From: an uncultured Verrucomicrobiota bacterium
GTDB lineage: Bacteria; Verrucomicrobiota; Verrucomicrobiia; Limisphaerales; UBA9464
Length of the DNA: 37,449 nucleotides
Direction: 5' to 3'
Assembly (NCBI GenBank): GCA_903922605.1
Contig: CAIXUG010000007.1
Coordinates: forward strand, 1 to 37,449
Part shown: positions 1 to 37,449 of the stretch, one piece after another
Layout of the letters: each line of letters opens with the position of its first letter
How positions within the stretch are numbered: position 1 is the stretch's first letter
The notes under the pieces: model-generated
The model's input: only the letters and a program-made list of their open reading frames with translations
The model's database searches: none
What the model was told of the DNA's origin: nothing
Translations under genes and position numbers: made by a program

Positions 1-201
1 AGTGCGGAAATTGAAGTGAACTCCGTGAAGATTACCCTGCATTTGATTCCCGGATACACTTACAAAATACAAACAACTACGGATGCAGGAAATACTTGGA
101 CTGATGTAGAAAATGGGATTCTAGCTATCAACGAGACTTTGGTTAGGACGTTTAATGTCATCAGCAACACTCAATGGTTTCGTGTGGTTCAGGTCAATTG
201 A
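1..201 (+). CDS. C-terminal fragment of an exported protein with a Verrucomicrobia-type repeat module
   Basis: The reading frame is open from the first base of the window (S-A-E-I-E precedes the first possible start, GTG at 16), so this is the 3' end of a gene that begins outside. The visible 66 residues include 'PGYTYKIQTTTDAGNTWTDV', which resembles the beta-rich module 'G..Y.lqaStdL..W..l...' often found at the ends of large exported proteins in Verrucomicrobiota. The same type of module is seen in the metallo-beta-lactamase-fold protein at 22289-23395 ('NYRLEASTNLQDWLPL'). Composition is AT-rich like the rest of the left end. It is followed by a clear intrinsic terminator. The function of the whole protein cannot be told from this piece. 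Confidence 0.55.
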   Translation, partial: SAEIEVNSVKITLHLIPGYTYKIQTTTDAGNTWTDVENGILAINETLVRTFNVISNTQWFRVVQVN

Positions 202-263
202 ACATTTGACTGCGGTTTAAATAAATGTTCCAATTCGAGTGGTTACAAGTTGTTTGAAAATAG

Positions 264-301
264 AACTCAATTTTCCGAAAGGAAGATTGAGTTTTTGTTT
301 T
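264..301 (+). terminator. Rho-independent terminator after the partial gene
   Basis: A 13-bp stem (264-276 with 281-293, one G-U pair) closes a GAAA tetraloop (277-280). It is followed directly by TTTGTTTTT-like sequence. It lies 62 bp after the stop codon of the leftmost gene and faces the right way to end its transcript. Confidence 0.85.
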
Positions 302-640
302 AGGATCAAACCATTAATCTACAATTCCATTTGGCGCAATAAAACGCAGCATGTTTTGCGGGTTTCATTTTGAAATCCATAACTTAACGATTCAGTAATG
401 GAGATCAATCAATAATAACCCAATTTTCCGTCAATCTCATTTGTCTGATCGAGACCCATTAGTGATTTGTTATACATTACACATGGGAAAATCGCGGCAT
501 ATCTACGGTCAAAAATGGAAATGTTACACAGACATTTGTGTTAATCTGTATATACGATTTCAAGGTTAAAAAATGAAAACCGACAATAAAGCCACCTAGA
601 GCAAAACATTTTCTGAAATCTTGAGCCAAGTTCAGAACCA
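302..640. other. AT-rich intergenic stretch, no gene seen
   Basis: About 340 bases with stops in all frames and no recognisable RNA or repeat. It separates the plus-strand terminator at 264-301 from the minus-strand terminator at 642-673, so the two flanking units converge here. Confidence 0.5.
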
Positions 641-641
641 A

Positions 642-673
642 AAAACCGCCAGAAGTTTCCCAATGGCGGTTTT
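642..673 (-). terminator. Rho-independent terminator after the small coiled-coil gene
   Basis: A perfect 10-bp stem (642-651 and 664-673) has a 12-base loop. Read on the minus strand it ends in TGGCGG followed by six T residues. It starts 4 bp after the stop of the 90-residue ORF at 677-949, so it ends the replication-protein transcript. The A/T arms would also allow weaker termination from the other side. Confidence 0.8.
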
Positions 674-676
674 CGA

Positions 677-949
677 TTATTTGTTCTTTCGACGGGCGGC
701 GTCCGTTTCTCGCTTGTGCTTGGCTCGTTGATTGAGCTTCCGACGCAAATCTCCTGTTTTTTGAATTCTCGTCCGAAGTTTGGAGATTTCATCGGCGTAC
801 CGGTCAGCCTGAGCGTCCGACTCGTTGAGCATTCCATGGAGAGTGAATCGACGAAGGATTTGGTAAGCGCGGATAAACTCAGCCAAGCCCCGCTTCATCT
901 GTTCCAAGGCCAAATTGAATTCCTCGTCTGTGATTGCGTCCTTATTCAT
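677..949 (-). CDS. Small charged coiled-coil protein coupled to the HUH-like gene
   Basis: Ninety residues, strongly charged and helical by eye. The N-terminal half is acidic ('NKDAITDEEFNLALEQMKRG'), while the C-terminal third is very basic ('RRKLNQRAKHKRE'), which suggests nucleic-acid or protein contact. The start ATG (947-949) overlaps the stop of the upstream gene as ATGA. GAGGA sits 7 bases before it inside the upstream reading frame, so it is probably translated by coupling. A strong terminator follows. I do not recognise the family. From its position it may be an accessory factor of the upstream replication/nicking protein, but that is inference. Confidence 0.6.
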   Translation of the reverse strand: MNKDAITDEEFNLALEQMKRGLAEFIRAYQILRRFTLHGMLNESDAQADRYADEISKLRTRIQKTGDLRRKLNQRAKHKRETDAARRKNK

Positions 950-1530
950 TCAGCTTCCTCCGTCCCGGCAAGTTGGCGAAGGGCTTCGGAAACCTGCGTA
1001 TCTCGGAGTTTACGCTTCAGAAAATGAATCGGTGGAGAATAGCAAGTATTTGGGATGGCACTGAGTTCTAGTAGATACTTTAACCAGCCTTTGTCGCGAT
1101 AGGCCGCGTAATCGCTTACTCCATGCTTCCAATTCTTTCCCATCCATTCCGTCAAATCCAAAAGGGAGTGAAATGAATTCTCCGATCCTCGTAAGTAATG
1201 AAACTCCGGCGTCGCATCCATTAAGACGAAATGCGCGTGCATTCGCTCGTTTTCGTCATATTCCCAGCGCCAATAGACTGGAACATTTTTCCAGTCGTAT
1301 TCCCCATTTAGGTGCCAATTTAGTTTGGAGAATAGATCTTTGACCAAATCGTTTTTGATATCTAGAAATCTTTGTCTGAAGGTCAGAGTTCCTGTAACTT
1401 TCCATCCTTCACCACATGGAGGGAATCCTTCGATCTCCAAAAGCCAAGTCGAATCAGGGTGAACCCATACGGTGTTGCTGTTGCTGTTGCTGTTGCTGCT
1501 GACACTTTTCGTTGTATTTGAATTTCTCAT
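946..1530 (-). CDS. Probable HUH-type rolling-circle replication or nicking protein
   Basis: 194 residues. Three features in the right order resemble HUH endonuclease Rep proteins. These are a strand with 'TGTLTF' (about 46-51, motif 1-like), 'HAHFVL' (98-103, the histidine-hydrophobic-histidine metal site of motif 2), and 'YAAYRDKGWLKYLLE' (141-155, tyrosine and lysine spacing like motif 3, with Y144 or Y152 as candidate nucleophile). Proteins of this family nick DNA and start rolling-circle replication or transfer of plasmids, phages and satellites. The N terminus holds a low-complexity Ser-Asn stretch from a hexanucleotide repeat, so the exact start is uncertain. The only ATG in this frame before the motif is at 1528-1530, with no clear Shine-Dalgarno. 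It forms an overlapping pair with the 90-residue gene. The family call rests on motifs only. Confidence 0.55.
   Translation of the reverse strand: MRNSNTTKSVSSNSNSNSNTVWVHPDSTWLLEIEGFPPCGEGWKVTGTLTFRQRFLDIKNDLVKDLFSKLNWHLNGEYDWKNVPVYWRWEYDENERMHAHFVLMDATPEFHYLRGSENSFHSLLDLTEWMGKNWKHGVSDYAAYRDKGWLKYLLELSAIPNTCYSPPIHFLKRKLRDTQVSEALRQLAGTEEAE
1474..1497. repeat. Four GTTGCT hexanucleotide units
   Basis: Four perfect tandem copies of GTTGCT, followed by another GCT, lie inside the 5' end of the HUH-like gene and encode Ser-Asn repeats there. Because the unit is 6 bases, gain or loss changes protein length but not frame. In another frame the same DNA would encode poly-Gln. Confidence 0.8.
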
Positions 1531-1763
1531 TATATTTAATGCTCATTTTTAATGGAAAGGACTTTCGCGTCGTACTGGCGCTACTTCTCATCCTCGATAT
1601 TCTAAACCACTTTAGGGTGAAGTTCGGGAATACCGATAACTGTCTCTTAAGGGGATCAGAAAATTGTTCCATCGTTCAATAAGTAGGAGTTTAAATGTTC
1701 AATCGCTCAAAAAAGTGAAAATGTGTCTCGGTTCGTCTGTATGTCATTCGGAAACGAATAAAT

Positions 1764-2072
1764 GCACTTTTGGCCCAACGCGAACGGCAGTTGATTAGCG
1801 AGCGGACGAAGGCAGGTCTGGCCGTGGCCAAGCAACGCGGGCCGAAATTTGGCAATCCGCCCCACATTCTGCGCTGCAAAGCGCCCAGACAGCCATTCAG
1901 GCCCGCTAGAAGTGGTTTGTGACTGAGGCGCTAGAGGCCATCGGTTAAATTCAAGGCACGGGCCGTTCAAGCCTGAATCGAATTGCGGATTGTCTGAACA
2001 AGCGAGGGGGAGACAGCGCGAGGCGGACGCTGGACTGCTACAGCCGTTAAGCGCGTGCTCGAATCGCACTAA
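1764..2072 (+). pseudogene. Relic of a serine recombinase (resolvase/invertase) C-terminal half
   Basis: Translation from 1764 gives 'ALLAQRERQLISERTKAGLA' followed by 'VAKQRGPKFGNP', the classic end of a resolvase/invertase catalytic domain (E-R-x-L-I-S-E-R-T-K-A-G-L). Further on, the same frame reads 'TAIQAR', 'EALEAI' and 'SSLNRIADCLNKRG', with stop codons in between at about 1906 and 1947. After a frameshift at about 2010 the reading is 'ETARGGRWTATAVKRVLESH' and a stop at 2072, which is the usual helix-turn-helix end of this family. The N-terminal catalytic half is missing. The relic is GC-richer than the surrounding element, so it came from a different source. It is a dead gene, probably left by an older mobile element. 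Confidence 0.85.
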
Positions 2073-2145
2073 CGAATTACCCGCGATCTGCGCGTTAGAC
2101 CATTTACGGGGTTTCTGATTGAATCTTGGAACAAGACACCAAGGC

Positions 2146-2173
2146 AAAGAAAAACCCGACCAATGGCCGGGTT
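2146..2173 (-). terminator. Rho-independent terminator after the winged-helix-like gene
   Basis: On the minus strand AACCCGGCC pairs with GGTCGGGTT (one G-U pair) around a short loop, followed by TTTCTTT. It lies about 45 bp beyond the stop of the gene ending at 2216 and fits the end of the integrase-linked transcript. Confidence 0.75.
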
Positions 2174-2215
2174 GAATTGTCCAGAAGCGCCGATCCATTT
2201 CCTGAACCGGTTAAA

Positions 2216-2698
2216 TCATTTTTTTGCGGCTGCTACGGTCAGAGTTTGATTCTGCTTCAACTTGTAAAGCTTGGCTTTCTTGCCAGCGGCTCGGGTGCTG
2301 TTCGGATCTTCCGTGATTTCGAGCTTCTTTTTCTGCGCCTCAAGCACCGGCTTAAATTGCGTCGGGGTCATCTTCGTCTCCTCCGCAATCTGCTTCAATG
2401 ACTTGGGTTCACCGGTCAACACCGGATTCAGCCGGCTCACCTTCTCGGCTTCGCTCATGTTGACCCGCTTGGGCTTGGTTCCCGTCTCCGGCTTCGTCTC
2501 CGCTTTCGGAGCCAATGCGGCGGCCAATTCAGCATTTAACGCTTCCAAATCAGCTTCGGCCTTTGCGATCTTTTCGAGAATCGAACCAACTCCCTTTGTT
2601 TGGAGTGCTGCCCAATCCCTTTGAAGTTGCTTCACCTTATCCAAGGAGAATTCATTCACGATGGTGGCGGCTTCGGGGGTGTTTGCTTCGCTGCTCAT
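2216..2698 (-). CDS. Coiled-coil protein with a winged-helix-like C terminus, next to the integrase
   Basis: From the ATG at 2698 the protein has 160 residues. A longer TTG start at 2779 is possible but would abut the integrase stop. The first half is helical and heptad-like ('LEKIAKAEADLEALNAELAA'), followed by a Lys/Thr/Pro-rich linker. Then comes a compact segment 'SLKQIAEETKMTPTQFKPVL', which looks like the recognition part of a helix-turn-helix, and after that a basic beta-wing-like tail. The layout suggests a DNA-binding accessory or structuring protein of the element. It follows the integrase by 84 bp and ends before a clear terminator. I do not recognise a named family. Confidence 0.55.
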   Translation of the reverse strand: MSSEANTPEAATIVNEFSLDKVKQLQRDWAALQTKGVGSILEKIAKAEADLEALNAELAAALAPKAETKPETGTKPKRVNMSEAEKVSRLNPVLTGEPKSLKQIAEETKMTPTQFKPVLEAQKKKLEITEDPNSTRAAGKKAKLYKLKQNQTLTVAAAKK

Positions 2699-2782
2699 TT
2701 GCTTTATTCGATTTGTGTGTTTTTGAATTGTATCTTGGTGACGTGTAGAGCTGTACGGCTTCAATCTATCAATCGTCAATTG

Positions 2783-3943
2783 TTATTTTGAAAGCATGTT
2801 CCAAAAAGTGTCCAAGTTCTCTTTGGAGGTCGGGCGCATATAGTATTTCTTCGATGTTTCCTTGTCATGCCCATAGCGGAATTCCACCAGTTGCCAGTCC
2901 TTAACCTTGGCGTAAAACATGGACACACTGGTATGTCGCAATCCATCGGACACCCACTCCAGATGCAGTTTATTCTTAATTTCGGCGCGAAACAACGTCG
3001 CTTGATGTTTTGCGAACTTCGGGACCAACGGCATATCCGGGAAATATTCCTTACGGTGCTTGAGGTATTCCATGACTGAGCTTTCCGCGTGGATATACCT
3101 TGCGCCGGTTTTTCCCCGTGCATCCACGGAAATCTCGGATGTTTCAAAATTGACGTCGGCCCAAGTCATCCGGTAGCATTCGGACGGTCTGGCACCAACC
3201 CAAGTTGCCAATGCAAAGAAACTGGCCATATGCGGCAAATGCTGTTCCGTATATTCTAGCATCCGTCGAATGTCCTGAACACTGTAAATCTGAATCTCCG
3301 TTTCCTTGACTGCAATTTCAATTCCCTTGGCGGGGTTAGGAATCGCAATCTTCTTTTTCTCAATCAGCCATTTGTAAAACATGCTAACATATAGCAAATA
3401 CCGACGCTTGGTCTGTCCGCCAGTGCCTTCTTTTTCGGAAATGGCAGTTTCAACCATTGCCTGTGTGACTTCGTTGCATTTGAGTTTCCCCCAATGACTA
3501 TTGATCCAACCGCAATAGGATTTGCAGTCCCGAAGTGCTCCCTTGGTAATTGGTTTTAATTTGTTTTCCGCCTTGTAAAGAAACCACTCATTGACAAGCG
3601 ATTCAACTTCGGGATAAGCAATAAATGATTGTTTTGCCTGTTCCTCTTTGAACCGGTTAAGAACAGATTCAATTGTAATGCCGGGCGGTAACCCATCTTC
3701 CAAATTCTTCAATCGGATATTCTCAGCATCCGATTTCATTCTAAGCCCAATTGAGCCATTATTTAAAAACTTAGCTCCGATTTCATCGGACAGTTTCAAG
3801 GCTTCGTTTTCGGAAGTCCGCTTAAATTGTGTATTCATCCCATGATGACGGGAACGGCAATCAATCATATAGATTGTTTTTCCACGTTGAGAATATTTTG
3901 TGACTCTAGGGAATGATTTTCTGATTAGTTTTAGTTTAGTCAT
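2783..3943 (-). CDS. Tyrosine recombinase/integrase
   Basis: 386 residues from ATG 3943, which has AGGA 9 bases upstream (a GTG at 3961 gives six more residues). There is an N-terminal arm and SAM-like core-binding region (about 105-215), then a catalytic domain. Visible catalytic residues are R252 in 'GARPSE', K278 in 'RGKTGAR', R336 in 'DGLRHT' (the first box histidine is replaced by Asp), H359 in 'YGHD', and the nucleophile Y367 or Y368 in 'KKYYMR'. All residues expected for strand exchange are present, so the enzyme may be active. It sits at the right edge of the AT-rich left segment, near the change to GC-rich DNA, as expected for the integrase of an inserted element. The 216-bp gap to the next gene should contain an attachment site, but no duplicate is visible inside the window. 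Confidence 0.9.
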   Translation of the reverse strand: MTKLKLIRKSFPRVTKYSQRGKTIYMIDCRSRHHGMNTQFKRTSENEALKLSDEIGAKFLNNGSIGLRMKSDAENIRLKNLEDGLPPGITIESVLNRFKEEQAKQSFIAYPEVESLVNEWFLYKAENKLKPITKGALRDCKSYCGWINSHWGKLKCNEVTQAMVETAISEKEGTGGQTKRRYLLYVSMFYKWLIEKKKIAIPNPAKGIEIAVKETEIQIYSVQDIRRMLEYTEQHLPHMASFFALATWVGARPSECYRMTWADVNFETSEISVDARGKTGARYIHAESSVMEYLKHRKEYFPDMPLVPKFAKHQATLFRAEIKNKLHLEWVSDGLRHTSVSMFYAKVKDWQLVEFRYGHDKETSKKYYMRPTSKENLDTFWNMLSK

Positions 3944-4159
3944 AAGCAAGCATCCTATCACATGTTTGATGTCCTACGCAATGTCTCAATAATGACACAT
4001 TCACTTTTCTTCGCTGTTGCCTGCCTTCCCATCTTCCCGCAGTTTCTCGCCGCCAGAAAACTTGTGACCGACTTGTGACCAAAACTGCATATTCGTCAGC
4101 CGGTGACTTGTGTAACAGGCTGAAAAGCAAGCACATGGAAACATTAACTGAGCAAAACG

Positions 4160-4771
4160 ATGTCTGAGTCGAAGGAAGATTCACCGTTGGACCGTCTGTG
4201 GAAGGAGTACGCGCTTTCCTTCCGCGAGTTCGACGATCTCACGCTCGCGCGCTGGTGCGCCCAGACGCTGGGGCAGCTGCACGGCCGCGTCTGGCGGCTG
4301 TCGCATCCGCTGGTCGGGGCCTACCGGCTGGCAGCCCAGCTGGCCCATGACCGCCAGGTCTGGCTGAAGCGGCTCGTGAACATGCCCGCCGGCTACCTCG
4401 AAGCCCCCTGCTGCCGCGCACCGATCCTGCCGCTCTTCACCCGCGACATCGCCGACAACGGGCTCATCTGCCAGCACTGCGGCGAGAGCTGCCAGGCGTT
4501 TGTCGATTTGCCTGCGGACCTGCAGAACAAATTCCGGCTCTGGGCCGAATCCTACCGGCCCGTCCACGACGTTGCCCATTGGGACGACAAGCGCCGTAAG
4601 AAGGTCCGTGACTACGACGCCGCGTTTGAGAACGCCGCGCAGCAGGCCGAAAAACTTCTCGCCGATGCTGCGCACGATCTCGTGCCGATCCTGCTCGACC
4701 ATCATCCGGCCGCCGTCTGGGAGGATCAGGACGAGTGTCTGGAGGTCCGTCCCGAGGACATCTCCCTTTGA
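4160..4771 (+). CDS. Conserved hypothetical protein with a Cys-rich zinc-binding motif
   Basis: 203 residues, soluble by eye. The middle carries two cysteine pairs, 'APCCRAP' and 'ICQHCGESC', about 22 residues apart, suggesting a small zinc knuckle. The flanks are helical and rich in Trp, Leu and Arg. It is the first gene of the GC-rich backbone right of the integrated element. GAGGA inside its last codons may serve the next gene, whose possible TTG start at 4768 overlaps this stop. I do not recognise a family with known function. Confidence 0.65.
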   Translation: MSESKEDSPLDRLWKEYALSFREFDDLTLARWCAQTLGQLHGRVWRLSHPLVGAYRLAAQLAHDRQVWLKRLVNMPAGYLEAPCCRAPILPLFTRDIADNGLICQHCGESCQAFVDLPADLQNKFRLWAESYRPVHDVAHWDDKRRKKVRDYDAAFENAAQQAEKLLADAAHDLVPILLDHHPAAVWEDQDECLEVRPEDISL

Positions 4772-4776
4772 GCGCA

Positions 4777-5409
4777 ATGCTGACGCCGACGCGCTTCCGC
4801 AAGATCATCTGCGTGCTGCTGGTGCTGTGCGGGATTGCCCTCGTGGTGCTCGTGGCCCTCGTGGCCAGCTTTGACTGGCTGGTGAAGCGCTCGATGATGC
4901 TTGCCTTGAGCCGCGCGACCGGCGGCGACGTCCAGATCGAGCGGGTGCAGGTCGGCTTCCGGCAGGGAATGTTCCACGTCGAACAATTGCGCCTCCTCAA
5001 TCCGCCCGCGTTTGGCGGCGGCCCGATGCTCGATTTGCCGGAGTTCTACGTGGCCTACGACCAGGCCTCGGCCGTCACCAACGCGCTGCACCTGAAGGAA
5101 GTCCGCGTGAACCTGGCTGAAATCGGCATCGTGATCGACGCCCAGGGGCGTACCAATCTTCTGTCGCTGGGCCGCGGCCTGCAGAAGCTGTCGGACTCGC
5201 AGACGAACAAGCTGTCCAAGCTGAACTTCACCGGCATCGACAAGCTGACCGTCACCCTGGGGCAGGTGACCACGGTGGACCTGCGCCAGCCCGGCCACAC
5301 CAACGTGATCCGCCTTGGCCTGCGCAACGAGGTGCTCCGCAACGTGCGCACCGAGGCCGACCTCATGCCGCTGGTCATCAAGCTCCTCCTCAGCGGCAAC
5401 CTGAAATAG
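4777..5409 (+). CDS. Membrane-anchored AsmA-like protein
   Basis: 210 residues from ATG 4777. A TTG at 4768 with GAGGA 9 bases upstream, overlapping the previous stop as TTGA, is an equally good start. A single N-terminal membrane segment ('KIICVLLVLCGIALVVLVAL') is followed by 'GGDVQIERVQVGFRQG' and 'LRLLNPPAFGGG'. The latter is the N-terminal pattern of AsmA/DUF748-type proteins ('i.l..l.l.NP.gf'), which are long, inner-membrane-anchored proteins linked to envelope lipid transport. This one is short and holds only the first part of such a fold. It probably forms an operon with the Cys-rich protein upstream. The exact role is unknown. Confidence 0.65.
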   Translation: MLTPTRFRKIICVLLVLCGIALVVLVALVASFDWLVKRSMMLALSRATGGDVQIERVQVGFRQGMFHVEQLRLLNPPAFGGGPMLDLPEFYVAYDQASAVTNALHLKEVRVNLAEIGIVIDAQGRTNLLSLGRGLQKLSDSQTNKLSKLNFTGIDKLTVTLGQVTTVDLRQPGHTNVIRLGLRNEVLRNVRTEADLMPLVIKLLLSGNLK

Positions 5410-5787
5410 GTCCGCTGGGAAGAGGGTGGGGTCATCCTCCGCTCTTCGGCGAAAATGGACGCTGGAGTTGCCGGAAGCGCGGACCGATCACCCTCAGGGC
5501 CACCCCGCTTCCCCCCTCTACCGAGGGGAGAGAATCCACGACCCAAAGCCGCGAATTGTGGCCCTGAACCCTCTTTTCGTAAGTCCTTGGAAATCAGCGC
5601 ATCGTCGGGAGGGTTCATGGGTAATGAGGGTGAGGGGAAAGGAGACTCGCCTGCTTCAAGGCCCCACCCGCTCGCAATCCGAGCGGCCCATCCTGGCTCG
5701 GCCGCAAAATTTCAATAACCACTCAAATCGGCGGGAAAACGTTTCCGCGATTGCCGCGACGGCTCCAAAACCGTTACAAACCGCCCG
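5410..5787. other. Intergenic region without a convincing gene
   Basis: 378 bases between the AsmA-like and RodZ-like genes. Open frames cross it on both strands, but they lack family resemblance and have odd Pro/Arg/Ser-rich translations, as expected from GC-rich noncoding DNA. Runs such as CCCTCTACCGAGGGG and GAGGGTGAGGGG look like short degenerate repeats. No RNA or promoter could be called with confidence. Confidence 0.5.
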
Positions 5788-6297
5788 ATGCCTACCGTCG
5801 GTGAACAATTCCGGGCCGAGCGCGAGCGCCAAAAGCTCACGATCCATCAGGTCGCGGATGCCACCAACATCAAGACCGACCACGTCCGCGCGCTGGAAGA
5901 CAGCAACTGGGCGGCCTTTGCCGCGCCCGTGTACATCCGCAGCTTCGCGCGCAACTACGCGCGCCACCTGAAGCTCGATCCGACGGTACTGGTGGCCGCC
6001 CTCGAGGCCGAGCTCGGCCAGACGGCCGACTACGCCGGCCCGCCCAGCCTGGAGCGCCGCGAAAAGGGGCCGCTTGACGCCGTGATGCTGCTGCTCTCGC
6101 GCGTGAAGTGGCAGTGGGTGTTCCCGGTGGTGCTCGTGGCCGGCCTGATTCTGGTCGGCTACTGGGCCGTGAACGCCTGGAAGCAGAAGGCCAACCGCGA
6201 CCCTCTGAGCGGCCTGGGCAGCGGCCTCTACCAGCCGAAGAAGACCGGTGCGGGCACACTGCCCCTGCCGACCAACGCCCCGGCCGGCCGGCACTAA
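5788..6297 (+). CDS. RodZ-like helix-turn-helix membrane protein (short form)
   Basis: 169 residues. The N-terminal 70 match the HTH_25 domain of RodZ-type proteins: 'GEQFRAERERQKLTIHQVAD' followed by 'IKTDHVRALE' and 'YIRSFARNYARHL'. A membrane segment lies at about 108-128 ('WVFPVVLVAGLILVGYWAV'), followed by a short Gly/Pro-rich tail. RodZ links the MreB cytoskeleton to cell-wall synthesis; its HTH binds MreB rather than DNA. The C-terminal beta domain (DUF4115) of full-length RodZ is absent here, so this may be a shortened RodZ or a related membrane regulator. It stands alone, with repeats and a tRNA downstream. Confidence 0.75.
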   Translation: MPTVGEQFRAERERQKLTIHQVADATNIKTDHVRALEDSNWAAFAAPVYIRSFARNYARHLKLDPTVLVAALEAELGQTADYAGPPSLERREKGPLDAVMLLLSRVKWQWVFPVVLVAGLILVGYWAVNAWKQKANRDPLSGLGSGLYQPKKTGAGTLPLPTNAPAGRH

Positions 6298-6332
6298 AGG
6301 GTGCGTGAAGCACCACGGGAGAGAGCGGAACT

Positions 6333-6419
6333 AAACCGCTGATCCACACTGATCTACGCTGATAAATTGCGTTCGGATGCCCTTGCATCAGTGCCGATTA
6401 GTGTGGATCAGTGGTTTAA
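6333..6419. repeat. Imperfect inverted repeat, family copy 1
   Basis: Left arm 6333-6363 (AAACCGCTGATCCACACTGA...) and right arm 6389-6419 are reverse complements over about 31 bp with about 5 differences, mostly of the kind that still allow G-U pairs. A second member of the same family lies at 19099-19183. Each arm is itself built of ~9-bp units of the type (C)CACTGAT. It follows the RodZ-like gene and could form a long stem in its transcript. Confidence 0.8.
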
Positions 6420-6501
6420 AAATCTCTGGCCATCGGCGGCTGCCGGAACAAACTCGTTGCCGGGTCGGAGTCCGCTCATTAGCTTCCGCGCCGTCCTACG
6501 T

Positions 6502-6578
6502 GCGCGGGTAGCTCAACTGGATAGAGCGTCGGTCTCCGAAGCCGAAGGTTGTGGGTTCAACTCCCGCCCCGCGCACCA
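6502..6578 (+). tRNA. tRNA-Arg (anticodon CCG)
   Basis: All arms are visible. The acceptor stem pairs GCGCGGG (6502-6508) with CCCGCGC (6568-6574). The D arm is GCTC/GAGC. The anticodon stem has loop CTCCGAA (6534-6540), giving CCG at 6536-6538. The T arm has loop TTCAACT. The discriminator A is followed by an encoded CCA (6576-6578). It reads the arginine codon CGG. It lies 48 bp before a guanidine-III riboswitch on the same strand with no terminator visible in between. Confidence 0.95.
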
Positions 6579-6610
6579 TTTTCCGCCAGTTTCCAGGCCA
6601 ATTTAAGCAC

Positions 6611-6667
6611 GCCGTCACCCGACGGCCCGGACGAGGTGCGCCGTACCCGGTGAGGACAAGACGACGC
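6611..6667 (+). promoter_or_regulatory. Guanidine-III (ykkC-III) riboswitch controlling gdx
   Basis: Bases 6627-6667 closely follow the guanidine-III aptamer: P1 arms CCGG (6627-6630) and CCGG (6647-6650), the conserved ACGAGGTGCGCCGTACC loop (6631-6647), and a downstream GAGGACAAGACGACGC (6652-6667). The last of these can form the pseudoknot by pairing ACGACGC with GCGCCGT (6638-6644, one mismatch). The aptamer senses free guanidinium and turns on exporter genes. A perfect 6-bp hairpin GCCGTC-ACCC-GACGGC (6611-6626) sits directly 5' of P1 and may stack on it. The GGAG ribosome site of gdx (6671-6674) is only 3 bases after the aptamer, in a small hairpin CGATG/CATCG (6667-6681) that shares a base with the pseudoknot. 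Control of translation initiation is therefore likely. The class call comes from remembered consensus plus the matching downstream gene. Confidence 0.92.
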
Positions 6668-6682
6668 GATGGAGAACATCGT

Positions 6683-7006
6683 ATGTCGTGGGTTCTGCTG
6701 ATCATCGCCGGATTGCTGGAGACTTGCTGGGCCGTGGGCCTGAAGTACACGCACGGCTTCACCAAACCGCTCCCCTCAATCCTCGTGGCCATTGCCATCG
6801 TGGGCAGCATGGTTTTGCTGGCCCTGGCGGTCCGCAACCTGCCCATCGGGACGGCCTACGCCGTGTGGGTGAGCATCGGAATTCTGGGCATGGTCGTGGC
6901 CCAATGGTGGCTCTTTGAGCAGCCTCTGCGCCCCGCGCAGCTGGTTTTCCTGACGCTCCTCCTGATTTCGGTGGTTGGTCTGAAGCTGACCTCGGTGGAG
7001 CGGTAA
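6683..7006 (+). CDS. gdx: Guanidinium exporter, small multidrug resistance family
   Basis: 107 residues, four membrane segments. The start 'MSWVLLIIAGLLETCWAVGL' is close to E. coli SugE/Gdx, including the essential glutamate E13 in 'GLLE', 'KYTHGF' and 'LPIGTAYAVW'. Gdx proteins work as antiparallel dual-topology dimers that export guanidinium in exchange for protons. A longer frame runs upstream through the tRNA, but ATG 6683 is set by the family length and by GGAG 8 bases before it. The guanidine-III riboswitch immediately upstream independently supports the Gdx rather than the multidrug (EmrE) subtype. It converges with the acetyltransferase gene, whose stop is 2 bp away. Confidence 0.95.
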   Translation: MSWVLLIIAGLLETCWAVGLKYTHGFTKPLPSILVAIAIVGSMVLLALAVRNLPIGTAYAVWVSIGILGMVVAQWWLFEQPLRPAQLVFLTLLLISVVGLKLTSVER

Positions 7007-7008
7007 AC

Positions 7009-7539
7009 TTACGGTCCGCCGTTCGCCGCCAGTTCAGCCATGCGCTCAAGCCCTTCGCCGGTGACGCGCATCACCGTCCAGTCATCCATTGGACGGGCGC
7101 CCAAAGCCTTGTAGAAGCGGATGCTGGGTTCGTTCCAATCCAGCACGGCCCATTCGTAGCGTCCGCAGCCGCGCTGGTGGGCCAGCCGGCCAACGTGGAG
7201 CAGTAGCGCCTTGCCGAAACCGCGGGCGCGAAATTCGGGCAGCACGAACAGGTCCTCCAGGTGGATGCCGGGCTTGGCGAGGAAGGTGGAATAGTTGTGG
7301 AAGAACAGCGCGAAGCCCACGGGGCGCCCGTCCAGCTCGGCCAGCACGACTTCGGCGCGCGGCGTCTGGCCGAAGAGGGTGTCGCGCAGCGTTTCCTCGG
7401 TGGCGACCACCTCGTGCAGCAACCGCTCGTAGGTGGCGAGCGCACGGATGAACCCGAGGATGGTGCCGACATCGGCCGCAGTGGCCGGACGAATCAAAAA
7501 GCCCGGCGGCAAACCGGGCTTGGTAGGTTGATCGCTCAT
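7009..7539 (-). CDS. GNAT acetyltransferase, diamine/polyamine type
   Basis: 176 residues from ATG 7539. A GNAT fold is evident: 'LIRPATAADVGTILGFIRAL' at the start, 'HLEDLFVLPEFRARGFGKAL' as strand 4 plus the acetyl-CoA pyrophosphate loop (R-x-x-G-x-G/A), and 'WNEPSIRFYKALGA' near the end. The sequence, with 'ATYE', 'HNYSTFLAKPGI' and 'LDWN', resembles spermidine/spermine and thialysine N-acetyltransferases (SAT2-like), which acetylate small amines. It is convergent with gdx and follows the glutaredoxin gene on the same strand after a 140-bp repeat-bearing gap. The substrate is not certain. Confidence 0.85.
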   Translation of the reverse strand: MSDQPTKPGLPPGFLIRPATAADVGTILGFIRALATYERLLHEVVATEETLRDTLFGQTPRAEVVLAELDGRPVGFALFFHNYSTFLAKPGIHLEDLFVLPEFRARGFGKALLLHVGRLAHQRGCGRYEWAVLDWNEPSIRFYKALGARPMDDWTVMRVTGEGLERMAELAANGGP

Positions 7540-7578
7540 GTCAGGCAGAAGCGGGCAGGAATGAACGACCAAGACACC

Positions 7579-7656
7579 AAGGAACGAAGGAGGGGCAGAA
7601 AGACCCAAAGAAGTTCGCTTTTCAGTTCCCTTCGGAACTTCGTTTCTTCGTTCCTT
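7579..7656. repeat. Inverted repeat of AAGGAACGAAG words between glutaredoxin and GNAT genes
   Basis: AAGGAACGAAG (7579-7589) and its reverse complement (7646-7656) flank further related words (AAGAAGTTCG, CCTTCGGAACTTCG). It resembles the other gap-specific repeats in this window. It might act as a weak terminator for the glutaredoxin transcript. Confidence 0.6.
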
Positions 7657-7679
7657 AGTTGTTCAACTCCGTTCCGAGC

Positions 7680-8042
7680 TCAGCGCCGAAAGGCGAGCGG
7701 AGCCGGGGCGGCTTGCGCGCCGGGCATCTCATGGGCGCAGGGCTGGTTGATCGGCACTTCGGGCACGATGTCATTCGGCGTCACGACGTTGTTCTGGAGC
7801 ATCCAGGCCTCGATTTCCTCGCCGCTGACGTCGGCCAAAATGTGGCCGCCGATCTCGACGCAGGGCTGCTTCATCTGGCCCGTCTTCTCCACCATCTCCT
7901 GGTAGTTGGCGTAGTTGTTGATGATGTCGCGGTCGTCGAAAGGGAGGCCGTATTTCTTGAACACGGCGCGGACGCCGCCGCTCCAGCCGCAGGAGGGCTT
8001 CAGCCAGGCGATGATCGTGGGTTTCGGTGCGGTCGTTGTCAT
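7680..8042 (-). CDS. Glutaredoxin-like protein
   Basis: 120 residues from ATG 8042. A thioredoxin-fold pattern is visible: 'TIIAWLKPSCGWSGGVRAVF' with the active-site cysteine in C-G-W-S (monothiol-like, compare CGFS), then 'YGLPFDDRDI', 'KQPCVEIGGHILADVSGEEI' with the cis-Pro before Cys, and a 30-residue Pro/Ala-rich tail. Monothiol glutaredoxins handle iron-sulfur clusters or glutathione adducts. It is divergent from the molybdoenzyme/Rieske pair (125-bp gap), so a shared regulatory region is possible. A role in supplying the Rieske cluster is speculation. Confidence 0.8.
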   Translation of the reverse strand: MTTTAPKPTIIAWLKPSCGWSGGVRAVFKKYGLPFDDRDIINNYANYQEMVEKTGQMKQPCVEIGGHILADVSGEEIEAWMLQNNVVTPNDIVPEVPINQPCAHEMPGAQAAPAPLAFRR

Positions 8043-8166
8043 AAGGCTGGAGTCTGGCAGCGGAACGGCATCTGGCAAGAGTCCGGCTCAAAACTTCCGG
8101 CGCCGATTCCGCGCCGTCTCGGACTTGGCGCTTGGGATTTTTCGCCGTCGTCGTCAGTCTTTGGGC

Positions 8167-9348
8167 ATGGAACCTGGTCTGCTCTCGCGTCGCGACCTGT
8201 TGCGCGGCTCGGTCGCGCTTGCCGCCTATGCGCTGGCGTCTCGGCCGCTCGCGACCTTTGGCCTCGAACCCGCCGCTGGCGAGGAACTGATCCCGTTTCT
8301 CGATGGCCAGCCCTATGACGTCAAACGCCCGATGCTGCGCTGGGCGAACCTCACGAACTGGATCACGGCGAACGAGGAGCTTTACGAGGTCACGCATTAC
8401 CCGCACCCGAAGATCGACCCGGCCACGAAGCCGGCGGATTGGAAGGTCGCCTTCACCGGCTATCTGAAACGCCCCACCACGCTCACACTGGCCGACCTGC
8501 AAAAGCGTCCGCACAGGACCATCACGGCGACGTTGGAGTGCGGCGGCAACGGCTCGAATCCCGGTTTCTCCGGCGCCTGCGGGAACATCCGCTGGACCGG
8601 TACACCGCTCGGCCCGCTGTTGCGCGACCTGGGCCTGATGCGGCGTTCCGAGGAGATCGTCTTTTATGGTTCCGACGAGAAGGTGGAGAAAATCCGCGAC
8701 AAGGATTTCCCGCAGAACTTCGCCCGCAGCCTCACACTGGAGCACGCTTTGCGTGAAGAAGTACTGCTCGCTTGGGAGATGAATGGCCAGCCGCTGCTGG
8801 AGCAGCATGGCTTCCCGTTGCGGCTGATCGTGCCGGGCTGGTTCGGCATCGCGTGGGTCAAGTGGCTCAAGCGCGTGGATGTGCTCGACCGGCGCTTCAT
8901 GGGCAAATGGATGGCGCGCGAATATGTGACCATCCGCGGCGAGGAGCAGGGGCACGACTGGATGAACTGGCGCGAGACGAGCGTGTGCAATATCGGCGTG
9001 AAATCGGTCACCGCCCGGGTCGTGCGGCGGTCGGATGGCAGCGTGCGGGCGAGCGGCGCGGCCTGGAGCGACGGCACGCCGCTCAAGGCGGTTGAGGTGA
9101 AGATTGATGATGGCCCCTGGCGCCCGGCCGTGATCGAGAAGAAACCGGCGCGAGGACTGGACACCCGGTTTACCTGGAGCTTCTGGCACCTCGACTGGCA
9201 CGACGCCACACCGGGCGAACACACGATCGTCTCCCGCGCGACCGACGAGGATGATCGAATTCAGCCGGCCGCCGACGACCCTACGATGAAGAACAAAGCC
9301 ACCTACTGGGAAGCGAACCAGCAATGGGTGCGGAAGGTGCGGATTTGA
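8167..9348 (+). CDS. Tat-exported sulfite-oxidase-type molybdopterin enzyme
   Basis: 393 residues from ATG 8167. The N terminus 'SRRDLLRGSVALAAYALASR' is a twin-arginine signal, so the folded enzyme is exported with its cofactor. The core is an oxidoreductase molybdopterin-binding domain (about 90-260), with the molybdenum ligand C125 in 'TLECGGNG' and with 'GNIRWTG', 'HGFPLRLIVPGWFG' and 'VKWL'. A Mo-co dimerisation immunoglobulin-like domain follows (about 270-390), with 'GAAWSDG' and 'VEVKIDDGPW'. Family members oxidise sulfite or related substrates. The Rieske gene 12 bp downstream is probably the electron partner. No cytochrome c gene is present nearby. Confidence 0.88.
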   Translation: MEPGLLSRRDLLRGSVALAAYALASRPLATFGLEPAAGEELIPFLDGQPYDVKRPMLRWANLTNWITANEELYEVTHYPHPKIDPATKPADWKVAFTGYLKRPTTLTLADLQKRPHRTITATLECGGNGSNPGFSGACGNIRWTGTPLGPLLRDLGLMRRSEEIVFYGSDEKVEKIRDKDFPQNFARSLTLEHALREEVLLAWEMNGQPLLEQHGFPLRLIVPGWFGIAWVKWLKRVDVLDRRFMGKWMAREYVTIRGEEQGHDWMNWRETSVCNIGVKSVTARVVRRSDGSVRASGAAWSDGTPLKAVEVKIDDGPWRPAVIEKKPARGLDTRFTWSFWHLDWHDATPGEHTIVSRATDEDDRIQPAADDPTMKNKATYWEANQQWVRKVRI

Positions 9349-9360
9349 GCTTCTCCGCTG

Positions 9361-9690
9361 ATGAAGGAGTTTGAAATCACCGCCGAAGCGAACGGGCTGC
9401 GCGACGGTCAGGCTGGCCCGGTTGACGTTCCGGGCAAGCGGCTGGCGCTTGTGCGACTGGAGGGCAAATTCTACGCTTTGGAGAATGCCTGTCCGCATCG
9501 GGGCGGTCCGCTGTCCGTCGGCTACCTGGACGGCTGCCGGCTGCATTGCCCGCTGCACGGCTGGGGCTTTGATGTCACCAGTGGCGCCTGCGATGTGAGG
9601 CCGGACCAGCCGGTGGCCACGTATCCGGTCGAGGTGCGCGAGGGAAGGGTGTGGGTGCGGTTGGCGGAGAGTGAGCCAGTAGGTCAGTAG
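9361..9690 (+). CDS. Rieske [2Fe-2S] ferredoxin-like protein
   Basis: 109 residues. Cluster ligands C44/H46 in 'CPHRGG' and C63/H66 in 'CPLHGWGFD' give the full C-x-H...C-x-x-H signature. The length and layout match small Rieske proteins of the NirD/dioxygenase-ferredoxin type, which pass single electrons. No signal peptide is visible, unlike the exported partner upstream, so either it travels with that enzyme or the pairing is cytoplasmic. The last residues (PVGQ) and the stop codon are made by a 29-bp repeat (9675-9703) that recurs at 35886-35914. Confidence 0.9.
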   Translation: MKEFEITAEANGLRDGQAGPVDVPGKRLALVRLEGKFYALENACPHRGGPLSVGYLDGCRLHCPLHGWGFDVTSGACDVRPDQPVATYPVEVREGRVWVRLAESEPVGQ

Positions 9691-9703
9691 GTCAGTGAGT
9701 CAG
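9675..9703. repeat. 29-bp CAGTAGGT-type tandem repeat, copy 1
   Basis: Three to four ~9-bp units (CAGTAGGTC, CAGTAGGTC, CAGTGAGTC). The 29 bases differ at only one position from 35886-35914. It overlaps the end of the Rieske gene and provides its TAG stop. Confidence 0.85.
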
Positions 9704-9750
9704 AGGAAAGCGCGCATCCGCTGTCCGCTGTCCGCCGCAATTCGGAACTC

Positions 9751-9786
9751 GTAAATCGTAAATCGTAAATCGTAAATCGTAAATCG
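9751..9786. repeat. Five GTAAATC heptamers before the glycosyltransferase
   Basis: Five perfect tandem GTAAATC units end 6 bp before the GTG start of the glycosyltransferase gene. They occupy the place where a ribosome site would be expected, and none is seen. Copy number could tune expression. Confidence 0.85.
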
Positions 9787-9791
9787 CCCCC

Positions 9792-10946
9792 GTGCCGCCG
9801 CTCCGCGTCCTCACCGTCACCAACTACTTCGCCGGCCTCGGCGGGGTGGAGTCCATTGTGCGCGGCCATCATGAGCACGATGCGGCGCAGGGTATCGACT
9901 CGCGCTTCATCGCCTACTGGGAGCCGCCGCCGCAGGGCTGGCCCCGGGCCACGGCGCTCGATTTGCGCGAAAGCCTCTCGATCGCCGAGGCGCGCCGACG
10001 GTTTGCGAATTCCTTCCCCGACTTTGCGCCCGAGGTGGCCGTCTATCACACCGACTGGGGCTGGCCGTTTTTCACGAGCCTGGACCGGGCTCCCCGACGC
10101 ATCCTTTACCTGCACAGCGATACGCCCGGTCTGGATGGCAAGCTGGCGAGTATGGTGCATTGGGCGGACGGCTTTGTTTGCGTCAGTGACAAGCTGGCCG
10201 AGCGCGTGCGGACGCATCTGCCCGGCCTGTCGGCGGACCGCTTGCTCAAGGTGGACGCCGCCATCGACGCGCCGGAACTCCCCGTGCGGAACGATGCACC
10301 CGCCGGCCGTCCGGTGGTGCTGGGCTTTTGCGGCCGGGTGGTGAACGAGCAGAAGCGGGTGAACCGGTTTCCCGAACTCGTCCAGCGGCTCGACGCGCTG
10401 GGCGTGGCATATCGGATCGAATTCCTGGGCGATGGACCGGAACGCGCCTGGCTGGAAGCGCAACTGCCCGACCGGACAAAGTTCGTCTTCCACGGCCGGC
10501 GGAGCGGGGCGGATTACTGGCGCTTCGTGACGGGCTGGGACGCGATCGTCTTCGTCAGCGATTACGAGGGCACGCCGCTCGCCGAGCTGGAGGCGATGGC
10601 CGTGGGTGTGCTGCCGCTGCATCCGCGCCTGGACAGCGGGGGCGACCATTACGCGGACAAGGTGGACCCACGGCTGGTGTATCCTCCGGGCGATTTGGCG
10701 GGGTTGGCGGAAAGCATCCGTTGGATCAGTGCGCTGAATGCTGGCGAGTGGAACACCCTGCGGACCCGGTCGCGTTCGGCCATGTCAGCGCATCTCGGGG
10801 ATGACTACCGGCGGAAATTCACCGAGTTTGCCCGCCGTATTGCCACGCTGCCTCCCTTGGAGAAGCGTCCGCTGCCCCGCTGGTATTTTCCCAAGGACCG
10901 GCTGACGTTCGGGATGATCCGCCGGCTCAGTGAATGGCGGCGGTAG
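9792..10946 (+). CDS. Glycosyltransferase family 4
   Basis: 384 residues from GTG 9792, without a clear Shine-Dalgarno. It has a GT-B fold. The N-terminal acceptor domain begins 'LRVLTVTNYFAGLGGVESIV', with a Gly-rich loop. The C-terminal sugar-nucleotide domain includes 'VVLGFCGRVVNEQKRVNRFP', 'FLGDGPERAWLEAQL' and the E-x7-E motif in 'YEGTPLAELEAM'. GT4 enzymes transfer sugars from nucleotide donors with retention and usually build surface glycans. The gene converges on the polysaccharide operon at 11195-16361, fitting a joint role. The sugar and acceptor are unknown. Confidence 0.88.
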   Translation: MPPLRVLTVTNYFAGLGGVESIVRGHHEHDAAQGIDSRFIAYWEPPPQGWPRATALDLRESLSIAEARRRFANSFPDFAPEVAVYHTDWGWPFFTSLDRAPRRILYLHSDTPGLDGKLASMVHWADGFVCVSDKLAERVRTHLPGLSADRLLKVDAAIDAPELPVRNDAPAGRPVVLGFCGRVVNEQKRVNRFPELVQRLDALGVAYRIEFLGDGPERAWLEAQLPDRTKFVFHGRRSGADYWRFVTGWDAIVFVSDYEGTPLAELEAMAVGVLPLHPRLDSGGDHYADKVDPRLVYPPGDLAGLAESIRWISALNAGEWNTLRTRSRSAMSAHLGDDYRRKFTEFARRIATLPPLEKRPLPRWYFPKDRLTFGMIRRLSEWRR

Positions 10947-10958
10947 CGGATCTTTTTC

Positions 10959-11196
10959 AACGTCCAACGTCCAACGCTGAACGTCCAACGTTCAAAGCCC
11001 GAAAACTTCCGACTGTTCGTGGCCCAATCGTCGTTCGCAACGGACGAACTGTCCCAAGGCACCGGTCGGGGAGACCGAAACTCTGTCCATGATTCCGCAG
11101 ATGAACAGCGCGGTTGGAGCCTCTTTCGCACAGACGCCTCCGACCTGAAGCGTCTTCCTTTGAACGTTGGACGTTCAGCGTTGGACGTTGGACGTT
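10959..11196. repeat. Perfect 39-bp inverted repeat around a 160-bp spacer
   Basis: Bases 10959-10997 are the exact reverse complement of 11158-11196. Each arm consists of 10-bp-like words (AACGTCCAACGTCCAACGCT...). It fills the whole gap between two convergent genes, and its right end overlaps the stop codon of the methyltransferase gene. The spacer has no ORF worth calling. It could be a bidirectional transcription barrier or a small non-autonomous mobile element. Confidence 0.92.
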
Positions 11197-11983
11197 AATC
11201 TTCCTTCCGCCCCACCCCGGGCTTGCGGGCGCGCACCGCCACGCCGACGTAGATCGGTGACCAGTGATCCGCCGGCACCACGGCGTGGTGGGCAAAACGG
11301 TCCGCGAACCAGTTCAGCGGGGCTATGGTGGTGAAGCCGTAAATCTTTCGGATCACTGCCAGCAGGCGGTGCCAGAGCGGATATTCGGGGGCGTACAACG
11401 CCGCGATGAGGTAGTGATGCAGCTGGATCGAGCCGCGCACGCCGCCCACGAGTTTGTGGCTGGATTCCACTTCCAGACCAGCGGCGGCGATGGCGACTTC
11501 GAGCCCGCGCGCGGTCCACCGGTAAAAATCATAAGGGCAGCCATGCTCCTCGAACATCCCGTGCGTGGTGACCAGCAGCCGGCCCCCCGGCTTAAGAATG
11601 CGGAGGCATTCGCGCAGATAGGCGGCGGGGTCGGAGACATGTTCGAGCACCTGCGTGGAAAGCACGGCGTCATAGCGCGCGTCGGGCTCCTCGGTGAGTC
11701 CGTTTGCGGGGAGCAGGCGGTCCACGTTGGGGCCGGGAGTGATGTCGGCCCGGACATATTCGCCAATGCCCGTGAACAGGGGGCGGTAGGGCGCACCACC
11801 GCTGCCGTAATCGAACAATTTCCCCTGCACCGAGGCGGCAAACGGCCGGACTTCTGCGAGCACGTCGGACAGGATCAGGTAATGCGGGTCGGTACGCCGG
11901 GGCCGCAGCCGGTCGGCCATGTAGGCATCGGCATGGAGCACGGTGCCGAGTTCCACGCCGCCACTGGGTGCATTTTTGTTCAT
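11195..11983 (-). CDS. SAM-dependent methyltransferase (class I)
   Basis: 262 residues from ATG 11983, chosen because it overlaps the upstream stop as ATGA. The upstream extension of the frame is a low-complexity Arg/Pro translation of the neighbouring gene. SAM-binding pieces are 'GKLFDYGSGGAPYRPLF', 'ADITPGPNVDRLL', 'YDAVLSTQVLEHVSDPAAYL' and 'LKPGGRLLVTTHG'. These fit Methyltransf_11/23 enzymes that modify sugars or lipids in glycan clusters. It is the last gene of a five-gene operon with a flippase. The substrate is not known. Confidence 0.85.
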   Translation of the reverse strand: MNKNAPSGGVELGTVLHADAYMADRLRPRRTDPHYLILSDVLAEVRPFAASVQGKLFDYGSGGAPYRPLFTGIGEYVRADITPGPNVDRLLPANGLTEEPDARYDAVLSTQVLEHVSDPAAYLRECLRILKPGGRLLVTTHGMFEEHGCPYDFYRWTARGLEVAIAAAGLEVESSHKLVGGVRGSIQLHHYLIAALYAPEYPLWHRLLAVIRKIYGFTTIAPLNWFADRFAHHAVVPADHWSPIYVGVAVRARKPGVGRKED

Positions 11984-12936
11984 GGCGCTCCGGCCGGTTT
12001 GCGATAAAGCGCGTGCAAGCTGATGCCACGTCGCACGTAGCGGCGGGCGAGCAGGACGCGATAGACGAAGGTGACGGCTTCCGGCCACAGCCGGCCGGGA
12101 GGGGATTTGCGGCGGCCGAGCAGATGTTCGAGTTCGCGTTGCAACCGGAGGTAGAAGCGGAGCTGCACGCCGCGCAGTTCGTCGCCGTCGAGGCTCACGA
12201 TTTCGAGACGGTTCTGTTCGCCCAGCCGGCGAAGATCCGTCGCGCGCCAGCGGGTGAGATGGTGCGGCGGCCACTGGTGCGGCTCCAACGAACACAGCCG
12301 GTGCACGCCCTCGTTGTTCGGCACAGCGATCGCGAGGTAGCCGCTGGGTGCGACCAAAGCTGCCGCCTCGCGGAAAAACGCGGCCGGATCGGGAACGTGT
12401 TCCATCACCTCGAAGGACGTGACCAGGGGGAAGCGGCGCTCGGGCCGGGTCGCGGCAAAATCCTCGGCGGTCTGGTTGATCACCTCATGTCCGCGTTCGC
12501 GGCAGCCCGCAACGGCCTGGACGTTCAGATCCAATCCGTGAGTCGCCAACCCCTCGGCTTTCGCCAGATCCAGGAAGGCGCCGCTGCCGCAGCCGAGGTC
12601 CATCACCTCGCGCAGGCCATGCGTGCGCGCGGCGGCCAGGGCGCGGGTGAAGGCCGGGCAGGTGACCGGATAATAGTCGCGAATCTGCCGCTGCAAATCC
12701 TCGTAGAAGGGCGAATTGCCGGGCAGCACCGGCGAAAAAAATTGGAAACCGCACCCGCCGCAGCGAAGGAGTTCGATGTGCCGGTGGCCATTGAAGAGCG
12801 CCTGCGCCGCCGGCGACAGCTTCACGCCCATGTGAAACCACAGCTGCTCCAATTCGGGCGGGGTGAGCGCATCCAGCGGTTCCAGGGAGTCGGAACCGCA
12901 GAGCAGGCAGCGCGGCTTGGCGGGGGCGGATGACAT
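11980..12936 (-). CDS. SAM-dependent methyltransferase with N-terminal zinc-binding motif
   Basis: 318 residues. Two cysteine pairs near the N terminus ('CLLCGS' and 'CGGCGFQF') form a zinc site as in sugar C-methyltransferase-like proteins. The SAM domain includes 'VMDLGCGSGAFLDLAKAEGL', 'HGLDLN', 'VTSFEVMEHVPDPAAFFREA' and 'LVAPSGYLAIAVPN'. The C-terminal third is basic and may contact membrane or substrate. Start ATG 12936 lies 8 bp after the flippase stop, and the stop overlaps the next methyltransferase start by 4 bp. Confidence 0.87.
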   Translation of the reverse strand: MSSAPAKPRCLLCGSDSLEPLDALTPPELEQLWFHMGVKLSPAAQALFNGHRHIELLRCGGCGFQFFSPVLPGNSPFYEDLQRQIRDYYPVTCPAFTRALAAARTHGLREVMDLGCGSGAFLDLAKAEGLATHGLDLNVQAVAGCRERGHEVINQTAEDFAATRPERRFPLVTSFEVMEHVPDPAAFFREAAALVAPSGYLAIAVPNNEGVHRLCSLEPHQWPPHHLTRWRATDLRRLGEQNRLEIVSLDGDELRGVQLRFYLRLQRELEHLLGRRKSPPGRLWPEAVTFVYRVLLARRYVRRGISLHALYRKPAGAP

Positions 12937-12944
12937 GCGACGCG

Positions 12945-14444
12945 CTAGATAAACTGGGCGACCGTGCGGACGTCAACCTTGCCCGCCCGCCAGGCGCGGA
13001 AACACGCCTGGGCCAGCACGGGCAGCAGCGCGGCGCCGGCGGCGATTCCGCCGAGGGCGACGACCAGCGGCCAGGCCGTGACGAAATGCAATCCCGCGAA
13101 CGCCACGGCGGCGGCGGCCAGCGCGGCGGCCAGCGCGCGAAGCCAGAGGTTGGCGAAGGTCGCAGCCGGGGTGACACCGGCCAGCGTCGCATAGGCAAAC
13201 GGCAGGGGCACGAAGGTTCCCGCGACGGTGGCCAGGGCGAAGGCGAGGCCGACTCCCAGCGTTCCGAACTTCCATCCCAGCGGCAGCGCGAGCACCGCGG
13301 CGACCACGAGTTCCCGGCCGAGGTTGCGCGCCAGCACGTCGAACCGTCCCGCGCCGTAGAGGAAATAGGCGGGTTGCGAGCACAGGCCCGTGATGAGATA
13401 GCGCAGCGCGAAGAGCCAGACGAGCACGGGCTCGGGCTGCCAGTCACCCTTGAGATACTGTCGGAGAAAGGCGGGCAGCGTGACGGCGGCGGCGGCCATG
13501 ACCGCGCCGTAGACCCAGGCGTTGAGCCGCACGAGCGTGGCGGAGAGATTGGCACCGCCGGCCGTCCGTTGGGCGAGGATCGGCCAGACCGCCTCATCGG
13601 CCGCCTGCAACGAGGTCCGCACCATCGTAAACAGCCGGGCCGCCAACGCGTAGACGCCGGCGGGTCCGACCGGGCACAGCAGTTGGACGAGCACCACGTC
13701 GCAGGAGTAGAGCAGCACGGTGATGACCTCCATCTGCAACGCGGCGGATGCCTCGGGCCAGAGGCGCCGCAAACGGATGCGGAATTCGTCATCCAGCCGC
13801 AGGGACAGCACGCGGAACTCAGGCTCGCTCTGCCGAATCCACCAGATCGCCAGCGGAACCGTGCCCAGCAGGGCGACGAGGATCGCAAAGGGGAATGTCC
13901 AGGCGCCCATTCCGTAACGGAAGCCGAACCAAAGGGCGGCAAGGTTGAGCCAGGTGTTCAGGGCGTTGAGGGCGAAGAGGCGTGCCTGCTGGCCCAGGCC
14001 GGTGAGCAGCCGGGTTTGCGCCGAACCGATGGAAATCGCCGCTCCCAGCGCCCCCAGGCTCAGAAAAAAGGTGATCGGCTGGCCGGAGGCGCGGGCGTTG
14101 GGTGAGCACGCATAGGCGGCCATGAGCAGAAGCCCGACGGCGAGCGCCCCCGCGCCGGCGAGAGTGTAAAGTGTCTGGCCGAACTCCAGAATGCGCCGGC
14201 GTTCCGACGGCGAGGGACCGGCGAGCAGGGCCCGGTTTCCGGCCAGACGAAAACCCCCGTCCAGCAGTGGCAGGTAGGCGATGACTTGAAGCGCCGCCGC
14301 GACCAGTCCGTAGAGTTCCTTGCCGAGATGGCGGTCGTAGAGCCGCAGCGACAGAAAGACCGTCACCACCGACGAGGCGGTGGCAAATACGCGCCAGAAC
14401 ACCGCCTGGGCAAAGCCTTTGGTCACGGGCGCGGAACGTGGCAC
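12945..14444 (-). CDS. Polysaccharide flippase-like membrane protein (Wzx/MOP superfamily)
   Basis: 499 residues from GTG 14444, with about 12-14 hydrophobic segments. The opening 'FAQAVFWRVFATASSVVTVF' with 'LSLRLYDRHLGKELYGLVAA', and the later 'DVVLVQLLCPVGPAGVYALA', are typical of Wzx/PST-type lipid-linked oligosaccharide flippases. It would move lipid-linked glycan units across the inner membrane. It lies between a PaaK-like ligase and two methyltransferases on one transcript (gaps 28 and 8 bp). No Wzy polymerase is seen in this window. Confidence 0.85.
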   Translation of the reverse strand: MPRSAPVTKGFAQAVFWRVFATASSVVTVFLSLRLYDRHLGKELYGLVAAALQVIAYLPLLDGGFRLAGNRALLAGPSPSERRRILEFGQTLYTLAGAGALAVGLLLMAAYACSPNARASGQPITFFLSLGALGAAISIGSAQTRLLTGLGQQARLFALNALNTWLNLAALWFGFRYGMGAWTFPFAILVALLGTVPLAIWWIRQSEPEFRVLSLRLDDEFRIRLRRLWPEASAALQMEVITVLLYSCDVVLVQLLCPVGPAGVYALAARLFTMVRTSLQAADEAVWPILAQRTAGGANLSATLVRLNAWVYGAVMAAAAVTLPAFLRQYLKGDWQPEPVLVWLFALRYLITGLCSQPAYFLYGAGRFDVLARNLGRELVVAAVLALPLGWKFGTLGVGLAFALATVAGTFVPLPFAYATLAGVTPAATFANLWLRALAAALAAAAVAFAGLHFVTAWPLVVALGGIAAGAALLPVLAQACFRAWRAGKVDVRTVAQFI

Positions 14445-14472
14445 GCGCTGCGCGACCGAAACAAGGGGGAAG

Positions 14473-15783
14473 TCAGACGCCGCCTCCGGTGGATGAAACC
14501 AGCCTGTGCCAGCGTTTTGCTTTCAACTCGAAGCGCGGCAGCGAACCGGGCGCAACCACCGTCACCGGGATGCGCAACGACAGGCTGGCCTGCAGCCGGC
14601 GTTCCAGTTCGGCCGCAGCAGCGGGGGTGGCTTCCACGTCGAGGCTCAGTTCGGGCAGGGCCGACCGTGTGTCGTAGGTGGCCCGGTATTCCCCGATGTC
14701 GGGCACGCTGCGGACGATCTGTTCCACCGCAGTCGGATAGATGTTCACGCCGCGCACGATCACCATGTCGTCCACCCGGCCGAGAATCCCGCCGGCAAAA
14801 TGGCATGTGACGGGTGACATGTGCCCGGTCCCACTGGAACTTTGAGCTTTGAATTTTGAACTTCGGACCAGATCCCCCGTGCGGTAGCGGATCAGGGGCG
14901 AACCGACCCGGTTCAGTGTCGTTAGCACCAATTCACCCTTTTCACCGTCGGCGAGTGACGCGGTCGTGATGGGATCAATGACCTCGGCCAAGAAGCTGCC
15001 CGCAAAGACCGCCAGCGTGCCGGGTTGTCCCGGAACCTCATACGTCACCGGCCCGGTTTCGGTCATGCCGTGATGATCGACGATGCGGGCACCATTCCAG
15101 GCCGCACTCAGCCGGGCGCGCGTGGCGGGTACGCTGCCGCCCGGTTCACCCGCCACCACGATGGTCCGTATTTGGCACCGGGTCAGGTCGAGCCCTTCGG
15201 CCTGCGCGACTTCGGCCAGATGAAGCGCGTAAGTCGGCGTGCAGCAGAGGAGGGTGCATTCGTTCTGCAACAGCACGCGCAACCGCAGGATGCTGCTCAT
15301 GCCACCGCCGGCGAAGCAGAGGCAGCCCAGCCGCTGCGCCGCCTCGAAGGCGAGCCAGAAGCCGAGGAACGGTCCGAAACTGAAGGCGAAAAAGGCGCGA
15401 TCACCCGGTCCCACGCCGGCGCTGCGGAACACCTCGCACCAGTCCTCCGTCATGGCCGACCAGGTTTCGGGCGTGTCCAGCCAGCGCATGGCCGTGCCGG
15501 TGGTGCCGCTCGTCTGATGGCAGCGTGTGTACCGCGCGAGCGGATAGGTCAGGTTGGTGCCGTAGGGCGGATGAGCAGCCTGATCGGCAACCAGTTCCGC
15601 CTTGGTGGTGAGGGGAAACCGGGCGGTGAAATCCGCGAGTGAAGACGGCTCAGCCGAGCAGCCCAAGGACGCAAGCTTACGCCCGTAAAAGGGATTGGTC
15701 GCGACAACTTCGCGCAGCAACACCCGCAGCTTGGCGAGCGTCGCCGCGTCTTCGGGACCGGATGAAGTGGCCGTGACCGCCAC
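14473..15783 (-). CDS. Phenylacetate-CoA-ligase-like adenylate-forming enzyme
   Basis: 436 residues from GTG 15783. Adenylate-forming motifs are the ATP loop 'HQTSGTTGTAMRW' (89-101), 'DHHGMTETGP' (236-245), 'YRTGDL' (300-305), 'GRVDDMVIVRGVNIYP' (335-350), and the C-terminal 'RFELKAKRW' with the catalytic lysine. PaaK relatives activate aromatic or other carboxylic acids as acyl-AMP and then CoA or thiol esters. In polysaccharide operons such genes (CapK-like) may modify glycans. Residues 308-332 are an unusual insertion between motifs, made of repeat-like DNA (14788-14862). The enzyme starts 5 bp after the transporter stop and is part of the five-gene operon. Confidence 0.85.
   Translation of the reverse strand: MAVTATSSGPEDAATLAKLRVLLREVVATNPFYGRKLASLGCSAEPSSLADFTARFPLTTKAELVADQAAHPPYGTNLTYPLARYTRCHQTSGTTGTAMRWLDTPETWSAMTEDWCEVFRSAGVGPGDRAFFAFSFGPFLGFWLAFEAAQRLGCLCFAGGGMSSILRLRVLLQNECTLLCCTPTYALHLAEVAQAEGLDLTRCQIRTIVVAGEPGGSVPATRARLSAAWNGARIVDHHGMTETGPVTYEVPGQPGTLAVFAGSFLAEVIDPITTASLADGEKGELVLTTLNRVGSPLIRYRTGDLVRSSKFKAQSSSGTGHMSPVTCHFAGGILGRVDDMVIVRGVNIYPTAVEQIVRSVPDIGEYRATYDTRSALPELSLDVEATPAAAAELERRLQASLSLRIPVTVVAPGSLPRFELKAKRWHRLVSSTGGGV
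14788..14862. repeat. Repeat-like in-frame insertion in the PaaK-like gene
   Basis: The DNA for residues 308-332 contains AACTTTGAG-CTTTGAATT-TTGAACTTC (about 9-bp period, 14838-14864) and CATGTGACGGGTGACATG (14804-14821, two near-copies of GTGAC). Intergenic gaps in this window carry the same style of repeat. Confidence 0.65.
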
Positions 15784-15788
15784 GGGGT

Positions 15789-16361
15789 TCAGGAGAGTTT
15801 GGTGGCCGCGCTTCCGGGCGTGGCCGGAATCGCCTGGGCCGCCGCCGGCTTCTTCGCCGGGGCCGGGTTGGGCTTGTAGAGCGTCACGAGCCCGCCGCCG
15901 ATGACCGCCAGCGCGAGGCCGAGGTAGAACATCGGGCTGACCTTGCCGAAATCAATTTCGTGGCGGAAGAGCCATAGCGAAACCAGGGCGTTGATCACCG
16001 GTGCGCCCGCAAAGACGATGGACATCACGGTCGCCGGACTGCCCTTGGCCCCGAAGGCCAGCAGTGTTCCAAACGCGCCCACTGCGCCCGCGATGCCGGC
16101 GATCAGGGACCACGACATGCCGGTGCTGGTATAGCCCGTGAAGGCGGCGCCCTTCGCCATCAGCAGGAAGAGCGGCGCGAGCACGGCCGTGAGGAAGTAG
16201 GCCAGGCCCACGAAGAGAAAGGCCTTGTAGCGGCCGTTTACCGGGTCCGCCATGAACACCTGCCCCTTGTGGAGCAGAATGCCATACACGCCCCACGAAA
16301 AGACCGTGATCATGGTGTAGGCGAGCCAGGTATTGCCAGCGGGAGCTGCAGGAGCGTTCAT
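15789..16361 (-). CDS. EamA-like (DMT superfamily) membrane protein
   Basis: 190 residues from ATG 16361. Five hydrophobic segments are visible, among them 'LAYTMITVFSWGVYGILLH', 'AFLFVGLAYFLTAVLAPLFL', 'IAGIAGAVGAFGTLLAFGAK', 'SIVFAGAPVINALVSLWLF' and 'FYLGLALAVIGGGLVTLY'. A Pro/Ala/Lys-rich cytoplasmic-type tail follows. It resembles half-size EamA/DMT transporters. First gene of the operon that continues with the adenylating ligase (5-bp gap), so it may carry a precursor used in glycan modification. Substrate unknown. Confidence 0.75.
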   Translation of the reverse strand: MNAPAAPAGNTWLAYTMITVFSWGVYGILLHKGQVFMADPVNGRYKAFLFVGLAYFLTAVLAPLFLLMAKGAAFTGYTSTGMSWSLIAGIAGAVGAFGTLLAFGAKGSPATVMSIVFAGAPVINALVSLWLFRHEIDFGKVSPMFYLGLALAVIGGGLVTLYKPNPAPAKKPAAAQAIPATPGSAATKLS

Positions 16362-16470
16362 ACGTGTGCGGACTATACGGTCGGAGGGCTGGCCAGCAAC
16401 CGCTTTGTCTGCCACCCTTGTGGTGGTGAATTCTGGCGTTCCAACCCACGTCCGACCATCACCCTTCCTC

Positions 16471-16941
16471 ATGCGACTTTATTCACTTTTCGCCCTCCTG
16501 CTGGTGCTCGCCACCGGCTGCGCCACCAAGTCCACCGTCGAGACCCGCCGGGCCGAACGGGCCACCGCCTACGCCGCGCTGCCGGCCGATGAACGCGCGC
16601 TGGTGGACCAGGGGCAGCTACGGACGGGCATGGGCGAGGATGCGGTGTACATCTCCTGGGGCAAACCGGCGCAGGTGCTCCGCAGCGGTGACAGTTCGGG
16701 CGAGCGCACAACCTGGCTTTACGAGAGCACGGCGACCGACACGTACCACTCCTGGCATTACCGCGAATTTCCGCGCCACGACGGCTCCAGCTACCTCGAC
16801 CGCACGCTGGAGACGGACTACGCCTTCCGTGATTACGTGAGCGCCGAACTCGTCTTCCGGGGCGGCAAGCTGGAGAGCTGGCGCATGCTGCCCAAGCCGC
16901 CGGAGCGGGATGTGTACTCGCCGAACCCGGTCAACTACTGA
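16471..16941 (+). CDS. Small outer-membrane-type lipoprotein
   Basis: 156 residues from ATG 16471. The signal peptide 'MRLYSLFALLLVLATGC' ends in a lipobox L-A-T-G-C, so the protein should be lipidated on Cys17. The mature part contains 'LRTGMGEDAVYISWGKPAQV', which is like the BamE/SmpA-type 'G.t...V...lG.P..v' pattern, followed by 'TTWLYES' and a Tyr-rich C terminus. It may be a small BamE-like envelope protein, but similarity is limited to that segment. It is divergent from the transporter operon across a 109-bp gap. Confidence 0.72.
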   Translation: MRLYSLFALLLVLATGCATKSTVETRRAERATAYAALPADERALVDQGQLRTGMGEDAVYISWGKPAQVLRSGDSSGERTTWLYESTATDTYHSWHYREFPRHDGSSYLDRTLETDYAFRDYVSAELVFRGGKLESWRMLPKPPERDVYSPNPVNY

Positions 16942-17003
16942 GCCATTGGCCAGGTCCAATAGGCTGGCTTCTGCCCGGCATTGCGAATGCTTAGTTGATG
17001 TTC

Positions 17004-17669
17004 ATGAGGCCATGTTCCCGACTTCGCAAGAAGAGCGCCGTCACGCTGCTGGAAGTCTTGGTGTTGGTGGTCGTGATGGTGCTGATTGCCGGGGTTCTTC
17101 TGCCGGCGCTGTATCGACCAACGGGTAAGGCTCCGCGTATATCTTGTGTCAACAACCTCAAGAACGTCGGTCTCGCATTGCGCATTTTTTGCACCGACAA
17201 CAACGGTCAGTTCCCTTGGCAGCTTTCTGGGACCAACGGGACGAAGGATTTGTTAACCGATCCGGGCTCAGGCTGGCAGCATTTCAGGTTCATCTCTAAC
17301 GAACTGAGTTCAACCATGCTTCTGGTGTGTCCGTCGGATTCTGGGCGCAAGCGGTCCTCCAGTTTCACCAATTTCGGTCCGGCGAACCTGAGCTACTTCC
17401 TGGGCTTGCAGGCCAACGAGCTGATTCCTGAAGCTATCCGGTCCGGAGACCGCAATTTGACGACGAACGGCGTGGAAGTAGGACCGGGGCAGCTGCTTCT
17501 CGGCACGAACCAGAACGCCGGTTTTTCCATGAAGATTCACAAATATGCCGGCAACGTGCTGCTGGCTGACGGCAGTGTGCAGCAGGTCACTAGCGCCCGT
17601 TTTCAGCAAACCGTTGTGGAGGCTGCCGTGGTTTCCACCAATGCGATCAACCGGTTGCTGATTCCGTAA
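17004..17669 (+). CDS. H-X9-DG pseudopilin-like protein, paralog 1
   Basis: 221 residues. Start ATG 17004 is chosen because all three paralogs then have exactly 12 residues before the cleavage-motif residue (ATG 16998 is also possible). The prepilin motif 'SA-VTLLEVLVLVVVMVLIAG' keeps Glu at +5, with Ala in place of the usual Gly at -1. The C-terminal part has 'IHKYAGNVLLADGSVQQ', the H-X9-DG signature of this large pseudopilin-like family (TIGR04294) of Planctomycetes/Verrucomicrobia. These are exported, membrane-tethered, pilin-like proteins of poorly known role. It is the first of three tandem copies. The stretch GCTTAGTTGA before its start recurs before paralog 2. No secretion machinery lies nearby. 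Confidence 0.85.
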   Translation: MRPCSRLRKKSAVTLLEVLVLVVVMVLIAGVLLPALYRPTGKAPRISCVNNLKNVGLALRIFCTDNNGQFPWQLSGTNGTKDLLTDPGSGWQHFRFISNELSSTMLLVCPSDSGRKRSSSFTNFGPANLSYFLGLQANELIPEAIRSGDRNLTTNGVEVGPGQLLLGTNQNAGFSMKIHKYAGNVLLADGSVQQVTSARFQQTVVEAAVVSTNAINRLLIP

Positions 17670-17703
17670 ATCCGGGCGGCATCCCATTTGCTTAGTTGAC
17701 TGA

Positions 17704-18375
17704 ATGAATTCCCGTTTCAGATGCCGGGCGGAGAGTGCCTTCACGTTACTCGAAGTGCTTGTGCTAATCGCCGTGATGGCAGCCACTGCCGTCGTTCTAT
17801 TGCCCAGCTTGGGGCATTCCAAGAAACATTCGAGCCGAATCCGTTGTGTCAACAACCTGAAGAATGTCGGCCTGTCATACCACATCTTCACCACGGATAA
17901 TGGCGGAAGCTACCCTTGGAAAATCTCCACCAATACGGGTGGCTCGGCGGAATTCCCGCTGGATGCGGCCAACGTCTGGAGACAGTTTGTCGTCGTGTCC
18001 AATGAGATGACCTCGCCCAAAATCCTTGTGTGCTGGGTTGACGTGGAATCCCGCCAAACCGCTGCGAGTTTCAGCAACTTCGGAAATACCAATCTCAGCT
18101 ATTTCATTGGTTTGGAGGCTGACGAGATGCTGCCTCAAACCATTTTGGCAGGAGACCGTAACCTGACGACGAACGGCCAAGATGTGGGGCCGGGCCTGCT
18201 GCTTCTCGGCACGAACCAGACTGCCGGCTTCTCCAAGAAGATTCACAACTCTGCCGGCAACGTGCTGGCGGGTGACGGCAGTGTGCAGCAGTGCACTAGC
18301 TGGCGCTTTCAAGAAGCGGTCGCGGATGCAGCCAAGGCTTCCACCAATGCGATCAACCGCCTGTTAATCCCGTAG
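17704..18375 (+). CDS. H-X9-DG pseudopilin-like protein, paralog 2
   Basis: 223 residues. The leader is followed by 'SA-FTLLEVLVLIAVMAATAV', the best-preserved prepilin motif of the three. The body shares 'RIRCVNNLKNVGLSYHIF', 'NFGNTNLSYFIGLEADE' and 'GDRNLTTNGQDVGPGLLLLG' with its neighbours, and the H-X9-DG signature is 'IHNSAGNVLAGDGSVQQ'. It ends in 'STNAINRLLIP', identical to paralog 1. The 34-bp gap from paralog 1 carries the shared upstream words, so the duplication unit includes the leader region. The middle ('WKISTNTGGSAEFPL') diverges from the other two. Confidence 0.85.
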   Translation: MNSRFRCRAESAFTLLEVLVLIAVMAATAVVLLPSLGHSKKHSSRIRCVNNLKNVGLSYHIFTTDNGGSYPWKISTNTGGSAEFPLDAANVWRQFVVVSNEMTSPKILVCWVDVESRQTAASFSNFGNTNLSYFIGLEADEMLPQTILAGDRNLTTNGQDVGPGLLLLGTNQTAGFSKKIHNSAGNVLAGDGSVQQCTSWRFQEAVADAAKASTNAINRLLIP

Positions 18376-18408
18376 CGACCACCGTATTGCCTTCGCCCAG
18401 TCGACAGC

Positions 18409-19074
18409 ATGAACGCCCACTTAAAATCGCGAGGAGAGTACGCTTTGACTCGGCGGGAAGTCGTCATTCTGGTGGCCGTTACGGCTGTGCTCGCGATGGT
18501 GGTCTTACCGACGCTCTCCCAGTACTGGGCGCAATCGCGACGTATCCGATGCGTCAGCAACTTCAAAAATATCGGACTGGCCCTGCGCATTTTCTCGAAC
18601 GACCACGGAGGCTCATTCCAATGGCAGCTGTCGGGCACGAATGGGACGAAGGATCTCTTGTACGATCCGTACGACGCGTGGCGTCATTTCGCATTCATCT
18701 CTAACGAGCTGAGCAATCCCGCGAACCTACGGTGTCCAACCGACAGCGAACGCGCCACCGCTCGCGATTTCGGCAGTTTCGGCCCGCATAACCTCAGCTA
18801 TTTTCTGGGTTTGCTGGCCGACGAAGCGGAACCAAAAACTCTCCTGGGCGGCGACCGCAATCTGACCACGAACGGCTTCGAAGTGGGGCCGGGGCTGCTA
18901 CGGCTCGGCTCCGCCCAGAATGCCGCCTTCTCCGACAAGCTTCACCGAAACGCCGGAAACATCCTGTTGGGCGACGGCAGCGTATGGCAGGCCTCCAGCT
19001 TACAGTTTCAGGAGGCAGTTAAGGATGCGGCCGAGGCCAGCAGGAATACGATCAATCGCCTGCTGATTCCGTGA
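18409..19074 (+). CDS. H-X9-DG pseudopilin-like protein, paralog 3, with altered prepilin motif
   Basis: 221 residues. It keeps the 12-residue leader and Glu +5, but reads 'YA-LTRREVVILVAVTAVLAM', with Arg-Arg replacing the two hydrophobic residues before the Glu. That should weaken recognition by prepilin peptidase and insertion. The rest is intact and close to paralog 1 ('WQLSGTNGTKDLLYDP', 'GDRNLTTNGFEVGPGLLRLG'), with H-X9-DG as 'LHRNAGNILLGDGSVWQ' and the end 'RNTINRLLIP'. It may be a decaying copy or a form processed differently. Confidence 0.82.
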   Translation: MNAHLKSRGEYALTRREVVILVAVTAVLAMVVLPTLSQYWAQSRRIRCVSNFKNIGLALRIFSNDHGGSFQWQLSGTNGTKDLLYDPYDAWRHFAFISNELSNPANLRCPTDSERATARDFGSFGPHNLSYFLGLLADEAEPKTLLGGDRNLTTNGFEVGPGLLRLGSAQNAAFSDKLHRNAGNILLGDGSVWQASSLQFQEAVKDAAEASRNTINRLLIP

Positions 19075-19098
19075 TGGTTTGCCACGGCCAGAATTTCT

Positions 19099-19183
19099 AA
19101 CCGCTAATCGACACTGATCCACACTGATAGACCGGCTTCGATCGATGACTCCTATCAGTGATTATCAGCGTAGATAAGCGGTT
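19099..19183. repeat. Imperfect inverted repeat, family copy 2
   Basis: The left arm (AACCGCTAATCGACACTGAT...) at 19099-19129 and the right arm ending at 19183 are reverse complements over about 31 bp with about 6 differences. The arms match the words of the element at 6333-6419 (AACCGCTGAT, CCACACTGAT, CTACGCTGAT). It lies between convergent genes, so it could form a stem in either transcript. Confidence 0.8.
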
Positions 19184-19188
19184 GATCC

Positions 19189-21147
19189 TCATTTCTTCAG
19201 CCGCTCCAGGATCGCCTCCACGTCGTACACGCAGCCGGCCCAGGTGCCGCCGCCGACGGCTTGCAGGGCGGCCCACAGGTGCGTGTCTTCCGGCAGGTCG
19301 GGATGGGGCGCGAGGCCGGGGTACAGTACGCGGGTGGCCAGGATGGCCGCGCCTTCTTCGCCGGTGAAGCGGCGTGTGCCTTCGCCCACGAAATCAACGG
19401 TGCCGATGAGCTGGTTGCGGTCCACGACGAGGCGGATGATATCACCATCGCGCAGTCGGCCCAGCGGACCGCCCGCGAGCGCCTCCGGGCCGACGTGGCC
19501 GAGGCAGGCTCCGGTGCTCACGCCGCTGAACCGTGCGTCGGTCACCAGGGCGACGTGTTTGCCGAAGGGCAGGTGTTTCAGGGCGCTGGTGAGCTGGTAC
19601 GTCTCCTCCATGCCGGTACCAATGGGGCCGGCTCCCATCAGCACCAGCACGTCGCCGGCATGCACGTCGCCGCGCTTGATCGCGGCGATGGCCTCGCGCT
19701 CGCGGGTATACACTCGGGCCGGCCCCTCGTGACGATAGATGCCGTCGGCATCCACGACCGAGGGATCGATGGAAGTGGACTTAATCACGGAGCCTTCGGG
19801 CGCCAGGTTGCCGCGCGGAAAGGTCACGGTGCTGGTCAGCCCCCGGGCCCTTGCCTGGGCGGGCGACATGATGACATCGTCGGGCTCTACGCCGTCGAGT
19901 TCGCGGAGCAGTTCGCGGAATCTCGTGCGCCGTTCGCTGGTCTCCCACGCGGCCAGCACGTCGCCGAGCCGCGAGCCGGTTACCGTGAGAGCATCGAGTT
20001 GAAGCAGGCCCAATGCACGGAGATGCAGCATCACCTCCGGCACGCCGCCAGCGAGGAAGACCCGCACCGTGGGATGATGCACGGGGCCATTGGGCAGCAC
20101 GCTGACGAGGCGCGGGGTGAGGCGGTTGACGGCGGTCCAATCGTCCACGGTGGGCCGGCGCAAGCCGGCGGCGTGCGCGATGGCGGGGATGTGCAGCAGC
20201 AGATTCGTCGAGCCGCCGAAGGCCGCATGGACGGTCATCGCGTTTCGGATCGAATCGTCGGTGAGCAGGTCGCGGGTGGTGAGCTTGCGGGCGGCCAGTT
20301 CGACCAGCGCCCGGGCGGATTGCACGGCGAGATCGGTCCACACGGGCTCGCCGCTGGGGGCCAGCGCCGAATGGGGTAGGGAAAGCCCGAGGGCCTCCCC
20401 AACCACCTGCGCTGTCGCGGCGGTACCGAGAAACTGGCAGCCGCCGCCTGGACTCGCACACGCGCGGCAGCCCAGTTCGGCCGCTTCCTCGAGCGAGAGC
20501 ATCCCATGGCTGAAGCGCGCACCGATGGTCTGGATTTTCCCGGCATCCTCGCCCGATTCGGGCGGCAGGGTGACGCCGCCAGGTACGAGCACCGAGGGCA
20601 GGTTGGGGATGCCCGCGAGCGCCATCATCATGGCGGGCAGGCCCTTGTCGCAGGTGGCGACCCCGAGCACCCCGCGCCGCGTGGGCAGTGAGCGGATGAG
20701 CCGGCGAAAGACGATGGCGGCGTCGTTGCGATAGGGCAGGGAGTCGAACATGCCGTTCGTGCCTTGCGTCCGCCCATCGCAGGGATCGGACACATAGCCA
20801 GCGAAGGGCACTGCCTTGAGCCGGCGAATTTCCTCGGCGGCGGCCTTCACGAGCAGGCCGATTTCCCAGTGCCCGGTATGATATCCCAGCGCGATCGGCG
20901 TGCCATCCGGAGCGCGCAGGCCACCGAGCGTCGAGAGGATGAGGAACGGGTCGCGGCCGACTTCCGCCGGATTCCACCCCATGCCGGCATTTTGGCTGAG
21001 GCCGAAAAGGTCGCCGCTGGGCGCATTGCGCAACTGGTCCTCCGTCAGCGCCAGCTTGCCGGCGGGGCCGGCGGCATTGGAACGGACTTGGAAGATATCG
21101 GCAGAACTGGCGGCAAAAAAGTCGGCAGGCGTCACGCGCCCGAGCAA
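19189..21147 (-). CDS. IlvD/Edd-family dehydratase, YagF/YjhG type (probable D-xylonate dehydratase)
   Basis: 652 residues from a TTG at 21147; the start is uncertain because no ATG is seen in frame. It aligns by memory almost end to end with E. coli YagF/YjhG: '[19 protein letters not shown]', '[20 protein letters not shown]', '[20 protein letters not shown]', '[16 protein letters not shown]', '[20 protein letters not shown]' and '[20 protein letters not shown]'. The cysteines in the CDGR, CDKG and CRAC...GGGC motifs fit iron-sulfur cluster binding. The enzyme dehydrates sugar acids (D-xylonate to 2-keto-3-deoxy-xylonate). It lies next to esterase and glucanase genes, fitting plant-polymer use. 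The family call is firm; the exact substrate is inferred. Confidence 0.92.
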
Positions 21148-21216
21148 ACCTGACTCGGCCGGCGGTGGCGAGATGAGTTCCTGATTGCTGAAAAGGGGAA
21201 GCGGCGGGTTTTCGTT

Positions 21217-21245
21217 CCGTCGCCTGACGCTACGCTCGGCGACGG
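21217..21245. repeat. Palindromic element CCGTCGCC/GGCGACGG
   Basis: A perfect 8-bp stem (21217-21224 and 21238-21245) has a 13-base loop. Further palindromic words follow (GGCGCAGCGCGCC). It lies in the 210-bp divergent region between the dehydratase and the esterase, and resembles a REP-type dispersed palindrome. Confidence 0.55.
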
Positions 21246-21357
21246 GGAGCGGCGCAGCGCGCCATCCCTACCGCTCGGGAAATGGGCGATTTCGTGGATT
21301 GTGACAATGGCTAGTCTTGTCGTTAGGAGGCCGGGAGGCAATGCTCCGCGCATCCGC

Positions 21358-22236
21358 ATGAAAACTCTCGTTCACCTTCTCGCCATGCTCTCGTTGCTCG
21401 CGATCGCACGGGCTGAAGTTCAGCCCGCTTTCCCCCTTTGGACCGGTGCCGCGCCCGGCGCGCTGGGCACGAACGACTACGATATTCCCACACTCACGCC
21501 GTATCTGCCAGCGCCGGAAAAGACCACCGGTGCGGCGATCGTCGTGTGCCCGGGGGGTGGCTACGGCGGTTTGGCCCCGCACGAGGGCAATGATTACGCA
21601 CTCTATCTCAACCAGCAGGGTGTGACGGCGTTTGTGCTGAAGTACCGCCTGGGCAGCCACGGCTACCGGCATCCGGTGATGCTCAATGACGCGGCGCGGG
21701 CGGTTCGCCTGGTCCGGGCCCGGGCGGCTGATTTCAAGGTGGACCCCAAGCGCGTTGGCATCATGGGCAGCAGTGCCGGCGGCCACCTTGCCTCAACTCT
21801 GCTGACTCATTTCGACCTCGGAAATGCGGCGGCCACGGACCCGGTGGAGCGCCAGAGTTCGCGGCCCGACCTCGGCATCCTGTGCTACGCGGTCATCACG
21901 ATGGAAGCGTACGGCCATGCCGGTTCCCGCGAAAACCTGCTCGGCAAGTATCCCTCGGCGGAGCTGATCAACCTGCTTTCCAACGAGAAGCAGGTATCAC
22001 CCGGCACGCCGCCCACGTTTTTGTGGCATACCTTTGAGGACAATGCGGTGCCGGTGCGCAACTCGCTCGAATTCGCCGCCGCGCTCCAGCGCAATGGCGT
22101 GCCGTTTGACCTGCACATCTACCAGCAAGGGCACCATGGCATTGGGCTGGTGGCGAAACCGCCGGAGTTCGAGAACGTCCATCCGTGGGCGAAGGACCTG
22201 GTTTTCTGGCTGAAAGTTCAGGGATTTTTGAAGTGA
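21358..22236 (+). CDS. Exported alpha/beta hydrolase, esterase-like
   Basis: 292 residues from ATG 21358. A signal peptide is present ('MKTLVHLLAMLSLLAIARA'). The fold has 'VVCPGGGYGGLAPHEG' (oxyanion HGGG-like loop), the nucleophile Ser in 'GIMGSSAGGHLAS', an acid in 'HTFEDNAVPVRNS', and the catalytic His in 'YQQGHHGIGL'. This pattern matches bacterial acetylxylan/carbohydrate esterase-like hydrolases often annotated near xylanases. It would remove acyl groups from polysaccharide outside the cytoplasm. It is divergent from the sugar-acid dehydratase, so both may respond to plant-derived sugars. Confidence 0.85.
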   Translation: MKTLVHLLAMLSLLAIARAEVQPAFPLWTGAAPGALGTNDYDIPTLTPYLPAPEKTTGAAIVVCPGGGYGGLAPHEGNDYALYLNQQGVTAFVLKYRLGSHGYRHPVMLNDAARAVRLVRARAADFKVDPKRVGIMGSSAGGHLASTLLTHFDLGNAAATDPVERQSSRPDLGILCYAVITMEAYGHAGSRENLLGKYPSAELINLLSNEKQVSPGTPPTFLWHTFEDNAVPVRNSLEFAAALQRNGVPFDLHIYQQGHHGIGLVAKPPEFENVHPWAKDLVFWLKVQGFLK

Positions 22237-22288
22237 CTTACGAATGTAATCGGTACAGAACCGGGTCGTTCCCCGATTCCACCGAGTT

Positions 22289-23395
22289 ATGTTTTCCTGC
22301 CGACAAACCCTTTTCCGAGTCCTGCTGAAACTGCGAACAGCGAACTGCGAACAGCGAGCTGCGAATGGACGGGAGTGCTCCTTCAAATCGAAACCGCGCT
22401 GTTCGCTGTTCCCCGTTCGACGTTTGCCTTCGGTTTCGTCGGTGGTCCTTGCCCTGTTGTGCCTGCTGCCCGCAGGGGAGCGGATGGCCGGGCAGGCGGT
22501 CACTTTCAGTTCGATCCAGCGCCAGACGAACGGTGACATCCAACTGCAGCTGACCGCGCCGACCGGTCACAACTACCGTCTGGAGGCGTCGACGAACCTT
22601 CAAGACTGGCTGCCACTCCTCACCTTCCGAAGTGCCGCCTCCAATCCGCAGACGGATGCCGGGGCGGCTTACGCGGCCAGCCGTCTCTACCGGACGGTGG
22701 AAGTCACCAACACCGACGTGCTGACCGGCGACCATCTGACCACCGACGACGGGGAAGTGGTCATCCACCCGGTCAACCACGCCTCCTTCGTCATGCGCTG
22801 GAAGGATCTGGTGATCGACAATGATCCGGTGGGCGGTGCGGCTGCGTTTAACGGGCTGCCCAAGGCCGATCTGATCCTGATCAGCCACAGTCATGGCGAT
22901 CACTTCGACAACTCGACGGTGACGGCGGTGAGAAAAACCAACTCGGTCATCGTCGCGCCGGCCGCCGTGTACGCAAGCCTTACGGCCGCGAACAAGGCGC
23001 TCTGCATCCCGTTGGCGAACGGGGCGCTGACCAATGTGCTGGGGCTGACCATTGCGGCCATCCCCTCGTACAACCTGACGTCAGGCTATCATCCCAAGGG
23101 GGCGGGCAACGGGTATGTGGTCACGGTCGGCGGACGGAGGATTTTCATCAGCGGCGACACGGACAACCTCCCGGAAATCCGGGCCCTGACCAACATCGAC
23201 GTCGCCTTCGTCTGCATGGTCGTGCCCTACACCATGAACATGACGGACGCGGTAAAGTGCGTCCGCACCTTCCAACCGCGCGTCATCTATCCCTACCACT
23301 ACCACGCGGATTCCACCACGACCGACGTGAGCAGCTTCAAGCGCCAGGTCGGGACCGATCTCGGCATCGAGGTGCGGCTGAGGAAGTGGTATTGA
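22289..23395 (+). CDS. Exported metallo-beta-lactamase-fold hydrolase with an N-terminal Verrucomicrobia module
   Basis: 368 residues from ATG 22289, but the first ~45 are translated from a tandem repeat. A later start before the hydrophobic signal segment ('SVVLALLCLLPAG', about 51-63) is possible. A beta-rich module 'IQLQLTAPTGHNYRLEASTN' and 'LQDWLPL' occupies about 72-140. The catalytic domain has 'HPVNHASFVMRW', the metal motif 'HSHGDHFD' (200-207), 'ISGDTD' and 'YPYHYHAD', resembling UlaG-like metal-dependent hydrolases. The substrate is unknown. The module is the same kind as in the partial gene at 1-201. Confidence 0.85.
   Translation: MFSCRQTLFRVLLKLRTANCEQRAANGRECSFKSKPRCSLFPVRRLPSVSSVVLALLCLLPAGERMAGQAVTFSSIQRQTNGDIQLQLTAPTGHNYRLEASTNLQDWLPLLTFRSAASNPQTDAGAAYAASRLYRTVEVTNTDVLTGDHLTTDDGEVVIHPVNHASFVMRWKDLVIDNDPVGGAAAFNGLPKADLILISHSHGDHFDNSTVTAVRKTNSVIVAPAAVYASLTAANKALCIPLANGALTNVLGLTIAAIPSYNLTSGYHPKGAGNGYVVTVGGRRIFISGDTDNLPEIRALTNIDVAFVCMVVPYTMNMTDAVKCVRTFQPRVIYPYHYHADSTTTDVSSFKRQVGTDLGIEVRLRKWY
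22329..22411. repeat. 14-bp tandem repeat with inverted partner at the 5' end of the hydrolase gene
   Basis: AACTGCGAACAGCG occurs twice in tandem (22329-22342 and 22343-22356) plus a partial third unit. The reverse complement GAACAGCGAACAGCG appears at 22397-22411. Translation through it gives Cys/Arg-rich residues unlike a signal peptide. Confidence 0.75.
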
Positions 23396-23422
23396 GCGGC
23401 GGCCACAAACCGGTGGCCGTGT

Positions 23423-24040
23423 TCAGCAGTTTTCGTAGCGCCAGTTGCGCTTCTTGCCCTCGGTCAGCCACTGGATCGTGGTCTCCAAGCGCTTCTGTCG
23501 GGTTTCCTCGCGTTTGGCCTCGGTGATCCACTCGAGGTATTCCCGACGATGGCTTGGGCTGAACTTCGCAAAGGCTTCCGCCGCCTTCGGGTTGGCGGAT
23601 AGCAACGTCTTCAGGTCGGTTGGAATTTCTGGTTCGGCTTTGGGTTTGGAAGCGGGACGGGGGCGGGCGGGCTTTCCAGATGCGTTGAGCTGCGCGGCCT
23701 GCTTCAGATAGCCCAGCAGTGTCCGGTCACTCGGCAGGTCGGCGAGGCTGGTGATCCGGCCGAACTGCCCCATGGCGGCCTCGGCTTTGCCGCCGTCTCG
23801 GGCGATCAGCGCCGTGATGTCCTGATGCCAGAAGCCGAACGAGCAGTGTGCCTTGAACGCGGCCAGGTTGCACAGGATTTTGCCGCCAGACACGAAGTTG
23901 GGATGGCTCCACTTCATGGTTTCCTCGACCTCGGGGCAGGCTTGGTGGACCAGCTGACGCAGATGCTTCAGGATTGGGCGCGCGAATTCTGCGGCCTGGG
24001 CGATGTAGGCATCAATACGGGCGTCCGTCTTGGCTTTCAT
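23423..24040 (-). CDS. YdeI/OmpD-associated family protein with DUF1801 domain
   Basis: 205 residues from ATG 24040; the longer frame upstream is a shadow of the GH16 gene region. The N-terminal DUF1801 fold has 'EETMKWSHPNFVSGGKILCN' and 'AHCSFGFWHQD'. After a Pro/Lys linker, the C terminus 'KFSPSHRREYLEWITEAKRE' and 'RQKRLETTIQWLTEGKKRNW' is the YdeI/OmdA tail. Proteins of this type are linked to resistance against cationic peptides or bacteriocins, but the biochemistry is poorly known. It is convergent with the hydrolase at 22289-23395. Confidence 0.85.
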   Translation of the reverse strand: MKAKTDARIDAYIAQAAEFARPILKHLRQLVHQACPEVEETMKWSHPNFVSGGKILCNLAAFKAHCSFGFWHQDITALIARDGGKAEAAMGQFGRITSLADLPSDRTLLGYLKQAAQLNASGKPARPRPASKPKAEPEIPTDLKTLLSANPKAAEAFAKFSPSHRREYLEWITEAKREETRQKRLETTIQWLTEGKKRNWRYENC

Positions 24041-24154
24041 AGGCGGCGACGATCCTGCCATGCCGGGCGGTGGATTTCCATCATGGTTTGTGGGCGGTGC
24101 TGTGGAAGTGGCTGGCGTCTTGATGTCCGTCGGGGCGTCTGTCCACACTTTCGC

Positions 24155-24967
24155 ATGAAGCCGCTCCAATGTCTGCCGGGACTGATCTTTGCCGGCCTGT
24201 TTGCCGCCCACGCCGCGCCCGCTGATCTGGCCGGCTGGAAACTGGTCTGGAACGACGAGTTCAACGGCAAGTCGCTGGACCCGGACAAATGGAGCTTTGA
24301 GGTCAACGCGGAAGGCGGCGGCAACAATGAGCTGCAATACTACGTGACGAACAACGTCGCGGTGGCGAACGGGTTCCTCACCATCACGGCCCGGCACGAG
24401 GTTCACACGGGACCGGAAGGCACGCGCGAGTACACCTCTTCACGCATCCGCACCCTGGGAAAAGGCGACTGGCGCTATGGCCGCTTTGAAATGCGGGCGC
24501 GCTTGCCGGAAGGCCGGGGCATCTGGCCCGCCTTCTGGATGCTGCCGACGGAGTCCCGCTATGGCGGCTGGCCCCACAGCGGTGAGATCGACATGGTGGA
24601 ACTGGTGGGGCATCTGCCCGCGCAGGTGCATGGCACGCTGCATTACAGCGGGCCGGACGGGCATCACCGCTATCGCGGAACCAATTTCGCGCTGCCACAT
24701 GGCAAGTTCGCCGATGGTTTCCATGTGTTCCGCACCGACTGGGAACCCGGGGTGATCCGCTGGTATGTGGACGGCCAGAATTACCAGACCCAGACGAACT
24801 GGCCGTCGAAGGCCGGCGCGATGCCGAAGCCGTTTGACCAGCGTTTCCATCTCCTCCTGAACCTGGCCGTGGGCGGTGGCTGGCCGGGCAAACCGGATGC
24901 GACGACGAAATTCCCGCAGGAGTTTACCGTGGATTGGGTGCGGGTGTACCAGCGCGACGAAAAGTGA
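24155..24967 (+). CDS. Glycoside hydrolase family 16 beta-glucanase
   Basis: 270 residues from ATG 24155 with a signal peptide ending about residue 20 ('LIFAGLFAAHA'). The fold pattern is that of laminarinase-type GH16: 'LVWNDEFNGKSLDPDKWSFE', 'NNELQYYVTNNVAVANGFL', 'YGRFEMRARLPEGRGIWPAF', the catalytic motif 'GEIDMVE' (E144 nucleophile, D146, E149 acid/base), and the end 'FTVDWVRVYQ'. It would cut beta-1,3(1,4)-glucans outside the cell. The gene is divergent from the YdeI-like gene across 114 bp. It is complete, with no extra binding domain. Confidence 0.95.
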   Translation: MKPLQCLPGLIFAGLFAAHAAPADLAGWKLVWNDEFNGKSLDPDKWSFEVNAEGGGNNELQYYVTNNVAVANGFLTITARHEVHTGPEGTREYTSSRIRTLGKGDWRYGRFEMRARLPEGRGIWPAFWMLPTESRYGGWPHSGEIDMVELVGHLPAQVHGTLHYSGPDGHHRYRGTNFALPHGKFADGFHVFRTDWEPGVIRWYVDGQNYQTQTNWPSKAGAMPKPFDQRFHLLLNLAVGGGWPGKPDATTKFPQEFTVDWVRVYQRDEK

Positions 24968-25054
24968 CGCTCAGGCGCGAATGGGGGCCAGACCTAATCC
25001 CATTCCTGCTCCCAACCGCAATCGGTATGCCGTAATTGCTAAGAATAGGATCAA

Positions 25055-25074
25055 GAGCAGGAGCAGGAGCAGGA
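25055..25074. repeat. GAGCAG triplet repeat before the two-domain hydrolase
   Basis: Three tandem GAGCAG units are followed by GA, about 50 bp before the ATG at 25126. CCTGCTCCC upstream (25007-25015) is a partial inverted copy. No ribosome site is obvious in this 158-bp gap. Confidence 0.55.
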
Positions 25075-25125
25075 TGTTGCTGAGACCTGCTTTCCTCATT
25101 TGGGCGGGTGGACTAGGGTGTGCCC

Positions 25126-26424
25126 ATGCGTCGTCTGCTTCCGTTGTTTTTGCTGGCCTTTCGCCTGAGCGCCGACATTCCGGACGTGGACCTGCGAGGG
25201 CGGTCGGTGCGCGATCCGGGCACGCCGCGCACGCTGGTCACCGTCACCAACGCGGCGGACTGGCCGGCGCAGGTCCAACTTATCCGGAACCAGATCCAAT
25301 ACGGTTGCGGCCTGTATCCGGCACCTGACCTGACCCCGCTCAAGGCGCAGGTGTTTGGCCGGATGGAGCGCGATGGCTACAGTGTGGAAAAGGTCCACTT
25401 CCAGCCGTTTCCCGGCCTCTATGTTGCCGGCAATCTTTACCGTCCTCTGGGGAAGGGGAATGGACCTTTTCCTGCCGTGCTGAACCTGCATGGGCACGAT
25501 GAGGCCGGACGCTTCCAGGAGGCGGCGGTGGCCCGGTGCGTCCAGTTCGCGCGCATGGGCATCGTGGCCTTCAACTGCGACCTGCTGGGGTATAACGATT
25601 CGGCCCAGTTTTCCCCGCGCAACGCCGATGGCTCGCCGGTCCGGCCAAAGAATTATGACAACCACGCGGCGTTGTTCAGCGACCCGACCAACCAGCTTTG
25701 GGAGCTCTCTCTCGCCGGGGTGCAGCTGTGGGCTTCGATCCGCGCGGTGGATTTTCTCCAGGCGCTGCCCGATGTGGACCGGACGAAGATCGGCGGCACC
25801 GGTGAATCAGCGGGGGCCACTCATGTCTTGCTGCTGGCGGCATTGGACCAATGGGTCCAGGTGGTCGCGCTGGCGGGACCCGGAGCGCGTGCGGCCCAAG
25901 GAGTCTGCTGGTGCGAAAATGCGCCCGGCCTGCGGGTGGAGTTTTCGAATTTGGATTTTGCCGCCGCCCTGGCTCCCCGCCCCCTGCTGATGCTGGGCGG
26001 CACTCAGGCAGGAGCCAAGGCCGCTCTGGAGGGCGAAGGGGCAGCGGTGGCGGGCGTTTACCGGCTGTTGGGTGCCGAGGACAATTTCCGGGCCGTAAGC
26101 CTGGATGGCGGCGAGCAATATAATCAGGCCGCGCGGGAAACGGCCTATGCCTGGTTCGCACGCGGGTTGCAATCGCAGGCGGCCGCCGACAAAATCCCCG
26201 AACAGCCCTATACCAGGGAACCGGATGGGGCGCTGCGGGTTTTTCCCGAGGGCAAATATCCGGCCGACGCGCTCAGCGAGGCGGACTTTACGGCGGCCTG
26301 GATCAGCGCCCGAAAAGAAAGGCTGCTCGCTTTGGAACCCAAGGACGCCAAGGCCTTCGCGCAGCTCGATCAGATGGCCGGCAGTATTGGCAGTATCAGT
26401 TGCAGATCGATTTCTCGATTTTGA
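25126..26424 (+). CDS. Exported alpha/beta hydrolase, N-terminal part of a frameshifted two-domain protein
   Basis: 432 residues from ATG 25126 (GTG 25120 also in frame), with a signal peptide ('RRLLPLFLLAFRLSA'). The active hydrolase domain has 'FPAVLNLHGHDEAGRF', nucleophile Ser in 'GGTGESAGATH', 'PRPLLMLGG', and a C-terminal segment 'AWFARGLQSQ'. It resembles acetyl-xylan-esterase/dienelactone-hydrolase-like proteins of Verrucomicrobia. The last residues 'SIGSISCRSISRF' look out of frame. Switching by one base at about 26376-26381 gives 'QYWQYQLQIDFSILKPG', which runs on into the next ORF. The two ORFs are therefore most likely one gene with a lost base, or a sequencing error. It lies downstream of the GH16 gene. 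Confidence 0.8.
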   Translation: MRRLLPLFLLAFRLSADIPDVDLRGRSVRDPGTPRTLVTVTNAADWPAQVQLIRNQIQYGCGLYPAPDLTPLKAQVFGRMERDGYSVEKVHFQPFPGLYVAGNLYRPLGKGNGPFPAVLNLHGHDEAGRFQEAAVARCVQFARMGIVAFNCDLLGYNDSAQFSPRNADGSPVRPKNYDNHAALFSDPTNQLWELSLAGVQLWASIRAVDFLQALPDVDRTKIGGTGESAGATHVLLLAALDQWVQVVALAGPGARAAQGVCWCENAPGLRVEFSNLDFAAALAPRPLLMLGGTQAGAKAALEGEGAAVAGVYRLLGAEDNFRAVSLDGGEQYNQAARETAYAWFARGLQSQAAADKIPEQPYTREPDGALRVFPEGKYPADALSEADFTAAWISARKERLLALEPKDAKAFAQLDQMAGSIGSISCRSISRF

Positions 26425-27143
26425 AGCCCGGCGGAGTGGTGTCGGAATGGGCGGTGGGACGCCCGGGCAAGGGCGATCGTATCGAGAAGCAGCTGATGGT
26501 CACGGACGACGAGCATCCGCCAAAACTGCTCGTCATCATCGCCCATCCGCAGGGCCGGGCCGCCGTGGGGCCGGGCGGTGCCCGGGAACGGCTGGCGGCG
26601 ATGCTGCTGGCGAAGGGCTACGGCCTGCTGGCCCTGGACCTCTATCAGACCGGCAAGGCCCGGGAGGAAGCGGTGGTGAGGCGCTCGCCATTAACGAACT
26701 CCTTCGCCACCTACAATCGCACCGTGATCCAGCAACGCGTGCAGGATCTGTGTACCGCCAACATGTATGCCAAATCCGTGCTGCATGCCGCTCGCGTGGC
26801 CATCGTGGCCGATGGGGAAGCCGGCCTCTGGGCATTGCTCGCCGCCGTCGCTCCTGATGCGCTCGTCGCCGATGCCAACGCCTTTGATGCTTCCAACGAT
26901 GCCGCCTGGCTGGATCCGGAACGATTTTTCCCGGGGGTCCGGCTGCTGGGCGGACCAGCCGCCATCGCCACGATTGCCGCTCCGCGTCCCCTGTGGGTGC
27001 ATCACACGGGCGGGGTTTTTGACGCCAGTTGGATCAAGGAGGGGTATCAGGCGACCGGTCACCCCGAACGGCTGCGCGTGCAGACCGACTCGCCCTCGGA
27101 CAAGGAAATCCTCGCCTGGTTGGAACCGCTGGCGGCTCCCTGA
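26400..27143 (+). CDS. Second alpha/beta-hydrolase-like domain, downstream part of the frameshifted gene
   Basis: 247 residues from TTG 26400, but good coding sequence continues upstream without a start, so this is probably not an independent gene. The fold pattern repeats that of the first domain: 'LLVIIAHPQGRAAVGPGGAR', 'LLAKGYGLLALDLYQ', 'VAIVADGEAGLWALLAAVAP' and 'PRPLWVHHTG'. At the nucleophile elbow the expected G-x-S-x-G reads A-D-G-E-A-G, without serine, so this domain is likely inactive and structural. No signal peptide or ribosome site is seen. It overlaps the upstream ORF by 25 bp. Confidence 0.7.
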   Translation: MQIDFSILKPGGVVSEWAVGRPGKGDRIEKQLMVTDDEHPPKLLVIIAHPQGRAAVGPGGARERLAAMLLAKGYGLLALDLYQTGKAREEAVVRRSPLTNSFATYNRTVIQQRVQDLCTANMYAKSVLHAARVAIVADGEAGLWALLAAVAPDALVADANAFDASNDAAWLDPERFFPGVRLLGGPAAIATIAAPRPLWVHHTGGVFDASWIKEGYQATGHPERLRVQTDSPSDKEILAWLEPLAAP

Positions 27144-27148
27144 GGAGA

Positions 27149-28867
27149 TCAGGGCTTCACCACCGGCGGGGCGTTCGTAGCCGGCGGCGGGGTCAGGATC
27201 TGGATTTCCGCCTTGAGCCGTGTCACTTCGCCCGAATCGCTCAGTGTGAGGGCGAAGTCCAGTTGACGGCGGCGCACGTCGAGCATTTCAGGATGGTGCG
27301 GGAACTCCTTGGCGAAGGACTCCAGGCTGGCCAAGGCGTCCTTCGGCTTGAGCGGGCGCTGCCATTCCGCCAGATCACGCCAGAGGCGGGCCCGCTGCTG
27401 GGGTGAACCATCGGGCAGCTGCAGGGCACGCTGGGCCCATTCGGCCGCCTGCCGGTTGCGGTTCTTGTCCGCAAACATGCGTGCGATCTTCTCGGACAGC
27501 ACCGCGCTATTGGTCGCGAGCGGCTGTTGTATGAGATACTGGCGCAGGATTTCCGGGTCACGCCCGGTTAGCGTGTACACGTTGACCTTGCGGATGAGCG
27601 GCCAGGCCAGCAGCGGGCTTCTGGCGGCCTCCAGATCCTTGGCCAGCACCAGCACCTGCTTTAAAAACGGGCGGTATAGCGGGTCGCCGATCACCACGTT
27701 CTGCCAGGACAGGTAGGACTGACAGGCCAGGCCGGCTTCGCCCACGGTGAAACCCTGCACCGCGACCCGCTCCAGGAAGATCCCGATGTTCGGTGTGAGT
27801 TCCAGATAGGGTTCCTCCACGCAGCCCATCGTTACCGTGGCCCCCTTGGACAACAGGGGGCCAACCCAGTTGTGGACCGGATCGCGGAGAAACTGGGCGC
27901 TATACGAATGCAGATGATAGGCAATCGCCCCCGGCATGAACTCGACCGACCGCAGGGTGAAGGGCCCGTTCGCAATGTCGTTGTACCAGCCCGCATAGAT
28001 GGCCACCTGGGCCAGGGGAAAGCCGGGCCCGATGGTCTCGGGACGGTTGTCGATCAGCGTCTCGAATCCCAGCCGCTGGGCGATGATCGAGGCGTTGGTG
28101 ATCCAGGTGTCACCCGTCATGTAGTCGCCACTGGTGATGCCGCGCAGGTCAAAGTAGGCCTTTCCATTCAGGCCGTCCCGTTCGGCCAGGAGCGCCTTGT
28201 CCACCAGGCCCTTGGCAATGTCCACGGATGGCCCGTCCAGGCGGCTTACGAGCAGCACTCCGTTGGTCGGGTTCAGTTGCAGGCTGTTGGTGCAGCCGTA
28301 AAGCCCGTTCCGCAGCGCGCCGAAAATGGGCACCTGACCGGTGACGGGCAGCATCATCAGTTCGCTGTCCACGGAGGCCTCGTCGCGGTAGAGCTGGGGG
28401 GCCAGGTTATCCGGCGCATTGTCATCCCGCTTGGGTACATAGCTTGGGTCGTGGGCAATCCGGTACGGCAGGCCAAAGCAGAGCGCCAGATAACGGATCT
28501 TCGCTTCGGTGGCCTGATATTTGATCCGCCCGGGATGATCCGCCCGGGCCGGCACCAGATCAGTCCGGAACGTCACCAGGCCGCGACCGGCCAGCTCCTT
28601 GAGCAGCGGATACTGGATCAGGTGGACATAGTCCTGGCGCGAAACCGTGTCGCCGGAAGGCACATCCAGACCAACAATCTGATTGGTCGGGACGCCACGC
28701 TTTTCGGCGTAATATTCCGCCACCGCCTTCGATTCGGGCAGCTGTTTCGTGTAAACGACGACGACCTCCTCACCCCCGGCGAGCGCTGGTGAGGCGGCAA
28801 TGGCGAGTCCCAGCAGGGCGAGCAGACCGGTCAGGAGTCTTCGGGTGATGTTCATCGGGGGCATCAT
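27149..28867 (-). CDS. Exported TIGR03790-family protein
   Basis: 572 residues; ATG at 28867, 28864 or 28855 are all possible, and 28855 places the Arg pair and hydrophobic signal 'LLTGLLALLGLAIAASPALA' best. The core 'VVVVYTKQLPESKAVAEYYA', 'KRGVPTNQIVGLDVPSGDTV', 'CFGLPYRIAHDP', 'GPFTLRSVEFMPGAIAYHLH' and 'VTMGCVEEPYLELTPN' matches the TIGR03790 family, found mainly in Verrucomicrobia, Planctomycetes and Acidobacteria. Its function is unknown. A C-terminal helical TPR-like stretch (about 440-560) follows. It is the last gene of the run that starts with the kinase at 34230, 27 bp after cmk. Confidence 0.87.
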   Translation of the reverse strand: MMPPMNITRRLLTGLLALLGLAIAASPALAGGEEVVVVYTKQLPESKAVAEYYAEKRGVPTNQIVGLDVPSGDTVSRQDYVHLIQYPLLKELAGRGLVTFRTDLVPARADHPGRIKYQATEAKIRYLALCFGLPYRIAHDPSYVPKRDDNAPDNLAPQLYRDEASVDSELMMLPVTGQVPIFGALRNGLYGCTNSLQLNPTNGVLLVSRLDGPSVDIAKGLVDKALLAERDGLNGKAYFDLRGITSGDYMTGDTWITNASIIAQRLGFETLIDNRPETIGPGFPLAQVAIYAGWYNDIANGPFTLRSVEFMPGAIAYHLHSYSAQFLRDPVHNWVGPLLSKGATVTMGCVEEPYLELTPNIGIFLERVAVQGFTVGEAGLACQSYLSWQNVVIGDPLYRPFLKQVLVLAKDLEAARSPLLAWPLIRKVNVYTLTGRDPEILRQYLIQQPLATNSAVLSEKIARMFADKNRNRQAAEWAQRALQLPDGSPQQRARLWRDLAEWQRPLKPKDALASLESFAKEFPHHPEMLDVRRRQLDFALTLSDSGEVTRLKAEIQILTPPPATNAPPVVKP

Positions 28868-28894
28868 GGAGAATTGGCTGCAGAGGCAGACGTA

Positions 28895-29629
28895 TCAGGG
28901 CTGGCCGGGTTTCATCCGGGCGCGCACGTGCTCCATCAGCAGCGCGAACGTTTCATCCACCGTCTGGCCGGTGTTGTCGACCCGGATGGCGTCGAGGGCG
29001 GGAATGAGGGCACCCTGGCGGCGGTTCATGTCGAGCTTGTCGCGCTCGGTGCAGGCGGTGTTGCCCCGGCCCTGCATCCGCTTCGCCCGGGCGGCGGGAT
29101 TGGCATCGAGGAAGAATTTGAGGGTGGCCAGCGGGAACACTTCGGTGCCGATATCCCGGCCCTCCATCACCAGAGGGCCGAAGTTCACGCAGTCCCGCTG
29201 GCGGGCGACCATCCAGTCCCGCACCTTCCCGATCTGCGCAATGATCGGGACGGTCTTTTCGACCACGTCCGAACGGATTTCATCCTTCGGGAAATTGCCG
29301 TCCACATGGAGCCAGATCGCCCCTTCCACGACCTTGAGCTCCGCCTTCCAGCGGCGCATGAGGCTGATGACCGGCTTTTCGATTTCCGGCGTCAGCTCGG
29401 CGGCCTTGACGGGCAGGAGGAGCTGCTTTTTGAGGCAGTACCAGGCCAGCGTGCGGTACATTGCGCCCGAATCCACGTAGATGTAGCCGAGTTCCTTGGC
29501 CAGCCGGCGGGCGAGCGTGCCTTTGCCGGAGGCGCTGGGGCCGTCCATCGTGATGACGACCGGAAGCATCAGAGGATGGTGGGTGTGCGTGGCCGAATTC
29601 GGCTGGGTGGGGATGTCGGTCGTGCTCAC
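28895..29629 (-). CDS. cmk: Cytidylate kinase
   Basis: 244 residues from GTG 29629, chosen because it overlaps the aroA stop as GTGA. An internal ATG at 29569 would give a family-typical length of 224. The P-loop is 'DGPSASGKGTLARRLAKELG' (29-48), followed by 'YIYVDSGAMYRTLAW', the CMP-binding 'GPLVMEGRDIGTEVFP', 'KFFLDANPAARAKR' and a C-terminal 'IRVDNTGQTVDETFALL'. It phosphorylates CMP/dCMP with ATP. The tyrA-aroA-cmk order is common in bacteria; here the usual follower rpsA is replaced by a TIGR03790 gene. Confidence 0.95.
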   Translation of the reverse strand: MSTTDIPTQPNSATHTHHPLMLPVVITMDGPSASGKGTLARRLAKELGYIYVDSGAMYRTLAWYCLKKQLLLPVKAAELTPEIEKPVISLMRRWKAELKVVEGAIWLHVDGNFPKDEIRSDVVEKTVPIIAQIGKVRDWMVARQRDCVNFGPLVMEGRDIGTEVFPLATLKFFLDANPAARAKRMQGRGNTACTERDKLDMNRRQGALIPALDAIRVDNTGQTVDETFALLMEHVRARMKPGQP

Positions 29630-31125
29630 GCGGCGAAAAGGTCGTCAGGATTTGCCCCGGGTCCAGTCAGAATGCGCATCCGTTTTCCGGTCGCCGGATC
29701 GCAGGCCCAAATTTCCGCGCCCAAACCGTGCGGCGGTGGCGCGGCCAATTTTTGGAAGAAATTGGGAAACGTCTTCTTCACGCACGAAGGGTTGCGGATT
29801 TTAATGCCCGCCACCTTCAAGCCCAACGTGGCGAAGCACATGGCCATGCGGTGATCATGGTAGGTGTCAATGGTTGCGCCATGAAGATCGGACGGGAAGA
29901 CCTCCAACGTGTCGCCGGTTTCGGTGACATTCGCGCCGCATCTGGTCAGCTCGGTACGAAGCGCGACGACCCGCTCGCATTCCTGGACCCGGAGGCGGCC
30001 AAGGCTCGTAAAATGAATGCGCTGTTCGGCCAGGGGTGCCACTGCGATCGCCGTCATGATGCTGTCGCCCAGATCGGTGGCGCGCGAAATGGTCAGGGGG
30101 CCATGCTCGGCCTCATACTTTTCCAGATACCTCTGATGCTCTTGCGTTTGGCGTTCCCGCCAACTTGGTCCCCAGCGTTTTTCCAAAAGCCGCTCGATTT
30201 CCATGGTCCTTTCGGGGTCCTTCACTTTGGAACTGCTGAGCAAGGCCAGAAAATCGGGGAACCGGGCGTCGATCTGCCAGCCCGATGAGGGCCAGTTTTT
30301 CACGTTGACCGTGAACGAATAGATGTTTGCCAGAATATGCGTCAGCCCATCCGGCAGGTGCTCTTCTGAACGTTGGACCACTTTGTAACCGGTGGCCGCC
30401 CAAAAATAGCTTCCGCTCGACGCATCGGGCTCGATTTGGACCTGACCACCCCTTTGCGGAAACGTCTTCACGAGTTGGCGCGTCATTTCCACATATGGCA
30501 GTTCGTCATCATTTGCACCATCGACCGCCACATCCCAGCCACCGACAACGGCCGAGAGCAGCAATGCGCTCGCGAACTGCGAGCTTTCCCCGACACTGAC
30601 CGTGACCGATCCCGGTCGCCGACCGCCGCCGTGGATCAGCGCCGGCAGCTTGTCGTTCGGCGAATCAATCCGGTAACCCAGTTGGCGCAGGGCGGTGAAC
30701 AGGGCGGCCTGCGGGCGCTCATGCATCCGGGGCACGCCGCTCAGGCGGTAAACGCCGCTGCCGAGGCAGACCATCGCGGCCAGGAAGCGGGCGGCCGTAC
30801 CGGCGTTGGCTACGAAGAGTTCCAGCGGTTGATCCAACGTGCCGCCAGGTGGGATTTCCCCACCCATTCCGCGCACGTGCATGGTGCGGTTGGCCGGTTC
30901 GTCAGCCTCGGGAGAGACTTCCACGGCAAAGCCGAGTTTCCGGAGGCAGGCGACCATGACCTCGGTGTCCTCGCTCCACAGCGCCCCGCGCAGGGTCGTC
31001 TCGCCATCCGCCAAGGCCGCGAGGATGAGGGCGCGGTTGGTGATGCTTTTGGAGCCGGGCACCGTGATTTCAGCAGTCACGGGACCGGCGAGCGGAACGA
31101 TTTCGATGAGGTCGGGCAGCGGCAT
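29626..31125 (-). CDS. aroA: 3-phosphoshikimate 1-carboxyvinyltransferase (EPSP synthase), enlarged and divergent
   Basis: 499 residues, against about 430 in the family. Conserved parts are 'TVPGSKSITNRALILAALAD' (21-40), 'LFVANAGTAARFLAA' (103-117), 'SSQFASALLLSA' (181-192), 'DASSGSYFWAA' (234-244), 'DLGDSIMTAIAVAP' (351-364) and 'DTYHDHRMAMC' (420-430). It catalyses shikimate-3-phosphate plus PEP to EPSP. Differences are an insertion rich in charged residues at about 292-349, a C-terminal extension after 460, Phe where the NAGTAMRP motif has Pro, and 'RVQECER' in place of RVKETDR. The stop overlaps the cmk start. A 131-bp repeat element separates it from tyrA upstream. Confidence 0.93.
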   Translation of the reverse strand: MPLPDLIEIVPLAGPVTAEITVPGSKSITNRALILAALADGETTLRGALWSEDTEVMVACLRKLGFAVEVSPEADEPANRTMHVRGMGGEIPPGGTLDQPLELFVANAGTAARFLAAMVCLGSGVYRLSGVPRMHERPQAALFTALRQLGYRIDSPNDKLPALIHGGGRRPGSVTVSVGESSQFASALLLSAVVGGWDVAVDGANDDELPYVEMTRQLVKTFPQRGGQVQIEPDASSGSYFWAATGYKVVQRSEEHLPDGLTHILANIYSFTVNVKNWPSSGWQIDARFPDFLALLSSSKVKDPERTMEIERLLEKRWGPSWRERQTQEHQRYLEKYEAEHGPLTISRATDLGDSIMTAIAVAPLAEQRIHFTSLGRLRVQECERVVALRTELTRCGANVTETGDTLEVFPSDLHGATIDTYHDHRMAMCFATLGLKVAGIKIRNPSCVKKTFPNFFQKLAAPPPHGLGAEIWACDPATGKRMRILTGPGANPDDLFAA

Positions 31126-31180
31126 GTCAGCGAGGCGCCCGGAAGATGGCTTACAGACCCCTGCGGCGGAAGCATTTCAT

Positions 31181-31311
31181 CCGCCAGTAGGTCGGGCCGC
31201 TGGCCCGACATTGTACGGCGGGGCTGCCAGCCCGCCGGGCACAGCGCGGTCGTTTTCAGCGGGCTGGCAGCCCGCCAGACGATGTCAGGCTGGCAGCCTG
31301 ACCTACTGCGG
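31181..31311. repeat. 131-bp composite palindrome of four hairpins (REP/BIME-like)
   Basis: Four hairpins lie in a mirror arrangement: GTCGGGCC-GCT-GGCCCGAC (31191-31209), a GGCGGGGCT/AGCCCGCC stem (31217-31236), GCGGGCT-GGC-AGCCCGC (31259-31275) and GTCAGGCT-GGC-AGCCTGAC (31284-31302). They are framed by CCGCCAGTAGGTC (31181) and GACCTACTGCGG (to 31311), so the whole unit is also an inverted repeat. It lies between tyrA and aroA. The CAGTAGGTC word is shared with the tandem repeats at 9675 and 35886. Confidence 0.88.
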
Positions 31312-31404
31312 CAGGGAACGATGACCGGCACGCCGTTCCAGCCAAACTGGCATCAAGCAAACGGACATGCTGCCCGTCCGCCGCTCGCGGACGAGGACAC
31401 AGGT

Positions 31405-32289
31405 TCATTCCGTTGAACTGGCACCACGCGGATGGAACCAGGCGTCACGCCGCCGCTTGGCCTGAGTGAAAAATTCCTCGATGGCCGCCGTGTCGCCCTC
31501 GTCCAGGGAGCGTTGGAACTCGGCCAGGTCCTCCAGGAAAACCCCCAGCACCCGGCTGAGGTGCTGCCGATTGGCCAGGGCGATGTCGCGCCACATTTCC
31601 GGGGAGCCGCTGGCGATGCGGGTCGTGTCGCGAAAGCCGTTGGCGCAGAGGCGGGCCTGTTCGGGCGGATGGATCGGGCTGAGGACGTAGTTGGCCAGTT
31701 CGGCCGCCACGACATGCGGCAGATGGCTCGAACGGCTCACCAGATCATCGTGCTGGGAGGGGGAGAGCGTGAGCAGTTGGCCGCCCAACGCCTGCCAGAA
31801 ACCGTTCACCAGCGCCAGCGCGGTGGGCGAGGTGCGAGCGGTTGGCGTGACGACGCAGGTGGCCTCCTGAAACAGGTCGGCGCGGGCCGCCGTGGCCCCG
31901 ACTTTTTCGGAGCCGGCCATCGGATGGCTGCCGACAAAGTGCGCGCCTACCGATGTGGCCAGCGGTTCCAGCTCGGCAACCACGCCGCCCTTCACGCTGC
32001 CGACGTCCGTAATCACCGCGTCCTGCTTCAGAAAGGGCAGCATCTCCTGCACGAGCGGGCGCATCTGGCTGATGGGCGAGCACAGGATGATGAAGTCGGC
32101 ATCCTTGACGGCCGGGCCGAGATTGCGGGTCGCCTTGTCCACGACGCCCAGCTGTTCGCATTCGGCAATGGCGCTGCTGCGCCGGACCAGGCCGATGACC
32201 TGCTCAGCGAGCCGGCGCTGCCGGACGGCGAGTCCGATGGACCCGCCCAGCAGGCCGACACCGATGAGGGTGATTTTGCCGAGGTGCAC
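31405..32289 (-). CDS. tyrA: Prephenate dehydrogenase
   Basis: 294 residues from GTG 32289. The Rossmann loop is 'ITLIGVGLLGGSIGLAV' (6-22). The catalytic region has 'FIILCSPISQMRPLVQEML', 'VITDVGSVKGGVV' and 'HFVGSHPMAGSEKVG', and the later His in 'SRSSHLPHVVAAELANYV'. It oxidises prephenate to 4-hydroxyphenylpyruvate on the tyrosine branch. There is no ACT or chorismate-mutase domain, so feedback control by tyrosine must act through the core or elsewhere. It starts 53 bp after cbiX and shares the shikimate pathway with aroA downstream. Confidence 0.93.
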   Translation of the reverse strand: MHLGKITLIGVGLLGGSIGLAVRQRRLAEQVIGLVRRSSAIAECEQLGVVDKATRNLGPAVKDADFIILCSPISQMRPLVQEMLPFLKQDAVITDVGSVKGGVVAELEPLATSVGAHFVGSHPMAGSEKVGATAARADLFQEATCVVTPTARTSPTALALVNGFWQALGGQLLTLSPSQHDDLVSRSSHLPHVVAAELANYVLSPIHPPEQARLCANGFRDTTRIASGSPEMWRDIALANRQHLSRVLGVFLEDLAEFQRSLDEGDTAAIEEFFTQAKRRRDAWFHPRGASSTE

Positions 32290-32342
32290 GCGGGAAAGTT
32301 ACGCCGGGCGGGAAGGGTAGGGGAAGGCCGAAGGCATACCCT

Positions 32343-33206
32343 TTATGCAGGAGTTGCTTCCTTGGCCGCACTTTCCCGCACCCGTTCCAGTATGACGTCG
32401 GCCAGATGCGGTTCATTGCCGATGCTCGGGGCATACCAGACGCGTTTGCCGTTCTTGAGCGTCGGGTTGATCCAAGTGGGCTGACCAGATTTGAAACGCG
32501 CCTGCACCTCAGCCTCGGGCTCACCGAGCATCACCGGAATGTCCTCAAAGCTGTGCAGGCCGTCGCTGATGAAGAAGGGCACCACCACAAGATCGTGCTT
32601 CTGCGCCAGCGCATAGCAGTCACCGATGCGTGGTTCCTCCTCCATGAAGAGGGCGTGGGTCTCGGCGTATTGACCTTGGGCTCCAATGAGTTCGACCTGC
32701 TTCTCGATGGCCTTCCGGGAGTTTTCATTGTTGCCCGTGCCGTGTCCCGCGATGAACAGGGCCGTCTCTTCCGGGCGTGGCGCCGCCCCATCGGCGGGCG
32801 GATGCTGCGCGACCACTTCGCGGGCACGGGCAAGGATCACCCCGGTCATGCTGGTGTGCGTCCCGACCGGGCCGCAGTAATGCAGAACCTGTTGGCCCCG
32901 TTGCTGGATCCGCGAAAATCCGGTCTCACCGTTGCGGCACAGGCCGAGCTCACGTGGGATCACCTGCTCGGTGAAGTAACCTTCGCTGATGAACAGCGGC
33001 ACGATGAACACACGCCGGGTAAAAGCACCGCGCAGGACCCCGGCGATGGTGGGCTGCTCCTTCCAGAAGCACTCCAGTACATCTGCGAAGAGACCCCGCC
33101 GCCGAAGTTCGTCGGCATGCTGGTAGGTGGGGGCTGCCGAATCGGCGTTCAGCGTCGAACCGTGCCCCACGAGCACCAGGGTGGCGTCGGAAAAGTCGGC
33201 GTTCAT
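32343..33206 (-). CDS. CbiX/SirB-type sirohydrochlorin chelatase-like protein
   Basis: 287 residues from ATG 33206; the frame extends upstream into the kinase gene but without support. Two similar halves each carry a chelatase His: 'LVLVGHGSTLNADS' and 'ALFIAGHGTGNNENSRKAIE', followed by 'VVVPFFISDGLHSFEDIPVM' and 'GEPEAEVQARF'. This is the long, duplicated CbiX form that inserts cobalt or iron into sirohydrochlorin. The cobA-hemD fusion 1.1 kb away makes the preceding intermediates, supporting a role in siroheme or cobalamin synthesis. The metal cannot be told from sequence. It sits 10 bp after the kinase stop. Confidence 0.85.
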   Translation of the reverse strand: MNADFSDATLVLVGHGSTLNADSAAPTYQHADELRRRGLFADVLECFWKEQPTIAGVLRGAFTRRVFIVPLFISEGYFTEQVIPRELGLCRNGETGFSRIQQRGQQVLHYCGPVGTHTSMTGVILARAREVVAQHPPADGAAPRPEETALFIAGHGTGNNENSRKAIEKQVELIGAQGQYAETHALFMEEEPRIGDCYALAQKHDLVVVPFFISDGLHSFEDIPVMLGEPEAEVQARFKSGQPTWINPTLKNGKRVWYAPSIGNEPHLADVILERVRESAAKEATPA

Positions 33207-33216
33207 CGGCCAACGG

Positions 33217-34230
33217 TCAGCGTCGCCACCAGCTCTTGCTTTCGCGCGAGGGCGCGGCGGCGGGTGATTGCTGGCCAGTGAAGTGCGCAATGAGCAGCTG
33301 GCTGCGGGCGGCCTCCAGGGCGATGCGGAATTCATCGTAGCTCTGGAAGCGTTCGGCCGGGTTCTTGGCCATCGCCTTCACCAGCGCCTCGCTGGTGGGC
33401 AGAGTGATGTCCGTGACGGCGACGTGCGGCGGCGTGAGCGCGGTGTGGATCTGCGCGGCGACGACCTCGTCCACCGTGGTGGCCTCGAAGGGCACATGGC
33501 CGACGAGCGCGTGATAGAGCGTGCCGGCCAGCGAATACATGTCGCTCAGGAAGCTCTCGCCGGTCTGCTGCACCCGTTCGGGGGCGATATAGTAAGGCGT
33601 GCCGTACACCGGGGCGTAGTTGTCCTTCTCCACGTCAGTCTTCCGGGCCAGGCCGAAGTCCACGAGCTTGGGTTCGCCGTCGGCGGCGAAGAGGATGTTG
33701 CCCGGCTTGATGTCGAGGTGCAGCAGGCCGTGCTTCAGGGCGGCGCCCAGCGCGCTCGTGACCTTCACGCCGATGTCGAGCACGTCCAGTTCCGGCACCC
33801 GGTGCAGCGTCTCGATCCGTGTGTCGAGGCTGCCGGCGTCGGCCAGTTCCATGACCAGGTACTTGTTCGGCCCCTCCTGGTCGAAGGTGTAGATGTGGAT
33901 GATGTTCGTGTGGTTCAGCGCGGCGCAGGCCCGGGCCTCGGCGGCGAAAGCGTTCACCGCGTCCTCGTCCTGCGCGATCCCCTGCTTCATCAGCTTGACC
34001 GCCACGATCCGGCCCAGCGTGGTGTCAAACGCGCGGAACACCGTGCCCATGCCGCCCGACGCGATCTCCGACTGCAGCTCGAACTGGCGGAGCTGCATCG
34101 GCATCATGATCGGCTGTCCGCACTTGGAACACGGCGTCTTTTCCAGCGGCGCGAGGTCGCCGGAAATGAACACCTTGGCCCCGCAGTGCGGACACGCGAC
34201 GAGCTTCAGTGAATTGCGGGCGGGCTGCAT
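33217..34230 (-). CDS. Serine/threonine protein kinase with N-terminal zinc ribbon
   Basis: 337 residues. A zinc ribbon lies at C13/C16 ('CPHCG') and C34/C37 ('CSKCG'), then a kinase domain: 'IASGGMGTVFRAFD' (56-69), K79 in 'IVAVKLM', 'LLHLDIKPGNILF' (169-181), 'LVDFGLAR' (189-196), and 'GTPYYIAPERV'. The catalytic loop reads HLD rather than HRD, so it is a non-RD kinase that may not need activation-loop phosphorylation. There is no transmembrane segment, unlike PknB-type kinases, so it acts in the cytoplasm. It is the first gene of the cbiX-tyrA-aroA-cmk run and divergent from cobA-hemD. Substrate unknown. Confidence 0.92.
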   Translation of the reverse strand: MQPARNSLKLVACPHCGAKVFISGDLAPLEKTPCSKCGQPIMMPMQLRQFELQSEIASGGMGTVFRAFDTTLGRIVAVKLMKQGIAQDEDAVNAFAAEARACAALNHTNIIHIYTFDQEGPNKYLVMELADAGSLDTRIETLHRVPELDVLDIGVKVTSALGAALKHGLLHLDIKPGNILFAADGEPKLVDFGLARKTDVEKDNYAPVYGTPYYIAPERVQQTGESFLSDMYSLAGTLYHALVGHVPFEATTVDEVVAAQIHTALTPPHVAVTDITLPTSEALVKAMAKNPAERFQSYDEFRIALEAARSQLLIAHFTGQQSPAAAPSRESKSWWRR

Positions 34231-34336
34231 TTTTTCGTGGCGGGGGAATGTAAGGCCGCTGCGGAGGAGGACAAGCGCCTAGTGTGTTTTCGAAGAAAGT
34301 TTGAGCCGGGACGCGCCGCCCCATACGGTCACGCCG

Positions 34337-35869
34337 ATGAATCGGAAGGGAACTGTTTACCTCGTTGGCGCCGGTCCCGGTGACGCCGGCCTGCTCACAT
34401 TGCGCGGTGCTGAACTGCTCGGGCGTGCCGATGTGGTGGTCTATGACGCGCTGGTCAATCCCGACCTGCTGCGTCTGGCCCCGAAGTCAGCGGAGGTCAT
34501 CTACGGCGGCAAGCGCTCGCGCGATCACGCCATCCCGCAGGAGGACATGAACCAGCTGCTGGTCGCGAAGGCAAAGGAGGGCAAAACGGTGGTTCGCCTC
34601 AAGGGCGGTGACCCCTACGTTTTCGGACGCGGCGGCGAGGAAGCGGAGGAACTGGCGGCGGCCGGGGTCCGTTTCGAGGTGGTGCCCGGCATCTCCTCGA
34701 CGGTGGCGGCGCCGAATTATGCGGGCATTCCGATCACGCACCGTGACTTCTGCTGCGCCTACCAGGTCATTACCGGGCATGAAGACCCGACCAAACCGGA
34801 GTCCGGCCTCGACTGGGCGCAGATCGCCAAGATGCCCGGGACCAAAGTGGTGCTCATGGGGGTTGAGCGCATCCGCCAGATTGCCGCCGAACTGGTGGTG
34901 AACGGCATGGCCGGCAACACGCCGGTCGCGATGGTCCGCTGGGGCACCACGGGCCACCAGCAGAGCATCGAGGGCACGCTGGCGACGATTGCCGATGTGG
35001 TGGAGGCGAAGAAGTTCACCGCGCCCGCGGTGACCATCATTGGTGGCGTGGTGACCCTGCGGTCGAAGCTGAACTGGTTCGAGAACCGTCCGCTCTTCGG
35101 CCAGCGGGTCGTGGTCACGCGCACGCGCGAGCAGGCCAGCCAATGGTCACGCCTGCTCTCGGAGCGCGGGGCCGAGGTGCTGGAAATTCCGACGATCAAG
35201 ATCGTGGCCCCGGAGCGCCACGAGCCGCTGGTCGAGGCGATGACCGCGCTCGGCGAGTATGATTGGCTCGTCTTCACCTCGCCCAACGGGGTCACGGCGT
35301 TCTTCGATTATTTCTTCAAGGCCTACGAGGACATCCGCGTGCTGGGGCGCGTACGGATTGCGGCGGTCGGCCCGGCCACGGCGGCCAAGGTCAAGGAGTT
35401 GCACCTTGCGGTTCACGCCATGCCCGACGAATACGTCGCGGGCAAGGTTGCCGCCGCCATCTCCAAGGAGGAGAACGTGGAGAATCTGCGCATCCTTTGC
35501 CTCCGCGCGCAGGTCGCGAATCCCGAGCTGATCACGAAGCTGGAGGAACTCGGCGCCATCGTGGATGACGTTGCCTGCTACCGGACGGTGCCCGAGACCG
35601 ACGATGTGAACGGGGCCGCCGCCAAGCTGATCGAGGAAGGCGCGGACTGGGTGACCTTCACCAGTGCCTCGACGGTCGAGAATTTCCACGCCCGCTTCGA
35701 CCTGCCGAAGCTGCTGAAGAAGTTCCCCGCGCTGAAGACCCTCTCCATCGGCCCCGAGACCAGCAAGGCGCTCGTCGCGCTCGGATTGGCGCCCACAATC
35801 GAGGCCAAGCCGCACAACCTCGACGGCATGCTCACCGCGCTCGAACGTGCCGTGGCCAAAGCGAAGTAG
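34337..35869 (+). CDS. Fused uroporphyrinogen-III C-methyltransferase / uroporphyrinogen-III synthase
   Basis: 510 residues from ATG 34337. Domain 1 (1-about 245) is SUMT/CobA: 'YLVGAGPGDAGLLTLRGAEL', 'VVRLKGGDPYVFGRGGEEAE', 'VVPGISSTVAAPNYAGIPIT' and 'VALMGVERI'-like 'VVLMGVERIRQIA'. Domain 2 (about 255-510) is HemD: 'RVVVTRTREQASQWSRLLSE', 'WLVFTSPNGVTAFFDYFF' and 'WVTFTSASTVENFHARF'. Together they close hydroxymethylbilane to uroporphyrinogen III and methylate it to precorrin-2, at the branch to siroheme and cobalamin. The fusion is common in several phyla. The 106-bp divergent gap to the kinase should hold both promoters. The TAG stop abuts a tandem repeat. Confidence 0.93.
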   Translation: MNRKGTVYLVGAGPGDAGLLTLRGAELLGRADVVVYDALVNPDLLRLAPKSAEVIYGGKRSRDHAIPQEDMNQLLVAKAKEGKTVVRLKGGDPYVFGRGGEEAEELAAAGVRFEVVPGISSTVAAPNYAGIPITHRDFCCAYQVITGHEDPTKPESGLDWAQIAKMPGTKVVLMGVERIRQIAAELVVNGMAGNTPVAMVRWGTTGHQQSIEGTLATIADVVEAKKFTAPAVTIIGGVVTLRSKLNWFENRPLFGQRVVVTRTREQASQWSRLLSERGAEVLEIPTIKIVAPERHEPLVEAMTALGEYDWLVFTSPNGVTAFFDYFFKAYEDIRVLGRVRIAAVGPATAAKVKELHLAVHAMPDEYVAGKVAAAISKEENVENLRILCLRAQVANPELITKLEELGAIVDDVACYRTVPETDDVNGAAAKLIEEGADWVTFTSASTVENFHARFDLPKLLKKFPALKTLSIGPETSKALVALGLAPTIEAKPHNLDGMLTALERAVAKAK

Positions 35870-35914
35870 GCCAGTAAGCCAGTAAGCCAGTAGGTCAGTA
35901 GGTCAGTGAGCCAG
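35866..35914. repeat. CAGTA-type tandem repeat, copy 2
   Basis: About five units of 9 bp (AGTAGGCC, AGTAAGCC, AGTAAGCC, AGTAGGTC, AGTAGGTC, AGTGAGCC). Bases 35886-35914 match 9675-9703 at 28 of 29 positions. It lies between convergent genes, contains the stop of cobA-hemD at its left edge, and supplies the TGA stop (35895-35897) of the phosphatase-like gene on the other strand. Confidence 0.88.
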
Positions 35915-36320
35915 ATAAGAAAAGAGCGCGGGCTTCCTCCGCACTGACCAACTGATCACTGATTACTGGTTCACCGGCTCGCGGCGGCCATGCCGGCAGA
36001 TGCGCCGGCAGCTTGCCTTCGAATTCCTCGATCAGCGCAGGGTCCATATACGCGTAATCATCCGGCACGTTCAGGCAGATGACCGTCTTGCCGGCCATGG
36101 CCTCGGGAAAGCGCTCCTCCAGCCGGCGCAGGTGCGATTTCTCCATGACGAAGACGAGGTCGGCCCAGCCGAGCAGGCCCTCCGTGATCTTCACCCGAGC
36201 CTGCGGCTGCGTGCCGGCCGAGCGAGCCTGATACTGCGCCGAACCGTCGAACAGCCGTTCCGCCGTGAGGCTGCGGATCTCGTTCCGGCTACAGATGAAG
36301 AGGAGCTTGACTGGGGGCAT
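35895..36320 (-). CDS. Low-molecular-weight protein-tyrosine-phosphatase-like protein
   Basis: 141 residues. 'LLFICSRNEIRSLTAERLF' carries the C-x5-R phosphate loop (C10 to R16), followed by 'ARSAGT' and 'WADLVFVMEKSHLRRLEERF', typical of small LMW-PTP-like proteins of about 105-110 residues. A D-D in 'VPDDYAYMDP' is a candidate general acid. The last ~25 residues ('VISDQLVSAEEARAL...') have no family match. They are encoded by repeat-like DNA, and the stop lies in the tandem repeat, so the original end has probably been lost. Activity is plausible; the substrate is unknown. Confidence 0.8.
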   Translation of the reverse strand: MPPVKLLFICSRNEIRSLTAERLFDGSAQYQARSAGTQPQARVKITEGLLGWADLVFVMEKSHLRRLEERFPEAMAGKTVICLNVPDDYAYMDPALIEEFEGKLPAHLPAWPPRAGEPVISDQLVSAEEARALFLSGSLTY

Positions 36321-36591
36321 GCAACTTCAGTGCGAGTAGCTGGCCCGTGTTCGGAACGTGGGATTACTCAATAAATGTTTCAAGTGTGGCTATCTGTGAG
36401 GTGTAATCACTATTATAAGGTACTGGCGAATGCTTAATTCGGTTGTCAATTTCAGGGCGAATCTTTTGTGCAACATACTGGGGCATTGAGACGACTCGAA
36501 CTATTGTTCCTTGCACGGAGTGAGCGAGAAAACTAGCCGAAGAAGCGGCTACGAGAAAGCCATACGCATAATCAAACGATATGTAATTATC

Positions 36592-37134
36592 TTATTCAGC
36601 CCATGCTTTTAAATCGAACTCTTTTTTCTTCTCACAAGCTAAGTAGCAAAGATGCAATACTTTTAAACCATTCCATGATGATGACATGAAGAAGTGGTCT
36701 ATGACGTTAACTGCAAACTCATCGATCGAAGCACTCTTGCTTTGGTTTTGAGGCTCGCCTTTGTGTTGTTGTGATGATGCCTCAAGCAAAGCATGAGTTC
36801 TGGACACTTTCCCTTCAATCAACTGAAGCGCTTCAGGCACCTCGTTCAAACGCTTCGCAAGACCGCTGACCGACTTTTCCAAGATTCCTGTTTCAGTCTG
36901 AATCGCAGATGCGGCCGACTCTAATTTTGCGACAGTTAGGTTAAACGAGTTATTTGCGAGGAAAGCGTAAACTATTGCGACCACAGCCAAAACCAGAGAT
37001 GCGACACCGAGCGCAAAATATAGATAATTGGCTAATGTTGGTATATCACTCCATTTGACAGTAACGAGAGCGATGATGACGGCCACTAAAATAGAGATAA
37101 TGTATCCAAAGTGGATTTTGGTTGTGGAAGGCAT
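36592..37134 (-). CDS. Two-TM membrane protein with coiled coil, unknown function
   Basis: 180 residues from ATG 37134 (a TTG at 37155 adds seven). Two membrane segments near the N terminus ('FGYIISILVAVIIALVTV' and 'YLYFALGVASLVLAVVAIVY') are followed by a long helical region with heptads ('LTVAKLESAASAIQTETGIL' and 'LAKRLNEVPEALQLIEGKVS'). A polar linker and a C-terminal segment 'FAVNVIDHFFMSSSWNGLKV' complete it. Such layouts occur in uncharacterised membrane proteins of accessory regions. Codon use is AT-rich compared with the backbone, and an insertion-sequence end lies 0.2 kb upstream, so it was probably acquired. No partner gene is present in the window. Confidence 0.6.
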   Translation of the reverse strand: MPSTTKIHFGYIISILVAVIIALVTVKWSDIPTLANYLYFALGVASLVLAVVAIVYAFLANNSFNLTVAKLESAASAIQTETGILEKSVSGLAKRLNEVPEALQLIEGKVSRTHALLEASSQQHKGEPQNQSKSASIDEFAVNVIDHFFMSSSWNGLKVLHLCYLACEKKKEFDLKAWAE

Positions 37135-37340
37135 GGTGAAATTGGTGTTCCGCAATCTCTCATGCGAGTTCTCATCGAGTTAGTCAAGTGGCCACTTGCA
37201 TGCCGTTCCGGCAGACCATGATCGATTGATTAGCCCCCACAGTGGCGAGTATGTTGGAGAAGTTGATCCAAGGCTCATGAATGATCACCCTCATGATGCG
37301 GTAAGGGTGTAAGCGTCACGCCAAGCACCATAGGCAAGCA

Positions 37341-37372
37341 TAGACGTCATAGCATTGCGCTATGACATCTAC
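37341..37372. repeat. Stem-loop inside the IS end
   Basis: TAGACGTCATAGC (37341-37353) pairs with GCTATGACATCTA (37359-37371) around a 5-base loop, with one G-U or mismatch. It directly follows the minus-strand stop codon and may protect or end the transposase transcript. No T-run follows. Confidence 0.7.
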
Positions 37373-37449
37373 GCTGCGGAACTCCGGTTGGTCTGGCGTG
37401 TTTTGAGCCAGTTGGCGGGGAGGAGGTCCGGGATCTGGCCGGTGGTCAT
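37369..37449 (-). CDS. C-terminal fragment of a probable IS66-type transposase
   Basis: The last 26 codons before TAG (37369-37371) read 'MTTGQIPDLLPANWLKTRQT...'. IS66 TnpC proteins usually end in a similar '...LP.mtt.qi..LLPanW' pattern, and the IS66-like terminal sequence lies about 60 bp downstream. The methionine at the window edge is probably internal. The fragment is too short to exclude other families. Confidence 0.5.
   Translation of the reverse strand: MTTGQIPDLLPANWLKTRQTNRSSAA

Follow-up and report, generated by a model that had tools for sequence, protein, structure and literature searches.

The gdx leader of an uncultured Verrucomicrobiota bacterium appears to be an ordinary guanidine-III riboswitch of the known class, placed ahead of a putative guanidinium export gene in the 37,449-nucleotide stretch of DNA analyzed here (the window). 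The aptamer, its conserved pocket, the Gdx-type gene, and the overlap between the aptamer and a hairpin at the ribosome site can be read from the sequence itself, and we infer from them both the binding of guanidinium and the direction of control. The RNA is very probably a translational ON switch, and we hold with high confidence the full model, in which the leader switches gdx translation on by exchanging the 3′ strand of P2 between the pseudoknot and an 11-bp hairpin. Without guanidinium, this strand (6661–6667) would pair with 6681–6689 to form the 11-bp hairpin, which would confine the ribosome site to a five-base loop and occupy the start-codon region. Guanidinium binding would stabilize the P1/P2 pseudoknot and its triplex and thereby withdraw 6661–6667; the hairpin would then be reduced to four weak pairs, the ribosome could start gdx, and the gdx product would export guanidinium.

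Table 1 Features of the gdx leader and its surroundings, in window coordinates.
Feature	Position	Strand	Remarks
tRNA-Arg (CCG) gene, encoded CCA	6502..6578 (Rfam 6502-6575)	+	ARAGORN, Rfam
Guanidine-III riboswitch, full Rfam match	6606..6670	+	62.3 bits, E 1e-10
5′ hairpin, 6 bp, loop ACCC	6611..6626 (6611-6616/6621-6626)	+	position of the first hairpin in RF01763
41-nt pseudoknot core	6627..6667	+	39/41 identical to Thermobifida fusca (L081)
P1 of core	6627-6630/6647-6650	+	4/4 pairs
P2 of core	6638-6644/6661-6667	+	6/7 standard pairs, seventh C.A
Ligand-contact nucleotides	C6 = 6632, G7 = 6633, G17 = 6643	+	contacts from the available part of PMC5696562
C15 (6641) opposite A38 (6664) in P2	6641..6664, end bases	+	same C.A in 35/127 listed aptamers
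Competing 11-bp hairpin, proposed OFF state	6661..6689	+	-12.7 kcal/mol (predicted)
Small ribosome-site hairpin CGATG-GAGAA-CATCG	6667..6681 (6667-6671/6677-6681)	+	-4.8 kcal/mol; tip of the longer hairpin
GGAG ribosome site	6671..6674	+	8 bases to ATG
gdx, putative SMR-family guanidinium exporter, 107 aa + stop	6683..7006	+	Pfam PF00893, E 1.8e-26

The class assignment, proposed in an earlier note with a covariance-model search as its check, was confirmed by Rfam cmscan: the window matches Guanidine-III (RF01763) over model positions 1–67 of 67, with a score of 62.3 bits compared to a gathering score of 36. Only two Rfam matches in the window were above the cut-off, the tRNA and this riboswitch, both on the + strand, and the genome search gave one guanidine-III copy in the window's own genome (G000). 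The probability that the resemblance arose by chance is negligible. No point in favor of chance was found, and it is refuted by the E value of RF01763 over the window. The correct position and strand of the aptamer ahead of gdx also speak against it, as do the genomes G004 (same genus) and G610, which likewise carry the aptamer before gdx. Guanidine as the ligand is supported by homology.

The comparison set consisted of 127 parsed aptamers, at least 120 of them from an exact-pattern scan of named genomes and seven from the window's genome and its phylum relatives. This set is biased: the pattern fixed P1 and most of the core, so that in 120 of the 127 variation was possible only at positions 10, 11, 13–15, 38, 40, and 41 and in the joining loop. 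One locus below the Rfam cut-off (L127) did not fit the parser and was dropped. By our own rule, 111 of the 127 aptamers among the matches listed precede an SMR-like ORF, 12 another or misread ORF, and 4 none that was found; the start-codon rule misread some loci (e.g., L010, L033, L057, L065, and L109). Some Streptacidiphilus and Kitasatospora aptamers (L056, L057, L065, and L108) are followed by a short ORF that carries EQ.VQILGS in its start and is non-SMR by the rule.

The gene behind the window riboswitch, which starts with the ATG at 6683, is of the Gdx-type SMR kind, as previously suggested. Besides the Pfam match (Table 1), the closest solved relative of its product is 6wk5, which we take to be Gdx-Clo (E 4.3e-27, aligned over 104 residues). 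The best NCBIfam model was SugE, with 106.6 bits, below the cut-off of 126, and the Gdx type was therefore assigned by residues and not as a SugE equivalog: the Gdx marker W16 and the residues E13, S42, Y59, and W62 are all present. According to the available part of PMC7695847, from which the roles of these residues are taken, W16 separates Gdx from Qac proteins. Because of the SMR family, the 6wk5 relative, and W16 with the other Gdx residues, guanidinium export is the likely job of this protein.

The 41-nt core differs from that of T. fusca by two changes, C26 to G and G38 to A, and is identical to the cores of L128, from another family of the order, and of L067 (Nannocystis). It forms an H-type pseudoknot with a P1 of 4 bp and a P2 of 7 bp, one of them C.A. 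With the numbering and contacts of the T. fusca guanidine-III paper (PMC5696562, available part), the guanidine-contacting C6, G7, and G17 are all intact. The same text reports a Kd of 60 µM for guanidinium in this class. The pocket has a side opening, and guanidine-III is reported there to bind methyl-, amino-, and ethylguanidine and agmatine as well, so the sensed compound might be a substituted guanidine. We find this very improbable, as the pocket nucleotides of the window are unchanged and the gene behind the aptamer encodes a Gdx-type protein that has the known substrate residues.

A hairpin on the 5′ side of the core had been taken for an addition to the aptamer. The perfect 6-bp stem does exist, but RF01763 has a hairpin at the same place in its structure line, and the candidate addition was therefore rejected as part of the model. 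By a simple rule, a stem of at least 4 bp abuts the core in 98 of the 127 listed loci, compared to 39% of shuffles; among the matches listed, the share is 80 of 97 in Actinomycetota and 18 of 30 in the others. By the same rule, T. fusca has no core-abutting stem.

That the mismatch in P2, an A opposite a C, is a peculiarity of this copy was not borne out. A private mismatch was rejected, since C15.A38 recurs outside Actinomycetota in the sample: it is found in 28 of the 30 listed aptamers outside the named Actinomycetota, the window included, compared to 7 of 97 in Actinomycetota. Among the matches listed, the 30 divide into 21 of 23 named and 7 of 7 unnamed loci (the latter including the window), and A38 itself is present in 30 of 30 compared to 14 of 97 actinobacterial loci. 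On this distribution, the mismatch looks like a lineage-typical state and not like damage in the window copy. Nearest-neighbor energies alone predict a weaker P2 (−5.3 vs −12.5 kcal/mol), and the C.A may lower the affinity.

The related copy in G004 (L002; L129 7772–7834) scores 48.1 bits. Its core has G3 changed to A and U18 to C, both within bases 1–18, and from core base 19 to gdx codon 3 it is identical to the window, so the platform is unchanged. No other listed locus departs at these pairs, whose positions the pattern fixed in 120 of the 127. The G004 aptamer may be weakened, or its changes may stem from the assembly. At the GNAT gene adjoining gdx, G004 also has a segment of ~1.4 kb with two ORFs (L129 5876–7254), flanked by a repeated piece of the GNAT gene. 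If the window riboswitch were itself weakened or decaying, as its low predicted P2 stability and the changed G004 copy could suggest, gdx would be effectively constitutive. This is quite improbable: C.A is usual outside Actinomycetota among the listed aptamers, apart from this pair the window core is canonical and matches that of two distant loci exactly, and the gdx frame is open in both the window genome and G004, between which 25 codons differ, 15 of them by synonymous changes and 10 by replacements.

In T. fusca, the C15-G38 pair takes up G10 as a third strand in a base triple (PMC5696562, available part). Among the listed aptamers, every A10 occurs together with C.A (20 of 35 vs 0 of 92, Fisher p 3e-14), also when only unique aptamers among the matches listed are counted (10 of 20 vs 0 of 61), and base-triple covariation with position 10 is suggested as a lead. 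On the gdx tree, C.A changes only three times, which leaves two to three independent pairs, so that a test for covariation at position 10 cannot reach significance; lineage explains much of the association. This tree of 47 rows, made by a quick method after three of every four actinobacterial rows were dropped, sets the 21 actinobacterial rows apart from the others (SH-aLRT 99) and groups the window with G004 and G610 (88) near acidobacterial and myxococcal proteins. It is a tree of riboswitch-linked proteins only, since the extraction rule found no Gdx proteins in L132–L138, the seven loci with Gdx and without the riboswitch, in which no Rfam family reached its cut-off.

Two wider and speculative readings, which we rate as unlikely, are that guanidine-III has two structural subtypes following exporter phylogeny, an actinobacterial one with a C15-G38 triple and a general one with C15.A38, and that the gdx mRNA in this lineage is cut from a tRNA-Arg transcript. 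The C15.A38 of the general subtype would perhaps be a protonated wobble, position 10 being A or G. If there are two such subtypes, the solved structure is the form of a single phylum. Position 38 may already read A or G in the published guanidine-III consensus. We found no discussion of C15.A38, nor of a tRNA-linked guanidine-III copy, in the available parts of PMC5696562, PMC12186494, PMC7736828, PMC7266159, PMC7695847, and PMC11410670. Next to the T. fusca structure the C.A in P2 resembles damage, but it recurs within the class and deserves its own binding and structure measurement.

The small hairpin with the GGAG site exists as first described; of this site, the first G is part of the stem and GAG of the loop. 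The hairpin shares C6667 with P2. The mutual exclusion of pseudoknot and ribosome-site hairpin that had been proposed holds in that the structures overlap, but not through this single base, since the 4-bp remainder of the small hairpin without the shared pair (GAUG/CAUC, −2.4 kcal/mol) is compatible with the folded aptamer. The 11-bp hairpin, which uses all of 6661–6667, is a likelier OFF state than the 15-nt hairpin alone. It is predicted to consist of the stems 6661–6665/6685–6689 and 6666–6671/6677–6682, a bulge of A6683 and U6684, and a loop of 6672–6676. In the minimum-energy fold of the leader, the small hairpin is joined by an outer stem to give the 11 bp, and the start codon contributes its A and U as the bulge. 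The hairpin is predicted to pair the whole seven-base P2 3′ strand and also pairs with the start-codon region. The minimum fold of a 135-nt piece keeps the 11-bp hairpin and loses the 5′ hairpin to pairing with the coding sequence. GAG of the GGAG is unpaired in the loop of the predicted OFF hairpin, and occlusion therefore rests on the small loop and on the start-codon pairing. In L128, whose platform differs, the predicted fold again pairs core bases 31–37 over the start codon. In three genomes of the same class (L123, L124, and L125), a hairpin GCAC...GTGC overlaps the last two P2 bases, with differing inner stem sequences.

The coupling between aptamer and platform was compared to shuffled sequences. 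After 1000 dinucleotide shuffles behind the core, 8 folds were as stable, 52 paired all seven P2 bases, and 1 did both; a wider 46-nt piece folded unexceptionally (z −1.5, 14 of 200 shuffles). Removing the P2 3′ strand from the window platform costs 10.4 kcal/mol, and 2 of 100 shuffles lose as much. Over 107 listed loci (the 127 aptamers minus 20 left out), the mean cost is 7.62 kcal/mol compared to 5.18 in shuffles, with a Wilcoxon p of 5e-15 that is overstated because the rows are related; singly, 20 of the 107 have p < 0.05. In a direct duplex test over the listed loci, pairing between the P2 3′ strand and the leader was more stable than in shuffles (mean percentile 0.34); the window leader alone was unremarkable (0.44). 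Four other segments were scored in the same way: two were no better than shuffles (0.51 and 0.57), one was worse (0.76), and the fourth, which overlaps the P2 3′ strand by two bases, beat shuffles too (0.34). The mean accessibility of the window start region rises only from 0.42 to 0.53, a gain that 14 of 100 shuffles equal. Over the 107 listed loci the gain is 0.052 compared to 0.022 in shuffles (p 0.008; singly in 12 of the 107). It lies above shuffles for the 25 non-actinobacterial listed loci (p 5e-4), but the 82 actinobacterial loci show no such excess (p 0.38).

A predicted competing hairpin that uses the P2 strand accords with ligand-on expression, without proving it. The translational ON model as understood by Huang et al. 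2017 (PMC5696562) and by a 2025 review (PMC12186494), in the available parts of both, is supported. For T. fusca, Huang et al. state that the region can form secondary structure near the ribosome site and that ligand binding probably exposes this site; the predicted folds of the window fit their model with a closer spacing.

An unusual feature of the locus is the tRNA-Arg gene on the same strand, whose end lies 27 bases ahead of the riboswitch match. A tRNA within 400 nt upstream was found in 7 of the 127 listed loci, 6 loci having a shorter upstream sequence; five of these seven are tRNA-Cys on the other strand, and among the listed loci only G000 and G004 have the tRNA on the same strand. 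Consensus scans gave no sigma-70-like promoter in 6290–7100 and no terminator-like site between tRNA-Arg and gdx, and the tRNA-Arg gene, with its promoter, is the probable source of the gdx transcript. If the gdx mRNA is cut from the tRNA-Arg transcript, tRNA processing would set the 5′ end for RNase E scanning into the aptamer. The aptamer could instead act chiefly on mRNA stability, the folded pseudoknot blocking RNase E scanning and the leader hairpins adding little. We regard this as a less likely alternative: the available part of PMC12186494 cites Richards and Belasco 2021 for such an effect of guanidine-III, and a transcript beginning at the processed tRNA 3′ end may carry a 5′ monophosphate, but in the window the ribosome-site hairpin incorporates the P2 3′ strand, and such coupling exceeds shuffles over the 107 listed loci as a set. 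Control of mRNA stability and the control of translation that we favor are not exclusive of each other.

Guanidine-III matches turned up in 2 of 58 relatives; for the order the count was 3 among 293 genomes, and for the phylum 6 among 387 (five over the cut-off). Each count includes the window's own genome and rests on filters that lose weak matches. The window adds a patchily distributed guanidine switch in a probably verrucomicrobial lineage; a 16S site in G000 is complementary to probe EUB338-III, which marks Verrucomicrobia. In the other six genomes of the genus that were searched, gdx had no match. The rodZ-tRNA-Arg pair is kept in G005 and G007 with a different sequence behind it; rodZ is present in G002 and G003, with no tRNA in the stretches examined, and had no match in G001 and G006. 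From this comparison, the riboswitch-gdx module was either gained or lost behind tRNA-Arg. A tyrosine recombinase of the phage integrase family is encoded on the minus strand at 2783–3961, 2.5 kb before tRNA-Arg. When window positions 2001–12000 were compared to G004, DNA similarity started only at 5427.

Compared to known systems, the window shares with the T. fusca structure 5NWQ the P1/P2 H-type pseudoknot, the pocket of C6, G7, and G17, and an SMR gene directly downstream, and it has the 5′ hairpin in common with the RF01763 model. It differs from the T. fusca locus in having C15.A38 in place of C15-G38, a tRNA-Arg gene just upstream, and only 3 bases from core to GGAG, compared to a distance of 16 nt from the ribosome site given for T. 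fusca (PMC5696562, available part). The Gdx protein has E13, W16, S42, Y59, and W62 in common with 6wk5, whereas 6wk5 has T63 G64 where the window protein has V63 S64. V63 is common among the riboswitch-linked set, and S64 was found only in G000, G004, and G610 among the 26 non-actinobacterial SMR proteins compared from the matches listed.
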